Source: Cyanobium sp. Tous-M-B4
GTDB lineage: Bacteria; Cyanobacteriota; Cyanobacteriia; PCC-6307; Cyanobiaceae
Direction of reading: 5' to 3'
NCBI RefSeq assembly: GCF_024345395.1
Contig: NZ_JAGQBA010000001.1
Span: 186,001-250,000, forward strand
Length of the DNA stretch: 64,000 nucleotides
Shown here: piece by piece, positions 1 through 64,000 of the stretch
How positions within the stretch are numbered: position 1 is the first letter of the stretch
How the letters are laid out: the number at the start of each line of letters is the position of its first letter
The notes under the pieces: generated by a model
What the model was told of the DNA's origin: nothing
Seen by the model: only the letters and a program-made list of their open reading frames with translations
Database searches by the model: none
Translations under genes and position numbers: made by a program

Positions 1-161
1 AAACTGAATCGATCGCCCTTTGCGAGCAGCGCACCCGCCAATTCGCCAAACGGCAACGCACCTGGTTTAGGCGGCGCCATGCGCCGATCTGGCTGGAAGA
101 GCGCAGCACCGAGGGGCAGTTGGCCCAGGCGTTGCAAGTGGTCGAGCGCGGACTAGGGTGA
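1..161 (+). CDS. miaA: tRNA dimethylallyltransferase, C-terminal end (partial)
   Basis: Only the last 52 codons are in the window, read from base 3 to a TGA at 159-161. The peptide holds the TRQFAKRQRTWFR stretch that is typical of the end of MiaA, followed by a short tail. MiaA transfers a dimethylallyl group to A37 of tRNAs that read codons starting with U. The identification rests on this one motif and on the next gene being infC, an order I recall from picocyanobacteria. The catalytic P-loop part lies upstream of the window. Confidence 0.8.
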   Translation, partial: TESIALCEQRTRQFAKRQRTWFRRRHAPIWLEERSTEGQLAQALQVVERGLG

Positions 162-196
162 AGCGTTAGCGATTTCGCGATCCTTCACACCCCTGA

Positions 197-796
197 ATGC
201 CTCCACGTCCCCGTTTTGACCGCCGTGCTCCCGTGCGGGAGCTGCCCAACATCAACGACCGCATCAGCTACCCCAACCTGCGGGTGGTGGATGCCGATGG
301 CAGTCAACTGGGGGTGATCACCCGCGAGGAGGCCCTTGAAGTGGCCAAGGACCGCGAGCTCGATCTGGTGTTGGTGAGCGAGAAGGCCGATCCGCCGGTG
401 TGCCGGATCATGGATTACGGCAAATACAAGTTTGAACAGGAAAAGAAGGCCAAAGAAGCCAAGAAGAAGTCGCATCAGACGGAAGTAAAAGAGGTGAAGA
501 TGCGCTACAAGATCGACTCGCACGACTATCAAGTGCGGATCGGTCAGGCGCAGCGCTTCCTTAAGGACGGCGACAAGGTGAAGTGCACCGTGATCTTCCG
601 CGGCCGCGAAATCCAGCACACAGCCCTGGCTGAAGTGCTGCTTTACCGCATGGCCAAGGACCTCGAGGACAACGCCGAGATCCAGCAGCCCCCCAAGCGG
701 GAAGGCCGCAACATGATCATGTTCCTGAGCCCCCGCAAGGCCGCCGCTCCAAAGGGCAACAGCAAGGCCGCCGCCGCAGCCGAAACAGCCAGCTAA
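197..796 (+). CDS. infC: Translation initiation factor IF-3
   Basis: IF-3 binds the 30S subunit, keeps it apart from 50S and checks the initiator tRNA. The 199-residue product has both domains: an N-terminal part with [20 protein letters not shown], the usual lysine-rich linker helix around residues 75-95 ([16 protein letters not shown]), and the C-terminal domain with [13 protein letters not shown] and FRGREI. An alanine- and lysine-rich tail follows the core. The start is an ordinary ATG rather than the rare AUU used for autoregulation in enterobacteria. It follows miaA by 35 bases. The rpmI-rplT genes, linked to infC in many bacteria, are here about 36 kb away. Confidence 0.97.
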
Positions 797-851
797 ACCT
801 GCGGGCAGAAAAAGCGGAAGCGCTGGGGCATTGAGCTTGTGTCCAGAGTTT

Positions 852-866
852 TGTACAGCCCGTACA
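852..866 (+). promoter_or_regulatory. TGTACA-type inverted repeat before the GntR gene
   Basis: TGTAC and GTACA arms are separated by 5 bases; read another way, two TGTACA-like boxes lie 9 bases apart (852-857 and 861-866, the second with C in first place). The site is 151 bases before the GTG of the GntR regulator gene. The same 9-base spacing occurs near and inside the Phd-PIN gene at 14.3-14.6 kb. GntR proteins bind short inverted repeats and often control their own gene, so an autoregulatory operator is a fair inference. No promoter boxes can be placed with certainty. Confidence 0.5.
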
Positions 867-1017
867 GAATTCAGGAACTTTTCTTACGCACACCACTCAA
901 ACCAGCCAGAGCAGCCGCACTCTCCCAACCGGCACACGCGCGTATGCCAACAGGGGGATTGTCCCCAGGGCCAAGCCTCTTTATGGTGGCCACCAGCCCA
1001 ATTGGCCCAACCCCGGC

Positions 1018-2007
1018 GTGCGATTCCACATTCAGCAGGAAAGCGACATCCCGGCGTCGACGCAGCTCTACAACCAGATCTGCTTCGCCATTGCGGCCCG
1101 CCACTACCCGCCGGGGCACCGATTGCCCAGCACCAGGCAGCTGGCGATGCAAACAGGCCTGCACCGCAACACGATCAGCAAGGTGTATCGCCAGCTGGAA
1201 ACCGACGGCGTTGTTGAGGCGATGGCTGGGTCGGGCATCTATGTGCGCGACCAGCAAAAGCCGCGGGAAATCAAGCCGCCGCCGGGCCCCAGGGGCAGGC
1301 CTCTGCCGGACATCGACCGTCAGGTGCGCCAAAGCGTCGATGGCCTGCTCAATGCCGGCTGCACCCTGCAGCAGGGCCGCGACCTACTCACTCGCGAGAT
1401 CGACTGGCGCCTGCGCTGCGGCGCCCGGGTGCTGGTCAGCACCCCCCGCGAGGACATCGGCGCATCGATGCTGATCGCCGAGGAGCTCAGCCCCAGCCTG
1501 GAGGTGCCGGTGGAGGTGGTGCCGATGGAGGAGCTGGCGGCGGTGCTCACCGAATCCAACAACGGCACGGTGGTGACCAGCCGCTACTTCCTACAGCCGG
1601 TGGAGGAGATTGCCAAGCAGCACGGCGTGCGGGCGGTGGCCGTTGATCTCAACGATTTTCGCCACGAGCTCGACCTGCTCAAGGAGTTGCGCCAGGGCAG
1701 CTGCGTGGGCTTGGTGAGCATCAGCCCAGGCATCCTGAGGGCCGCCGAGGTGATCCTGCACAGCATGCGCGGCAACGAGCTGCTGGTGATGACCGCCAAC
1801 CCCGACACCGGCAGCCGCCTGCTGGCCCTGCTGCGGGCCGCCAGCCACGTGCTCTGCGACCGCCCCAGCCTGCCTCTGGTGGAGCAGAGCCTGCGCCAAA
1901 ACAGGGCCCAACTAATACGGATGCCGGTAGTGCACTGCGCCCAGAGCTACCTAGGCACCGCCACCATCGACGGCCTGCGCAAAGAAATCGGCCTACTGGC
2001 TCAGTGA
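1018..2007 (+). CDS. GntR-family transcriptional regulator
   Basis: The N-terminal 75 or so residues form a GntR winged helix: IPASTQLYNQICFAIAA, then PGHRLPSTRQLAMQTGLHRNTISKVYRQLETDGVVE, then a GSGIYV wing. The following 250 residues are not an aminotransferase (MocR) domain; they look like an alpha/beta ligand-binding part (stretches such as RVLVSTPRED and VVTSRYFL) that I cannot assign to a named effector domain. GTG at 1018 is the first start in frame, although the open frame continues upstream through residues that also look coding (YGGHQPNWPNPG), so a non-standard earlier start cannot be excluded. A TGTACA inverted repeat lies upstream and similar boxes lie at the Phd-PIN gene, which makes that gene a candidate target. 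Confidence 0.85.
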   Translation: MRFHIQQESDIPASTQLYNQICFAIAARHYPPGHRLPSTRQLAMQTGLHRNTISKVYRQLETDGVVEAMAGSGIYVRDQQKPREIKPPPGPRGRPLPDIDRQVRQSVDGLLNAGCTLQQGRDLLTREIDWRLRCGARVLVSTPREDIGASMLIAEELSPSLEVPVEVVPMEELAAVLTESNNGTVVTSRYFLQPVEEIAKQHGVRAVAVDLNDFRHELDLLKELRQGSCVGLVSISPGILRAAEVILHSMRGNELLVMTANPDTGSRLLALLRAASHVLCDRPSLPLVEQSLRQNRAQLIRMPVVHCAQSYLGTATIDGLRKEIGLLAQ

Positions 2008-2028
2008 ACCAAAGGACCAACTAATTCA

Positions 2029-2100
2029 AGCGGATGAAGAGATTCGAACTCTCGACCCTCTCCTTGGCAAGGAGATGCTCTACCACTGAGCTACATCCGC
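2029..2100 (-). tRNA. tRNA-Gly (anticodon GCC)
   Basis: The minus strand folds into a full cloverleaf. A 7-bp acceptor stem (GCGGATG with CATCCGC) is followed by a D arm with AGCTCAGTGGTAGAGC, an anticodon stem closing the loop TTGCCAA (anticodon GCC, reading GGC and GGU), and a T arm containing GTTCGAATC. CCA is not encoded. It sits between the convergent ends and starts of the GntR gene and cysE. Confidence 0.96.
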
Positions 2101-2171
2101 AATTACCGGCGTTGCCGGTTTGAAGATCATGCATGACAGGGTGCCCCTCGGTCAAACGCTGGGCAAACCCC

Positions 2172-2189
2172 AGCCAGGCGCCCCTGGCT
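2172..2189 (+). promoter_or_regulatory. Perfect 7-bp hairpin in the cysE leader
   Basis: AGCCAGG and CCTGGCT arms surround a CGCC loop, 16 bases before the cysE ATG. It ends just before a possible ribosome site (ggcagga). It may affect translation of cysE, but in GC-rich DNA such a hairpin can arise by chance. Confidence 0.3.
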
Positions 2190-2205
2190 CCGGCAGGATG
2201 GCTCA

Positions 2206-2964
2206 ATGCTCAAGGCACTGCAGGCCGACCTGGCAATCATCAAGCAGCGAGATCCTGCGGCCCGAGGCACGCTGGAAATCTTGCTCTGCTACCCGGGGCT
2301 GCACGCCCTGACCCTGCACCGTTTCAGCCATTGGCTCTGGGGGCGGCGACTGCCGCCCTTGCCCCTGGTAGCGCGGCTGCTGAGCCAGGTGGGGCGGTTG
2401 GCAACCGGCGTTGAAATCCATCCCGGCGCCCGGATCGGCCACGGCGTGTTCATCGACCACGGCATGGGCGTGGTAATCGGTGAAACGGCCGTGATCAGCG
2501 ATCGCTGCCTGCTTTATCAGGGCGTAACCCTGGGGGGCACCGGCAAAGCCCACGGCAAGCGCCACCCGACCCTGCTCGAGAACGTAGTGGTAGGCGCCGG
2601 CGCCAAGGTGCTGGGTGCCATCACTGTGGGCGCCAACACCCGCATCGGTGCCGGCTCAGTGCTGCTGCGCGATGTGGCAGCCGACAGCACGGTGGTGGGC
2701 ATCCCGGGCCGGGTGATCCATCAGAGCGGGGTGCGCATCGACCCCCTAGCCCACTCAGCCCTGCCCGACACGGAAGCGAATGTGATCCGCAACCTGATGG
2801 AGCGCATCGACGTGTTGGAAATGGAACTAGCCCGCACCCAGGGCTGCCTGCGGGAGCTGGCCGCCGGCCGCCCCCTGCTGGAGCCCTGCACCGGGGCCGC
2901 TCAAAACCTCAAAGACCGCGAAATCCTGGAGTTCTTGGGAGACAACCCTGGCATCACCAGCTGA
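2206..2964 (+). CDS. cysE: Serine O-acetyltransferase
   Basis: CysE acetylates serine with acetyl-CoA, the first committed step of cysteine synthesis. The 252-residue protein has the N-terminal helical part ([30 protein letters not shown]) followed by left-handed beta-helix hexapeptide repeats from about residue 65, including [19 protein letters not shown], the flexible loop [16 protein letters not shown], and VVGIPGRVI closing the helix. It is of the short bacterial type. The C-terminal 70 residues, past the catalytic domain, are charged and less conserved. It converges on secA with only 18 bases between stops. Confidence 0.96.
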
Positions 2965-2982
2965 ACTCAGGGGCAGCTGCGA

Positions 2983-5769
<2,787 letters not shown>

Positions 5770-5838
5770 GGAGAAAGCTAATCAGCGCTTCAGTCAGCCT
5801 ACTGAGAAGCACAGAAGGCCAACATCGCTGAACCGTGA

Positions 5839-6942
5839 TCAGCCACCAGAAATAAGGCCCAGGCGAGCACCGCTGTAACCGCATTGCTCGCTCACAGCCC
5901 CACACCAGCTGTGGTGCTCCAGATACCAGCGCACCGTTGCTGCCAAACCCTCCTCAAAGCTGTGGCGCGGCTGCCAGCCCAGCTCGTTGCTGATCCGGGT
6001 TGGATCAATCGCGTACCGCCGGTCGTGACCAGGGCGATCCGTCACCGGTGTGATCAGACGCGCGTGGGGGGCGCCGGCCGGGCGCAGCTCATCGAGCGCG
6101 TTGCAGATCGCTTCCACCACCTCTTTGTTCGTGCGCTCCCCATGGCCTCCCACGCAGTAGCTGCGGCCCAGCTGCCCCTGGGTTGCAGCCAGCAGCAGCG
6201 CATCCACGTGATCTTCCACATAGAGCCAGTCGCGCACGTTGGCGCCATCGCCATAAAGCGGAATCGGCTCGCCAGCCGCTGCCTTGAGGATCACCACCGG
6301 AATCAACTTCTCGGGAAATTGCCAGGGGCCGTAGTTGTTGCTGCAGTTGGTGAGCACCACCGGCAGGCCATAGGTGTGGTGCCAGGCGCTCACCAGGTGA
6401 TCACTGGCCGCCTTGCTCGCTGAATAGGGACTGCGTGGGTCGTAAGGGGTGGTCTCCGAGAAGCGCCCCGTAGCCCCCAGCGAGCCGAACACCTCATCGG
6501 TGCTGATGTGATGAAAACGAAAACCCGCCTTGCGCTCAGCGCTCAGACCTTCCCAGTGGGCCCGCACCGCCTGCAGCAGCTGAAAGGTGCCGCTCACATT
6601 GCTCTCAATAAAGGCCCCCGGCCCCTCGATCGAGCGGTCCACATGGCTCTCTGCCGCCAGGTGCATCACCAGGTCGGGATCGGCCTGCTGCACCGCCGCT
6701 GCTGTAGCCGCCGCATCGGTGAGGTCCACCTTGAGGAGCTGGTGGCGTGCCTCCGCCTGGGGCAGCGCCTCGATGCTGGTGAGGTCGCTGGCGTAGCCAC
6801 ATTTATCGAGATTGAACACCAACGCCTCGCTTTCGCTAAGCAGCCGGCGCACCACCGCCCCGCCGATAAAGCCGGCCCCACCGGTCACCAGGATGCGGCG
6901 GCGGCCGGCCAGGAGCGCTGAAACGTCGGGTGGGTTGGTCAT
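5839..6942 (-). CDS. rfbB: dTDP-glucose 4,6-dehydratase
   Basis: Second step of dTDP-L-rhamnose synthesis; NAD-dependent removal of water from dTDP-glucose. The protein begins with about 15 variable residues, then the Rossmann motif TGGAGFIGG; STDEVFGSLG carries the catalytic Asp-Glu pair and YSASKAASD the Tyr and Lys. I chose ATG at 6942, giving 367 residues, because it forms an ATGA overlap with the end of rfbD; an upstream ORF extension would run deep into rfbD. It is the last gene of the rhamnose operon. Confidence 0.95.
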   Translation of the reverse strand: MTNPPDVSALLAGRRRILVTGGAGFIGGAVVRRLLSESEALVFNLDKCGYASDLTSIEALPQAEARHQLLKVDLTDAAATAAAVQQADPDLVMHLAAESHVDRSIEGPGAFIESNVSGTFQLLQAVRAHWEGLSAERKAGFRFHHISTDEVFGSLGATGRFSETTPYDPRSPYSASKAASDHLVSAWHHTYGLPVVLTNCSNNYGPWQFPEKLIPVVILKAAAGEPIPLYGDGANVRDWLYVEDHVDALLLAATQGQLGRSYCVGGHGERTNKEVVEAICNALDELRPAGAPHARLITPVTDRPGHDRRYAIDPTRISNELGWQPRHSFEEGLAATVRWYLEHHSWCGAVSEQCGYSGARLGLISGG

Positions 6943-7844
6943 AGGAGAGTTTCGAGAAGTTGACGCAGCGCCTGCCGCCAAGGCGTGGGGGCCAGGCCGA
7001 GGGCCTTGCGGCTGCCTGAACAATCCAGCAGCGAGTAACTGGGCCGCTGAGCCGGCAGTGGATATTCCGCCGTAGTCAGCGGATTCACAAGAGCTGGCTG
7101 CTCCAAGAGCCCCAGCTCCTGAGCCAACTCGCCCACTGCCACAGCCACGTCAAACCAGCTAGCGGCTCCCGCATCGCTCCAATGCAGCACCGGCTCGCTC
7201 ATGCCAGCGCTTATCACCCGCCAGCAAGCCGCCGCCAGGGTATGGGTGCTGGTGGGGCAACCCACCTGGTCTTCCACCACGCCGATCTGCTGGCGTTCCC
7301 GGTGCAGCCGCAGCATGGTGAGGGCAAAGTTCTTGCCCACCGGCCCCATCACCCAGCTGGTGCGCAAAATCACTCCCCGCCCTGCCCCTGCACCGCCAGC
7401 AGCGGGGCCCAGCAGCAGCTCCACCGCTTCCTCGCCAGCGGCCTTGCTACAGCCATAAACCCCAAGGGGATCGCGCTTTTGCTCCAGGCGATAGGGGCTG
7501 CCCTGGCTGCCATTAAAAACAAAATCGGTGCTCACCTGCAGCAAGCGTCCACCCGTTTCCAGCAGCGCCTCGGCAAAGGCCCTTGGGGCGCCGCCATTTA
7601 CCGCCAAGGCCAGTTCTGGCTCGCTTTCGGCCTTGTCCACCGCCGTGTAGGCGCCGGCGTTGAGCACCCAATCGGGCCTGTGATCACGGATGGCTGCGCG
7701 ACAGGCGCCGGCATCAGCCAGATCCAGGGCCAGCAAACCATTGCCACCGCTGCGGCAGGTGGCGATCAGCTCCACTCCCGCAGGCACCTGCTGTCGCAGC
7801 GCCTGACCCAGTTGGCCGGCAGCGCCGGTGAGCAGTACCTTCAC
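6939..7844 (-). CDS. rfbD: dTDP-4-dehydrorhamnose reductase
   Basis: Last step of dTDP-L-rhamnose synthesis; reduces the 4-keto group with NAD(P)H. The 301 residues start with the nucleotide motif [16 protein letters not shown], include STDFVFNG with the catalytic Thr, and YGCSKAAGE with the Tyr-Lys pair. The start is GTG at 7844 and overlaps the rfbC stop as GTGA; its own stop overlaps the rfbB start as ATGA, so translation of the four genes is probably coupled. Confidence 0.94.
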   Translation of the reverse strand: MKVLLTGAAGQLGQALRQQVPAGVELIATCRSGGNGLLALDLADAGACRAAIRDHRPDWVLNAGAYTAVDKAESEPELALAVNGGAPRAFAEALLETGGRLLQVSTDFVFNGSQGSPYRLEQKRDPLGVYGCSKAAGEEAVELLLGPAAGGAGAGRGVILRTSWVMGPVGKNFALTMLRLHRERQQIGVVEDQVGCPTSTHTLAAACWRVISAGMSEPVLHWSDAGAASWFDVAVAVGELAQELGLLEQPALVNPLTTAEYPLPAQRPSYSLLDCSGSRKALGLAPTPWRQALRQLLETLL

Positions 7845-8422
7845 GCAAATACCTCCCCAGCCGCCATCACTGCCGCAAGCTCAGGGGCATCAGCATCCTT
7901 CTGCGCCAGCAACGGTTCCATGCCTTCCAGCGGCCAGGTGATGGCGAGATCAGGATCGTTCCAGCGCAGGGAGCGCTCGCAGCTCTTGCTCCAGTAGCCG
8001 CTCGCCTTGTAGAGCACCTCAGCGCTCTCGCTGAGGGTTAGGAAGCCGTGGCCAAAGCCCACCGGCACCCACAGCTGCTGCTGATTGTCAGCGCTGAGCT
8101 CTGCTCCCACCCACTGGCCAAAGGTGGCGGAACTGCGCCGCAGGTCTACCGCTACATCAAAAATCACACCCACCGGGCAGCGCACCAGTTTTCCCTGGGC
8201 TTCTGGCTCCAGCTGGTAGTGCAGGCCGCGCAATACCCCGCGGCAAGAGCGCGAATGGTTGTCCTGCACAAAGGTGGTGGGGCAGCCCACTGCTTCATCA
8301 AAGCGGCGCTGGTTCCAACTCTCATAGAAAAAGCCCCGCCCATCGCCAAAAATCTGGGGCGTGATCAGCAGCGGACCCTCAATCACCACACCGGAGGCTG
8401 TGCTCAGCTGCTCAACCTGCAT
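7841..8422 (-). CDS. rfbC: dTDP-4-dehydrorhamnose 3,5-epimerase
   Basis: Third enzyme of the rhamnose pathway. It inverts carbons 3 and 5 of the keto sugar. The 193-residue cupin protein has the substrate loop [13 protein letters not shown], the [16 protein letters not shown] stretch with the catalytic His, and [15 protein letters not shown] at 8422 overlaps the end of rfbA by 11 bases; a longer frame upstream would lie fully inside rfbA and is less likely. Confidence 0.94.
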
Positions 8423-9296
8423 TGGAGATCTCCAGCAGTTGCAGCAAATAGTCGCCGTAGCCACTCTTGCGCAGCGGCCCCGCTAATCCGGCGAGCTGCT
8501 CAGCGCTGATCCAGCCCAGACGCCAGGCCACCTCCTCCGGGCAGCCCACCTTCAGGCCCTGGCGGTGCTCCAGGGTGCGGATGTAGCTGGCTGCCTCATG
8601 CAACGAATCACAGGTGCCCGTATCCAGCCAAGCCATACCCCTGCCCATCAGCTCCACCCGCAGCAACCCCTCCTCTAAGTATTGGCGATTGAGATCGGTG
8701 ATCTCCAGCTCTCCCCGTGGCGACGGCTGGATTTGGCGAGCCCGATCCACCACAGAATCGTCATAGAAGTAAAGGCCGGTCACCGCGTAGCGCGAACGGG
8801 GCTGCGCTGGCTTCTCTTCCAGGCTCAGCACCTGACCATCCGACGCAAACTCCACCACCCCGTAGCGCTCTGGATCCCGCACCGGATAGGCAAACACCGT
8901 GGCTCCAGCCCCTCCGCCATTACTGGCCTGCAGTTGGGGAATCAAATCGTGGCCGTGGAAGAGGTTGTCGCCCAGCACCAGTGCCGCCGGCGCACCACTT
9001 AAAAAATCAGCGCCGATCAAAAACGCCTGAGCCAACCCATCCGGACTCGGCTGAACGGCGTAGCGAATCTCCATGCCCCAAGCGCTGCCATCTCCCAGCA
9101 AACGCTCAAAAGATGCCAAATCATGGGGCGTGCTGATAATCAGCACCTCCCGAATACCAGCCAGCATCAACGTGCTGAGCGGGTAATAGATCATCGGCTT
9201 GTCGTACACCGGCAGCAGCTGCTTACTCACCGCCTGCGTGATCGGATGCAGCCGAGTGCCGCTGCCTCCCGCCAAAATAATTCCCTTACGGGTCAT
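8412..9296 (-). CDS. rfbA: Glucose-1-phosphate thymidylyltransferase
   Basis: First enzyme of the rhamnose pathway; makes dTDP-glucose from dTTP and glucose-1-phosphate. From ATG at 9296 the product is 294 residues and begins [18 protein letters not shown], the nucleotide-binding signature; [19 protein letters not shown] and GDNLFHG follow. It heads the operon and diverges from a GNAT gene with only 29 bases between the two starts, so any shared promoter must be very compact or lie inside the neighbour. Confidence 0.95.
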
Positions 9297-9325
9297 AGGG
9301 AACGCTCCGCTGGGAGAATGCTGCC

Positions 9326-9811
9326 ATGGCAGCACTGCGCCTCCTGATCCACGCACCTGGCGCCCCTGGCCTGCGCTGGTTCGGCCTCGGCCCGGGCCTG
9401 CGGCCCAGCCGCGGCCTATGGAAGTTGCAGCGCCTGTTTAACAAGCACGCCTTCTGGGCCCAAGAGCGCAGCCACACCCAACTGCGCAGGCTGCTCGCCG
9501 GCAGCAGCGTGGTGGTGAGCCTGTGGCAGGGCAAGCGCCTAGTGGGATTCGGCCGAGCTAGCAGCGACCGCGTCTATCGCGCCGTGCTCTGGGATGTGGT
9601 GGTGGCCGGTGACCTGCACGGCCAGGGACTCGGCCGCCGGGTAGTGGAAGCCCTGCTGACAGCCCCGGCCCTGCGGGGTGTCGAGCGCGTTTACCTAATG
9701 ACCACCAACAGCGCCGGCTTCTACGAGCAGCTGGGCTTCCGCGACGCAGCCCCCCAGGCCCTACTGGTGAAACAAGGAGTTTCAGGGGGCTCAGGGGTTT
9801 CGACCGGATAA
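9326..9811 (+). CDS. GNAT-family N-acetyltransferase
   Basis: The 161-residue protein carries the acetyl-CoA fold in its second half: [23 protein letters not shown] with the pyrophosphate-binding loop, then [17 protein letters not shown], the usual end of the domain. The first 50 residues are unlike the core family and resemble the N-terminus of a picocyanobacterial or plant-type subgroup. Its substrate is unknown. It diverges from rfbA, but there is no functional reason to link it to rhamnose. Confidence 0.85.
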
Positions 9812-9829
9812 AAAAGCGCGACAGCAGCC

Positions 9830-9949
9830 TCAGCCAGATCCCGTCTGGAGCTGCAGCAAAAGAGGCAGGGCGGCAATGCCAGGCAAATAGCGCCGGCGGT
9901 GGCGCACCATCGCAAAGTCGTCCAACTCAAAACCAACTACCCGGCACTC
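9830..9949 (-). other. In-frame open stretch directly after the ribH stop
   Basis: The ribH frame continues for 39 sense codons after its TGA at 9950-9952 and ends at TGA 9830-9832. The peptide reads like protein rather than random GC-rich shadow: VVGFELDDF, VRHRRRYLPGIAALPLLLQLQ. It has no ATG near its 5' end; TTG (ELDD) and an ATG (FAMV) are possible internal starts. It could be a small coupled gene, a readthrough extension of lumazine synthase, or the remnant of a lost gene. I do not recognise it. Confidence 0.3.
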
Positions 9950-10429
9950 TCAGTCGGGAATAGCCGCCATCAAGCTGCCCATCTCAAGGGCCTGCAAGCC
10001 GTAGTTCCAGCCCAGATTGCTCTTGATGCCGGCCCGCTCTAGGGCCTGCTGCAAAGTATCGGTCGTGAGCACGCCGAAGATCACCGGCACGCCGGTGTCG
10101 CGGGCCACGGCAGCCACGCCTTTGCTCACCTCGGCCACCACCACATCGAAATGGGGGGTGTCGCCACGAATCACCGCACCCAGGGTGATAACCACCTGAT
10201 AGCGACCGCTGGCCGCCAAGCGCTGGGCCACCAGGGGGATCTCAAAGCTGCCGGGCACCCAGGCCACATCCAGCTGGGCACTGGCATCACTGGTGTCAAC
10301 GCCGTGGCGCGAGAGGCAGTCGAGGCAGCCGCTCAGCAGCTTGCCGGTAACCAGGTCATTGAAACGGGCAACCACCACCGCGATACGCAGACCAGCAGTG
10401 TCGGTGAACCGCCCTTCAAAAATCGCCAC
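9950..10429 (-). CDS. ribH: 6,7-dimethyl-8-ribityllumazine synthase
   Basis: Penultimate riboflavin enzyme; condenses the ribityl pyrimidine with butanone phosphate in a 60-mer or pentameric shell. The 159 residues include [38 protein letters not shown] with the catalytic His, and [20 protein letters not shown]. It lies 3 bases downstream of psbZ on the same strand and is probably cotranscribed with it. Confidence 0.97.
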
Positions 10430-10432
10430 GCT

Positions 10433-10621
10433 TCAGACCACAAAGATGCTCATGCCCCAGTTGAGCAGCACCAGGGCCACCCAGGCGAGGCCGCCAAGCA
10501 GGATAAGGCGATTGGAGCGACCTGAATCTTCGCTGCTGGCGTACAGCACCGGCACCGCCACAATCAAGGCGAACGACAGCACCACCAGAGCCAAAACGGT
10601 GAGGGTGTTGAGGATCTGCAT
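10433..10621 (-). CDS. psbZ: Photosystem II protein PsbZ
   Basis: Small thylakoid protein (62 residues) at the edge of photosystem II, also called Ycf9. Two membrane helices are evident (about residues 5-27 and 39-60) joined by a polar loop with [12 protein letters not shown], and the chain ends in [10 protein letters not shown]. Length and sequence match the family. It stands directly before ribH and diverges from mutS across about 130 bases. Confidence 0.95.
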
Positions 10622-10753
10622 GGATTAGCAGCGGCTACACGCCGATCGGTTGCGAGATTCTCACACGCAGACCCAGGTCAGCCGGGGCCTCGCTTCACAA
10701 CATGAAGCCCACCGGCAAGTCGACCTACGATCCAACCTCACCAGGAAAGGGCC

Positions 10754-13510
10754 GTGGCCGCGGAAGCCGAACAACAGCTTTCGCTCACCGCCGCCCTGGG
10801 CCTGGCCGAGGAACCTCAACCCCAACCCGCACCCGAGCCCGGCCCAACCCGGCCCCGCAGCCGTCAGCGCCAAGCCGCCCCAGCTGCCCCACCGGCGGCA
10901 ACCACAGCAAGCTCAAGCCCCGACTCCGACCTGCCCCCCTGGCACCACCACAGCCTGGTGAGCGCCGAGCAGCTGACGCCGATGCTGCGTCACTACGTGG
11001 AGCTCAAGGCCGCCCATCCCGATCGGGTGCTGCTCTACCGCCTCGGCGACTTCTTCGAGTGCTTCTTCGAAGACGCCATCACCCTCTCGCGCCTCCTGGA
11101 GCTCACCCTCACCGGCAAGGAGGGCGGCAAAGCGGTCGGTCGGGTGCCGATGGCGGGCATTCCCCACCATGCCGCCGAGCGCTACTGCGCTGAGCTGGTG
11201 CGCCGCGGCCTCAGCGTCGCCCTCTGCGACCAACTGGAAAGCACCCCGGCCAAAGGCGAACTGCTCAAGCGCGGCATCACCCGGGTGCTAACCCCCGGCA
11301 CCGTGCTTGAAGAGGGCCTGCTGGCGGCCCGCCTCAACAACTGGCTTTGCGCCGTGGTGATGGAGGGCGCGTGCTGGGGCCTGGCGGTGGCCGATGTCAG
11401 CACCGGTGAATTCCGGGTCACCGAGCGGGCCGGCAGCGCCGGCTTGCACCAGGAGCTGCTGCAGGTGGAGGCCGCCGAGGTGCTCTGGCCCGCCGCCACC
11501 GCCACCGCCAGTGCCAGCGCCAGCCCCAGCCCCAACTGGTGCCCCGAGGCCCTGCGGCTGACGCCCCTGCCCCGCACGCCCTTTGAGGCACCGGAAGCAT
11601 CCGCCACCCTCAAGCAGCGCTTCGGCCTGGCCAGCCTCGATGGCCTGGGGCTCGGCGAAGCGCCGCTGGCCCTGCGCGCGGCGGGCGGCCTGGTGGCTTA
11701 CCTCGACGACACCAGCCAGGCCCGGGTGCCCCTAGATCCGCCCACCACCTGGCAGGCGGGCGACCAGTTGGTGCTCGATGCGGCCACCCGCCGCAACCTG
11801 GAGCTCACCAAAACCCAGCTGGGCGGCAGCGTGCACGGCTCCCTGCTCTGGGCGCTGGATCGCACGCACACCGCCATGGGCGGCCGCTGCCTGCGCCGCT
11901 GGTTGCAGGCGCCGCTGGTGGAGCGCGCGGCGATCCTCGAGCGTCAGGGCGGCGTCAGTGAGCTTGTGGCCAATCGCGGCCTACGGCTGGCCCTGCGCCG
12001 CCTGCTGCGCCCGATGGGCGACCTGGAGCGCCTGGCGGGCCGGGCCGGCGCCGGCAGCGCCTCGGCCCGGGATCTGGTGGCCCTGGCCGATGGACTGGAG
12101 CGCCTGCCCCAGCTGGCTAGCCAGCTCGCCCAAGCCAGCAGCGCCCCCCTGCAGGCCCTGGCCCGCCCCTGGCCCGAGCTCGACACCCTCGCCGCCGACC
12201 TGCGCCACACCCTGCTCGACACCCCGCCCCTCTCCCTCACCGAGGGCGGCCTGATCCACGACGGCGTTGATCCAGACCTCGATGAGCTGCGCAACCAACT
12301 CGACGACCAGGACGCCTGGCTGGCCCTGCAGGAAGCCGAGGAGCGCCGGCTCAGCGGCCTCGCCAGCCTCAAACTCCAGTACCACCGCACCTTCGGCTAC
12401 TTCCTAGCGGTGTCCAAGGCCAAGGCGGCGGCGGTGCCACAGCACTGGATCCGCCGCCAAACCCTGGCCAACGAGGAGCGCTTCGTCACCCCAGCCCTGC
12501 GCAACCGCGAGGGCGCCATCCAGCAGCTCAAAGCCCGCGCCGCCCAGCGCGAATACGAACTGTTCTGCGGCCTGCGCACCCGGGTCGGCGAGCAGGCTGC
12601 CGCCATCCGCACAGCTGCGCGCCTGGTGGCCGAGCTCGACGCCCTCGGGGCCCTAGCCGAGGTGGCAGCCACCAGCGGCTACTGCTGTCCCGAAATCACC
12701 GACCCCGCCAGTCCCGAGGCCCGCCTGCTGCAGATCGAAGCCGGCCGCCACCCAGTAGTGGAGCAATTGCTGGTGGAAGAGCCCTTCACCGCCAACAGCG
12801 TGGTGCTAGGTGCCATCCCCGAGGCAGCCCCCGACTCCGATCCCCGCCCCGACCTGATCATCCTCACCGGCCCCAACGCCAGCGGCAAGAGCTGCTACCT
12901 GCGCCAGAGCGGCCTGCTGCAGCTGATGGCCCAGATGGGCAGTTGGATTCCAGCGGCTTCGGCGCGCCTGGGCATCGCCGATCGGATCTTCACCCGCGTC
13001 GGCGCCGGCGACGACCTGGCTGCCGGCCAGTCCACCTTCATGGTGGAGATGGCCGAGACGGCCAACATTCTTCACCACGCCACGCCACGCTCCCTGGTGT
13101 TGCTCGACGAGATCGGCCGCGGCACCGCCACCTTCGACGGCCTCTCGATCGCCTGGGCCGTGGCCGAGCACCTGGCCACGCCAGCCGAGCGCGGCGGCAT
13201 CGGCGCCCGCAGCATCTTCGCCACCCACTACCACGAGCTCAATGCCTTAGCCGACCAGCTACCCAACGTGGCCAACGCCCAGGTGCTGGTGCAGGAAACC
13301 GGCGACGCCCTGGTGTTCCTGCACCGGGTGGCCTCGGGGGGCGCCAGCCGCAGCTACGGCATCGAGGCCGCCCGCCTGGCCGGCGTACCCGCCGCGGTGG
13401 TGCTGCGCGCCCGCCAGGTGCTGGGCCGCATCGAAGCCAACAGCGTCGTGCGGGTGGATCAGGAGCCAGAGGAGGCGGAAGTCGGGCCAGACGGGGCGCT
13501 CGCCGCCTGA
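10754..13510 (+). CDS. mutS: DNA mismatch repair ATPase MutS
   Basis: MutS recognises mismatches. The 918-residue protein has an unstructured N-terminal stretch of about 75 residues rich in Ala and Pro, then the mismatch domain with [10 protein letters not shown] (the Phe-x-Glu motif is kept), connector, lever and clamp domains, and the ATPase with Walker A GPNASGKS near residue 706, ST...[18 protein letters not shown] near 785 and THYHEL. GTG at 10754 follows an AGGAAAGG ribosome site at good spacing. Its last 52 bases overlap the end of cobH on the other strand. Confidence 0.97.
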
Positions 13511-14166
13511 AGCCAGGCAGCCCGCAGCAGGGCATTGCAGGCCGCTGCCACCAGTCCAGCTCCGCCTTTGGAGCCCTCGAGCCGCATATGCACCAGGCCA
13601 CTGTCAGCCAGGTGACGCTTGCTCTGGGCCACCCCCACAAACCCCACCGGCATGCCGATCACCAGGGCCGGCGCCGGCACCGCTTTTGATGCCACCAGCT
13701 CCAGCAGCACCTCCAGGGCCGTGGGGGCGCTGCCGATCAACACCACGACTGGCTCACCCTGCCCGGCCAGCGCCGCCGCCATCCCGGCTGCCGTGCGCGT
13801 GGAACCCTCCGGGGCCGCGGCGGGGGCCCAATCGAGCACGCTGCGCACCTGATTGGCGAAGGTGCGCCGCGCCATCGGCGCCACCGCCGCGGCCGCCATT
13901 GCCGTGTCCGTGAGGATTGGCGCCCCAGCAGCCAGGGCCGCCAAGCCGGCGCCACAGGCGGTCGCGGGGCAAACCAGATCGGCCGCCAGGCCCGGATCGC
14001 CGCTGCTGTGAATCAGGCGCAGCAACACGTCCTGCTGCAGGGGGCTGAGCGCCGCCAGCGCCGCCGCCGTGCCCGGCAACTGCCGGATCAGCCGCAAGCT
14101 CTCGCAAAAAATCGGGTGATCCAGGGAAGGCACTCCACGAAAGGCCGCAGTTTCAGCATTACTCAT
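13459..14166 (-). CDS. cobH: Precorrin-8X methylmutase
   Basis: Moves a methyl group from C11 to C12 to form hydrogenobyrinate or the cobalt form, in the corrin pathway; cbiD of the same pathway is at 46-47 kb. From ATG at 14166 the protein has 235 residues, with SLDHPIF near the start, the active-site His of RLIHSSGDP at about 53, and [16 protein letters not shown]. Longer readings through 14256 would translate a 14-base tandem repeat, whose length is not a multiple of three, so I take that region as leader. The tail overlaps mutS. Confidence 0.9.
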
Positions 14167-14173
14167 GGTTCGA

Positions 14174-14240
14174 TTCATTTTTCTTAGTTCATTTTTCTTG
14201 GTCCATTTCTCATGACCCATTTCTTTTGACCCATTTCTGA
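14174..14240 (-). repeat. 14-base tandem repeat in the cobH leader
   Basis: Four full copies and one partial copy lie at 14174-14187, 14188-14201, 14202-14215, 14216-14229 and from 14230. In the sense of cobH each unit is purine-rich and contains AGAAATG or AAAAATG, so ATG recurs every 14 bases in rotating frames just before the true start. The first two units differ at one base. It may be a slippage-prone leader that affects cobH translation or a protein-binding array. Confidence 0.8.
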
Positions 14241-14277
14241 GCGGTGCATCAATCACCAGCAGCGCTGTCCTTAATTC

Positions 14278-14310
14278 TGTACAGGTTGTACAGCATGTAC
14301 GGTCTGTACA
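14278..14310. promoter_or_regulatory. Four TGTACA boxes at exact 9-base spacing
   Basis: TGTACA starts at 14278, 14287 and 14305, and TGTACG at 14296; each neighbouring pair also makes a TGTAC-N5-GTACA type inverted repeat. The array ends 15 bases before the Phd-PIN start and lies 112 bases before cobH on the other strand, so it must overlap the promoter or leader of the former. The same spacing is found at the GntR gene (852-866) and inside the Phd-PIN gene (14592-14606). I infer a GntR or Phd binding site; the sequence alone does not decide which. Confidence 0.65.
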
Positions 14311-14325
14311 GATTCGTGCACACCC

Positions 14326-15069
14326 ATGCCTGACACCACCATGGGCGTCGAAGCGGCCAGGCGCCGCCTACCGGAACTGCTGGAGCGAGCGGCGGCCGGC
14401 GAACGAATCGTGATCCAGCGCCACCGCACCCCCATGGCCGCCCTGGTGCCGCTGGCAGGGCGGGCACCGGTTGATCCCCTGCTCCGCCAACGTCAAATCC
14501 AGAGCCTGATGGCCCTACAAGGCAGCGGCAGGGGCTGCTGGGATCCCCAGCAACGCCAACCAGCCCGGCCAGCACCACCACCGCCAGCTTTTGTACAACC
14601 TGTACAGAACCTGCCCCACACAGAGGCCTTCAACCCCCGCCTGCTAGCCCACGGCTCCCGAATCGCCCTCGATGGCACCGCGCTGGTGGCCTTTCTGGCA
14701 GACGCCCAGGGCGCCGGCAAACACCTCGAGCCACTGATGCAGGGAATAGGGGCTGGGTATTGGATTGGGGTTGTTAGCAGCTTGAGCCTGATGCGAGTGC
14801 TCGAGGGGCCCCTGGCCCGGGGCGACGAGGCCCTGGCCCAGCGCTACATCCAGGCCTTCGAGAATCCCCACCACTGGCAACTGATCCCCAGCGATGGCGC
14901 CATCGCTGCTGCGGCCGTGCGTCTGCGCCGCCAGGAACCCCAGCTCGACGACAGCTGCGCCATCGAACTTGCCACTGCCATCCAGTCCGGCGCAGTGGTG
15001 CTAGTCACCGACCATCCGGCCCTGGCCCAGACTGGGCTGCATCCGGTGCTCAGCGCCCTGCGGATCTGA
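14326..15069 (+). CDS. Fused Phd-type antitoxin and PIN-domain toxin
   Basis: One 247-residue chain holds two parts that are normally separate genes. Residues 5-45 (TTMGVEAARRRLPELLERAA and IVIQRHRTPMAALVPL) match the Phd/YefM DNA-binding antitoxin fold. After a proline-rich linker, residues 112-245 look like a PIN ribonuclease: LDGTALVAFL with Asp116, VLEGPL with Glu160, QLDDSCAIELATAIQSGA with Asp208/209, and VTDH with Asp229, so the acidic site seems complete. The usual antitoxin region that wraps the toxin could be the linker. ATG at 14326 has a weak ribosome site; ATG at 14341 is an alternative. A TGTACA array precedes the gene and a further copy lies in the linker. holA follows after 16 bases. 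Confidence 0.78.
   Translation: MPDTTMGVEAARRRLPELLERAAAGERIVIQRHRTPMAALVPLAGRAPVDPLLRQRQIQSLMALQGSGRGCWDPQQRQPARPAPPPPAFVQPVQNLPHTEAFNPRLLAHGSRIALDGTALVAFLADAQGAGKHLEPLMQGIGAGYWIGVVSSLSLMRVLEGPLARGDEALAQRYIQAFENPHHWQLIPSDGAIAAAAVRLRRQEPQLDDSCAIELATAIQSGAVVLVTDHPALAQTGLHPVLSALRI
14592..14606 (+). promoter_or_regulatory. TGTACA inverted repeat inside the Phd-PIN linker
   Basis: Two TGTACA boxes 9 bases apart encode residues 89-94 (FVQPVQ), between the antitoxin and toxin parts. The match to the boxes before the gene is exact in spacing and core. It may be an internal operator, or a relic of a time when the toxin half had its own promoter. Confidence 0.5.
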
Positions 15070-15085
15070 GCCCCGCACACCACCC

Positions 15086-16078
15086 ATGCCCATTCACCTG
15101 CTCTGGGGCGACGACGAAGCTGCCCGCACCCGTGCCGTAGAGGCGCTGGTGCAGGCGCAGGTGGATCCCAGCTGGGCCACCATCAACCTCAGCCGCCTCG
15201 ATGGCAACGACACCGGCCAGGCGGCCCAGGCCCTCGAGGAGGCCCGCACGCCGCCCTTTGGCGCCGGCAGCCGCATGGTGGTGCTGCAACGCAGTCCGTT
15301 TTGCAGCCAGTGCCCAGCTGAGCTGGCCGAGCGTTTCGAGGCCGCCCTAGCCCAGGTGGCGGATGGCTGCCATCTGGTGCTGGTGAGTTCCGGCAAGCCG
15401 GATGCCCGGCTGCGCACCACCAAGGCCCTGCAGAAGTTGGTGAAGGCTGGCCAGGCCAGCGAGCAAAGCTTTGCCCTGCCAGCCATCTGGGACGGCGCCG
15501 GCCAGGTGGAGCTGGTGAGCAGCACGGCCCGGGAGCTGGGGCTGAAGCTCGAGCCAGCCGCAGCTGCAGCCCTCTCCGATGCCATCGGCAACGACAGCGC
15601 CCGCCTCGCCAGCGAGCTTGAAAAGCTCAGCCTTTACGCCAATCCCATCAGCCTCGCCGCCGTGCAAGCCCTGGTGGGCGGTCAGGCCACCAGCTCCCTC
15701 GCCGTGGGCGATGCCCTGCTGGCTGGCCAGCCAGCCGACGCCATTGCCCGGCTCGATGCCCTGCTGGAGGCCAACGAACCGGCCCTGCGCATCGTTGCCG
15801 CTCTCAGCAGCCAAATCCGCGGCTGGCTTTGGGTCACCCTGCTCGACCAGCAAGGTGAAAGCGACGTAGCCGTGATCGCTAAAGCGGCCGGCATCGGCAA
15901 TCCAAAACGGATCTACGTGATGCGAAAGCAGATCCGCGGCCGCCAGCCCGCCGTATTTCTGCGCCTGCTCAGCCAGCTGCTCTCAGTGGAGGCTGCCCTC
16001 AAGCGGGGCAGTGAAGCCGGCGATGCCTTCCGCGACGGCTTCCTGCTCAACCCCTCAGGAACCAGGACGGATAATTAG
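15086..16078 (+). CDS. holA: DNA polymerase III delta subunit
   Basis: The delta subunit of the clamp loader opens the beta sliding clamp. The 330-residue protein begins MPIHLLWGDDEAARTRAVEAL, as delta does, has no functional Walker A, and shows the family pattern through domains II and III (LELKLEPAAAAALSDAIGND, then ALLEANEPALRIVAALSSQIRGW). Its partner dnaX is at 31.6 kb in this window. It follows the Phd-PIN gene by 16 bases and precedes lysC by 36. Confidence 0.9.
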   Translation: MPIHLLWGDDEAARTRAVEALVQAQVDPSWATINLSRLDGNDTGQAAQALEEARTPPFGAGSRMVVLQRSPFCSQCPAELAERFEAALAQVADGCHLVLVSSGKPDARLRTTKALQKLVKAGQASEQSFALPAIWDGAGQVELVSSTARELGLKLEPAAAAALSDAIGNDSARLASELEKLSLYANPISLAAVQALVGGQATSSLAVGDALLAGQPADAIARLDALLEANEPALRIVAALSSQIRGWLWVTLLDQQGESDVAVIAKAAGIGNPKRIYVMRKQIRGRQPAVFLRLLSQLLSVEAALKRGSEAGDAFRDGFLLNPSGTRTDN

Positions 16079-16114
16079 CCGTTCTTTCACTGACGCTCAC
16101 CGCCGCACCCCGCC

Positions 16115-17968
16115 ATGGCCCTGCTGGTTCAGAAGTTTGGCGGCACCTCGGTGGCCGATGTGGAGCGCATTCAGGCAGTGGCCCGCCGCATCGCCCGCAG
16201 CCGTGAGCAGGGCCACGAGCTGGTGATTGTGGTGTCAGCGATGGGCCACACCACCGACCAGCTCACCGGCCTAGCGCGCGCCATCAGCAGCAACCCACCC
16301 CAGCGGGAGATGGACATGCTGCTAGCCACCGGCGAGCAAGTGTCGATCGCTCTGCTTTCCATGGCACTGCACGCCGAGGGCGTGCCGTCAGTGTCGATGA
16401 CAGGCACCCAGGCTGGCATCGTCACCGAATCGGCCCATGGCCGCGCCCGCATCCTGGAGATCCGCACCGAACGGCTGCGGCGCTTACTCGCTGATGGTCA
16501 GGTGGTGGTGGTGGCTGGTTTCCAGGGCACCAGCAGTGGCGCTGGCGGCACCCCCGAGATCACCACCTTGGGCCGCGGTGGCTCCGACACCTCGGCGGTG
16601 GCCCTGGCAGCAGCCCTGGGCGCTGATACCTGCGAGATCTATACGGATGTTCCTGGGGTCTTAACCACCGACCCCCGCAAGGTGGCCGACGCCCAGCTGA
16701 TGGCACAGGTGAGCTGCGATGAAATGCTCGAGTTGGCCAGCCTGGGGGCTTCGGTGCTGCACCCGCGGGCGGTGGAGATCGCCCGCAACTACGGCGTGCC
16801 CCTAGTGGTGCGCTCCAGCTGGAGCGAGAAGACCGGCACCCTGCTCACCAGTGGCGCCCCCAGGCCGATTCGCCATGAAGGTCTGGAGCTGGGCAAACCA
16901 GTGGATGGCGCCGAACTCGAAACAGACCAAGCCGTGCTGGCCCTCGCCCACGTGCCCGACCGGCCCGGAGTGGCAGCCCAGCTGTTCGAGGCCCTCGGTG
17001 CCGCCGGTCTCAACGTGGATCTGATCGTGCAAGCCACCCACGAGGGCAGCTCGAACGACATCGCCTTCACCCTGGCCGCCACTGAATGCGACCGGGCCCA
17101 GCTGGTGTGCCGCGAGGTGCTGGCCGCCATGGGCGCGACCCTCAACGATGGCGGCGCCCAGCTGAGCGCCGAAGCCGGCTTGGCCAAGCTGAGCATCTCG
17201 GGCGCCGGAATCATGGGCAGGCCAGGGGTAGCTGCCCGGCTGTTTGACACCCTGGCCCGCTCGGGCATCAACTTGCGCCTGATTGCTACCAGCGAGGTGA
17301 AGGTGAGCTGCCTGGTGGCTGGAGACCAGGCGGATCGGGCCCTGCGGGCCGCAGCCGAAGCCTTTGAGCTGCCTGATCAGCAGCTGCGCCGCAATCCCAG
17401 GCCCTGCCATCAGGGGGATCCGGCTGTTCGCGGCGTTGCCCTCGACCGCGATCAAGCCCAGGTCGCAGTTAGGCGCCTGCCCGATCGCCCCGGCACCGCC
17501 GCGGCCGTCTGCCGCACCCTGGCCGACGCCAGCATCAGCCTCGACGCAATCGTGCAATCCGAGCGCACCCACGTCGGGCCAAGCCGCGATATGAGCTTCG
17601 TGCTCAAACGCGACGATCTGACGCGGGCGCAACAGACCCTGGCGCCCCTACTGCGCCAATGGCCCGGCTCCAGCTTCGAGGAGGGGCCCGCCATAGCCCG
17701 AATCAGCGCCGTAGGGGCCGGCATGCCATTCACCCCGGGCACCGCGGCCCGCATGTTCCGCTGCCTGGCCGACGCAGGCATCAACATTGAACTGATCGCC
17801 ACCAGCGAGATCCGCACCAGCTGCGTCGTAGCCGAAACCGATGGGGTAGCAGCTCTACGGGCGGTGCACGCCGCATTTGCACTGGGTGGCATCGCGCAAC
17901 ATCGGGCCGAGGGCACTAAGTCACCTGGCGAAACTGAGTCACCTGTCAAGACCGAGGCCCCTGATTAA
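16115..17968 (+). CDS. lysC: Aspartate kinase
   Basis: Phosphorylates aspartate, the first step to lysine, threonine and methionine. The 617-residue protein starts [15 protein letters not shown], the kinase signature, and keeps [16 protein letters not shown] and [15 protein letters not shown]. Beyond about 260 it has two tandem ACT pairs (motifs such as [63 protein letters not shown] and [21 protein letters not shown]). Four ACT units are typical of cyanobacteria and bind lysine and threonine. The stop is interleaved with the uvrB stop. Confidence 0.96.
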
Positions 17969-19971
17969 GCCCTTCCCACCAGCTTCTGGCGCAGATTTTT
18001 GATCTTGTCGCGCAGGTTGGCAGCCTCCTCAAATTCAAGGTTCTTGGCGGCACCCTTCATCTTCTCTTCAAGCTGCTGGATGAGCTCCGGCAGGGCATCC
18101 AGGGGCACATTGTTGTGCTCGGCCTGCTCGGTGGCCTCCTCCAGCTGGTCGTCGTTGAGCCGCCGTGACATCTCCAGAAAGGAGAGAATCGAATTGCCGG
18201 CCCGCTTGCCTGCAGGGGTGGGGGTGATGCCGTGCTCAACGTTGTAGGCGTGCTGAATGGCGCGGCGGCGCTCGGTTTCAGAGATGGCCTTAGCCATCGA
18301 ATCGGTGAGATTGTCGGCGTAGAGGATGGCCTTGCCCTCGATGTGGCGGGCGGCCCGGCCAATGGTCTGAACCAAGGAGCGCTCGGCCCGCAGGAAACCC
18401 TCCTTGTCAGCATCAAGAATCGCTACAAGAGATACCTCGGGCAGGTCCAATCCCTCCCGCAGCAGGTTAACGCCAACCAGCACGTCGTATTCACCATTCC
18501 TGAGATCTTGGATGATCTCAATCCGCTCAATCGAATGAATCTCGGAGTGCAAATAGCGCACTCGCACGCCATTTTCGGCCAGATAATCGGTGAGATCTTC
18601 GGCCATGCGCTTAGTGAGCGTGGTTACAAGCACTCGCTCGTTTTTCTCCGCCCGCACCCGGATCTCGCCGAGCAGGTCATCCACCTGACCCTCACTAGGA
18701 CGGACCTCCACAATCGGGTCGAGCACCCCGGTGGGGCGGATCACCTGCTGCACAATCTGGCCACTGCTCTGCTCCATCTCCCAGTTACCAGGAGTGGCAC
18801 TCACAAAGATCGTCTGCTGGGCCTTCTCCCAGAACTCCGAACCCTTGAGCGGCCTGTTGTCGGCAGCACTAGGCAGGCGGAAGCCGTGCTCAATCAGCAC
18901 CTGCTTACGCGACTGGTCGCCGTTGTACATCGCCTGCAGCTGGGAGCAGGTGACGTGGCTCTCATCCACAACCAGCAGCCAGTCTTTAGGGAAATAGTCG
19001 ATCAGGCATTCCGGCGGCGTGCCCGCCTCTCGGCCGGCCAAATGGCGGGCGTAGTTCTCCACACCATTGCAGTAGCCCACCTGCTCAAGCATCTCCAGGT
19101 CATAGGTGGTGCGCTGCTCCAACCGTTGGGCCTCTAAGAGCCGCCCCTGACCGTTGAGTACATCGAGCCGTTCACGCATCTCATTGCGGATGGCCAAAAT
19201 CGCGTCCGCCAGCCGCTCCTTTGGCGTCACAAAGTGCTTAGCCGGATAGATATTGATTGTGTCGAGGCTTTGCAGGATCTCCCCAGTGGTGGGATCCACG
19301 TAGCGGATCGCCTCCACCTCATCACCAAAGAGCTCAATCCGCACCAGCCGGTCTTCATAGGCCGGGCCGATCTCCAGCACATCCCCCCGCACCCGAAAAC
19401 GACCGCGGGAAATCTCCAGGTCGTTGCGGGAATACTGGTTGTTTACCAACTCCCGCAAAGAGCCTCGCAAATTGAGGGTCTCGCCCACCTTGAACTTGAC
19501 TGCGGCTTTTAGATATTCACTGGGGATACCCAAACCATAAATACAACTAATAGAGGCCACCACGATCACATCGTTGCGCTCAAACAGCGAGCGGGTCGCC
19601 GAGTGGCGCAGCATATCGATCTCTTCGTTTATCGAAGCTGTTTTGGCGATGTAGGTGTCGGAGACAGCCACATACGCCTCTGGCTGGTAATAGTCGTAGT
19701 AGCTAATGAAATATTCAACAGCGTTATTCGGGAAGAACTCCCGCAGCTCATTGCAGAGCTGGGCCGCCAAGGTTTTGTTGTGGGCCAGCACCAAAGCAGG
19801 GCGCCCGGTCTGGGCGATCACGTTGGCGATCGTGAAGGTCTTGCCGGTGCCGGTGGCGCCTAGCAGGGTCTGGTAGCGCTCGCCCCCATCAACGCCCTGC
19901 ACCAGCCCGGCAATGGCCGTGGGCTGATCTCCCTTGGGTTGGTAAGGGGCGTGGAGTTCAAACGGAACCAT
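17965..19971 (-). CDS. uvrB: Excinuclease ABC subunit B
   Basis: UvrB verifies DNA damage and hands it to UvrC. The 668 residues have Walker A GATGTGKT at 38-45, the damage-sensing hairpin with [27 protein letters not shown], helicase motif [20 protein letters not shown]-like near 520 (here [14 protein letters not shown]), motif VI with QTIGRAARH, and a UVR motif at the end ([19 protein letters not shown]). Its TAA and the lysC TAA overlap in the palindrome TTAA at 17965-17968. Confidence 0.98.
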
Positions 19972-19987
19972 TCCCCCATTCTCGGGG

Positions 19988-20416
19988 TCAAACCACCGGA
20001 GCTGTGGTGATCAGGGCAGCTGCGCGAGTGAAGTCGACATCAAGGCCAAGGATCCGCAGGATCACGGCCGACAACACGGCATAGACAACGCCGCCGAGAA
20101 TTGCGCTCACCACTCCGTTTTTGAGGCGGAATCCCTTGATCAACCAAGCTGCCAGGCCAAACAGCACCACCGTGATCGCCCAGTTGAACAGCAGGCTCAC
20201 TGGACTGATCAGTCCTCCCAGGCTGGTGACCGCCCACACCGGCCCCAGCAGCAGTTTCAGCGGCCAGATCAACAGGGTGCCTAGCAAGCCAATCACCACA
20301 GCGGAAAGCATGGCGATCGGGAAACTGCTCACCTCCACTCCCAAGGGAAGCCAGGCCACAATCAACAGCACGATGGCCCGAATCGGCCACTGCAATAGCC
20401 ACATCAGAGAACCCAT
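19988..20416 (-). CDS. Phage-holin-like small membrane protein (Phage_holin_4_2 type)
   Basis: The 142 residues contain about four hydrophobic segments with short loops, and the pattern [32 protein letters not shown] fits the four-helix holin-like family found widely in non-phage genomes. It follows uvrB start by 16 bases on the same strand but upstream. No lysis gene is nearby, so the phage link in the family name is not informative. Function unknown; plasma or thylakoid membrane by inference. Confidence 0.75.
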
Positions 20417-20483
20417 GAAAAAAATGCGGTGATCATTGCCGCAAAATAGTCATGGGTTCAGGCAGAAACCACTGAGCTTGGCG

Positions 20484-21284
20484 TCAACCAACAACGATTG
20501 CGCCTACAGGCTTACCAAGGGCCTCGCGTAGACCGCGCACGACGGCCACCATGGCCAGGGGGTCGTTCAACTTGTTGATCGCTGAACCAACCCCCACACC
20601 GGCGGCACCGGCGGCGATTGCCATCGACACGGTTACGGCGGAGAGGCCAGAGGCACACAACACCGGTGCAGCACTACCCGCTTCAACACTGTCCGCCGCA
20701 GCCAAGGCGCGGCTGATGCTGTGGGCAGCGGCCAGGGTTGGAGCCGCCTTCTCAATTAAGCCGAGGCTGCCGGCGCTGAAGGGCTTAGCGCTTGTGCCGC
20801 CCTCGGTTTGGATGATGTCGGCACCGGCGGCCACCAGATCCACCGCCAGCTGCTCCTGCTGATCGAGGGGCAGCACATGGGGCACGGTGACACTCAACAC
20901 GACCTCAGGCAGCAACTTGCGAGTGCGGCGGGTGAGCTCCAGCACTTCAGCGGCGTCGAAGATGCGACCGAGGGGATAGAAGGCGTCGTAGTTGCCAATT
21001 TCAACCATTGCCGCCCCGGCAGCCACAGCAGCGGCAAACAGCTCGGGCTCAACTGCGCTCACGCAGATCGGCAAGCCGCTCACTGCAGCGGCCAGCTGCA
21101 CCAGCTCCGGATCACAGGCCACATCGATCAAATCGGCACCGCCTTGGCCAGCGGCCCGGCTGATCCGCTCCACACTGGCAGCATCAAAATTGGTGAGGCC
21201 AGCGATCACCTTGAGCAGGCGGCGATCGGCAAGCGCGGCTTGCAGGGCGGAGGGCAGCTGCTCAAGACGCGACTTCGCAACCAT
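20484..21284 (-). CDS. ycf23: Ycf23 / DUF561 family protein
   Basis: The 266-residue protein is a TIM-barrel-like chain conserved in cyanobacteria and some algal plastids; function unknown. Recognisable stretches are LLKVIAGLTNFDAASVERI, GADLIDVACDPELV, MVEIGNYDAFYPLGRIFDAAEVL, QTEGGTSAKPF, and VPHVLP. The ATG at 21284 overlaps the tilS ATG on the opposite strand within CCATGG. A longer frame would run through tilS coding sequence. Confidence 0.88.
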   Translation of the reverse strand: MVAKSRLEQLPSALQAALADRRLLKVIAGLTNFDAASVERISRAAGQGGADLIDVACDPELVQLAAAVSGLPICVSAVEPELFAAAVAAGAAMVEIGNYDAFYPLGRIFDAAEVLELTRRTRKLLPEVVLSVTVPHVLPLDQQEQLAVDLVAAGADIIQTEGGTSAKPFSAGSLGLIEKAAPTLAAAHSISRALAAADSVEAGSAAPVLCASGLSAVTVSMAIAAGAAGVGVGSAINKLNDPLAMVAVVRGLREALGKPVGAIVVG

Positions 21285-22365
21285 GGAAACGCAAGATTTG
21301 AATAGTGAATCGATTCTCCCACCCAGGCCGCGCTGGGGCCCGGACCACCTGCGGCTGCATCGCCACCTGCGGCACCATCCCGAGCTGTTGCCAGCAGGAG
21401 CGCCGTTGCTGCTGGCCATCTCGGGTGGTCAAGATTCCATGGCCCTGCTGGCCCTGCTGCGCGACCTGCAGCGCCTGCACCAGTGGCCCATGCACCTCTG
21501 GCACGGCGACCACCGCTGGCGACCGGAGTCGGGCCAGGTGGCAGCGGAGCTGGCCGGCTGGTGCAGCGACCAAGGGCTCAAGCTGCACGTTTCCTCCTGG
21601 CTGAGGCCGCCGGAGGCAGCCAGCGAAGCTGACGCCCGCCACTGGCGCTATGGCCAGTTGGCTGAGCAGGCCGGATGCCTGGGGGTGGGCCATGTGGTGA
21701 CCGCCCACACCGCCAGCGATCGAGCCGAAACCCTGTTGCTGCACCTAGCCCGAGGCAGCCATCGCCGCGGCCTGGCCAGCCTGCGCAGCCTGCGCCCCCT
21801 CAGCATCCCATCGAGCCCAACCACCGATCCATGCGAGCCAATCGCGCTGGCGCGGCCGCTGCTGCCCTTCTCCCGGGCCGACACCGCCCGGCTTTGCCAG
21901 CAACTGAAGCTGCCCGTGTGGCAAGACCCGAGCAACACCAACCGCCGCTACAGCCGAAACCGAATCCGGGCCGAGGTGGTGCCCGTGCTCGAGGAGCTCC
22001 ATCCCGGTGCTGCCCAGAGGATCAGCGCCCAAGCCGAGAGGCTGGTGGAGGAGGTGGAGAGCAGCAACGAATTGGTGAATCTTGCCCTGCAAACTCTAAA
22101 AACAGTCTCCAGCCACGATGCGGCACCAGGACTGCAGCGCCAGGAGTTGGGCGACCTAGCCGTAGCCAACCAGCGCCAACTGCTGCATCACTGGCTTGAG
22201 CAAGGCACCGGGCTGGCGCTCCCAGCCAGGCAACTCGAAGAACTATTGCGGCGGCTGCAACCGGGCCATCCCCCAGGCCAGGCAGACCTAGGAGCGGGTT
22301 GGCAGCTGCGCTGGGATCGCTGCACACTGTGGCTGCACCATCCCGCCGCCCAGCTGCCGCAATGA
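21283..22365 (+). CDS. tilS: tRNA(Ile)-lysidine synthase
   Basis: Changes the C34 of the AUA-reading tRNA-Ile to lysidine using ATP. The PP-loop is LLAISGGQDSMALL; GHVVTAHTASDRAETLLLHLARG and RRYSRNRIRAEVVPVLEEL are also typical of TilS. From ATG at 21283 the product is 360 residues; TTG at 21298 is an alternative start, and much longer readings cross ycf23. Its TGA overlaps the next gene start as ATGA. Confidence 0.93.
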   Translation: METQDLNSESILPPRPRWGPDHLRLHRHLRHHPELLPAGAPLLLAISGGQDSMALLALLRDLQRLHQWPMHLWHGDHRWRPESGQVAAELAGWCSDQGLKLHVSSWLRPPEAASEADARHWRYGQLAEQAGCLGVGHVVTAHTASDRAETLLLHLARGSHRRGLASLRSLRPLSIPSSPTTDPCEPIALARPLLPFSRADTARLCQQLKLPVWQDPSNTNRRYSRNRIRAEVVPVLEELHPGAAQRISAQAERLVEEVESSNELVNLALQTLKTVSSHDAAPGLQRQELGDLAVANQRQLLHHWLEQGTGLALPARQLEELLRRLQPGHPPGQADLGAGWQLRWDRCTLWLHHPAAQLPQ

Positions 22366-23060
22366 CAACCTCGCCGCACTCGCTACAACAGCGCTATGAG
22401 GCCATTGAGCGGGTTTACAGCGAACGCCAATGGGACGATGTGGCCCGCTTAAGCGAGGAGCTGCTGCTCGAGCTGCCCAACGAACCCGCCGACCCCCTGC
22501 GCCAAAGACTGCAGCTTCTACTAGGCCACACCTACCTCTACGGCTACCAAGACAGAGCTACAGCAACCGGTTTTTACAGCCGCGTTCGCGCAGCCACCCA
22601 AGAACCCGTACTTCGGGATATCGCCGACCAGGGGCTGGAGCAATGCGCCAGCCAGGCAGCACAACTGGAAGTTGCACCGGTACAAGCCTCGAATGCGCCA
22701 AGCAGTGGAGGCCAAGCCTTCCCCTTCGGCAATGAGCCAGTAGCGGGCGGAACAGCAATCACCAGCGCTGGCTCAGCCATGCCCTGGATGGAGCAACTTG
22801 GCGGCATCGAGGCGGCGGAGGCTCAGGTGCCCGTGCCGGCGCAGGCGCCGGTGCCGAATCTGGTAGTTGAAGTGGTCAATGAGCCAGAGCTGATCGAGGT
22901 GGCCCAGGCAGATGCTGCTTCCGCCGAAGAACTGTGGGTCGACTTGAGTGAAGAGACCCTGGCTGGGCCTGGAGAACGGTTTGCCGAGCCAGTCGGCGGA
23001 CCAAGCCCCGAGGAGTTAGCCGAACTCTCCAAGGGGCTGCTGCGAGTGGTGATCCGCTGA
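22362..23060 (+). CDS. Conserved hypothetical protein with helical N-terminus
   Basis: From ATG at 22362 (ATGA overlap with tilS) the 232-residue product has a helical, TPR-like first 90 residues (LQQRYEAIERVYSERQWDDVARLSEELLLELP and LLLGHTYLYGYQDRATATGFY) followed by an acidic, alanine- and proline-rich stretch that looks disordered. No signal peptide or membrane segment is present. I do not recognise a function; tight coupling to tilS suggests cotranscription. The frame open upstream to 22299 would sit inside tilS. Confidence 0.75.
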   Translation: MTTSPHSLQQRYEAIERVYSERQWDDVARLSEELLLELPNEPADPLRQRLQLLLGHTYLYGYQDRATATGFYSRVRAATQEPVLRDIADQGLEQCASQAAQLEVAPVQASNAPSSGGQAFPFGNEPVAGGTAITSAGSAMPWMEQLGGIEAAEAQVPVPAQAPVPNLVVEVVNEPELIEVAQADAASAEELWVDLSEETLAGPGERFAEPVGGPSPEELAELSKGLLRVVIR

Positions 23061-23077
23061 GCTGGTGCTGGAGCCGA

Positions 23078-25117
23078 TCAGCCCGCAATAGCGGCTGAAC
23101 GGCGGCGGCGGGTACGGCCGGCGGGTTCCGGCTCGAGCTCTGCTGGGGCTGGGACTGCTGGGGCCGAAACCTCAGCAACCACAGCGGCTGGAGCAGCAGT
23201 AGGAGCAGACACAGGCGTGGCGGCAGGGGCGGCGGCTCCAACGGCAACCAGCTGACGCTGGGGTGCCGGCACGGCGCCGTCGCGGCCACGGCCACCTCCA
23301 TCACGGGCAGAGCGACCCCGGGGAGCGGGTCGGCTATCGGGTTCGGCGTCGGCGCGACCCTTGTAAGCAGGCGTACCGGCAGGTGCTGGCTGCACCAGGC
23401 AAATGATCAGCGGCTCCACCTGCAGCTCGCGGCGCAGACGGCGTTGCAGACCCACCTCTACCTCTCGCTGCACACCCACCCAATCCACCTCAGGGGCCTT
23501 GCCACCGGTGTTGCGGCAGAGCTGATTCCAGCGATTTTCCAGCACCCAGCCGATTTCGCGCTCGGCCCACATCGAAAGCCTGCGGGCATCAGCAGTGGTG
23601 ACCACACCACGGATATTCACCCGCGGCGGCGCAGCCATCACACCGTCGGTGCTGATCACCGCAAGCAGAGTGATCACGCCGTCTTCGGCCAGCTGCTGGC
23701 GCTCCTTAAGCACACGGGCATCAACAATGCCGTTGCGGGAAGCATCCAGCAGTTCGATGCCGGCCTTGACGGGGTCGCCTTTACGGATCGAATCGGCAGT
23801 GAGCTCCACCACATCACCGTTGTCGATGATGAGCATGTTGTCGCCTGGTACCCCCATCGACTGAGCGGTTTTGCTGTGGGCCACGAGCATGCGGTGCTCG
23901 CCATGCACGGGCACAAAATACTTGGGTTTGGTTAGAGCCAGCATCAGCTTCTGGTCTTCCTGGAAGCCGTGGCCAGAGACGTGAATACCCTCGCCCTTGC
24001 CATAAACCACCTTGGCGCCGAGCATCATCAGCCGGTCAATGGTGTTCACCACCGAGATGGTGTTGCCAGGGATCGGGCTGGCCGAGAAAATAATCGTGTC
24101 GGTGCTCTTCACCTGCACCTGGGGATGCTCGCCACGGGAGATGCGGCTCAAGGCGGCCAGGGGTTCACCCTGGCTACCAGTCATCAGCAACAGAGTTTCG
24201 CGGTCGGGCAGATCGCGTATCTGCTTAATCGGCACAAACAAATCATCCGGGGCGCGCATATAACCCAACTCCCGGGCCTTGGCGATCACGTTGAGCATGG
24301 AGCGGCCCAGCAGGCCCACCTTGCGGCCGTTCTTGAGGGCCAGCTCCAGGATCATCGACACCCTGTGAATCGAGCTGGCAAAAGTTGTGATGATCACCCG
24401 ACCTTCTGCCTGGGAGATGTGACGATCCAGGCAAGGGAACACTGAACGCTCCGGCGGGCAGAAGCCCGGCACTTCGGCGTTGGTGGAGTCGCTGAACAGG
24501 CACAGCACCCCCTTATCGCCGTAATGGGCGAGGCGAGCCATGTCGAAGGTCTCGCCATCCACCGGTGTGTGGTCAAATTTGAAGTCGCCGGTGAAAATCA
24601 CCGTGCCCACAGGGGTGGTGATGGCCAGCGAGAAGCTGTCGGCCATCGAGTGGGTGTTGCGGATGAACTCCACAGAAAAGTGTTGGCCCACCTTCACCAC
24701 ATCGCGGGGCGCGACGGTTTGGAGGATAGTGCGATCCATCACACCGGCTTCCTCCATCTTGCCGGTGAGCATGGCCAGCGCTAAGCGCGGGCCATGAATC
24801 ACGGGGATGCTGAAGTTTTTAAGGTGGTGGGCTATACCACCAATGTGATCTTCGTGACCATGGGTCACGATCATGCCGCGAATCCGCTTCTGGTTTTCCT
24901 TGAGATAGCTGGTATCCGGCATCACCACATTGACGCCATGCATGCCATCACTGGGGAAGGCCAATCCGGCATCCACCAACATGATGTCGTCGCCGTACTC
25001 GAACACACAGGTGTTCTTGCCGATCTCGTGCAGGCCGCCCAGGGGAATCACCCGCAGGTGGGGCGGCTTGGTGGCGAGCTGACTTGTGCCCTGGGCTCTG
25101 CCGTTGGAACTGGTCAT
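23078..25117 (-). CDS. rnj: Ribonuclease J
   Basis: RNase J is an endo- and 5'-exonuclease that cyanobacteria use together with RNase E. The 679 residues show the metallo-beta-lactamase zinc motif THGHEDHIGG (His86, His88, Asp90, His91), FTGDFKFDHTPVDGE, the beta-CASP region with TGSQGEPLAALSRI, VPVHGEHRML and HVSGHG. The last 100 residues, after the C-terminal domain, are a low-complexity tail rich in Ala, Pro and Arg, likely disordered and able to bind RNA. It follows dapA by 59 bases in the asd-dapA-rnj order. Confidence 0.96.
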   Translation of the reverse strand: MTSSNGRAQGTSQLATKPPHLRVIPLGGLHEIGKNTCVFEYGDDIMLVDAGLAFPSDGMHGVNVVMPDTSYLKENQKRIRGMIVTHGHEDHIGGIAHHLKNFSIPVIHGPRLALAMLTGKMEEAGVMDRTILQTVAPRDVVKVGQHFSVEFIRNTHSMADSFSLAITTPVGTVIFTGDFKFDHTPVDGETFDMARLAHYGDKGVLCLFSDSTNAEVPGFCPPERSVFPCLDRHISQAEGRVIITTFASSIHRVSMILELALKNGRKVGLLGRSMLNVIAKARELGYMRAPDDLFVPIKQIRDLPDRETLLLMTGSQGEPLAALSRISRGEHPQVQVKSTDTIIFSASPIPGNTISVVNTIDRLMMLGAKVVYGKGEGIHVSGHGFQEDQKLMLALTKPKYFVPVHGEHRMLVAHSKTAQSMGVPGDNMLIIDNGDVVELTADSIRKGDPVKAGIELLDASRNGIVDARVLKERQQLAEDGVITLLAVISTDGVMAAPPRVNIRGVVTTADARRLSMWAEREIGWVLENRWNQLCRNTGGKAPEVDWVGVQREVEVGLQRRLRRELQVEPLIICLVQPAPAGTPAYKGRADAEPDSRPAPRGRSARDGGGRGRDGAVPAPQRQLVAVGAAAPAATPVSAPTAAPAAVVAEVSAPAVPAPAELEPEPAGRTRRRRSAAIAG

Positions 25118-25176
25118 GGAGAAGAATTTTTAGGGAAAAGGAACAAACTGAATCGATCTGGTCTCAAGCCTTGGCG

Positions 25177-26082
25177 TCAGGTAGGACGCAGGGCGGCCAG
25201 GGTTTCGGAGAGGCGTTGTCGCACGTCGGTAGTGGCGGAAAGCAGGGGAAGACGGGGTGCACCTACGGGCCAGCCGCTGAGCTCCAAGGCGGCTTTGACG
25301 GGGATCGGATTGGTGCTGCAGAAAAGGGACTTGCACAGCGGCAGCAGCTGGTCGTGCAGAGCCAGGGCCTGGGCCAAATCCCCCGCGTAAAAGGCGCGCA
25401 CCATGGCGCTGATCTCAGCTCCGGCCAGGTGGCTGGCCACACTCACCACTCCCACAGCACCAACGGCAAGCATCGGCAGGGTGAGGGCATCGTCACCGCT
25501 GTAGATCGCCAGACGGTTGCCGCACAGAGCCCGCAGGGCACTCACCTCTTCGGTGCTGCCGCTGGCAGCCTTGAAACTCACCACGTTGGCGCAGTCGAGC
25601 AGGCGGGCAACGGTGCCTGGCTCCAGGCTGGTGCCTGTACGGCCAGGGATGTTGTAGAGCATCAAGGGCAGCTGGGGTGCCGCCGCTGCCACAGCACGGA
25701 AATGGGCCTCAAGGCCGTCCTGGGGGGGCTTGTTGTAGTAAGGCACTACCACTAGGGCACCGTCTGCACCGAGGGCCGCCGCCTGCCGCGTGGCCTCCAC
25801 CGCTTCGGCGGTGCAATTGCTGCCGCTGCCCGCCAGCACGCTGGCCCGATGCCCAACCGCTTGCTTCACCGCTACTAAAAGCGCATGCTGTTCGTCCCAG
25901 CTGAGCGTGGGTGATTCGCCAGTGGTACCGCACACCACAATTCCATCGGAGCCCTGATTGATCAGGTGCTCTGCCAGCTGGGCCGCAAGGCCCAGATCCA
26001 CCGAACCATCGGCAGCGAAGGGGGTCACCATCGCCGTCAGCACGCGGCCAAATAACGGAGTGGCTGGCTGGATAGGGCTCAA
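25177..26082 (-). CDS. dapA: 4-hydroxy-tetrahydrodipicolinate synthase
   Basis: Condenses pyruvate with aspartate semialdehyde, the first step specific to lysine and diaminopimelate. The 301 residues include [57 protein letters not shown] with the catalytic Tyr, and VVSFKAASG with the Schiff-base Lys. The start ATG overlaps the asd stop as ATGA, placing it just downstream of the enzyme that supplies its substrate. Confidence 0.97.
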
Positions 26083-27173
26083 GCAGCACCTCCGGGCAAA
26101 ACCGCTCCAGCTGCAGCCGCCGGGCCCTGGATCAACAGCTCGGCAATCTGGATCGCATTGAGAGCCGCACCCTTGCGAATCTGATCACCGCAGAGCCACA
26201 GCTCTAGGGCATTGGCATCACTGAGGTCCTGGCGGATACGTCCCACCGCTACCGGATCGCGGCCCGTCACATCTGTGGGCATCGGGAAACGGTTGGCCTC
26301 AAAGTTTTCCAGCAGCTCCACGCCGGGGGCCTCAGCCAGCAGGGCTCTGGCCTCCTGCACCGGGAAGGGCTCATAAAATTCAATATTTACGGCCTCAGAA
26401 TGGGCCCGCAGCACCGGCACCCGCACACAGGTAGCCGAAAGCCGCAGCTCCTGCGTGCCCATGATCTTACGGGTTTCGTTGAGCATCTTCAGCTCCTCCT
26501 CGCAATAACCGTTGTCCTGCAGCGGAGAGTTGTGCAGAAAAAGGTTGAAGGCTAGGGAGTGGGGCAGCACCTCACTCACGGGCTCACCACCATCGAGCAC
26601 GGTGCGGCTGAGCTGGCGCAGCTCCTCCATCGCCCGGGCACCGGCGCCGCTGGCGCTCTGATAGGTGCTCACCAGCACTCGCCGAATTTCCCGACGCGCC
26701 GCCAGGGGGGCCAAAACCAGAGTGAGCAGAATTGTTGTGCAGTTGGGGTTGGCAATGATGCCCCGATGGGCAAAAGCAGCCTCGGGGTTCACTTCTGGAA
26801 CCACCAAGGGCACCTGCGGATCCATTCGGAAGGCGCTGGAGTTGTCGATAACCACCGCACCAGCCCGGGCCGCCACCGGAGCCCACTGGCGCGACACCGA
26901 GCCGCCGGCTGAGGCCAGCACCACGTCCACCCCTTCAAAAGCTGAGGCCTCCACAGGGCGGATCGCCAGCGACTTGCCCTGCCAAGCAAGGCTTTGACCA
27001 GCGGAGCGCGGTGACGCCAGGGGAATCAGCTCAGCCACAGGAAAATTGCGCTCAGCGAGCAACTCGAGCAATTCCTGGCCAACGGCACCGGTCGCACCGA
27101 GAACCGCAACCCGCAAGGGGCGGCTGGGCAGGCAGGGAGATGGCGGGGCAGGGACGGTCTGGGCGGCGGTCAA
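26079..27173 (-). CDS. asd: Aspartate-semialdehyde dehydrogenase
   Basis: Reduces aspartyl phosphate with NADPH, after LysC. The 364-residue reading has [47 protein letters not shown] with the active-site Cys, and [17 protein letters not shown]. The first start is TTG at 27173; about 20 proline-rich residues precede the dinucleotide motif, and the true start may be elsewhere in this stretch. It is the first gene of asd-dapA-rnj and diverges from tig across 213 bases, where I see no clear promoter boxes or RNA element. Confidence 0.95.
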
Positions 27174-27386
27174 GGGAGCGGGAAAGGAATCAAAACTCGA
27201 TGGCGGAGCTGGGGGTCAAACGTCAAACCAGCTAGAGACGGAAAGCTGCAACAAAGAAGCCGGCTTACGTCGAAGCCGCTACTTGCTGATTTGGGACCTA
27301 TCGCTTTCGTCGTGCGCCTTTTCGACAATACGCGCTGAGAGCTCGGAACGGCCGCTTTCTAGGATTGGGGTCTGCAACTGTTTTCC

Positions 27387-28811
27387 ATGAGCTCTGCCGC
27401 CGCCCCAGCCGCCAGCCCGCTGTCGATAAAGGCCAGTCCCCGTCCGGGCAGCCGCGTGGCCCTCGAGGTGGCCATCCCCGGCGGCCGCAGCCAGGCCAGC
27501 TATGACGCCGCCGTGGACAAGATGAGTAGCAGCATCAAGCTTCCCGGCTTTCGCAAGGGCAAGGTGCCCCGGCCGGTGTTGCTCCAGCAGATCGGCCCCC
27601 TGCGCATCCGCGCCACCGCCCTAGAAGACTTGGTGGACGCCGCTTTCCGGGATGCTGTTAGCCAAGAAATGGTGGCAGCCATCGGCCGGCCCGAGCTCAC
27701 CGAAGGCTTTGAAGTCGTGCTGGAACGCTTCGAGCCCGGCAGCCCCCTCACCATCACCCTGGAGCTCGACGTCGAGCCCACACCAAAACTCAAGTCCACC
27801 AAGGGGCTCAAGGCTGAGGCCGAAGCAATCAGCTTCGATCCAGCCCGCATCGATGAACTGATCGAGCAGTCGCGCAAGCAGCTGGCCACCCTGGTGCCCG
27901 TAGAAGGCCGCCCCGCCGCCAGCGGCGATGTAGCGGTGCTCAGCTTCAGCGGCATCTACGTGGATAGCGGCGAGGCCATCAGTGGTGGCAGCAGCGATGC
28001 CATGGAAGTCGAGCTGGAGGAGGGCCGGATGATCCCCGGCTTCGTCGAGGGCGTAATCGGCATGGATATCGGCGCTAGCAAGACCATCGACTGCCAGTTC
28101 CCCGATACCTACCCCCAAGAAGAGGCCGCCGGCCGCCAGTCGCGCTTCGAGATCAGCCTGAAAGACCTCAAGTGCAGGGAACTACCCGCCCTTGACGACT
28201 CCTTTGCCCAGCAGGCCAGCGACAAAGCCACCCTGGCAGAACTGCGCAGCGATCTGGAAACCCGCCTCAAGGACGACGCCGAGCGCAGGGCTAAGGCCAG
28301 CCGCCACGACGCCCTGCTCGCCGCCCTGGTTCAAGAGCTTGAAGTGGAACTGCCCGAAACCCTGATCCAACAGGAAATCCGCAACCTGGTGGAGCAGACA
28401 GCCGGACAGATCGCCCAGCAGGGCATGGACGTCAAAAAGCTGTTCACCCCCGACCTGGTGCGCTCATTGATGGACACCTCCCGGCCGGAGGCAGAGGAGC
28501 GCCTGCGCCGCAGCCTGGCCCTCAAGGCCCTCGCCACCGCCGAGGCGATCGAGGTGGAAGCCAAGGAGCTCGAAACCAAGATCAAAGAGATCAGCCGCGG
28601 CCTGAGCCAGCAGGGCAACATCGATCCTGAAAGGTTGCGTCTGGCCGTTGCTGACGACCTGCTGCGCGACAAGCTGCTGGAGTGGCTTGAGGCCTATAGC
28701 ACCATCACCGAAAAAGCTGCCACTCCAGCCGACGCCGACCCTGAGGCTGCAGGCGAGGAGCAGGCAAAGGCCAAAGCGAAAGCAAAGGACAAACCAGCCA
28801 AGGCCCAATAG
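27387..28811 (+). CDS. tig: Trigger factor
   Basis: Ribosome-bound chaperone and prolyl isomerase. The 474 residues have the ribosome-binding N-domain with the [11 protein letters not shown] signature (here GFRKGKVP) near residue 53, the FKBP-like central domain with [12 protein letters not shown], and a long helical C-domain. The tail after residue 440 is rich in Lys and Ala. It heads the tig-clpP-clpX cluster. Confidence 0.97.
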
Positions 28812-28857
28812 CCACAGCGAGGACCAATAGATTGGTTCTCCGAGAGCTACTCCGCGT

Positions 28858-29517
28858 GTGATCGACGCCACCCTTCGCCATCCCGTCCACAGCAGCTGGA
28901 GCCCAAGCGGCTCCCCGGGGGTGCTGCCCACGGTGGTGGAGCAGTCCGGCAAAGGCGACCGCGCTTTCGATATCTATTCGCGCCTGCTGCGCGAGCGGAT
29001 CATCTTTCTGGGCACCGGCATCGACGATCAGGTGGCCGATTCCCTAGTCGCCCAGCTGCTGTTCCTCGAAGCCGAGGATCCGGAGAAGGACATCCAGATT
29101 TACGTGAACTCCCCAGGCGGCTCGGTGACTGCCGGCTTGGCGATCTACGACACGATGCAGCAGGTCTCCCCAGATGTGGTGACCATCTGCTTCGGACTGG
29201 CCGCCTCCATGGGTGCCTTCCTGCTCTCGGGTGGCACCAAGGGCAAGCGGCTGGCCCTGCCCAATGCCCGGATCATGATTCACCAACCCCTCGGCGGTGC
29301 CCAGGGCCAGGCAGTGGACATTGAAATCCAGGCCAAGGAGATTCTTTTCCTCAAGGACACCCTCAACGGTCTGATGGCTGAACACACCGGTCAGCCCCTC
29401 GAAAAAATCACCGAAGACACGGACCGCGACTACTTCCTTTCCCCCGCAGAGGCGGTTGAATACGGCCTGATCGATCGGGTCGTGACCGAATCCCCTGCCG
29501 CCGCGGCTGCTGAGTGA
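28858..29517 (+). CDS. clpP: ATP-dependent Clp protease proteolytic subunit
   Basis: Serine protease subunit that forms 7-mer rings capped by ClpX. In the 219-residue product the triad is Ser117 in GLAASMGAF, His142 in MIHQPLGG and Asp191 in TDRDYF. The start is GTG at 28858 without a strong ribosome site; about 25 residues before the core are variable. It is flanked by tig and clpX, as in many bacteria. Cyanobacteria have several clpP paralogues; the one beside clpX is usually named clpP2. Confidence 0.96.
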
Positions 29518-29595
29518 TTCCTTCCGGTTTGATCCTTAAGGTCAGCTGACGATCCGTTATTTCCTGTCGATCCTGGAATCAGGACTCCCCTGCCC

Positions 29596-30975
29596 ATGGC
29601 CAAGTTCGACGCCCACCTGAAGTGCTCGTTCTGCGGCAAGTCGCAGGAACAGGTGCGCAAGCTGATCGCCGGCCCGGGGGTCTACATCTGCGATGAATGT
29701 ATCGATCTCTGCAACGAGATCCTTGATGAGGAGCTGGTAGACGGCCATAGCGGCACAGCCAGCGGAGGCGGGAGCGGCCGCCATGCCGCCGACTCCAACC
29801 GTGGTAAGGCACCCAGCAAAAAAACAACTAAACCCGCTCCAACTTTGGCGGAGGTGCCCAAGCCCCAGGAGATCAAGGCCTTTCTCGACCGCCAGGTGGT
29901 GGGCCAAAACGAAGCCAAGAAAAATCTTTCCGTAGCTGTTTACAACCACTACAAACGCCTGGCCTGGCAGGGCGATGGCAAGGGCGAAACGGACCAGACA
30001 GCCACCAAGTTGCACAAGAGCAACATCCTGCTGATCGGCCCCACCGGCTGCGGCAAAACGCTCCTGGCCCAGACCCTGGCCGAAATGCTCGATGTGCCCT
30101 TTGCGGTGGCAGACGCCACCACCCTTACCGAGGCGGGCTACGTCGGCGAAGACGTGGAAAACATCCTGCTGCGGCTGCTGCAGAAAGCGGATCAGGATGT
30201 GGAGCAGGCCCAGCGAGGCATCATCTATATCGACGAAATCGACAAGATCGCTCGCAAGAGCGAAAACCCCTCTATTACCCGGGACGTCTCCGGAGAAGGG
30301 GTGCAGCAGGCATTGCTGAAGATGCTCGAAGGCACCGTGGCCAACGTGCCGCCCCAGGGAGGCCGGAAGCATCCTTACCAGGAATGCATTCAGATCGACA
30401 CCAGTCAGATCCTGTTCATCTGCGGTGGTGCCTTCGTCGGCCTCGAAGATGTGGTGCAAAAGCGGATGGGCCGCAACTCCATCGGTTTCCTTAGTGCCGA
30501 TGGCAGCAGCCGGCCCCGCAGCGGCAAGGATCGCCATGCGGCCGAGGTGCTGCGCCATCTGGAGCCCGACGACCTAGTGCGCTACGGCCTGATCCCAGAA
30601 TTCATTGGTCGGCTGCCGGTTAGTGCGGTGCTTGAGCCCCTCGACACGCCAGCCCTGCAAGCCATTCTCACCGAACCCCGGGATGCCCTGATCAAGCAGT
30701 TCCAAACCCTGCTGAGCATGGACAACGTGCAGCTCGATTTCGAGGCCGGCGCTGTTGAAGCGATTGCCATCGAGGCCCATCGCCGCAAGACCGGCGCCCG
30801 GGCCCTGCGCGGCATCGTCGAAGAGCTAATGCTCGACCTGATGTACGACCTGCCCTCCCGCAACGACGTCAAGAGCTTCACCGTGACCCGGGAGCTGGTG
30901 GAGCAGCGCAGCAAGGGCAAGGTGGTGCCCCTCGGCAGCGCCAACCTGGATTCGCCACAGCAGGCCAGCGCCTGA
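29596..30975 (+). CDS. clpX: ATP-dependent Clp protease ATPase subunit ClpX
   Basis: AAA+ unfoldase that feeds ClpP. The 459 residues begin with a C4 zinc finger (CSFCGKS and CDECIDLC), then a variable glycine-rich and charged linker, Walker A GPTGCGKT, Walker [12 protein letters not shown], the [13 protein letters not shown] pore region, and sensor 2 [12 protein letters not shown]. All parts for an active ATPase are present. Confidence 0.98.
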
Positions 30976-30989
30976 TCGGGCCCGCACCG

Positions 30990-31601
30990 ATGTCCGCAGC
31001 TGACCACCTACAGGTGCCGCGCCAGCACGGTCTGTTCCTCCATCACGGCATCGATCTAGGCGACGGCAGCGTGGCCCACTACCTGGAAGGGCGCGAAATC
31101 CTGCGCAGCCCCCTGGCCGATTTCAGCCGCGGCGAACCTGTAGCGGTGGTTCCCTATGCCGCGGGCGACTGCTCCCCGGCCGGCGTGACCCTGCGGCGGG
31201 CCATGGGGCGCCTGGGCGAACAGAATTACAACCTGCTGTTCAACAACTGCGAACACTTCGCCCATTGGTGCAAGACCGGCCGGCATCGCAGCGCCCAGGT
31301 CGAGGATTTGCTGCACACCGGCAGCCTCGGAGCCCTGGCCATCGGTCAGTGGGTGCCAGCGGCCATGCTCAGTGCTGCCCGAATGCTGCTGCGCCAGGGC
31401 AACCTGGCCGAACTCGACAAGCTGCGCCAAGGCCTGCAGCAGAAATTGGAGCAGGAGCTTGGTAAGGCTGAAGCGCGCTGGGGGCAGGACCGCTTCGAAA
31501 GCCTGCGGCTAGCAGCCCAGAAACTGGCCGACCAACTCACGGCCGTGGAAGAACTGGAAGAGCGGCTAAGGCGCCAGCTTGAACCGGACCAGGGCCACTA
31601 A
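30990..31601 (+). CDS. LRAT-domain (NlpC/P60-like) protein
   Basis: The 203-residue protein has the lecithin:retinol acyltransferase signature: LFLHHGIDLGDGSVAHY supplies His19 and His30, and NCEHFAHWC supplies the Cys nucleophile at 87. LRAT-like proteins act as thiol acyltransferases or phospholipases. After about residue 140 it continues with a charged helical, coiled-coil-like tail. It sits 14 bases after clpX and 17 before dnaX on the same strand, and so is likely cotranscribed, though the role is unknown. The substrate could be a membrane lipid, by family analogy. Confidence 0.82.
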   Translation: MSAADHLQVPRQHGLFLHHGIDLGDGSVAHYLEGREILRSPLADFSRGEPVAVVPYAAGDCSPAGVTLRRAMGRLGEQNYNLLFNNCEHFAHWCKTGRHRSAQVEDLLHTGSLGALAIGQWVPAAMLSAARMLLRQGNLAELDKLRQGLQQKLEQELGKAEARWGQDRFESLRLAAQKLADQLTAVEELEERLRRQLEPDQGH

Positions 31602-31618
31602 TCTCAAGCCTCAGCTTC

Positions 31619-33436
31619 ATGAGCCCAACGGCGATCTCCAGCTACCAACCCCTCCACCACAAATACCGTCCGCAGCGCTTCGACCAGCTGGTGGGGCAGG
31701 AGGCGATCGCCGCCACCCTGGGCAACGCCCTGCGCACCGGCCGGATTGCACCGGCCTATCTGTTTTGTGGCCCTCGCGGCACGGGTAAAACCTCCAGCGC
31801 CCGCATCCTGGCCCGCTCGCTCAACTGCATCGGCAGCGATGGGCCCACCCCCGAGCCCTGTGGCGTCTGCGAGCTCTGCACCTCCATCGCCGCCGGCAAT
31901 GCCCTCGATGTAATCGAGATCGACGCCGCCTCCAACACCGGCGTCGACAACATCCGCGAGCTGATCGAGCGCTCCCGCTTCGCTCCGGTGCAGGCCCGCT
32001 GGAAGGTGTACGTGGTGGACGAGTGCCACATGCTCTCCACCGCCGCCTTCAACGCCCTGCTCAAAACCTTGGAGGAGCCACCGCCGCGGGTGGTGTTCGT
32101 GCTGGCCACCACCGACCCCCAGCGGGTACTCGCCACGATCCTGAGCCGCTGTCAACGCTTCGATTTCCGCCGCATCCCCCTGCAGGCCCTCGAACAACAC
32201 CTCAGCTGGATCGCTGAGCAGGAGCAGATCGGCATCACGCCAGAAGCCCTGCACGTGGTGGCCCAGCGAGCCCAGGGGGGACTGCGGGATGCGGAGAGCC
32301 TGCTCGATCAGCTCAGCCTGCTGCCGGCGCCGATCGAGGCCACGGCCGTGTGGGAGCTGCTGGGGGCTGTCCCGGAGCAGGAGCTACTGGCCCTGGCCGG
32401 TGCCCTGGCCAGCTGCGATCCCCTCGCCCTCCTGGAGGGTTGCCGCGAGCTGCTGGAGCGGGGCCGGGAGCCCGCCGCCGTGCTGCAGGGGCTCGTCAGC
32501 CTGCTGCGGGATCTAGTGCTAGCTGGCACGGCGCCCGACCGCCTAGAGCTCACCAGCGTGTCGCCCCAGTTCCGCCAAGCCCTACCCGATCTGGCCCGCT
32601 CCCTCGGCAAAGCCCGCCTACTGCAGTGGCAGGCCCAGCTAAGGGGCAGCGAGCAGCAGCTGCGCCACAGCGTCAACCCGCGCCTGTGGCTAGAGGTACT
32701 GCTGTTGGGTCTACTGGCCGAGCCGGTAGCTGCCGCCCAGCCAATCTCTGCCGCAGCACCTGCAGCAGCCCCCACCGCAACTGCGCCGGTGGTTGCACCT
32801 CCAATTACACCAGCGGTCGCGCCAGCAGCAGCCCCAATCCCGACTCCGGCTCCAGCCCCAGCTCCGGTCAACGTCGAGCCCAACAGCTCCGCCAACCTGC
32901 CGGAGCTCTGGCAGCAAATCCTGGCGGGCCTGGAGCTGCCGTCTACGCGAATGCTCCTGTCCCAACAGGCCCGGCTGGTGCGCCTCGATGAGCGCCGCGC
33001 CGTGGTGCAGGTGGCCGGCAACTGGATGGCCATGGTGCAGAGCCGCCTGCCCCTGCTGGAAGCAGCGGTAGCTAAGGCCCTCGGCAGCCCCCGCCAGCTC
33101 ACATTGGAAGGGGGTGGGGAGAGCGCCGCACCAACTGGGGGCCCCCCCAGTGCCGCCACCCCCAGACCGACACCACCACCGCCAACACCAGCACCACTGC
33201 CAGGCCCGGCACCCCTGCCAAACCCAGCAGCGAATCAAGCCCCAGCTCCCCTACCAACCCCAGCAGCCAATCCTCCAGCCGCAGCACCTATTGCGCCCCC
33301 CTTAGCCGCACCCCTCGATGACAAGGCCAGAAGGCTGGCGGAGTTCTTCAATGGCGAAGTAGTTGAACTCGATGGGCCGCTCGATGAATTAACAGGCGAT
33401 GCATTGACTTGCGATGCAGAGGAGGCGGCTGCTTGA
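31619..33436 (+). CDS. dnaX: DNA polymerase III gamma/tau subunit
   Basis: Clamp-loader ATPase. The 605 residues start YQPLHHKYRPQRFDQLVGQE, with Walker A GPRGTGKTS, a zinc site (CGVCELCTSIAAG), Walker B VYVVDECHML and sensor ATTDPQRVLATILSRCQRF. A long Pro- and Ala-rich linker follows from about 370. There is no intein, in contrast to the split dnaE and dnaX inteins known in some cyanobacteria. It converges on the glycosyltransferase gene. Confidence 0.95.
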   Translation: MSPTAISSYQPLHHKYRPQRFDQLVGQEAIAATLGNALRTGRIAPAYLFCGPRGTGKTSSARILARSLNCIGSDGPTPEPCGVCELCTSIAAGNALDVIEIDAASNTGVDNIRELIERSRFAPVQARWKVYVVDECHMLSTAAFNALLKTLEEPPPRVVFVLATTDPQRVLATILSRCQRFDFRRIPLQALEQHLSWIAEQEQIGITPEALHVVAQRAQGGLRDAESLLDQLSLLPAPIEATAVWELLGAVPEQELLALAGALASCDPLALLEGCRELLERGREPAAVLQGLVSLLRDLVLAGTAPDRLELTSVSPQFRQALPDLARSLGKARLLQWQAQLRGSEQQLRHSVNPRLWLEVLLLGLLAEPVAAAQPISAAAPAAAPTATAPVVAPPITPAVAPAAAPIPTPAPAPAPVNVEPNSSANLPELWQQILAGLELPSTRMLLSQQARLVRLDERRAVVQVAGNWMAMVQSRLPLLEAAVAKALGSPRQLTLEGGGESAAPTGGPPSAATPRPTPPPPTPAPLPGPAPLPNPAANQAPAPLPTPAANPPAAAPIAPPLAAPLDDKARRLAEFFNGEVVELDGPLDELTGDALTCDAEEAAA

Positions 33437-33452
33437 GCGTGGCCAGCACAAT

Positions 33453-33490
33453 TGTGTAACGGGTAATCAGGTGTGTAACGAGTAATCAGG
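33453..33490. repeat. 19-base direct duplication between dnaX and the glycosyltransferase
   Basis: Two adjacent copies (33453-33471 and 33472-33490) differ at one base. The second copy supplies the stop codon of the minus-strand glycosyltransferase. It looks like a recent tandem duplication in the gap between two convergent genes. Confidence 0.8.
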
Positions 33491-34838
33491 CGGTTGCCGG
33501 ATCTTCGATTTGAGACTCTTCCTCCTCGCCGAGGTGCATGGTTTTGGCCCAAACCAGGCTCTTGGGGAGCAGGGCCATGCGGAGAGTGGTCCAGGGAATC
33601 ACTACAAACCAGTGGCTCAAATAGGCAATGCCTAGGAGCAGGTTCCAGACGCTCATGGTCGGCAGGGCCGGGCCCTCGCTAGGGCGACGACAACCGGCCA
33701 AAATCGCTCCTCCAGAGAGGCCAAAAGCAACAAAGGAAAGGGGCCAGATGGTTGGGCGGGTGCCCGTAATCAAGGCGCCGAGCAAATCGGCAATCGCTAC
33801 CACCGGCAAAAAGTATTGGAGCAGAAAGAAACTTGTTAAATCAAGCTTCTGACTAGCGCTGAGACGCTCCGAAATCAGGCCGGGCCAATAATCAAAGAAG
33901 CGCTGCAAACCGCCTTCAGCCCAACGCTGACGCTGGCGCCAAAGGGCAGCCACACTCAGCACCGCCTCTTCCTGCACCGGCGGATCCCAGAGGATGCCAA
34001 TCGGCTGGCCGTCGAGCAGCAGCCTGAAGCTGAGGTCTAAGTCGTCAGTGACCGTGTCCTCGTTGAAACCACCGCTACTGAGCAGGGCGTCCCGGCGCAG
34101 CAGCTGGCCATTGCCGCGTAATTCGGCCACGCCTCCCACAGCTAAGCGACCCTGCTGGATCACGGCGTCGAGGGCCATCTCCATGGCCTGGGCCCGGGTC
34201 AGCCAATTGGCAGTGGCATTCACCTCAGCTTTGCGCAACTGCACCGCCGACCAGCCACCAGCTTCTGCGTAGGGAATCAGCCGCTCCAGGGTGTCGCTCT
34301 GGAGGTCGGCATCAGCGTCGAGCACGAACATCCAGCGGCCCTGAAGCTGCTGCAGCACCAAATTCAGAGCGCCCGATTTGCCGCCGCCGGCATCTGGCTC
34401 ACGCCGCAATACCTGCAGAAAAGAATGACGCTCCTGGAGATCAGCCAAAACCTGGGGAGTGCGATCGCTGCTGGCATCGTCAATCACCCAGAGCCGCATC
34501 TGCCCCGGCGGGTAGCTCAACTGAGCAATGCGCTCTACCAGGCGGCCAATAACTGCCTGCTCATCGCGGGCCGCCACCACCACGTCCACTGCGGGCAGGG
34601 GTTCCGCCCCTTGGGCGGTGGAGGCTTGAGCTGGTTCTGAGCTGCCTAGCGAACCAAAAACCTGGCGCAACACGGTGCGCAGGCTGTAGCCCCCAAGCAG
34701 CACGGCCAGGGTGAGGGCCGGGATCAGGCGCAGCGACTCATGGAGCCAATGGGGAGCCATTCCCGCCCAGCCGCAGCCGATCAGGAACAGGGCCGACTTG
34801 CCGCGACGGTGATCGGTGGTACGGCCACCCGCAGCCAT
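33486..34838 (-). CDS. Membrane family 2 glycosyltransferase
   Basis: A processive-type GT2 with the D,D,D,QxxRW set: VIDDASSDRTP, VLDADADLQ, TVTDDLDLSFRL and QRQRWAEGG. Hydrophobic segments lie near the N-terminus (residues 37-60) and three or more in the last 130 residues. Size and layout resemble the cyanobacterial monoglucosyldiacylglycerol synthase (the first step of galactolipid synthesis), with a start RRGKSALFLIGCGW that fits it; this is a likely but unproven call. Cellulose-synthase-like enzymes share the same motifs. The start at 34838 is the first ATG and leads into the conserved N-terminal part. Confidence 0.8.
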   Translation of the reverse strand: MAAGGRTTDHRRGKSALFLIGCGWAGMAPHWLHESLRLIPALTLAVLLGGYSLRTVLRQVFGSLGSSEPAQASTAQGAEPLPAVDVVVAARDEQAVIGRLVERIAQLSYPPGQMRLWVIDDASSDRTPQVLADLQERHSFLQVLRREPDAGGGKSGALNLVLQQLQGRWMFVLDADADLQSDTLERLIPYAEAGGWSAVQLRKAEVNATANWLTRAQAMEMALDAVIQQGRLAVGGVAELRGNGQLLRRDALLSSGGFNEDTVTDDLDLSFRLLLDGQPIGILWDPPVQEEAVLSVAALWRQRQRWAEGGLQRFFDYWPGLISERLSASQKLDLTSFFLLQYFLPVVAIADLLGALITGTRPTIWPLSFVAFGLSGGAILAGCRRPSEGPALPTMSVWNLLLGIAYLSHWFVVIPWTTLRMALLPKSLVWAKTMHLGEEEESQIEDPATA

Positions 34839-34862
34839 GGCGATCCCGAAAGTCGCCGAACT

Positions 34863-36464
34863 CTAAGGGGAACCGGCGGCCGAGCCGGGCTGGGACAGGG
34901 GGCTGATGCCTGGCAACGCCCTGAGGGACTGGAGGCTGGTGCCCGGATAGTAGTGATCGAGGATGCGAGCCAGGCTCCAGCCACGCCGGGCTAAGTCGAT
35001 AGCTCCAGCTTGGGACAGGCCTGCACCGTGGCCAAACCCTCCCCCCTCGAAAATCCAGCGACCCGGGCCATCCGGCCGCAACACAAAGAGGGTGCTGGGC
35101 AACTGCCGCAAGGTGCGGCGAATCGCATCACGGCGCAGCACCAGGCTCTGTCGCACTCCGCTGGCTCCCTGCGCCTGGATTTCCAGCGCCAATACCCTTC
35201 CACTGGGGCCCCGCTCCAGCACCGCCAGGCGTGTGGGCGGCAGGCCCAAGGGCAGGGCAGCACGGCTCAAGGCCTGCTGAATCTGGGCCGAATCGAGCTG
35301 GCGAGACCAGCGGAAGCGGGGATGGTCAAAGCCATAGGCGCGGGCGGTGGCCGCCAGGGCCGCCCCTAGCCGGGCTAGCTGCAACGGCAAAACCACAGCG
35401 GCTGCAACGGCCGGCGGACCATCCACCCGCGGCCTCAGGTAGGGCAGGGAGTCCCCACTCCACACCTCCTCAAACCCGGCCGCAATCCCCCCATTTGTGG
35501 CGTGATACACGCCATGAATCGGCGCACCCTGCCAGCTCAACACTTGATGTTGAGTGGCGGCAATCGCCTGGCGTACAGCTGCTCCGGCCTGGCGGGGGTC
35601 TGCGTACACCTGGCATTGGGTATCGGCGCATAGGTGGTAGCCATCCACCACGAATCGCCCCTGGTTGCGCAGGGCCCAGGTGCGGGCCAGCACCGCCTGG
35701 GCAGCCAGGGCAGCCGCGGGGGATCCTGCCCCGATCTCATGGGGCACAACCCCAAGTAGGTAGCGCTCTAAGGGCACCTCCTCCACCAATGACCAGCTGC
35801 CGTAGGCATCTCCCTGGAGCCGGAACGGGCCTGCAAACACCCCCCCCTGCCAGCGCAGCCCCCCCGGGGCCTCCAAGCGCAAGGGCCCCTCAAAGCGAAC
35901 CGGGCCATCCGAGCGCTGCAGCTCCAAAACCAGGCGATCGCGCTGCAGCTGCTCGACGAGCCGCGGCCTAACTCCAGCGGGCGCTGGGGCCTCTGGCGCG
36001 GCCCACACCTCCCACTCCGCCGGGTGGGCAATCACAGGGGTGGCACCGGCCAGTCGCCAGCGTCCAGCAGCCTCCTGGGCGCTCTCGTAGCTGGCAAAGG
36101 GCCCCCACACCTGACGGCGCAGCGCTAAGGGCTGGGCCAACGGCAGCTTGCGCCAGTGCAACTGCAGCCGGGGCGCCTGAAACCGCTGGCCCGTCGCACT
36201 CAGTAGGGTGAGGTTTCCGGCCGCGCTGCGAAGCTCCAAGGGAGTAGGCGGACCCAAATGGGCCGCCAGAGCCACCCAGAGCACCGGCGCTGTGGCCGCC
36301 ACTGCCGGCGGAGCCTGCACGGGCCAATGCAGCGCAGAAGCAGGGCCGGATCCAGGTGAAATGGGCGGTGCAGCGGCCCGACATCCTCCCGCGAGCAGCA
36401 GCGTGCTGGCCCAAACGGCTAACGGCAACAACGATTGGGCCGAAGAGGACCGGACTGAAAACAT
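34863..36464 (-). CDS. SpoIID/LytB-domain lipoprotein
   Basis: From ATG at 36464 the 533-residue protein begins with a signal peptide ending in a lipobox (LLLAGGC, Cys about residue 28). A SPOR-like segment ([23 protein letters not shown]) is near 110-140. The SpoIID domain follows with [41 protein letters not shown] and YHATNGG. SpoIID is a lytic transglycosylase acting on peptidoglycan in sporulating bacteria; in cyanobacteria the family is presumed to act on the cell wall, not in sporulation. The upstream 23 codons of the open frame are not needed. Confidence 0.85.
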
Positions 36465-36541
36465 TGCTTGAAAGAAGGGGTCTTGGAGGAAGGCACTGCC
36501 ACGTCGTACTCTGCTTGTTTGTGCCCGCCGCAACGCGAGAA

Positions 36542-36739
36542 ATGCCGAAGCTCAAGACCCGCAAAGCAGCCGCCAAGCGGTTCAAGGCCACCGGCACCGG
36601 CAAGTTTCTGCGTCGCCGGGCCTTCCTCAACCACCTGCTCGATCACAAGAGCCCGAAGCGCAAGCGTCATCTGGGCACAATGGCTGTTGTTGATGAGCGC
36701 GATGCAGACAACGTGAGGGCGATGCTCCCCTACGCCTGA
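36542..36739 (+). CDS. rpmI: 50S ribosomal protein L35
   Basis: A 65-residue basic protein starting [21 protein letters not shown] and holding [17 protein letters not shown], a full match to L35. It is followed by rplT after 48 bases, the normal order. It diverges from the SpoIID gene. Confidence 0.97.
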
Positions 36740-36787
36740 GAGAGCGACCTCGGCCGATTTTCACTTCTATCTTCCTGATCTACTTCT

Positions 36788-37135
36788 ATGTCACGCGTCA
36801 AGAGGGGCAATGTTGCCCGCAAACGCCGTAACAAGGTTCTTCGCCTAGCCCGTGGCTTCCGCGGCGGCAATGGTTCCCTCTTCCGCACCGCCAACCAGCG
36901 GGTGATGAAGGCGCTTTGCAATGCCTATCGGGACCGCCGCCGTCGCAAGCGCGACTTTCGCCGCCTCTGGATCGCCCGAATCAACGCAGCAGCTCGGCTC
37001 AATGGCCTGAGCTACAGCCGCTTCATGGGTGGTTTAAAGAAAGCAGACGTACGCATCAACCGCAAAATGCTGGCCCAGCTTGCCGTGGTCGACCCAGGCA
37101 GCTTCACCAGCGTCGTGGGTGCCGCTTCAAACTGA
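36788..37135 (+). CDS. rplT: 50S ribosomal protein L20
   Basis: The 115-residue product starts [26 protein letters not shown] and includes [21 protein letters not shown]; full-length L20, an early assembly protein of the 50S subunit. A small TPR membrane protein follows after 19 bases. Confidence 0.98.
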
Positions 37136-37154
37136 GTTCCACTGGTAGGTCTTT

Positions 37155-37700
37155 TTGTTGGACGCCCTCCTTCCACAGGCCTACCTAATTGGGCTGATCG
37201 TCCTGCTAGGGGTCGCTGCCGTTGTGGTGGCCCGACAAATCTGGCGCGTGCGCTCAGATGAAGTCACCCTGGCAAAGTTGGAGCGTAGTGAGGGCCCTAA
37301 GCCCTCCGACGCGGCCACGTTGTACGAGCTTGGCTCTGTGCAGTTACGCAAGCGCTTGTACGGGCAAGCCGCCGAATCACTTAAGCAAGCTCTAAAGAAA
37401 GCTGAAGCGGCTAAAGAGCCGGCTGAAGCCCAAGCCGTGATTCAAAACGCCCTAGGTTTCGCTTTAGCTGCTCAAAATAACTACAAAACAGCAATTCGCC
37501 ATTACCGGCTGGCATTGGAAGCCAAGCCTTCCTACCCGGTAGCACTCAACAATCTTGCCTTCGCCCTGGAAAAGCAGCTCAAGCTGGAGGAGGCCAAGCA
37601 GACCTATGAGCAGGTGATTGCGCTTGACGCCAACAACAAAACCGCCCGCAAACGGCTGAAACTTCTCGATCGCAAGGCCGGCCTGAATCGGGCGGCCTAA
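37155..37700 (+). CDS. TPR membrane protein, Ycf37-like
   Basis: The 181 residues have one N-terminal membrane segment (about 8-25) followed by three TPR-like repeats (ATLYELGSVQLRKRLYGQAAESL, AVIQNALGFALAAQNNYKTAIRHYRLAL, PVALNNLAFALEKQLKLEEAKQTYEQVI). This layout fits Ycf37, a factor for photosystem I assembly or stability, but TPR repeats diverge fast and a different role is possible. The start is TTG at 37155 (a second TTG follows at once) with a weak ribosome site. Probably part of the rpmI-rplT unit. Confidence 0.78.
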   Translation: MLDALLPQAYLIGLIVLLGVAAVVVARQIWRVRSDEVTLAKLERSEGPKPSDAATLYELGSVQLRKRLYGQAAESLKQALKKAEAAKEPAEAQAVIQNALGFALAAQNNYKTAIRHYRLALEAKPSYPVALNNLAFALEKQLKLEEAKQTYEQVIALDANNKTARKRLKLLDRKAGLNRAA

Positions 37701-37719
37701 ACGATTATCTAGTCAAACT

Positions 37720-38325
37720 TCACCAAAGCCCGCGCACAGCAGAGCCACGGCTTGGTGTCTCTACGCGGCTTGAGCTTGATAGGGGGCGCAGATCCAGGCG
37801 GCCGCCTGGGTTAGTGAGACGGGGGGCTTGCCAGCCTGACAACTGCAGGCCCTGCAGACCCGTAAATACCCCTCCCATCTCCAAACCCGCCACCTCGCAC
37901 TGGCAGAGCATCAGCAGGTCGAGCTGGTCTGATTCGGCGTTGAGGTTGCCCTGCACAGGAGTGGTAACCCCTCCCACCGTTAGTTCACCGCGCAGGTCGA
38001 TCATTTGACCCATCGGCTTAACCGAGGCAAGCCTCAGCTCAGCACTCACAATCTGGGAATTGTCAAAGGGTTGATAGGTACCCCTCCATACGAGCGGCAT
38101 CTCCCCGGCCAGCAACCGGGCCCGGCCAACTGGATCAAAGGTCTCCGCACCCCCCAGGCCACTGAGCGACTCACCCCCGACGCTGGCAGCCGCGGGAGGG
38201 CTGAAAGGCACAAAGGCCTCACTGGCCAGGGGAGTAGCCGCCTGCACGGGCAACAAACCCATTGGCAACAGCGCCAGCGGCACTGCAGCTAACGGCAGGG
38301 CAGCACGAAGAACGGCGAAAGACAC
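37720..38325 (-). CDS. Secreted or lumenal hypothetical protein
   Basis: Taking GTG at 38325 the product is 201 residues and starts with a clear signal peptide (SFAVLRAALPLAAVPLALLPMGLLPVQA, cleaved after about residue 30). The rest has a beta-rich feel: WRGTYQPFDNSQIVSAELRLASV, LRGELTVGGVTTPVQGNLN, LMLCQCEVAG. It has no known motif. The open frame extends to 38583, but that part is a shadow of thiG. It diverges from thiG. Confidence 0.75.
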   Translation of the reverse strand: MSFAVLRAALPLAAVPLALLPMGLLPVQAATPLASEAFVPFSPPAAASVGGESLSGLGGAETFDPVGRARLLAGEMPLVWRGTYQPFDNSQIVSAELRLASVKPMGQMIDLRGELTVGGVTTPVQGNLNAESDQLDLLMLCQCEVAGLEMGGVFTGLQGLQLSGWQAPRLTNPGGRLDLRPLSSSSRVETPSRGSAVRGLW

Positions 38326-38382
38326 AACAACAAAACCGACTAATGGGAGGCTAGGACCGTTGCCGAGATTTGGCCCTGCCCC

Positions 38383-39213
38383 TTGGTCACCACCGCTCCC
38401 ACCAGCGAACCGCCCAGCCTCCGGGATCCACTTGTGATCGGTGGGCGCAGCTTCCGCAGCCGCCTGATGACCGGCACAGGCAAATATCCGAGCCTGGCGG
38501 CCATGCAGGCCAGCCTGACGGCCAGCGACTGCGAAATCGTGACCGTTGCCGTGCGCCGGGTCCAGAGCCAGGCTGCCGGCCATTTAGGCCTGCTGGAGGC
38601 CATCGACTGGCAGCGCATCTGGATGTTGCCCAACACGGCCGGCTGTGCCACCGCCGAGGAGGCGATCCGGGTGGCCCGCCTGGGACGGGAGCTGGCAAAG
38701 CTGGCAGGCCAGGAGGACAACAGCTTCGTGAAGCTGGAGGTGATTCCAGACACCCGTCATTTGCTGCCCGATCCATTCGGCACCCTGGCAGCCGCTGAGC
38801 AACTGGTGAAGGAGGGTTTCACGGTGCTGCCCTACATCAATGCCGATCCACTCTTGGCCAAGCGACTCGAAGAGGCTGGCTGCGCCACCGTGATGCCCCT
38901 GGGCTCGCCGATCGGCTCGGGCCAGGGCATCCGCAACGCCGCCAACATCGCCCTGATCATCGAAAACGCCAAGGTGCCCGTGGTGGTAGACGCCGGTATC
39001 GGCGTGCCCAGCGAGGCCGCCCAGGCGATGGAAATGGGCGCAGACGCCCTGCTGATCAACAGCGCCATTGCCCTGGCAGGCGACCCCCCGGCGATGGCGC
39101 AGGCCATGGCCATGGCCTGCGAGGCCGGCCGCAGCGCCTTCCACGCCGGTCGGCTGCCCATACGGGCAAACGCCAATCCCAGTTCGCCCGAGGTTGGCCG
39201 GGTAGGGAGCTGA
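38383..39213 (+). CDS. thiG: Thiazole synthase
   Basis: Builds the thiazole of thiamine from deoxyxylulose phosphate, glycine iminoacetate and sulfur from ThiS. The 276 residues form a TIM barrel with [17 protein letters not shown], the Schiff-base region [34 protein letters not shown] and [25 protein letters not shown]. The start used is TTG at 38383 with weak ribosome pairing; the true start could be nearby. thiS and thiO are not in the window. Confidence 0.95.
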
Positions 39214-39294
39214 AGCCGAACGCCTGTAGTAGTTTGCGGAGCGGAGCATCCGCTCGTCCTGCAGGGGTCTGGGGTTTTCGGAATGGGGGTTGCA

Positions 39295-40488
39295 ATGAAG
39301 GTCTTCGTTCTCGGTGGCGACGGCTTCTGCGGTTGGCCCTGCGCGGTGAACCTGGCCGATGCGGGCCATGAGGTTGTTGTCATTGACAACCTCAGCCGGC
39401 GCAAGATCGACGTCGACCTGGAGGTGGAGTCGCTGACGCCGATCGCCACCATGGGCGACCGCCTTAAGGCTTGGGAACAGGTGGGCGGCAAGCCGATGCG
39501 GTTTGTCCATCTGGACATCGCCAGGGAATACGACCGGCTTCTGGAGCTACTGCGCCACGAGCGGCCCGATTCGGTGGTGCATTTCGCCGAGCAGCGCGCA
39601 GCTCCCTACTCGATGAAAAGCAGCGCCACCAAGCGCTACACCGTCGACAACAACGTCAACGGCACCCACAACCTGCTTGCCGCGATCGTGGAGAGCGGCC
39701 TCGACATCCACATCGTGCACCTAGGCACGATGGGTGTGTACGGCTACGGCTCCCACCGCGGCGCCACCATCCCCGAGGGCTACCTCAAGGTGGAAGTGCC
39801 CCAGCCCGACGGCAGCCGCTTCGAGGAGGAAATCCTGCACCCGGCCAGCCCGGGCAGCGTCTATCACATGACCAAGACGCTGGACCAGCTGCTCTTCCTC
39901 TACTACAACAAAAACGACCAGATCCGCATCACCGATCTGCACCAGGGGATCGTCTGGGGCACCAACACCGAGGCCACCGAGCGCGACCCGCGCCTCACCA
40001 ACCGCTTCGACTACGACGGCGATTACGGCACCGTGCTCAATCGCTTTTTGATGCAGGCAGCGATCGGCTATCCGCTCACGGTGCACGGCACCGGCGGCCA
40101 GACCCGCGCCTTCATCCACATCCGCGATTCGGTGAAGTGTGTGCAGCTGGCCCTAGAAAATCCGCCTGCCAGGGGTGAGCGGGTGAAGATCTTCAACCAG
40201 ATGACTGAAAGCCACCAGGTGGGTGAACTAGCCCGCAAGGTGGCGGCTCTCACGGACGCCCAGATCAATTACCTGCCCAATCCGCGCAACGAAGCCGTCG
40301 AAAACGACCTCATCGTGGACAACCGCTGCTTCATCGAGCTGGGTCTCAACCCCACCACCCTCGATGACGGCCTGCTAGCTGAAGTGGTGGATGTAGCCCG
40401 CCGCTGGGCTGATCGTTGCGACCGCAGTCGCATTCCCTGCCAATCCGCCTGGACCCAAACCCAGGCTCAGGCCATCCAGACGGCCTGA
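39295..40488 (+). CDS. sqdB: UDP-sulfoquinovose synthase
   Basis: Makes UDP-sulfoquinovose from UDP-glucose and sulfite for the thylakoid lipid SQDG. From ATG at 39295 the 397-residue protein starts MKVFVLGGDGFCGWPCAVNL, then VDNNVNGTHNLLAA, LGTMGVYGYG, the YHMTK Tyr-Lys pair, and DLHQGIVWGTNT. A second ATG 12 bases upstream (39283) is possible. sqdX follows after 17 bases, so the two steps of sulfolipid synthesis are made together. Confidence 0.97.
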   Translation: MKVFVLGGDGFCGWPCAVNLADAGHEVVVIDNLSRRKIDVDLEVESLTPIATMGDRLKAWEQVGGKPMRFVHLDIAREYDRLLELLRHERPDSVVHFAEQRAAPYSMKSSATKRYTVDNNVNGTHNLLAAIVESGLDIHIVHLGTMGVYGYGSHRGATIPEGYLKVEVPQPDGSRFEEEILHPASPGSVYHMTKTLDQLLFLYYNKNDQIRITDLHQGIVWGTNTEATERDPRLTNRFDYDGDYGTVLNRFLMQAAIGYPLTVHGTGGQTRAFIHIRDSVKCVQLALENPPARGERVKIFNQMTESHQVGELARKVAALTDAQINYLPNPRNEAVENDLIVDNRCFIELGLNPTTLDDGLLAEVVDVARRWADRCDRSRIPCQSAWTQTQAQAIQTA

Positions 40489-40505
40489 GGCGCGACTCCA
40501 GACCC

Positions 40506-41642
40506 TTGAAGATCGCCTTTTTCACCGAAACCTTTCTGCCCAAGGTGGACGGCATCGTCACCCGGCTCACCAAGACGGTGCAGCATCTGGTGGCGGCTGG
40601 CGATGAGGTGCTGATCTTCTGCCCGGAAGGCGCCCCGGAGACCTACATGGGAGCCCAGGTGGTGGGGGTGCCAGCAATGCCCCTACCCCTCTATCCCGAG
40701 CTCAAGCTGGCCCTGCCTCGTCCGGCGGTGGCAGAAGCCCTGGATCGCTTCAAGCCAGATCTTGTCCACGTTGTCAATCCCGCCGTCCTGGGGCTCGGCG
40801 GCATCTGGCTGGCCAAAACCAAGGCCTATCCCCTGGTAGCCAGCTACCACACCCATCTGCCCAAATACCTGGAGCACTACGGCATGGGCATGCTCGAGCC
40901 GCTGCTGTGGGAACTGCTCAAAGCTGCCCACAACCAGGCTCGCCTCAACCTCTGCACCTCCACAGCCATGGTGCAAGAGCTCAGTGAAAAAGGAATCCAG
41001 CACACCGATTTATGGCAGCGCGGCGTAGACACTGAACTTTTCCAACCGGCGCTGCGCTCCGATGCCATGCGGCAGCGGCTGCTAAATGGCCAGAGCGACA
41101 CCGGCAAGCTGCTGCTCTACATCGGCCGGCTATCTGCGGAAAAACAAATTGAACGGATCCGGCCCGTGCTTGAAGCAATGCCCGATGCCCGGCTGGCCTT
41201 AGTGGGAGATGGTCCCTACCGCCTGCAACTCGAGAAGATCTTTGCCGGCACACCTACCCACTTTGTGGGCTACCTAGCCGGGCAAGAGCTGGCGGCGGCC
41301 TATGCCAGCGGCGACGCTTTTCTATTCCCCTCCAGCACCGAAACCCTGGGACTGGTGCTGCTGGAGGCCATGGCGGCCGGCTGCCCGGTGGTTGGTGCCA
41401 ACCGCGGTGGCATCCCCGACATCGTCAGCGATGGGGTCAATGGCTGCCTTTACGAACCAGACCAGGAAGGCAGCCTGGCTGCAGCGGTGGAGCGCCTGCT
41501 TGGCGATGCCAGTCAGCGGGCCGAGCTACGCACCAACGCCCGCGAGGAAGCCGAGCGCTGGGGTTGGGCTGGAGCTACCGAACAACTGCGCGGCTACTAC
41601 CAACGCCTGTTGACCAAGCCCAACCTGCAATTGGTGGCCTGA
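40506..41642 (+). CDS. sqdX: Sulfolipid synthase SqdX (family 4 glycosyltransferase)
   Basis: Transfers sulfoquinovose to diacylglycerol. From TTG at 40506 the product is 378 residues, MKIAFFTETFLPKVDGIVTRL, and includes SYHTHLPKYLEHYGMG, RGVDTELF, and the C-terminal donor site PSSTETLGLVLLEAMAAGCPVVGANRGGIPD. The open frame extends to 40416, overlapping sqdB, but homologues start at the chosen site. Its stop lies two bases from the mrdA stop on the other strand. Confidence 0.95.
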   Translation: MKIAFFTETFLPKVDGIVTRLTKTVQHLVAAGDEVLIFCPEGAPETYMGAQVVGVPAMPLPLYPELKLALPRPAVAEALDRFKPDLVHVVNPAVLGLGGIWLAKTKAYPLVASYHTHLPKYLEHYGMGMLEPLLWELLKAAHNQARLNLCTSTAMVQELSEKGIQHTDLWQRGVDTELFQPALRSDAMRQRLLNGQSDTGKLLLYIGRLSAEKQIERIRPVLEAMPDARLALVGDGPYRLQLEKIFAGTPTHFVGYLAGQELAAAYASGDAFLFPSSTETLGLVLLEAMAAGCPVVGANRGGIPDIVSDGVNGCLYEPDQEGSLAAAVERLLGDASQRAELRTNAREEAERWGWAGATEQLRGYYQRLLTKPNLQLVA

Positions 41643-41643
41643 A

Positions 41644-43401
41644 TCAGGACTGGGGCGGCTGCCCCGGCAGGCTGCCCCGGAACCAGGTATTCATCAAAGC
41701 CTTCACCATCGGAGCTGCCACCGTGCCGCCATAGCCGCCGGAGTTTTCCCCGAAGGCGATGATCACCAAGGTGGGCTTATCCGCCGGGGCATAGCCGCCA
41801 AACCAGGCGTGATCAGGCCGGGGTGGATCTTCGCCAGTGCCGGTTTTGCCAGCCACCGGAGGCAGGCTGGGATCATTGAGGAGCTTGGCGGTGCCGATGG
41901 TCACCACCTGGCGCAGCCCATCCCGCAGCACCTGCAGGGTGGCCGGCTTAAGGCCGATCCAGGTGCGTTTCGTGGGGCGCTCCACCAGGTGGGGCGTCAC
42001 CAGCCAACCACCGTTGGCCACCGCGGCATAAAGCCGTGCCATCTGGATCGGGGTCACCTGCAGGGCCCCCTGGCCAATGGCCGAGGTGATGGTGTCCACG
42101 GGTGTCCAGCCCTCACCCAGCACCTCCTGTTTCCAGGCCTGATCGCCCAGCAAGCCCGGGGTCTCCTCCTCCACCAACTCAATGCCCGTGACCTGGCCGT
42201 AGCCCATGCGCCGGGCGGCTTTGAACAGCTCATCGGGGCCCACCTTCAGCCCCACCTGGTAGTAGAAGGTGTTGCTGCTCACGGCCAGGGCGAAAGGAAA
42301 ACCGATGGCCCCATGGGCGCCATGGTCGCCATAGCAAAGGCCCGCATAACAGAACGAATTCATCGTCATCACCTTCGAGTCGGCCGTGTAGCGGCCCGAC
42401 TCCAGGCCCGCCACTGAGGTGACAATCTTGAAGGTGCTGGCCGGTGGAAAGCCCTGGAAGGCGCGATTCAGCAGGGGAGCATCGGGGGAATTGAGGCTGC
42501 TCCACTGGCTGGAACTTGGCGCTGGCGAAAAAACATTGGGGTCAAAGGTGGGCCGGCTGGCCAGGGCCCGAATTGCTCCGGTTTGGGGGTCGAGCGCCAC
42601 GATCGCCCCCTTGCGCACCCCGTCGAGGGCCCGCTCTGCCGCCTGCTGCAGGGCCAGGTCCAGGGTGAGCCGCAGGTCCTGGCCAGCCTTAGCAGACTTC
42701 TCCCCAATGATGCGCTGCACCTGGCCGGCGGCGTTCACCTCCACCTGCTGGCCGCCCCACTCGCCGCGCAGGTGCCCTTCAAACTGCTTCTCGACCCCAC
42801 TGCGGCCCACCCGATCCTGGATCCGGTAGCCCTTGGGCTGGAGCTGGGTGTATTCCTCTTCCGTGATCCCGCTGGTGTAACCGAGCACGTGGGCTGCCAG
42901 CCGGCCGTGGGGATAGCTGCGCAGGATGTCCACATCCACCTCGGCGCCCTGGAGCCCGGCGGCCTGCTCCCGGAAGCGCAGCACCTGCTCAGACTTCAGG
43001 CCACTCGCCAGAGCTATCCGAAATCCCTCCGCATTGGCCCCACTGCGTCGGCGCGCCTCCAGCTGGGCCGCAGGCAAGCCAACCACCGTCGCCAAGCGAT
43101 CTCGTAGGGCCGGCCACTGGGCGTCACCCACCTCCCGCGGCTGGATGTAGAGGTTGTAGGTGAGCCGGCTGGTGGCCAGCACCTGGCCATGACGATCCAA
43201 AAGGCGACCCCGGATCGGGTTGCGGGGCATCAGCCGAATTCGGTTTTCATCGGCCCTGGCGCGGTTCTCAGCGCCATGCAGCAACTGCAACCAGGCCAGG
43301 CGCGCCACCATGGCACCGCTGAACAGCAACACCACGGCCAGCAGCAGAGCCGACTGACGGCCCATGCCGGTGTGGCGGGAGGCAACTGGACCAAAGGCCA
43401 T
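41644..43401 (-). CDS. mrdA: Penicillin-binding protein 2
   Basis: Transpeptidase for cell elongation. The 585 residues have a membrane anchor near residues 16-38, a pedestal part (RGRLLDRHGQVLATSRLTYNLYI), then SxxK in FPPASTFKIV, SxN in VSSNTFYY, and KTG in AGKTGTGED. All catalytic motifs are intact. It ends a minus-strand run (cbiD, guaA, two hypotheticals, mrdA); the stop of the preceding small gene is 2 bases from its ATG. Confidence 0.96.
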   Translation of the reverse strand: MAFGPVASRHTGMGRQSALLLAVVLLFSGAMVARLAWLQLLHGAENRARADENRIRLMPRNPIRGRLLDRHGQVLATSRLTYNLYIQPREVGDAQWPALRDRLATVVGLPAAQLEARRRSGANAEGFRIALASGLKSEQVLRFREQAAGLQGAEVDVDILRSYPHGRLAAHVLGYTSGITEEEYTQLQPKGYRIQDRVGRSGVEKQFEGHLRGEWGGQQVEVNAAGQVQRIIGEKSAKAGQDLRLTLDLALQQAAERALDGVRKGAIVALDPQTGAIRALASRPTFDPNVFSPAPSSSQWSSLNSPDAPLLNRAFQGFPPASTFKIVTSVAGLESGRYTADSKVMTMNSFCYAGLCYGDHGAHGAIGFPFALAVSSNTFYYQVGLKVGPDELFKAARRMGYGQVTGIELVEEETPGLLGDQAWKQEVLGEGWTPVDTITSAIGQGALQVTPIQMARLYAAVANGGWLVTPHLVERPTKRTWIGLKPATLQVLRDGLRQVVTIGTAKLLNDPSLPPVAGKTGTGEDPPRPDHAWFGGYAPADKPTLVIIAFGENSGGYGGTVAAPMVKALMNTWFRGSLPGQPPQS

Positions 43402-43403
43402 GG

Positions 43404-43787
43404 TCAGGCGTTGGGCTCGAGTCGCTGCTCCAGCTGCTCCAGTCGAGCAGCAATGCGGGCCAGACCCTGCTGCAGCTCTAAGGCGTCCTGGGGATCGGCT
43501 TGGTGTGCTCCCTCAGCCCCTACCTCGGTGGCCACATCGTGGACCTCAACCTTCATCACCGGGTTGCCCAGACCGGGGCTGACCCGATCCAGGCCCTGGC
43601 GCAGCTGACTAGCGGCAGGCTCGCCCTCCTCCCGCAGACTGCCGAGGGGATCGGCCTCCTGGCCGTCAAAGGCTGCCATCACCTCGCGGGCCCCGCCCTT
43701 ACGGGCCCGCTCCACCACCGCCAAACCCACGGGCAGGACGTCCTGCATCAAGGTGAGCCGGAGAGCATCAAAGGGGTCGGTGGCCAT
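43404..43787 (-). CDS. Conserved hypothetical protein upstream of mrdA
   Basis: The 127 residues have no signal peptide or membrane helix. It begins MATDPFDALRLTLMQDVLPVGLAVVERARKGGAREVMAAF and ends with a predicted coiled-coil (LQQGLARIAARLEQLEQRLE). The stop is two bases before the mrdA ATG, so it should be translated with PBP2. I do not recognise a function; a role with mrdA is only suggested by position. Confidence 0.7.
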   Translation of the reverse strand: MATDPFDALRLTLMQDVLPVGLAVVERARKGGAREVMAAFDGQEADPLGSLREEGEPAASQLRQGLDRVSPGLGNPVMKVEVHDVATEVGAEGAHQADPQDALELQQGLARIAARLEQLEQRLEPNA

Positions 43788-43839
43788 GGCGGCATTCCTG
43801 GCTCAGGAACCACAGTCTGACCTGCCTGCAGCCCGGTGC

Positions 43840-44469
43840 TCAGGGAGCCAGCCGCTGGATCCCTGGATCAACAATCACCTGGCGGCAGTTCTGCTGGCTA
43901 CCCCACCACCAACCCGCCGCCACGGCGATCACCAGCAGCGAGGCCAGTGGCACCAAGGCCTGGCGGGTTACATCAAGGGCCAGCCATTCGCCCCAGGCCC
44001 GCAGGGTGCGCTCCCGGTCAAAGCGTCGCCGAGCCTTCTCTTCCTCCTGCTGGCGCCGGCGCAGGGAGCGGGTCACCCAGCGCTCAAATGATTTCTTCTT
44101 GGTGACCGCCATCTTGCGCTCAACCTCGAGCAGATGACCGGCCGAGAGCTCAGGGTTGAAGGTGCTGATCAGCTCCAGGCTCTTGAGGAACATCTCCACG
44201 GCGCCATCTTTGGCGGCCCGCTCGCCCTCTTCAAGCAGCTCCCAGTCCACCTCGGGATAGAAGCGCAGCCGGTTGCTGACGATCTGGTCTTCCATCAACT
44301 GGCCTGGCTCCCGCAGCCAGCGGTCCGTATTGGCATCGAAACGGCGCCAATACAGAAAGGGATTGAGATAAATGGTTTTGCCGGCCAGGACGATGCTGTC
44401 CTGCTGCAGCCGTCGCTGCATGTCGGGATCGGGGGATGTCGAGCTGGGGGGCGCGGAGGCGGCAGTCAC
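43840..44469 (-). CDS. Hypothetical protein with C-terminal membrane anchor
   Basis: The 209-residue chain starts with a disordered 20 residues, then a soluble region with IYLNPFLYWRRFDANTDRWLREPGQ and a charged Lys/Arg-rich helix (RRRQQEEEKARRRFDRERTL), and one membrane helix close to the end (LVPLASLLVIAVAAGWWWG). No motif is known to me. It lies between guaA and the mrdA-linked hypothetical gene, all on the minus strand. Confidence 0.72.
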   Translation of the reverse strand: MTAASAPPSSTSPDPDMQRRLQQDSIVLAGKTIYLNPFLYWRRFDANTDRWLREPGQLMEDQIVSNRLRFYPEVDWELLEEGERAAKDGAVEMFLKSLELISTFNPELSAGHLLEVERKMAVTKKKSFERWVTRSLRRRQQEEEKARRRFDRERTLRAWGEWLALDVTRQALVPLASLLVIAVAAGWWWGSQQNCRQVIVDPGIQRLAP

Positions 44470-44530
44470 GACGTATGGGCTGGGAGCTGATGGTATCGAA
44501 GGTCGGCGTCCCGGGCTACTCCCGCAACAC

Positions 44531-46150
44531 CTACTCCCACTCGATGGTGCCAGGCGGTTTGCTGGTGATGTCGAGCACCACCCGGTTCACACCCTTGACC
44601 TCATTGACGATGCGGTTGGAAATTTTCTCGAGTAAGTCGTAGGGAAGGCGAGACCAATCGGCCGTCATGCCGTCTTCCGAGGAGACGCAGCGCAGCACGA
44701 TCGGGAAGGCATAGGTGCGTTTATCGCCCATCACCCCCACGCTGCGCACCGGCAGCAGCACGGCAAAAGCCTGCCAGATCTCGTTGTAGAGGCCCGCCTC
44801 CTTCACCTCCTCGCGCACGACCAGGTCGGCGTCACGAAGGATGTTGAGCTTCTCGCTGGTGACTTCACCGAGGATGCGAATCGCCAGACCAGGACCGGGG
44901 AAGGGATGCCGGCCAACGATTTCCTGGGGCAGGCCCAGGCTGCGGCCCACCTTGCGCACCTCGTCCTTAAACAAACGACGCAGGGGTTCGACCAGCTTGA
45001 ACTGCAGATCCTTGGGCAGGCCACCAACGTTGTGGTGGCTTTTGATCTTCACCGCCACCCGCTCACCGGTTTTGGGATCAATACCCGTGCCGGCGCTCTC
45101 GATCACATCGGGATAGAGGGTGCCCTGGGCCAGGTAGTCGAAGGGGCCGAGGCGCTTGCTTTCCTCTTCAAACACCCGGATGAATTCCGTGCCGATCAGC
45201 TTGCGCTTCTCCTCCGGGTCGGTGATGCCATCGAGCTTGCTGATGAAGCGCTCGCGGGCATTGATGTATTCCACGTTGATGTGGAAGCGCTTGTCGAAAA
45301 ATTCCACCAGAAACTCAGGCTCGCCTTTGCGCATGAAGCCTTGATCGATGAACATGCAGGTGAGCTGGTCGCCAATCGCCTTGTGCAGCAAAAAGGCGAG
45401 GGTGGAGGAATCAACGCCTCCCGATAGAGCCAGCAACACCCGCTTATCGCCGACTTGGGCGCGCACATCAGCCACCGCTTCGTCAATGAAAGCTGCTGTG
45501 GTCCAATCGGCCTCACAACCACAAATGTGGTAAACGAAATTACGCAGCATTGCCATGCCGCCGGTGGAGTGCACCACCTCAGGATGAAACTGCACGCCGT
45601 ATAAGCGCCGCTGATGATCAGCGACGGCGGCCTCTGGGGTGTTGTCGGTGTGAGCCAGCCGCAAGAAGCCCTCGGGCAGCTTTTCCACCGAGTCGCCGTG
45701 GCTCATCCACATCGTCGAGCCGTCTTCGACGTTGGTGAGCAAATCGATCGGGTCATCAACGTGCAGCGGAGCCTTGCCGTATTCCGCCCGACCGGCGGCC
45801 ACCACCGAGCCACCCAGCTGCTGCACCATCAGCTGCATGCCGTAGCAAACGCCCAGCACCGGAATTCCTAGCTCCCAGATAGCCGGGTCGCACACGGGAG
45901 CCCCCTGCTCATACACCGAACTGGGACCGCCGCTGAGAATGATGCCCCGGGGGGCAATCGCCCGCAGCTCCTCGGCCGTGGTGGTGTAGCCCATCACTAG
46001 GGAGAAGACTTCGGTTTCCCTCACCCGCCTGGCGATCAGCTCCGAATACTGGGAGCCGAAATCAAGAATCACAATCGCCGGATAGCGCGTCGACTGGGAG
46101 GTGGCGTCGAGCTGGGGCACTGGGGCGGTAGGGGAAGCGGTGGAAGACAT
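44531..46150 (-). CDS. guaA: GMP synthase (glutamine-hydrolysing)
   Basis: Aminates XMP to GMP. From ATG at 46150 the 539-residue protein has a glutaminase with GVCYGMQ (Cys) and QFHPEVVHS (His, Glu), an ATP pyrophosphatase loop [15 protein letters not shown], and the dimerisation end with [10 protein letters not shown]. The open frame extends upstream into cbiD; I reject that. It follows cbiD by 34 bases. Confidence 0.97.
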
Positions 46151-46184
46151 CGACAACGCTGGACCCTGGAGCATTCGAACCAGC

Positions 46185-47375
46185 CTAGGCGTCGCTCCGG
46201 GCATGGCTGCGTAAAGCCGTGAGCAACTCCAAGCCAACCGGGCCCTGGCCGCAGATCTGGCGGGAGCGATCGAACAGCACGGCCCCAACCACCATCGACT
46301 CCTGGCCGTAGCGGGCCAGGTAGCGCAGGCTGCGCTGCTCCACCGCCGCCGCAATGGCCTGACGCAGCCGCTCGGCCCGCGGAGCGTCCCGCTGGGCCAG
46401 GTCTCCCAGCGCCGCCTCCACGGTGGGGGCGTCGTGAAGGGCTTGCAAGGACTCACCCCCCAGCCCGGCCAAGGCCGCAAGGGCCGTGAGCACCTCAGCG
46501 CGACCATCGGCCAGGTGGTGGTGGGTGTGGAAGATGCCGCCGGCCAGCTTGATCAATTTGCCCTGATAACCCAGCAGCAGCAGGCGGCGCACGCCGGCCT
46601 CGGCCGCCGCCACGAGCAGCGGTCCGAGCCAGTTGCCCGCCTTGAGCAAAAGCTCAGGCGGCAAACCCAGTCTGGGAGCCAGATCGAGCCCGTTCTCACC
46701 GATCACCAGCACCAAATCAGCGCAGAAAGCAGGCGCTGCGGCGCGTTCGCGCAGGGCCGCCAGGGCCTGGGCCAGCTGGTCGGGGCCGGCGCTGCGCTGC
46801 ACCTCAGCCTGGGTGCCGATCAAGGCCAGGCCATCCACCACCCCAAAAGCTGCATTGCTGGTGCGCTCGGCCAGACGCCTGCCCTCTGGGATCACCACCT
46901 GCAGCTCCAAACGCTTTCCCAGCGGCACTAGGGGCTGCAGGTTGCACTCGAGCAGCTGTTCGGCATAGGCCGACACGCACGCCTCACCACTGGCCTGCAG
47001 CACCCCCACCCCCTCGCCAGCCCGCAACTCGAGCCACTTACCTGGCCCCTCCAGCCAGCGCAATTGCACCCATAGCTGCAAGCCACGGGTGAGGTCGAGC
47101 ACCTCCGGCCCCGGATCACAGCAGGCCATGGCCAGCACCCAGCCATCGGCCAAGGGCGCGGCCGCTTGCACCGGCACCTGGGCGGGCAGCTCGCCGGCCG
47201 CCTCGGCTTCGGGATGGAGCCAAAGGGGCTGGTGACGCTGCCAGGGCTGGCCCAGCAGGCTCACCAGGGCCGCCCGGGCTGCGGCCGTGAGCCACACCGG
47301 CACGGTGTATCCGGCAGTGACATCCGCCGAGGCAGGCTCGGTTTGATTCAGTTCAAGCAACGGCAGAAAGAACAC
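46185..47375 (-). CDS. cbiD: Cobalt-precorrin-5B (C1)-methyltransferase
   Basis: Adds the C1 methyl in the anaerobic corrin pathway. The 396 residues contain [50 protein letters not shown] and [26 protein letters not shown], all typical of CbiD. The start used is GTG at 47375. Together with cobH at 13.5 kb this means cobamide synthesis; picocyanobacteria mostly make pseudocobalamin. It diverges from the aminotransferase. Confidence 0.93.
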
Positions 47376-47431
47376 TGTTTTTTATGGTGGTTGATTGTGC
47401 GGTCCGCCGCCGCCCGCCGTATCCCCTAGCC

Positions 47432-48586
47432 ATGCAGGACAAACTCAGCCTGATGATCCCCGGCCCCACCCCGGTGCCGGAACGCGTCCTGCTTGCCATG
47501 GGCCGCCACCCGATCGGCCACCGCAGCGCCGACTTTCAGAAAATCGTTAAGCGCACCACCCAACAGCTGCAGTGGCTGCATCAGACAAAGGGCGACGTGC
47601 TGGTGATCACGGGCAGCGGCACCGCTGCCATGGAGGCGGGAATTATCAACGTGCTGAGCAAGGGCGACACGGTGCTCTGCGGTGACAACGGCAAGTTTGG
47701 CGAGCGCTGGGTGAAGCTGGCCAAGGCCTATGGACTGAACGTGCAGGTAGTCCAGGCCGAATGGGGCCAGCCCCTAGATCCCGAGGCCTTCCGCGTCGCC
47801 CTTGAAGCCGACACTGCCAAAGCGATCAAGGCCGTGATCCTCACCCACTCGGAAACCTCCACTGGGGTAATCAACGATCTGCAGACCATCGCCTCGCACG
47901 TCAAGGTCCACGGCACCGCCCTCTGCATCGCCGACTGCGTCACCAGCCTGGGTGCCTGCAATGTGCCCATGGAGGAATGGGGCATCGACGTGATCGGTTC
48001 CGGCTCCCAGAAGGGGTACATGATGCCGCCGGGGTTGGCTTTCGTGGCCATGAGCGACCGGGCCTGGGAAGCCTGCAAGCACTCCGATCTGCCGAAGTTT
48101 TATCTGGATCTGGCCAAATACCGCAAATCGGCCCATGCCGACAGCAACCCCTTCACCCCCGCCATCAACCTCTACTTCGCCCTCGAAGCAGCCCTGGAAA
48201 TGATGCAGGCAGAGGGTCTTGAAAAAATCTTCGCCCGCCATGCCCGTCATCGGGCGGCGGCCCAAGCAGGCATGCAGGCGATTGGTCTGCCCCTCTATGC
48301 CGCGGAGGGCTGTGGCAGCCCGGCCATCACCGCTGTGGCACCAGAAGGCATCGACGCCGAAGCGATGCGCAAAGCCGTGAAAGAAAAATTCGACATTCTG
48401 CTGGCTGGTGGCCAGGATCACCTCAAGGGCAAGGTGTTCCGCATCGGCCACCTGGGCTTTGTTTGTGATCGCGACGTGCTCACAGCCGTAGCTGCCATCG
48501 AAGCAACCCTGCAGGATCTGGGCTTACACAAAGGCAGCGCCGGTGCTGGCGTAGCCGCCTGTGCAGCAGCCCTGGCCCAGGGCTGA
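47432..48586 (+). CDS. Class V aminotransferase, alanine/serine-glyoxylate type
   Basis: From ATG at 47432 the 384 residues begin MQDKLSLMIPGPTPVPE as in this family; a longer reading from 47384 is less likely. PLP-binding features are GSGTAAMEAG, HSETSTGVIND, ADCVTSLGA and GSGSQKGYMMPPGL with the Schiff-base Lys in SQK. Cyanobacterial members were once named the 42 kDa subunit of a soluble hydrogenase; the enzyme is now seen as an aminotransferase for photorespiratory glyoxylate. No serine-pathway genes are near. Confidence 0.9.
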   Translation: MQDKLSLMIPGPTPVPERVLLAMGRHPIGHRSADFQKIVKRTTQQLQWLHQTKGDVLVITGSGTAAMEAGIINVLSKGDTVLCGDNGKFGERWVKLAKAYGLNVQVVQAEWGQPLDPEAFRVALEADTAKAIKAVILTHSETSTGVINDLQTIASHVKVHGTALCIADCVTSLGACNVPMEEWGIDVIGSGSQKGYMMPPGLAFVAMSDRAWEACKHSDLPKFYLDLAKYRKSAHADSNPFTPAINLYFALEAALEMMQAEGLEKIFARHARHRAAAQAGMQAIGLPLYAAEGCGSPAITAVAPEGIDAEAMRKAVKEKFDILLAGGQDHLKGKVFRIGHLGFVCDRDVLTAVAAIEATLQDLGLHKGSAGAGVAACAAALAQG

Positions 48587-48596
48587 GCAAACGTCA

Positions 48597-48627
48597 GGGG
48601 AGAGCACGCCTTTGCGCCGTTCTCCCC
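48597..48627 (+). terminator. Possible hairpin terminator after the aminotransferase
   Basis: GGGGAGA and TCTCCCC arms (7 bp) enclose a 17-base loop, 10 bases past the aminotransferase stop. No clear T run follows, so it may be a weak terminator or stabilise the 3' end. Confidence 0.3.
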
Positions 48628-48657
48628 AAGACTCTGCTAATTTGATTTATACACCTT

Positions 48658-48729
48658 GCGGGTGTAATTCAGTGGTAGAATGTCAGCTTCCCAAGCTGAA
48701 CGTCGCCGGTTCGAGTCCGGTCACCCGCT
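48658..48729 (+). tRNA. tRNA-Gly (anticodon CCC)
   Basis: Cloverleaf with GCGGGTG/CACCCGC acceptor stem, D arm AATTCAGTGGTAGAATG, anticodon stem TCAGC/GCTGA with loop TTCCCAA (CCC, reading GGG) and T arm with GGTTCGAGTCC. CCA is not encoded. A second glycine tRNA in this window, distinct from the GCC one at 2.0 kb. Confidence 0.95.
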
Positions 48730-48804
48730 TTATTCTTAGGCCCTCGAATTGGAACAGAGCCGAATTGGATCAGAGGCGAATTAGGCCAGAGAAATTAGCC
48801 TAAT

Positions 48805-49038
48805 TTAGCCACGAGGCTTGATCAGCTGCAAAACCTGGGGGCCGGTGGCCGCCATCCGACGCTCGCCATCCAAAGCCGCAATGATGAAGCGCGCGGCCTG
48901 GGGCAAATCTCCTTGCTCAGCGGCAAGGCGTGCCCGAGCCTCATCGGCCCGAATCGAAACAAGGAATTGTTCACGCGCATCAGCCGAGGGTGCGGCCAAC
49001 GAAGAAGTACGCGCAGGACTAGCAAAAATGGCAGTCAT
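48805..49038 (-). CDS. Small conserved hypothetical protein
   Basis: From ATG at 49038 the 77 residues begin MTAIFASPARTSSLAAPSAD, with a helical part (REQFLVSIRADEARARLAAEQGD) and end in AATGPQVLQLIKPRG. No signal peptide or known motif. I take it as a real gene because the helical pattern and strand fit; function unknown. It is convergent with tRNA-Gly(CCC). Confidence 0.55.
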   Translation of the reverse strand: MTAIFASPARTSSLAAPSADAREQFLVSIRADEARARLAAEQGDLPQAARFIIAALDGERRMAATGPQVLQLIKPRG

Positions 49039-49202
49039 TTCAACGGTATCTGAACGGAAATGGCCCACGCAAAATCGGTTTTAGCCATCCTGACAAGGGT
49101 TGATATATCCCTTCCAAGATCAAAGCATTCCTTTTGATCATACGCCAGGCCGAACATGACCAGTGAAAACATCACCTAGCCAACCCAGGCCACCTCCGCG
49201 CT

Positions 49203-49460
49203 TCAGGTTCCTGGCTCTTCCCGATTGCCACCCAACGCGGCAATTTGATCACGCAAAGCCTGGGATCGCTGCTCATCACCCCGGGTGAGGGCCACTGCAA
49301 GTGCAAACTCCAGCTTCTCCAGCTGATGCTCCCCCTCTCCAGAGGTAGGTGGGTAGCCACTGCGGCCGGAAGGAGCCTGGTTGGTAACTGACGGAGCTAA
49401 GCCCGAAGCTTGCGAGCAGCGATTGGTGGAACTGTTTTGGGAGGGTGTGGGGTATGCCAT
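49203..49460 (-). CDS. Small hypothetical protein, disordered N-terminus
   Basis: The 85 residues from ATG 49460 begin with a disordered Ser/Pro/Gly-rich half and end in a helical motif (EHQLEKLEFALAVALTRGDEQRSQALRDQIAALGG) that resembles a UVR-type helical hairpin. Between this gene and 49038 (164 bases) I see nothing else. Function unknown. Confidence 0.5.
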   Translation of the reverse strand: MAYPTPSQNSSTNRCSQASGLAPSVTNQAPSGRSGYPPTSGEGEHQLEKLEFALAVALTRGDEQRSQALRDQIAALGGNREEPGT

Positions 49461-49504
49461 AACTGCTTTCTTCCCATTCTGACACCGTTGGCCAGCCCCC
49501 GGGA

Positions 49505-49861
49505 TCAAGCCGCTGCGGCCATTTCGTGGTTTTGGTCGGTGAGCTCATCTTGATCGGTGAGCTCACGTTGATCGGTGAGCTCGTTGTTGTCGGTGAGCTC
49601 GAGCAAAGCGCGACAGTCGACCAGCAGTCGTTCAACGTTGTCGAGACTGGTGATCTCCTGGGGATCACACTCCCCGTGGCGATCAAGTAGCAGCTCCGTA
49701 GCTTCCAAACGCTGCTCCAGCCTCACCAGCCGCTGGGAGAGGGCGTGCACGGTTTGGGCCAAATCTTCAGCATTACGGCTGATGCGGAAGGAAACCGACT
49801 CGTAAGCCATGGCAATCAGGGCGTGGGAGCCGATCACAACACACAAACCAGCAGCAGCCAA
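49505..49861 (-). CDS. Small membrane-anchored coiled-coil protein with ELTDQ repeats
   Basis: From TTG at 49861, which has an AGGGAAGAG site 8 bases before it, the 118 residues start with a membrane helix (AAGLCVVIGSHALIAMA), then a coiled coil (EDLAQTVHALSQRLVRLEQRLEATELLLD) and end in four ELTD-type repeats coded by an 18-base tandem repeat. ATG at 49810 is a shorter option that would lose the membrane helix. It diverges from the 49950 gene. Function unknown. Confidence 0.5.
   Translation of the reverse strand: MAAAGLCVVIGSHALIAMAYESVSFRISRNAEDLAQTVHALSQRLVRLEQRLEATELLLDRHGECDPQEITSLDNVERLLVDCRALLELTDNNELTDQRELTDQDELTDQNHEMAAAA
49537..49608 (-). repeat. 18-base in-frame tandem repeat
   Basis: Four copies at 49537-49554, 49555-49572, 49573-49590 and 49591-49608 share CGGTGAGCTC on the plus strand. 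They encode the ELTDQ-like units of the protein described at 49505-49861. A length of 18 keeps the frame, so copy number could vary without breaking the gene. Confidence 0.85.
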
Positions 49862-49949
49862 GGCCAGAGCTCTTCCCTGCCCCAGACTCGACTTAGGCCA
49901 AAGAGATCGATACGGTGGGCCCCGGTATCCCCCGTTGACGCCCCAGGCC

Positions 49950-50387
49950 ATGGCACTAAAAATTACTTCGCAGCAGATTCCCGGGCTGCGCCGTGCCCTA
50001 TTGATCCTGGTTTGCAGCGCTGCTGGATTCGGCCTCGCCCTACCCGGCCAGGCCCAGACAGCTGAGGCCAATACCGCCGCCGCCAACGCCGGCTCAGGGG
50101 GCAAGGGGGCTCAGATCTACTGCTTTATGCGCAACAGCGGCAACAACCACCAGGTGAGCTGGGATGCCGCCTACGCGGTGATCAAACGCCAAAACGACAA
50201 ACTGTTCAAGACCTCCCCGGAACACGCCGCGGTGATGATCACGGAAGCTGTGGTGCAGAACCCCAGCGTGTTTCCCGACTGCGGCCGCTACCTAGGTGAC
50301 CTGTTCGCAAAACCCGAAGCCAAGCCAGAAGCCAGCACCAGCCCAGCGCCTAGCGGCACCTCCCGCAGTGAGCGGCTGGGTCAATAA
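49950..50387 (+). CDS. Secreted DUF6554-like hypothetical protein
   Basis: From ATG at 49950 the 145-residue product has a signal peptide (ALLILVCSAAGFGLALPGQAQ) and a conserved-looking core, GAQIYCFMRNSGNNHQVSWDAAYAVIKRQ, ending with PDCGRYLGDLF and a Pro/Ser-rich tail. Two Cys may form a disulfide. It resembles a picocyanobacterial family I recall as DUF6554; function unknown. The start GTG of the next gene overlaps its end. Confidence 0.75.
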   Translation: MALKITSQQIPGLRRALLILVCSAAGFGLALPGQAQTAEANTAAANAGSGGKGAQIYCFMRNSGNNHQVSWDAAYAVIKRQNDKLFKTSPEHAAVMITEAVVQNPSVFPDCGRYLGDLFAKPEAKPEASTSPAPSGTSRSERLGQ

Positions 50388-50814
50388 GGCACGCGAAAAT
50401 TTATGCCGAAGCGGCTGCCGAGCGGGGGGCCGCTTGGCCGCCCTGGCCGGCCTGCTGCTGCTTGCCGGTGGCTGCGCTGAAGAGCCCCTACCCCAGCGCC
50501 AAGTACGCAGCGATGACTGCCTGCAAACCGTGCAGCTCGACCAACTAAATGAGCAGATCCGCCGCTGCGATGCCGTAGTGGCGGCGTTTCCAACCAACCC
50601 AGGCCCTCTCAACGATCGCTACTTGCTGCACAGCCTGGCGGGCAACGAGGCAGCAGCCTGCGCTGATATCAACCGAGCTGCAGCCCTTGCCCGCTCTAAA
50701 CCGCCAGCCAGCCTGGATCCCCAACTGCGCACCGATCTGAACCTGCGTCAACAGCTCTGCAGGGAAGGCGATACCAAAGCCGTGGGCAGTGGCAAAGCCC
50801 GGCCCCAACCTTGA
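50368..50814 (+). CDS. Small TPR-like lipoprotein
   Basis: With GTG at 50368 the 148-residue product has a basic N-terminus and a lipobox signal (LAGLLLLAGGC), then a conserved-looking mature part with four Cys-containing stretches (DDCLQTVQLDQLNEQIRRCDAVVAAF, LHSLAGNEAAACADINRAA, LRQQLC). The helix-turn-helix spacing is TPR-like. It overlaps the 49950 gene by 20 bases; both are predicted to be exported and may work together. Confidence 0.68.
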   Translation: MSGWVNKARENLCRSGCRAGGRLAALAGLLLLAGGCAEEPLPQRQVRSDDCLQTVQLDQLNEQIRRCDAVVAAFPTNPGPLNDRYLLHSLAGNEAAACADINRAAALARSKPPASLDPQLRTDLNLRQQLCREGDTKAVGSGKARPQP

Positions 50815-50820
50815 GCAGCC

Positions 50821-52434
50821 TCACCAGCGACCCATCAGGTCTCGCATCATGGCCGGCAAGCTGCGGCGCTCCAGCAGCTGGGAGCGGCGCTGCAACAACA
50901 CGGCGATGCGCTCGGCCTTACTGGCCAGTAAGCCGTCCACCAACTGGTCGGCAACGCCCAGCTGCAGCCAATGGCTGGTCAGGCAGGCCCCCATGCCAAT
51001 GCGGTGACAGCGATCTTCTGCCTGTTCCGCATCCCCTGGGGTCCAAGGGCGCTCCATTAGCACCACATGCCGCGCCCGGTGCAGGGTGAAGCCCAGGCCC
51101 CCGGTGCCATAGGTAGCGATCAGCAGGGAATGGTCACCGCGCTGAAAAGCATCAACCTGGGCCTGGCGCTGGGCCGGCGGCAGGGCGCCGGTGAGGACAC
51201 AACTGTCTTCAAAACTGCGGTGCAACAGCTCAGCCGTAGCCACGAAGGCCGTAAACACCACCACCGCCTCGCCCTTCGCCAGCAACGGTGCCACCAGGGC
51301 CCGGGTGGCTGGAAGTTTGTAATCGGAGCCGATCTGGCGCAGGGCCGTGAGCACGGCCAGCACCTCGGCATCGCGGCGCACCTCACCGAGGGCAGCCCGA
51401 CGGCGATAGTCGTCAACCTTGACCTGCAGCCGGTGCTGAAAGCCGCGGGCCGAAGGCTCATCAAGCTCCACGGGCCAGAGCTGGCGCCGCTTGGGGGGCA
51501 GGTCGAGGCAATCCTGCTTACGCCGATGCAGCACCAAGGGCCGCACCAGCCGCTGCAGGTCTTCCAAGTGGCTGGCCCCATTCGCCTGCCAGAGGCGCCG
51601 TCCGCCCTGCTCGCGCCAATGACCCTGGCAGAAGAGTTCTTCAAAGGCCCGTTGATCGCGAGCCAGGGGGTGGCCGATCGCCGCCAGCAGGGGAAATAAC
51701 TGGGCTGGGCGGCCATTTTTCATCGGCGTGCCGGTCAGTAGCCAGATGGCTCGCAGCCTGGGGTGGCGAGCCAGGCGCAGCAGCCCCTGGCTGCGGCGGG
51801 TATGGCCGTTTTGGGCGAAGTGGGCCTCATCGGCGATCAGCACGGTGCCGGCGGGCGGCAAGGCGTCGGGAAGCCGGGCCCAGCTGTGCAGCTCCAGATG
51901 CAGGCCAAGGCTGGCCGCCTCACCCTGCCAATGGTCGTGCAGACCAACCGGGGCAATCACCAGGATGCGGCAATCGGCTTGGCGCACCATGGCCCGGGCC
52001 GCCATCAGGGCCGTGAGCGTCTTACCCAAGCCCATGGCATCCGCCAGCACGGCGCCGCGACGGGCCAGCAGCCAGCGCACCGCGGCCCGCTGATGGGCAA
52101 AGAGGAGCCGGCCATCCAGCAGGGGCTGCTCCAAATCTGCCGACGCCACCAACTGCCGATGGGGCGGCAGGGGGGGCAGGGGCTGCTCCAGCCAGGCGAG
52201 CCACTGGGCCAGCTCGGGCTGCACAGGAAACCGGCCTGCCAGAGCGTGCTGCAAGGCGGCGGCAGCTTCTAGGGGAAATGACCAGCAACGCTGCCGACCC
52301 GACCAACTCCCCCGGGGGCGGATCGCCCGCAACTGGGCCTGGGTAACCGCGTCGTAGGGGCTAACTACCTCAATCAAACCCGTCGCCCCCAGCCGCAGCA
52401 GACAGCGCATCCGCGGAAGTGCAATCGTCGACAC
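50821..52434 (-). CDS. SNF2-family helicase, SMARCAL1-like
   Basis: The 537 residues contain DAMGLGKTLTAL (motif I), VLIADEAHFAQNG (II), LTGTPMKN (III), VVVFTAFVATAELL, TYGTGGLGFTLHRARHVVLMERPWTPGDAEQAEDRCHRIG (V-VI). The N-terminal 60 residues (LRAIRPRGSWSGRQRCWSFPLEA) resemble the HARP-like domain that precedes the helicase in SMARCAL1-type annealing helicases. It probably remodels forks or protein-DNA complexes. It diverges from an HNH nuclease gene with a 50-base gap. Confidence 0.88.
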   Translation of the reverse strand: MSTIALPRMRCLLRLGATGLIEVVSPYDAVTQAQLRAIRPRGSWSGRQRCWSFPLEAAAALQHALAGRFPVQPELAQWLAWLEQPLPPLPPHRQLVASADLEQPLLDGRLLFAHQRAAVRWLLARRGAVLADAMGLGKTLTALMAARAMVRQADCRILVIAPVGLHDHWQGEAASLGLHLELHSWARLPDALPPAGTVLIADEAHFAQNGHTRRSQGLLRLARHPRLRAIWLLTGTPMKNGRPAQLFPLLAAIGHPLARDQRAFEELFCQGHWREQGGRRLWQANGASHLEDLQRLVRPLVLHRRKQDCLDLPPKRRQLWPVELDEPSARGFQHRLQVKVDDYRRRAALGEVRRDAEVLAVLTALRQIGSDYKLPATRALVAPLLAKGEAVVVFTAFVATAELLHRSFEDSCVLTGALPPAQRQAQVDAFQRGDHSLLIATYGTGGLGFTLHRARHVVLMERPWTPGDAEQAEDRCHRIGMGACLTSHWLQLGVADQLVDGLLASKAERIAVLLQRRSQLLERRSLPAMMRDLMGRW

Positions 52435-52484
52435 ATTGACACCCCAGGTGGTGGGGGCAAACTTTGGTCAACCGAGTCGCGCTG

Positions 52485-52907
52485 ATGCAGACCAGGGATG
52501 GGGTGTTCCTAGAGGATCTCTGTCCCAAATTGCGCGTCAGACGCTGGCGCCAATCCCTACATCGCATCACCGACCAACACTGCATTTACTGCGGTGAGCG
52601 CTCGGAATCAATCGACCACGTGCACCCCCAGAGTCGGGGCGGGCTCAGTGTCACCGAGAACTGCGTGCCAGCCTGTCTGGCCTGTAATGGCGATAAGGGA
52701 GATGCGGATGCCTTTGCCTGGTATCGGCGGCAGCCCTTTTACGACCCCCGCCGCTCCATGGCGATTCGTGCCTGGACCGATGGAGACCTGCGCCTAGCGA
52801 TGCGGCTGCTGCAGTGGGTACATCCCGGCCAATTGGAAGAACTGGTGGAACCTCACCAGACCCGGCAGGCCTCGGCGCCGTTGTGGCGCTGGCAGATGGC
52901 CTCCTGA
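52485..52907 (+). CDS. HNH endonuclease
   Basis: From ATG at 52485 the 140 residues have paired zinc cysteines (CIYCG at 33-36 and CLAC at 64-67) around the HNH core: SIDHVHPQSRGGLSVTENCVPACLACNGDKGD with Asp44-His45 and Asn59. Such small HNH proteins cut DNA with a metal-dependent active site. TTG at 52464 is an alternative start. The 3' end overlaps a small membrane gene on the other strand by 55 bases. Confidence 0.85.
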   Translation: MQTRDGVFLEDLCPKLRVRRWRQSLHRITDQHCIYCGERSESIDHVHPQSRGGLSVTENCVPACLACNGDKGDADAFAWYRRQPFYDPRRSMAIRAWTDGDLRLAMRLLQWVHPGQLEELVEPHQTRQASAPLWRWQMAS

Positions 52908-53155
52908 ACCTGAGGTCCCTCAGGGGCAACCACCAAAGCCAGCAGCAGCAGCACCCCCGCCAACACCGCCGGCACGGCGATCTCACGACGACTGGAGCGG
53001 GACCGTTGCCTTGGGGAGACCGGCGTCTTAGAGATTGGTGCCGGGAAGTCAAGAGCAGCACGCAAGCCTGGCGCAATGGAGCTTGCGGAACGAGAACCTG
53101 TAACAGGAAAAGCTGAGACCGTAAAAGCTGGGACCGTGAAAACCGAGACCGTCAT
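52853..53155 (-). CDS. Small membrane protein with TVxxF repeats
   Basis: From ATG at 53155 the 100-residue chain begins with repeats of the form TVxxF (coded by a 15-base tandem repeat), continues through a basic stretch (SPRQRSRSSRREI), a membrane helix (AVPAVLAGVLLLLALVVA) and a conserved-looking end with CQRHNGAEACRVW. This end resembles those of several short picocyanobacterial proteins I recall, which supports a real gene. Function unknown. Confidence 0.6.
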   Translation of the reverse strand: MTVSVFTVPAFTVSAFPVTGSRSASSIAPGLRAALDFPAPISKTPVSPRQRSRSSRREIAVPAVLAGVLLLLALVVAPEGPQVQEAICQRHNGAEACRVW

Positions 53156-53159
53156 GGCG
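53115..53159 (-). repeat. 15-base in-frame tandem repeat
   Basis: Three units at 53115-53129, 53130-53144 and 53145-53159 share GAGACCGT or GGGACCGT. They code for the TVxxF repeats at the start of the small membrane protein, and the last unit includes its ATG. Confidence 0.7.
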
Positions 53160-53188
53160 ATCATTTCAGGAATAATACAGGTGTACTC

Positions 53189-54115
53189 ATGATCCGGGCA
53201 CTTGTCAAGCCCGCCCGCCAACTGCTGGTTATCGGCGGCGGATTCACGGGCCTGCGGCTTGCCCAGGCCGCCCAGCGCAGCGGCATGGCGGTTCGCCTCA
53301 CCAGCCGCCAACCACGTTCCAGCAGCGGCGGCCTGGAGTGGCTCCCCTTCAACAGCTCTTCAGACGGCGTCTCCCTGCCAGCCCCTGGCGCCCTGGCCGG
53401 CATCACGGATGTGGTGGTTTGCGTGCCCCCGGATCCAGACCAGGGCGATCCGGTGCTGCGCTTACTAGGACCAAGCCTGCAAGAGCTGCCCCTGCAATGG
53501 CTGGGCTATCTCTCCACCACCGGCGTCTATGGCGACACCGCTGGGGCCTGGGTTGACGAAACCGCCCCAACCCCAGCCAGAGCCGGCCGTAGTCAGGCCC
53601 GGCTGGCGGCGGAGCAGGCGTGGCTGGCTACAGGGCTACCCGTGCAAATATTCCGGCTGCCAGCCATCTACGGACCCAACCGCTCGCCATTTGCGGCCCT
53701 GCAAGCGGGGCAGAGCCGTCTCATTCACAAGCCCGGTCAGGTGTTTTGCCGGGTACATGTCGACGACATCGTCGGCTGCCTGCTGCACTGCCTGGCCCGG
53801 CCGCAGGGGGAGCGCCCGACCGTGGTCAATGTGACCGACAACTGCCCCTGCCCCTCCAGCGAGACCCTGGGCTATGCGGCCCACCTACTGGGGCACAAAC
53901 TGCCAGCAATGGAGCACTACACCGAGATCGCCGGCAGCATGAGCCCCATGGCCCGCAGCTTCTGGAGCGAAAACCGGCGAGTCAGCAACCAGCTGCTGAC
54001 CCATCAGCTGGGCTACGAGCTGCGCTATCCCAACTACCGGGAGGGCTACCGGGCCTGCTTAGTGGAGGAGCTAGGTGGCGGGCAGTCCCGCAGATCCCCG
54101 GGATCAACCACGTAG
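53189..54115 (+). CDS. NAD(P)-dependent epimerase/SDR family protein
   Basis: The 308-residue protein has a Rossmann motif VIGGGFTGLRLAQAA, YLSTTGVYGDTAGAWVDE, RLPAIYGPNRS and HVDDIVGCLLHCL. It resembles the YeeZ-like group of extended SDR proteins (NAD-binding, nucleotide-sugar epimerase-like) with no known substrate. The Tyr-x3-Lys catalytic pair of true epimerases is not evident where expected, so it may not be an epimerase. It diverges from the TVxxF membrane protein. Confidence 0.8.
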   Translation: MIRALVKPARQLLVIGGGFTGLRLAQAAQRSGMAVRLTSRQPRSSSGGLEWLPFNSSSDGVSLPAPGALAGITDVVVCVPPDPDQGDPVLRLLGPSLQELPLQWLGYLSTTGVYGDTAGAWVDETAPTPARAGRSQARLAAEQAWLATGLPVQIFRLPAIYGPNRSPFAALQAGQSRLIHKPGQVFCRVHVDDIVGCLLHCLARPQGERPTVVNVTDNCPCPSSETLGYAAHLLGHKLPAMEHYTEIAGSMSPMARSFWSENRRVSNQLLTHQLGYELRYPNYREGYRACLVEELGGGQSRRSPGSTT

Positions 54116-54225
54116 GGCAGGCCCAAATCAGCCAGCAACCGCCCCCAACGCAGCTCGATCCAGCCCTTGCTGAGCCCCGTGCCCAGACCCAGCAACAGAC
54201 CCCCCAACAACAACCAGCGCAGCAT
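54046..54225 (-). CDS. Small membrane protein overlapping pdxA start
   Basis: The 59 residues from ATG 54225 start with a membrane helix (LRWLLLGGLLLGLGTGL) and continue KGWIELRWGRLLADLGLPYVVDPGDLRDCPP. The pattern looks genuine, but its frame overlaps the end of the epimerase (by 70 bases) and its ATG overlaps the pdxA ATG. A start further upstream (GTG) is possible. Function unknown. Confidence 0.5.
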   Translation of the reverse strand: MLRWLLLGGLLLGLGTGLSKGWIELRWGRLLADLGLPYVVDPGDLRDCPPPSSSTKQAR

Positions 54226-55249
54226 GGGCTCCACCACAAGCGGCCAGGCCCCATCCAACCCCACCCCAGCCCGGCTTGCCATTGCCTTAGGGGATCCTGC
54301 CGGCATCGGCGCTGAGGTAACTCTCAAGGCCCTGGCCAGAGAGGAATGGCGCTCCCAGCAGCCCCTACTGGTGGGTTGCCGCCGCTGGCTGGAAACCAGC
54401 TATCAGCTGCTCAAGCCCAGCAGCAGGGAACCGCTGCGGGATCCGGCAGAGCTGGAAATTGTCGATCTACCCCTAATGGAGAGCTGCCAGCAAGGACGCA
54501 GCACCCCGGCCTGCGGAGCAGCGAGCTTCAACTGGCTCACCACCGCCGTCGAGCTGGTGCAAAGCGACCGCTGCCGGGCCTTGGTGACAGCGCCAATCGC
54601 CAAGGCCAGCTGGCACGATGCCGGCCACCCCTACCCGGGCCAAACCGAGCGGCTGGCGGAACTCAGCGGCAGCCCCGAAGCCTCGATGCTGTTTACCGCG
54701 CTAGCACCCGCGGGCCACTGGCGCCTCAACACCCTGCTGGCAACCACCCACATTCCGCTAGCCGCCGTACCCCAACATCTCAATGGAGCCTTGGTGCAAC
54801 GCAAGCTGGATAAGCTCCTGGCCTTCTGCCAGCGCTTTAACCCAGCCCCCCACCTAGTGGTGGCAGGACTCAATCCCCATGCCGGCGAGGCGGGGCGCCT
54901 GGGGCAGGAGGAGAGCGCCTGGTTGGAGGCAGCACTGGAAGCCTGGCGCCGCCAGCATCCAGAGGTGCAGCTCGAGGGGCCGTTACCACCAGACACCTGC
55001 TGGCTTAGCGCAGCCGCCGCCTGGCAGGGCCCCAGACCAGGCCCTGATGGCTACCTGGCGCTGTATCACGACCAGGGACTGATCCCGGTGAAATTGCTGG
55101 CCTTTGATGCCGCCGTCAACACCACCTTGGGGTTGCCGTTTTTGCGCACATCACCAGATCACGGCACAGGCTTCGCGATCGCTGGCCAAGGCCTAGCCAG
55201 GGCCGACAGCATGGCGGCTGCCCTGGTTACGGCAAGGGATCTGGGCTGA
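54224..55249 (+). CDS. pdxA: 4-hydroxythreonine-4-phosphate dehydrogenase
   Basis: PdxA oxidises phosphohydroxythreonine in pyridoxal phosphate synthesis. From ATG 54224 the 341 residues include IALGDPAGIGAEVTLKAL, TAPIAKASWHDAGHPYPGQTERLAE with the metal His, VVAGLNPHAGEAGRLGQEE, YHDQGLIPVKLLAFD and RTSPDHGTGFAIAG. All metal-binding positions appear present. Confidence 0.95.
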   Translation: MGSTTSGQAPSNPTPARLAIALGDPAGIGAEVTLKALAREEWRSQQPLLVGCRRWLETSYQLLKPSSREPLRDPAELEIVDLPLMESCQQGRSTPACGAASFNWLTTAVELVQSDRCRALVTAPIAKASWHDAGHPYPGQTERLAELSGSPEASMLFTALAPAGHWRLNTLLATTHIPLAAVPQHLNGALVQRKLDKLLAFCQRFNPAPHLVVAGLNPHAGEAGRLGQEESAWLEAALEAWRRQHPEVQLEGPLPPDTCWLSAAAAWQGPRPGPDGYLALYHDQGLIPVKLLAFDAAVNTTLGLPFLRTSPDHGTGFAIAGQGLARADSMAAALVTARDLG

Positions 55250-55267
55250 GGATTCCAGCGCAACCGA

Positions 55268-55747
55268 TCAGGCCGGCCGCACCCGCATCAACACCTGACC
55301 GAATTCCACGGGGGTACCGTTTTCCACCAGGATTTCAACCACCTCACCGCCCACCTCAGACTCCAGCTCATTCATCAGCTTCATTGCCTCAAGAATGCAG
55401 ACGGTCTGGCCGACTTTGATGCGGGCACCAACTTCCACAAATGGCGCTTCGCCAGGGGCCGCAGCCCGATAGAAGGTGGCCACCATCGGTGCTGTGACCT
55501 CAAGCAGGTCGCCGCGGCTGGCAGCAGCCGGTGGCGGTGGAGCCGAGGGTGCAACGGGCAGGGGGGCCGCTGCCTGCAGCACTTGGGCCGGTGCGGCACT
55601 GGCCTGAAAAACAGTCGTGGGAGCTGCACTGGGAAGGTTGCGACGCACCTCCAAGCGGAAGTCGTCTCCTTCGAGCTTCAACTCCTGGATGTCGCTCTCG
55701 CCAAGCAAGGCGAGAAGGTGCTGAAGCTGGTCGTGGTTGAGCTGCAT
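55268..55747 (-). CDS. accB: Biotin carboxyl carrier protein of acetyl-CoA carboxylase
   Basis: Carries biotin for the first step of fatty-acid synthesis. The 159 residues have an N-terminal helix, a Pro/Ala-rich linker of about 35 residues, the biotinyl domain with VTAPMVATFYRA, and EAMKLMNE with the biotinyl Lys123. It follows efp by 5 bases. Confidence 0.97.
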   Translation of the reverse strand: MQLNHDQLQHLLALLGESDIQELKLEGDDFRLEVRRNLPSAAPTTVFQASAAPAQVLQAAAPLPVAPSAPPPPAAASRGDLLEVTAPMVATFYRAAAPGEAPFVEVGARIKVGQTVCILEAMKLMNELESEVGGEVVEILVENGTPVEFGQVLMRVRPA

Positions 55748-55752
55748 GGCGA

Positions 55753-56313
55753 TCAGTTCTCCCTGCCCAGATAGCTGTCGGTACGAGTATCGATCTTGAT
55801 TTTCTCGCCGATCGACAGGAACAGGGGCACCATCACCTGGGCTCCCGTTTCAACGATCGCAGGCTTGGTGCCGCCGGTGGCCGTATCGCCCTTAACGCCC
55901 GGATCGGTCTGGGTGATCGCCAGCACTACCGAGTTGGGTAGTTCCACCTCCAAGGGTTTGCCGTTCCAGGCCACCACGTTCACCTCCATGCCCTCTTTGA
56001 GGTACTTGCGGCTGTCACCAATCTGTTTGGCCGTCAGCCGGGTTTCCTCGTAGCTGCCCATGTCCATGAACACGTAGTCGTCACCCTCCATGTAGGTGTG
56101 CTGGAGGGTGCTCTTTTCGAGAATGGCTTGGGGCAGCATCTCGCCGGCGCGAAAGGTCTTCTCCACGACGTTGCCGCTCTGCACCGCCTTGAGCTTGGTG
56201 CGCACGAACGCCGATCCCTTGCCGGGCTTGACGTGCAAAAACTCAACGACCCTCCAGACCTGGCCATCCAGCTCAATTGAGGTACCGGTTCGAAAGTCGT
56301 TGCTGGAGATCAT
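55753..56313 (-). CDS. efp: Elongation factor P
   Basis: EF-P relieves ribosome stalls on proline runs. The 186 residues start [38 protein letters not shown], so the residue at the modification loop is PGKG. Three OB-like domains follow to [32 protein letters not shown]. The cyanobacterial modification is uncertain. efp-accB is the usual order. Confidence 0.97.
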
Positions 56314-56427
56314 TCCGGCGGTTCAGATCTGGGGGATTGTAAGGCTGGCTACCGGAACGGGCCTCTACGGGACCATTCCGGAGGCCCTGAAGTTGTGCCA
56401 AAGTCCGCTCAACGACAGGGTGTTGCC

Positions 56428-57531
56428 ATGGCACGGGGCCAATCCAGCTGGGCGAATGGCTCAACGTGGGCGCGCTGGTTTGCTGGTGTGGCCAGCTTGA
56501 TGCTGGTTGTGCTGCTCGCTGCCCCCACCGCCTGGGCTGCCCTGCCCCAGGGCAACGCCGTAACCGACCCGGCAGCGCTGCTGCGCAATGCCTTGCCAAT
56601 CAAGGCCCCCGACCTGCAGGAGCTTCAGCATCGCCTCGAGGCCACCAGCGACGACCTGCGCGCTAAGCGCTGGCCAGCCCTAGCCAGCTCCGTGCGGCGC
56701 TGCATTTCCCTACTGGGCAGCCGCAAGGCAGCCATGCTCGAAGGCTTCGATGCCACAGCGAAAACCGAGGCCACAGCTCTGCTGGAGCAGGTCGGAGAGC
56801 AACTGCAAGTGCTCGCCGCCGCCACCGAAAGCCAGGAGCGCGACCCCTTCCTGGCAGCCCGCCGTGAGGCCCTCAACAGCATCGGCAAAGCCGAAGACCT
56901 GCTGGTGGGGCCGTTCCCTTATCAAATTCCGGCTGAATTTGCCGATTTGCCCAGGCTATTGGGCCGGGCAACCGTGCAGCTCACCACCACTAAAGGCGAC
57001 CTAACCGCAGTTGTAGACGGTTACAACGCGCCCCTCACCGCCGGCGCCTTTGTTGATCTGGTGCAACGCGGCTTCTACGACGGACTGCCCTTCATTCGCG
57101 CCGAAGATTTTTACGTGCTGCAAACCGGCGATCCGGAGGGCCCAAATGATGGCTACATCGACCCGAAAACCAAAACGGAGCGCAAGGTGCCGCTAGAGAT
57201 CAAGGTGCCAGGCCAGAGCGAGCCCTTCTACAACCAAACCTTCGAAGACCTCGGCATGTTCAAGGCCGCACCAGAACTGCCCTTCTCCACCAAGGGCACC
57301 CTGGGCTGGGCCCACTCCGATGAAGTGCTAGACGACGGCTCCTCCCAGTTCTTCCTCTTCCTGTTCGAACCTGAACTGACCCCTGCCGGCCTAAACCTGA
57401 TCGACGGCCGCTATGCCGCTTTTGGTTATGTAGTGGATGGCTTTGATGTTCTTGAAGAACTCACCGCTGACGACGGCATCGTCAAAGCACGAGTGCTATC
57501 AGGATCCGAAAATCTCCAGCCCCACAGCTGA
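56428..57531 (+). CDS. Secreted or lumenal cyclophilin-type prolyl isomerase
   Basis: From ATG at 56428 the 367 residues have a signal peptide (about 22-39, VASLMLVVLLAAPTAWA), a helical part with LLRNALPIKAPDLQELQHRLEATSDDLRAKRWPALASSV, and a cyclophilin domain with VDLVQRGFYDGLPFIRAEDFYVLQTGDPEGPNDGY, GSSQFFLFLFEPEL and FGYVVDGFDVLEEL. The order resembles the thylakoid-lumen cyclophilin TLP38/TLP40 of cyanobacteria and plants. A GTG at 56395 is an alternative start. Confidence 0.85.
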   Translation: MARGQSSWANGSTWARWFAGVASLMLVVLLAAPTAWAALPQGNAVTDPAALLRNALPIKAPDLQELQHRLEATSDDLRAKRWPALASSVRRCISLLGSRKAAMLEGFDATAKTEATALLEQVGEQLQVLAAATESQERDPFLAARREALNSIGKAEDLLVGPFPYQIPAEFADLPRLLGRATVQLTTTKGDLTAVVDGYNAPLTAGAFVDLVQRGFYDGLPFIRAEDFYVLQTGDPEGPNDGYIDPKTKTERKVPLEIKVPGQSEPFYNQTFEDLGMFKAAPELPFSTKGTLGWAHSDEVLDDGSSQFFLFLFEPELTPAGLNLIDGRYAAFGYVVDGFDVLEELTADDGIVKARVLSGSENLQPHS

Positions 57532-57548
57532 ACTTGCAATCTCAGCAT

Positions 57549-57577
57549 TAAAAAAGCCGCCCTTGAGGGCGGCTTAA
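57549..57577 (-). terminator. Rho-independent terminator of gap2
   Basis: GCCGCCC and GGGCGGC arms (57556-57562 and 57567-57573) with a TTGA loop are extended by an AA/TT pair; on the minus strand the hairpin is followed by TTTTTT. It lies 22 bases past the gap2 stop. The plus-strand reading has a weaker T tail and may partly serve the cyclophilin. Confidence 0.9.
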
Positions 57578-57598
57578 GAGTTGGACGTTTGGCTCAGC

Positions 57599-58621
57599 TC
57601 ACTTCCATTGCTTGGCAACAATTTCAGCCAGATCAACAACCCGCTGGCTATAACCCCACTCATTGTCATACCAGGCGATAACCTTCAACATGTTGCCGCC
57701 CATTACAAGAGTGAGCTCAGAATCAATGATCGTTGATTCGTCAGTACCGGCATGATCGCTGGAAACCAAAGGTAGATCGCAATACTTAATGATGCCCTTC
57801 ATGGCATTTTCCGATGAAGCCTTCAATAGGGCATTCACCTCCTCCTTGGTGGTGTCGCGGCTGATATCAAGCACCATGTCAACCACCGAGACGTTCGGGG
57901 TTGGCACTCGCATAGCGATACCGCTGAGCTTGCCCTTCATCGGCGGATAGACCAGCGCCACAGCCTGGGCCGCGCCGGTACTTGTAGGCACAATATTGAC
58001 CGCAGCGGCCCGGGCACGACGCAGGTCGCGGTGGGCCGCATCCAAGATGCGCTGGTCACCGGTGTAGCTGTGGGTGGTCGTCATCGTGCCCTTGACGATG
58101 CCGAATGCTTGATCCAGCACCTTCACCACAGGAGCCATGCAGTTGGTGGTGCAGCTGGCGTTGCTGAGAATGTCCCAATCTTCGTGGCGGTATTGATCGG
58201 CGTTAACGCCCACCACAAACGTGCCAACTTTTGCGCCCTTGCCAGGTGCCGTGAGAATTACCTTTTTGGCACCAGCCTCGAAGTGCTTACTGGCGCCAAC
58301 ATCGTCGTTAAACACGCCGGTGGACTCAATCACCAGATCAACGCCCCATTCCTTCCAGGGAAGGTTGGCGGGATTGCGGTCGTAGAAGGTTTTGATCGTC
58401 TTGCCGTTGAGGACGATCGTGTCCTCGGTGGTGGTGACTTCCACGCCCCGCAGGGGGCCGAGCATGGAGTCGTACTTGAGCAGGTGGGCCATGGTGTTGG
58501 TGTCACCGGAGCCATTGATGCCCACCAGTTCGATGCCGGTGTTGGCCCCACGGCTCAGCCAGCAGCGGGTGAAGTTGCGACCGATCCGGCCAAATCCATT
58601 AATCGCAACGCGCAGAGTCAT
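57599..58621 (-). CDS. gap2: Glyceraldehyde-3-phosphate dehydrogenase, photosynthetic type (Gap2)
   Basis: Works in the Calvin cycle with NADPH or NADH. The 340-residue protein has [15 protein letters not shown], the active-site [12 protein letters not shown] and [15 protein letters not shown]. The N-terminus, [23 protein letters not shown], fits the cyanobacterial Gap2 subgroup. It ends in a good terminator. It diverges from murC by 179 bases, in which I cannot place promoters. Confidence 0.95.
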
Positions 58622-58800
58622 GGCCGATCACGGCAAAAGCCGCTAGCGAAGGTGGTTTTGGCTGCAGATCATACAGAAATTGATCCGGTCTCCCCTCTTG
58701 CAGGAAGGGCGCACGCCGAGGACCATGCGCAAACGCGCAGCATCTCGTAAAGGTTTTCGGGCTGTTGTCAGCTTAATTTTGTGATCACCTGAACCCTGAT

Positions 58801-60273
58801 TTGGAGTTGCGTTTGGCGCCCCTGCTCGATCGTCACCAACCGCTCCACTTCATTGGGGTTGGCGGCATCGGCATGTCTGCCCTAGCGGGGATCCTGGCGG
58901 AAAGGGGCTACGCGGTAAGTGGCTCCGACCCCAGGGAAAACGCCGTGATCGACCGCTTGCGGCGTCTGGGGGTGCGGGTGTTTTTGGAGCAGAATGCCGC
59001 CACGGTTGCTGCTATTCGCAGTGGAACCTCGGTCTCACCTCAAGTGGTGATTAGCTCCGCCGTACCAGAGACCAACCCGGAGCTCCTGGAGGCCCGTCGC
59101 ATGGGCCTGGCGATCTGCCACCGCTCCGACGTGCTGGCCGCCCTGATCAATAGCCAGGACTCCATCGCCGTAGCCGGAAGCCATGGCAAAACCACTACCA
59201 GCACCCTGATCGCCACCCTGCTAGCGGCCACCCAACACGACCCCACCGCGGTGATAGGCGGGATCGTGCCCGCCTTTGGCAGCAACGGTCGCCATGGCGA
59301 GGGCAGGCTGCTGGTGGCGGAGGCGGATGAATCGGACGGCTCCTTGGTGAAATTCCGCTCATCCCTCGGCGTGCTCACCAACGTCGAACTCGACCACACG
59401 GACCACTACCCCGACCTCGAAGCCCTGATCACCACCCTGCAAAGATTCGCCGGCAACACATCAAGGCTCCTGGCAAACCACGACGACCCGGTGCTGCGCG
59501 AGCGGTTCAAAGCCAGCCATTGGTGGTCGATCGAAAGCGCCGCAGGCGTCTCCTTTGCAGCGATTGCCCAAGAGCAAAGGGGTGACGGCACCGTTGCCGA
59601 CTTCTTTGAATACGGTGAACTGGTGGGCCGCTTTGAACTGCCCTTGCCCGGTCGTCACAACCTCAGCAACGCGGTTGCGGCCATGGCCGCCTGCCGGCTG
59701 GAGGGGGTTTCATTTGCCGAGCTGAGCGAAGCGGTAGCCGCCCTCCAGGCCCCAGGACGGCGCTTTGATTTCCGCGGTTTGTGGCAGGGCCGGCTGGTGG
59801 TCGACGACTACGCCCACCACCCCAGCGAGGTGGCCGCAACCCTGGCCATGGCCAGGCTGATGGTGGACAGCGGCCGCAGCGCCCTGCCCGTGGCGCCACG
59901 GCGTTTAGTTGCAGTGTTTCAGCCCCATCGCTACAGCCGCACAGCCCAGTTTCTGGACGGCTTTGCAGCGGCCCTGTCGGAAGCCGATTCCGTGCTGATC
60001 GCGCCCCTCTACGCCGCTGGTGAAGCGCCGATTCCAGGCATCTCCAGCGCCGCCATGGCCGAGGCGGTGCGGCAGCTGGCACCCAACCTGCCGGTAGCGG
60101 TGGCAAACACTCTCGACGAGCTCGCCGCCCAGGTGGCCGCCAAGAGTCAAGAGGGTGATCTGGTGATCGCCATGGGTGCAGGGGACGTCAACAGCCTCTG
60201 GGAACGCCTCGAACAGCACCAGCAAGCAGTTGACAGCGCCATCGCTGCCTCTGCAGCCCCCCTGGCGGCCTGA
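58801..60273 (+). CDS. murC: UDP-N-acetylmuramate--L-alanine ligase
   Basis: Adds the first amino acid of the peptide stem. The 490 residues have [15 protein letters not shown], the ATP loop [21 protein letters not shown] (here AEADESDGS), [14 protein letters not shown] and [11 protein letters not shown]. The start is TTG at 58801; another TTG at 58813 is close by. murB follows after 5 bases. Confidence 0.96.
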
Positions 60274-60278
60274 GCCTG

Positions 60279-61190
60279 ATGATTGCGGCCCCTAGCTGCC
60301 ACCCTGGCCTACGCCAAGGGGTTGGGCTTCAGCCCTTCACCACCTGGAAGGTGGGAGGACCAGCGGAGTGGTTTGCCGAGCCTGGAGACCGCGATGAGCT
60401 GATTTCTCTGGCGGCCTGGGCCCGGGCCCAGGGCCTGTCCTTGCGCTGCATCGGCGCAGGCTCCAACCTGCTGATCGCCGATAGCGGCCTGCCCGGCCTC
60501 ACCATCTGCAACAGGCGGCTACAGGGGAGCCGGCTCGACGCCGCCAGCGGCCTGGTGGAAGCGGAAGCCGGAGAACCGATCCCCACCCTGGCCCGCAAAG
60601 CAGCCCGGCTTGGCCTGAGCGGCCTGGAGTGGGCCGTGGGCATCCCAGGCACCGTGGGGGGCGCGGTGGTGATGAATGCGGGCGCTCAAGGCGGCTGCAC
60701 GGCCGAATGTTTGCACTCGGTGCGGGTGCTGGACCCTGCCAATCCCGCAACGTCCTTCGAGCTGGAAGCCCGGGAACTGGACTTCGCCTATCGCCACAGC
60801 CGCCTCCAGGCGGAGACCTGGATCGTGCTGGCAGCCACCTTCCAGCTGGAGGCCGGCCACGACCCCGCAGCCATCACCTCGCGCACCAGTGCCAATCTGC
60901 ACAGCCGCACCAGCACCCAGCCCTATCAACAGCCCAGCTGCGGCAGTGTTTTTCGCAACCCAGAACCACAGAAAGCGGGGCAGCTGATCGAAGCGCTGGG
61001 CCTAAAAGGACTGCAGATCGGTGATGCCCAAGTTTCGCCAATCCACGCCAATTTCATCGTCAACATTGGCCAGGCCAGCGCCAGTGACATCGATGCCTTA
61101 ATCGCAGAAGTGCAACGCCGGGTGCTGGCCAGCCACGGCCTGACCCTCCACCCTGAGGTAAAGCGGCTGGGTTTCGGCCCGGAGCACTAG
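60279..61190 (+). CDS. murB: UDP-N-acetylenolpyruvoylglucosamine reductase
   Basis: Reduces the enolpyruvyl group with FAD and NADPH. The 303-residue protein has [53 protein letters not shown] and [10 protein letters not shown]. The Ser/Glu active-site area fits type I MurB. It follows murC in the usual order. Confidence 0.96.
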
Positions 61191-61225
61191 CTGCCCCTTA
61201 GCCTGAGCCGAGCAACTTCTAGGGC

Positions 61226-61567
61226 ATGGCTGGCTTCGGACTCCCCAACTTCGGTCAGCTCACCGAGGCCTTCAAGAAGGCCCAGGAGCTGCAGCAAAAC
61301 GCCCAGAAGCTCCAGGAAGAACTTGATGCAATGGAACTGGAGGGCCGCAGCGCCGACGGCCGGGCCAGCATCTGGCTCACGGGCAACCAGCAACCGCTGC
61401 GAGTACAACTGGCCCCCGAACTGATCGCCGAAGGGGCTGCCGCCAGCGAGGCCGCCGTGCTGGATGCATTGCAAGCCGCCTACGAGCTGTCCACCGGCAC
61501 GATGAAAGGCCGCATGGAAGAGCTCACCGGTGGCCTGAATCTCAATCTGCCAGGTCTAGGCGGCTGA
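61226..61567 (+). CDS. YbaB/EbfC nucleoid-associated protein
   Basis: Dimeric DNA-binding protein of the nucleoid. The 113 residues are [40 protein letters not shown] with the typical helix-sheet-helix pattern and a short Gly/Leu tail. It follows murB by 35 bases and converges on rsgA with 26 bases overlap. Confidence 0.9.
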
Positions 61568-62639
61568 AATCCGTCGTTTTTCCAGTGCCAGCCTGGCCGT
61601 CCTCTTCCCCATCCAGCAGCTGCTGACGCTGGCGACGCCGGGAGAGCTGCCGCAATCCGGGCGCCAGGCGGGGCTCTAGACCCTGACCGCGGCGCCGCAG
61701 CCCCGACCCGTCTGGGGAGTCCGCAACCCAGCCCGTTCGCTCGCCATCCAGCAGCAGGTCGCTCAGGCACTGGGCATAAAGGGGGTACCGCTCCCAATCG
61801 GAGCCAACGGCGCAGCCGGGGTCGCCCTGGTGCAAGCAATTGCTGAAGCGGCAGCAGCCCAAGCCCAGGCGTTGCCGAATCTCCGGGAACAGGGGGCCTA
61901 AGGCAAAGGGGTCGGAAGGCAGCCGCGGCCTATTGAATCCAGGCGTGTCGGCCAGCAGGGCTCCGGGTGCCAAGGGGAAAAGCTCCACGTGGCGGGTGGT
62001 GTGGCGGCCCCGCTGCAGCCGCCCTGACACCGCCGCCACCCGCAGGCCCAGCTCGGGGCAAAGACCGTTGAGCACGCTGCTCTTCCCCACCCCAGAAGGT
62101 CCACAAAGCACCGCGATACCTGGCTGGGCCAGCCGCTGCAGCAAAGGCTCCATGCCCTCGCCACTACTGGTAGATACCGCCAGGGCGTCGTAACCCCAGG
62201 CAGCAGCTCGCTGGCACCAACTGGCCACCTCGTCAGGCGAAACCAGATCCGCCTTGGAGAACAGCAACTGCACCGGCCGGCCCGTCGCCTCAGCCGTCAA
62301 CAAAAAGCGTGTGAGCTGGAGCAGGTCCAGCTCTGGCTCCGCCAGCGCCACCACCACGACCACGAGGGCCACGTTGGCCACGGCGGGCCGCTCAAGCAGG
62401 CTCTGACGCGGCTCCAGGGCCGCCACAGCCGCCCGGCCAGCAGGCCAGTCGATGCCATCCACCCAGACGCGATCGCCCACGGCGATGGTTTGGCCGCTTT
62501 TGCCAAGGCGGGTGCGCCGGGTGCACAAAAGTCGACTCAGGCCGGTGGGCCCTACCTGATCCAGTTCCACCCAGCAGTAATTGGCCAGCAGAGCCACCAC
62601 CTGCCCCATTAGGCGCAATCGCCCAGGCTCAACCCCCAT
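61542..62639 (-). CDS. rsgA: Ribosome small subunit-dependent GTPase A
   Basis: Circularly permuted GTPase that matures the 30S subunit. From ATG 62639 the 365 residues have an OB domain, the G4-type LFSKADLVS, then G1 [15 protein letters not shown]3 DTPGFN (order G4-G1-G3), and a zinc knuckle [20 protein letters not shown]. It overlaps tusA by 11 bases. Confidence 0.94.
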
Positions 62640-62889
62640 GACAACGAACCTGCAGCCGCACGGCCCCTTGTTGCTCCGGGTGATCGCAGCAGGTAACTCC
62701 ATGACCTGAGCTCTCCAGCCCCTGGGTCACCTGCTGCTGGGGCTCTCCCCGATCTAGGTCCACCTGCAGGATCTGGCCAGGAAGCAAACGCTCCAGGGCC
62801 AGCTTGGTGCGAATGAAGTTGAGCGGACAAGCAATGCCACGCAGATCAAGCTGGGCATCTGGGTTGCCGTCTGCCCAACCGGCGCTCAA
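62629..62889 (-). CDS. TusA-family sulfurtransferase-like protein
   Basis: The 86 residues have the signature [38 protein letters not shown], with the Cys-Pro-x-x motif that carries sulfur in TusA and YeeD proteins. The start is TTG 62889, overlapping the dnaJ stop as TTGA. It may supply sulfur for tRNA or cofactor synthesis; the target is unknown. Confidence 0.88.
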
Positions 62890-64000
62890 CCGAAGAGGCC
62901 CCCAAACAAACCGCTCTTATGGGGATGCTTGTGGCCCTTGCTGGTGTGGTGGCCGGCCAGCTGCTCCAGCAACTCCCGCTCCTCAGCATTGAGCTTGGTG
63001 GGCAGCTGCACCTTGATGCTGACTAGGTGGTTGCCTCGGGCCACCGGATTGCCCAACTTGGGCACCCCCTTGCTCTGCAGGGTGAGAACCGCTCCGGGCT
63101 GGGTGCCAGCTGGAATCTCTAACGACTCCTGGCCGTCCACCGTGTCTACCTCGATGGTGTCGCCCAAAATGGCCTGGAGGTAATTGAGCGTCACCTCCGA
63201 GTGGATGTGGATGCCATCGCGGCGCAAGCCGGCAGCCGATTGAACGCTTAGGAACACATAGAGATCGCCGGCGGGTCCACCCCGCTGGCCCGCATTGCCC
63301 TCATTTGCCACCCGCAGCCGGGTGCCGGAATCAACCCCAGCTGGGATGTTGATGCGCAGCTTTTTACGCACCTGCTGCAGACCCTGGCCACCGCAGGCGC
63401 CGCAGGGGTCGGCAATCACCTGGCCGCTGCCCTCACAGGTGGGACAAGCCGCCACCTGGGTAAAACTGCCGAATGGGGTGCGAGTGGCCCGACGCACCTG
63501 GCCGGCGCCGCCACAGGTGCCGCAGCTTGTGGGTCCACTGCCCGACTTGGCACCGGAGCCCTGGCAGGTGCTGCAGGTTTCGAGATGCCGAATCTGCACC
63601 TCCTTCTCGATACCAAATACCGCCTCTTGGAAGTTGATGGTGAGGTCGAGGCGCAGGTCATCGCCTTGACGGGGACCACGCCGCCGCGGACCTGCTCCAG
63701 CACCCGCCCCCCCAAAGCCACTGAAGAAGGTCTCAAACAGGTCGGCAAAGCCGCCCATGTCGCCCATATCAGGCGCGCCGCCGCCACCTAGACCCGCCTC
63801 ACCAAACTGGTCGTAACGGGCGCGAGTCTGGGGATCGCTGAGCACCTCGTAGGCCCGGCCGATCTCCTTGAATTTGTCTTCAGCCCCAGGATCTTTGTTG
63901 ACATCCGGGTGGTACTGCCGGGCCATCCGCCGGTAGGCCCGCTTCAAAGTGTCTGGATCGGCGTCGCGGGCGGTGCCGAGCAGGTCGTAGTAGTCGGCCA
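62886..64000 (-). CDS. dnaJ: Chaperone DnaJ (missing first base)
   Basis: Co-chaperone of DnaK. The frame runs to the window edge: bases 64000-63999 give the TG of an apparent ATG (MADYYDLLG), so only the first base lies outside. The J domain has the HPD motif ([11 protein letters not shown]), followed by a Gly-rich region ([16 protein letters not shown]), four CxxCxGxG-like zinc repeats ([32 protein letters not shown]) and the C-terminal substrate domain. It heads dnaJ-tusA-rsgA. Confidence 0.96.

Follow-up and report, generated by a model that had tools for sequence, protein, structure and literature searches.

Paired TGTACA boxes at a fused Phd-PIN gene of Cyanobium: a candidate antitoxin operator and dispersed copies of its word

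In the usual view, the repressors of toxin-antitoxin modules work chiefly at the promoter of the module itself. The parS sites of ParABS systems are few, palindromic, biased towards the origin and located partly inside open reading frames (ORFs). The closest described relatives of the locus reported here are YefM-YoeB and Axe-Txe, in which paired TGTACA palindromes lie right before a Phd/YefM-type gene that is autorepressed, with TGTACA as the core of the YefM and Axe operators at a centre-to-centre spacing of 12 bp (PMC7730913, PMC4803016). Two-gene modules that carry a Phd and a PIN domain, in the same order as here, are described in PMC2701414, and VapB46 (PDB 6jqy) is an antitoxin of this kind. 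A toxin and an antitoxin are also united in one cyanobacterial polypeptide in Slr1999 of Synechocystis 6803, a HicA-HicB fusion that is reported to have no fused homolog (PMC4963859). REP and REPIN elements are short palindromes situated outside genes (PMC3116915).

We have examined a window of 64 kb, which is the whole stretch of DNA analysed here (positions 186001-250000 of contig C1 in a Cyanobium genome of 2.74 Mb), and describe an array of four TGTAC(A/G) boxes before a fused Phd-PIN gene. The locus shares with YefM-YoeB and Axe-Txe a protein of the Phd/YefM fold encoded directly downstream and paired TGTACA boxes just before the gene, but the spacing is 9 bp (with up to four boxes) or, at a second antitoxin gene designated phd-B, 8 bp, and not 12 bp. 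Furthermore, the toxin is a PIN protein and not YoeB, antitoxin and toxin form a single ORF instead of two genes, and the word is also dispersed. Unlike two-gene Phd-PIN modules, the two domains share one frame in Cyanobium and relatives, although they are separate in a Pseudomonadales metagenome-assembled genome (MAG; locus L214) and in the second module of genomes G001, G004 and G015. The domains are unrelated to those of Slr1999, and the fusion occurs at 14 distinct loci, whereas Slr1999 is reported to lack fused homologs. The dispersed copies resemble REP elements in being short palindromes outside genes, but they are few and their form goes along with a toxin-antitoxin gene. They resemble parS in number, palindromic structure, origin bias and partial location inside ORFs, but their sequence is different and the genus has no ParB_N match.

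Among the literature matches listed, no title or opening of an abstract dealt with the word, with dispersed antitoxin sites in Cyanobium or with a Phd-PIN fusion. The putative operator word of a toxin-antitoxin module is spread over the chromosome, is apparently kept at the DNA level in ftsY, and tends to occur in the form that matches the module carried by each species. This poses a testable question, namely whether antitoxins have a function at the scale of the chromosome (at boundaries, in the origin domain or at transcript ends) or spread their binding words selfishly, and the two forms in sister species amount to a natural swap experiment.

The box array and the fused Phd-PIN gene

The array occupies positions 14278-14310, with TGTACA at 14278, 14287 and 14305 and TGTACG at 14296, all in exact 9-bp steps as the initial annotation had described. 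It ends 15 bases before the ATG of the Phd-PIN gene at 14326 and lies 112 bases from the start codon of cobH at 14166, and both of these previously given distances were confirmed. The cobH gene (precorrin-8X methylmutase; 13459-14166, minus strand; Pfam CbiC, 4.6e-50) shares the gap with the array. We propose the array as the operator of the Phd-PIN gene, based on its sequence and on the same gap and spacing in relatives.

The fused gene (14326-15069, plus strand) encodes 247 amino acids, with a Phd/YefM-type part at residues 5-43 (14338-14454, plus strand; Pfam and fold match) and a PIN part at residues 114-228 (14665-15009, plus strand; Pfam, alignment and fold match). In the window protein, PhdYeFM_antitox was matched at E 4.1e-5 and PIN at E 0.16, both below the curated cut-offs, while PF02604 (Phd) was matched by 9 of 9 orthologs at E values of up to 0.1 and PIN by six. 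A structural model with a mean pLDDT of 63 has fold matches to VapC PIN toxins and to the N-domain of VapB46, and the N-terminal part matches VapB46 (PDB 6jqy) in sequence (E 0.0014) as well as in fold. All 10 of the 10 named loci inspected have the gene as one uninterrupted ORF, and the fusion is probably a derived state, since the two parts are overlapping separate genes in the Pseudomonadales MAG. A VapC-type PIN fold has four acidic residues; of the candidate positions here, D116 and E160 are invariant in nine aligned rows, and the two that come later are not conserved in the row most distant from the others. A PADLOC run found nothing, neither the fused protein nor the Phd of L214 had a plasmid match, and a search for viral relatives found none. 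A link to plasmids or viruses was rejected; the two plasmid PIN relatives carry other antitoxins and have no TGTACA pair in the stretch examined.

A 9-bp pair is present in the gap before the fused gene at 13 of the 14 distinct loci, where the flanking DNA has diverged; this count treats L203-L206 and L210 as the same records as loci already counted and leaves out L213 (broken), L214 and L215. Six loci have four boxes (G000, G005 with one box changed, G012, G006, G007 and G014), and the others have two boxes each except for Vulcanococcus L208, which has a single box only. The second box of the pair is inexact in G024, and in G013 and L211 the pair is found approximately 220-250 bp upstream of the fused gene. 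Unfused modules are also preceded by the word: in the Pseudomonadales MAG only 4 bp separate the pair TGTACAGATCGTACA from the start of phd, and in G020, which belongs to a different genus and has separate frames for Phd and PIN, CGTACATTGTGTACA lies 40 bp upstream of the Phd match. Four other Phd-type genes have no TGTACA pair upstream, one of them judged on only ~52 bp. Pairs thus precede both fused and unfused Phd genes, and the published operators of YefM and Axe have TGTACA at their core, which makes autoregulation by Phd the best reading of the four-box array.

In the mechanism that we propose, Phd dimers would bind each 6-bp TGTACA palindrome and sit side by side along the 9-bp array, thereby repressing the Phd-PIN gene; this repression is modelled on YefM and Axe at their paired TGTACA sites. 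The same paired word, dispersed over the chromosome, would be read by the same Phd-PIN protein. In species with a separate Phd-B/PIN-B module, dispersed words in the 8-bp form of that module appear, and in species that have lost a module its words tend to be few, presumably because they decay after the loss. We consider it fairly probable that the array is the operator of the fused gene and that the dispersed paired word is read by the protein encoded there.

The statement that no other pair with this spacing occurs in the window has to be amended, given that a motif scan recovered a further exact pair at 14592-14606, inside the fused ORF, where it encodes VQPVQ in the linker between the two parts. 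This DNA word is present in 3 of 9 aligned genes (own included), whereas the peptide FVQPVQN or FVQPVQH is found in seven, four orthologs keeping the peptide without the word. Across the linker (14587-14610) and its orthologs the peptide has outlived the DNA word, as might be expected had a former in-frame palindrome been taken into service as a linker. A different Phd subfamily of the genus (L070, L072 and L073) has no TGTACA pair upstream, and the L073 gene is preceded by palindrome-like CTGACCAG/CTGGTCA words, perhaps its own operator.

Copies of the word and Phd-type modules in the genus

In the 64-kb window, TGTAC-N5-GTACA with at most one mismatch had five matches as compared to 0.24 expected and a maximum of two in 100 shuffles. 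In the genome-wide scan suggested at the outset, the exact word occurs in five places, all on contig C1, versus one for the reversed control (whole genome, 2,743,075 bases). With one mismatch the scan gave 26 matches, hardly more than the 22 of the control, and the plain word with one mismatch was dropped as a genome-wide search word. A longer word, TGTACAGNCTGTACA, allowed up to two mismatches, had 17 matches in the whole genome and none for its reversed control. These matches include C6:66437 and C7:1078; four lie at the fused gene, and two on C3 were set aside as they are without flanking arms. Copies outside the fused gene are situated in intergenic gaps and inside open frames such as ftsY. 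An RNA-type hairpin was rejected as an explanation of the symmetric consensus arms, and a structured RNA is not supported, because pairing of the arms within sites is no better than that of shuffled arms.

Among 60 genomes, the 9-bp word with at most one mismatch is present in 13 of the 16 genus genomes (own included) and in 11 of the 44 outside, with up to 15 sites per genome within the genus and at most three outside it. Its reversed control gave 0 in all 16 genus genomes and 1 in three of the 44 others. A second form, TTGTACANNTGTACAA, is in an 8-bp register and occurs 5 times in G012, 3 in G001, 12 in G004 and 8 in G015, as opposed to 0-1 times in the other 12 genus genomes and 0 throughout for the control. 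Exactly these four of the 16 genomes have a match to the PIN-B toxin at E <1e-50, although the match is whole only in G001; it stops short of the C-terminal part in G004, is split in two in G015 and, in G012, misses the first 59 residues. Weaker PIN-B matches (E 4e-13 to 8e-4) were found in five more genomes, including a broken remnant in the window (9827-9973, minus strand, beside ribH; 65% identity, two stops) that appears to be a sign of a lost second, 8-bp type toxin-antitoxin module. In G001, G004 and G015 an 8-bp site is followed, at a distance of 44-52 bp, by the start of an intact phd-B of 67 residues; phd-B is truncated in G012, yet five 8-bp sites are kept there.

The fused gene is whole in 8 of the 16 genomes, which have 5-15 9-bp sites each, or 4-13 in a hand count that leaves out the sites at the fused gene. 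The eight genomes in which it is absent or broken, four of them only 82-88% complete, have 0, 0, 0, 1, 1, 2, 3 and 7 sites. The exception with seven is G015, where the fused protein was matched only at residues 101-199 and 216-247. With thresholds chosen after seeing the counts, Fisher tests gave 0.0014 for at least five 9-bp sites against a whole fused gene and 0.00055 for at least three 8-bp sites against PIN-B. Using thresholds of 5 (9-bp) and 2 (8-bp) sites, only three and two tree-independent pairs were available, respectively, of which on average 2.5 and 2 agree and none is opposite, so that co-occurrence cannot reach significance on the tree. Judged from the genomes compared, the box types go with the Phd-type modules and not with GntR. 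Points that count against a Phd reading are G015, with seven sites and no match found to residues 1-100, the single box of L208, the 8-bp sites of G012 beside a truncated phd-B and its changed ftsY copy, the small number of independent pairs on the tree, the incomplete genomes among those without a whole fused gene, the 12-bp spacing of YefM sites and the Phd and PIN scores below the curated cut-offs.

Positions of the dispersed sites

Gap classes were assigned with a codon-usage gene caller made for this analysis. Four weak, armless sites (L023, L024, L046 and one in L180) were dropped before counting, and neighbouring matches less than 300 bp apart were merged, reducing 105 rows to 86. The resulting 78 non-operator sites are an uneven sample, in which orthologous spots are counted once per genome and several genomes (such as G006, G007, G012, G014 and G015) contribute only part of their sites; 19 are inside ORFs and 3 are unclear, and the rest are divided among same-direction (28), convergent (22) and divergent (6) gaps. 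Against background shares of 8.1% (same-direction), 2.2% (convergent), 4.4% (divergent) and 80% (ORF) of bases, convergent gaps are favoured and divergent gaps are not. Same-direction gaps, in which promoter and gene end look alike, could hold promoters. In G014 a second four-box 9-bp array lies in the lepA gap (L175, 2135-2167), far from the Phd-PIN gene.

Several gaps are occupied in either form; the calls cover the genomes listed here and gene names were read from the proteins. Between arfB and mazG, the 9-bp form is found in G000, G005, G010 and G014, and the 8-bp form takes its place in G004 and G015. At the gyrB gap, G010 carries the 9-bp form and G012 the 8-bp form. In the ribH gap the 9-bp form is found in G007 and G010 and the 8-bp form in G001, G004, G012 and G015, the 8-bp site being the putative phd-B operator itself.

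The copy inside ftsY is kept as a strict word in 7 of the 16 genomes, within an otherwise scrambled linker. In these seven genomes the Val codons of the word are GTA in 14 of 14 cases, whereas in the remainder of the 16 ftsY genes GTA accounts for 17 of 618 Val codons. Changes of the middle codon (Pro, Ala, Ser) are confined to positions that the DNA word leaves free, and fourfold sites are 58-76% identical between the word-bearing clades. These features point to selection on the DNA of the word. Altered copies are found in G001 and G011, both without the fused gene, and the G012 copy has one changed base despite the presence of the fused gene.

Distances to the origin were calculated for two complete genomes. 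Sites are on average 341 kb from the skew-inferred origin in G005 (664 expected; P 0.0036), which was placed by the skew minimum of the window's genome and coarse skew, and 295 kb in G004 (807 expected; P 0.0001), for which ftsY and coarse skew gave the origin. The genome of the window has its skew minimum at about C1 270-274 kb, and the ftsY site is ~10 kb away.

Other possible readers of the word and possible sources of its copies

The initial annotation had envisaged a small regulon in which the GntR-family protein encoded at 1018-2007 (plus strand, 329 amino acids; Pfam GntR, 2.2e-13) binds the boxes and controls its own gene together with the toxin-antitoxin gene and possibly cobH. The shared word is real, since the 9-bp pair claimed at 852-866, TGTACAGCCCGTACA, was recovered in the infC-GntR gap (sequence and alignment of relatives), 151 bp before the GntR start, but the role given to GntR did not hold up. 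Of the 16 genomes of the genus, 14 encode the protein at 91-100% identity, and nine of these have a pair before the gene in one of the two forms: 9-bp in G000, G005, G007, G010 and G014, and 8-bp in G001, G004, G012 and G015. Nearly the same protein is accompanied by either register, and GntR is kept in five genomes (G002, G008, G009, G011 and G013) with neither form in the ~260 bases before its gene. In addition, the palindrome TGGTGGCCACCA lies nearer to the GntR start (984-995, from the alignment of relatives), with a core kept with few changes across the 14 GntR-bearing genomes, and is a likely and better candidate for the protein's own site than the TGTACA pair. Nor do sites that are over-represented in convergent gaps, under-represented in divergent gaps and in several cases within ORFs readily suggest a small regulon of promoters. 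We regard GntR as a very improbable reader of the boxes. A tRNA-Gly (gcc) gene follows at 2029-2100 on the minus strand.

For the dispersed sites two accounts remain, namely binding sites kept at gene ends or in an origin domain, or a REP-like repeat derived from the operator word. In the latter account, which we hold to be rather unlikely, a small, mobile or formerly mobile palindromic repeat of ~36 bp settles at the ends of genes and, keeping the frame, within linkers, and the Phd-PIN array is one expanded copy with only an indirect link to the protein. The sites do behave as a palindrome present in several copies, most of which lie outside genes (of 78 non-operator sites, 19 are in ORFs), and many intergenic copies are surrounded by extended symmetric consensus arms, about TCCTGAATTC ... 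GAATTCAGGA by eye. These arms and the in-frame copies in ftsY, cobD and polA would fit such a repeat, as would the excess in convergent gaps, the copies beside Rpn/DUF2887-like ORFs in an island of G004 and the four-box array at lepA in G014. Conversely, copies are few, a genome having at most 15 in the 9-bp form and at most 12 in the 8-bp form, the same gaps are occupied in distant species by either form, the ftsY copy looks kept at the DNA level, no empty-site pair proving insertion was found, and the form follows the Phd module, with the pair also standing before unfused Phd genes elsewhere. The shared positions, the switch of form and the ftsY codons favour kept sites. Were the kept sites to be origin-domain (centromere-like) sites read by a protein other than Phd, the proximity to the skew-inferred origin in G005 and G004, the ftsY site near the skew minimum and the lack of ParB would be in agreement. 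No ParB_N protein was found in 16 of 16 genus genomes (five of them <90% complete), while the control was positive in Synechococcus elongatus, and a ParB/parS system was rejected on this ground. Against a non-Phd origin reader, 8 of the 10 merged loci of G005 are on one arm, and since the Phd-PIN gene itself is near the origin, copies that spread locally would give the same picture as an origin bias. Five genus genomes have only 0-1 9-bp sites, so the sites are not required. We give this account little credence. As to reading by Phd-PIN itself, its boldest form would make a Phd-type module a chromosome-wide site reader that marks the origin-proximal chromosome via some ten to twenty operator copies in a ParB-less genus, with a change from a 9-bp to an 8-bp module carrying the same-gap sites along; we think this unlikely.

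In an exact scan of viral contigs, 1 of 82 sites (80 loci listed) precedes a Phd-type ORF, as opposed to 0 of 80 for the controls, and the viral-contig sites are probably mostly chance. The one site, TGTACAGACTGTACA at 4467-4481 of an unrelated viral contig (L283), lies ~9 bp before the likely GTG start of its ORF. Loci L160 and L180 (G004, 1519-1553 kb) together form an island in which numerous sites of both the 8-bp and the 9-bp form accompany VapC-like genes and several Rpn/DUF2887-like ORFs; the Rpn/DUF2887 and VapC-like names, like those of cobD and polA, are our own reading of the proteins. Some Rpn-like ORFs of this island have a site on each side, ~1.1 kb apart.
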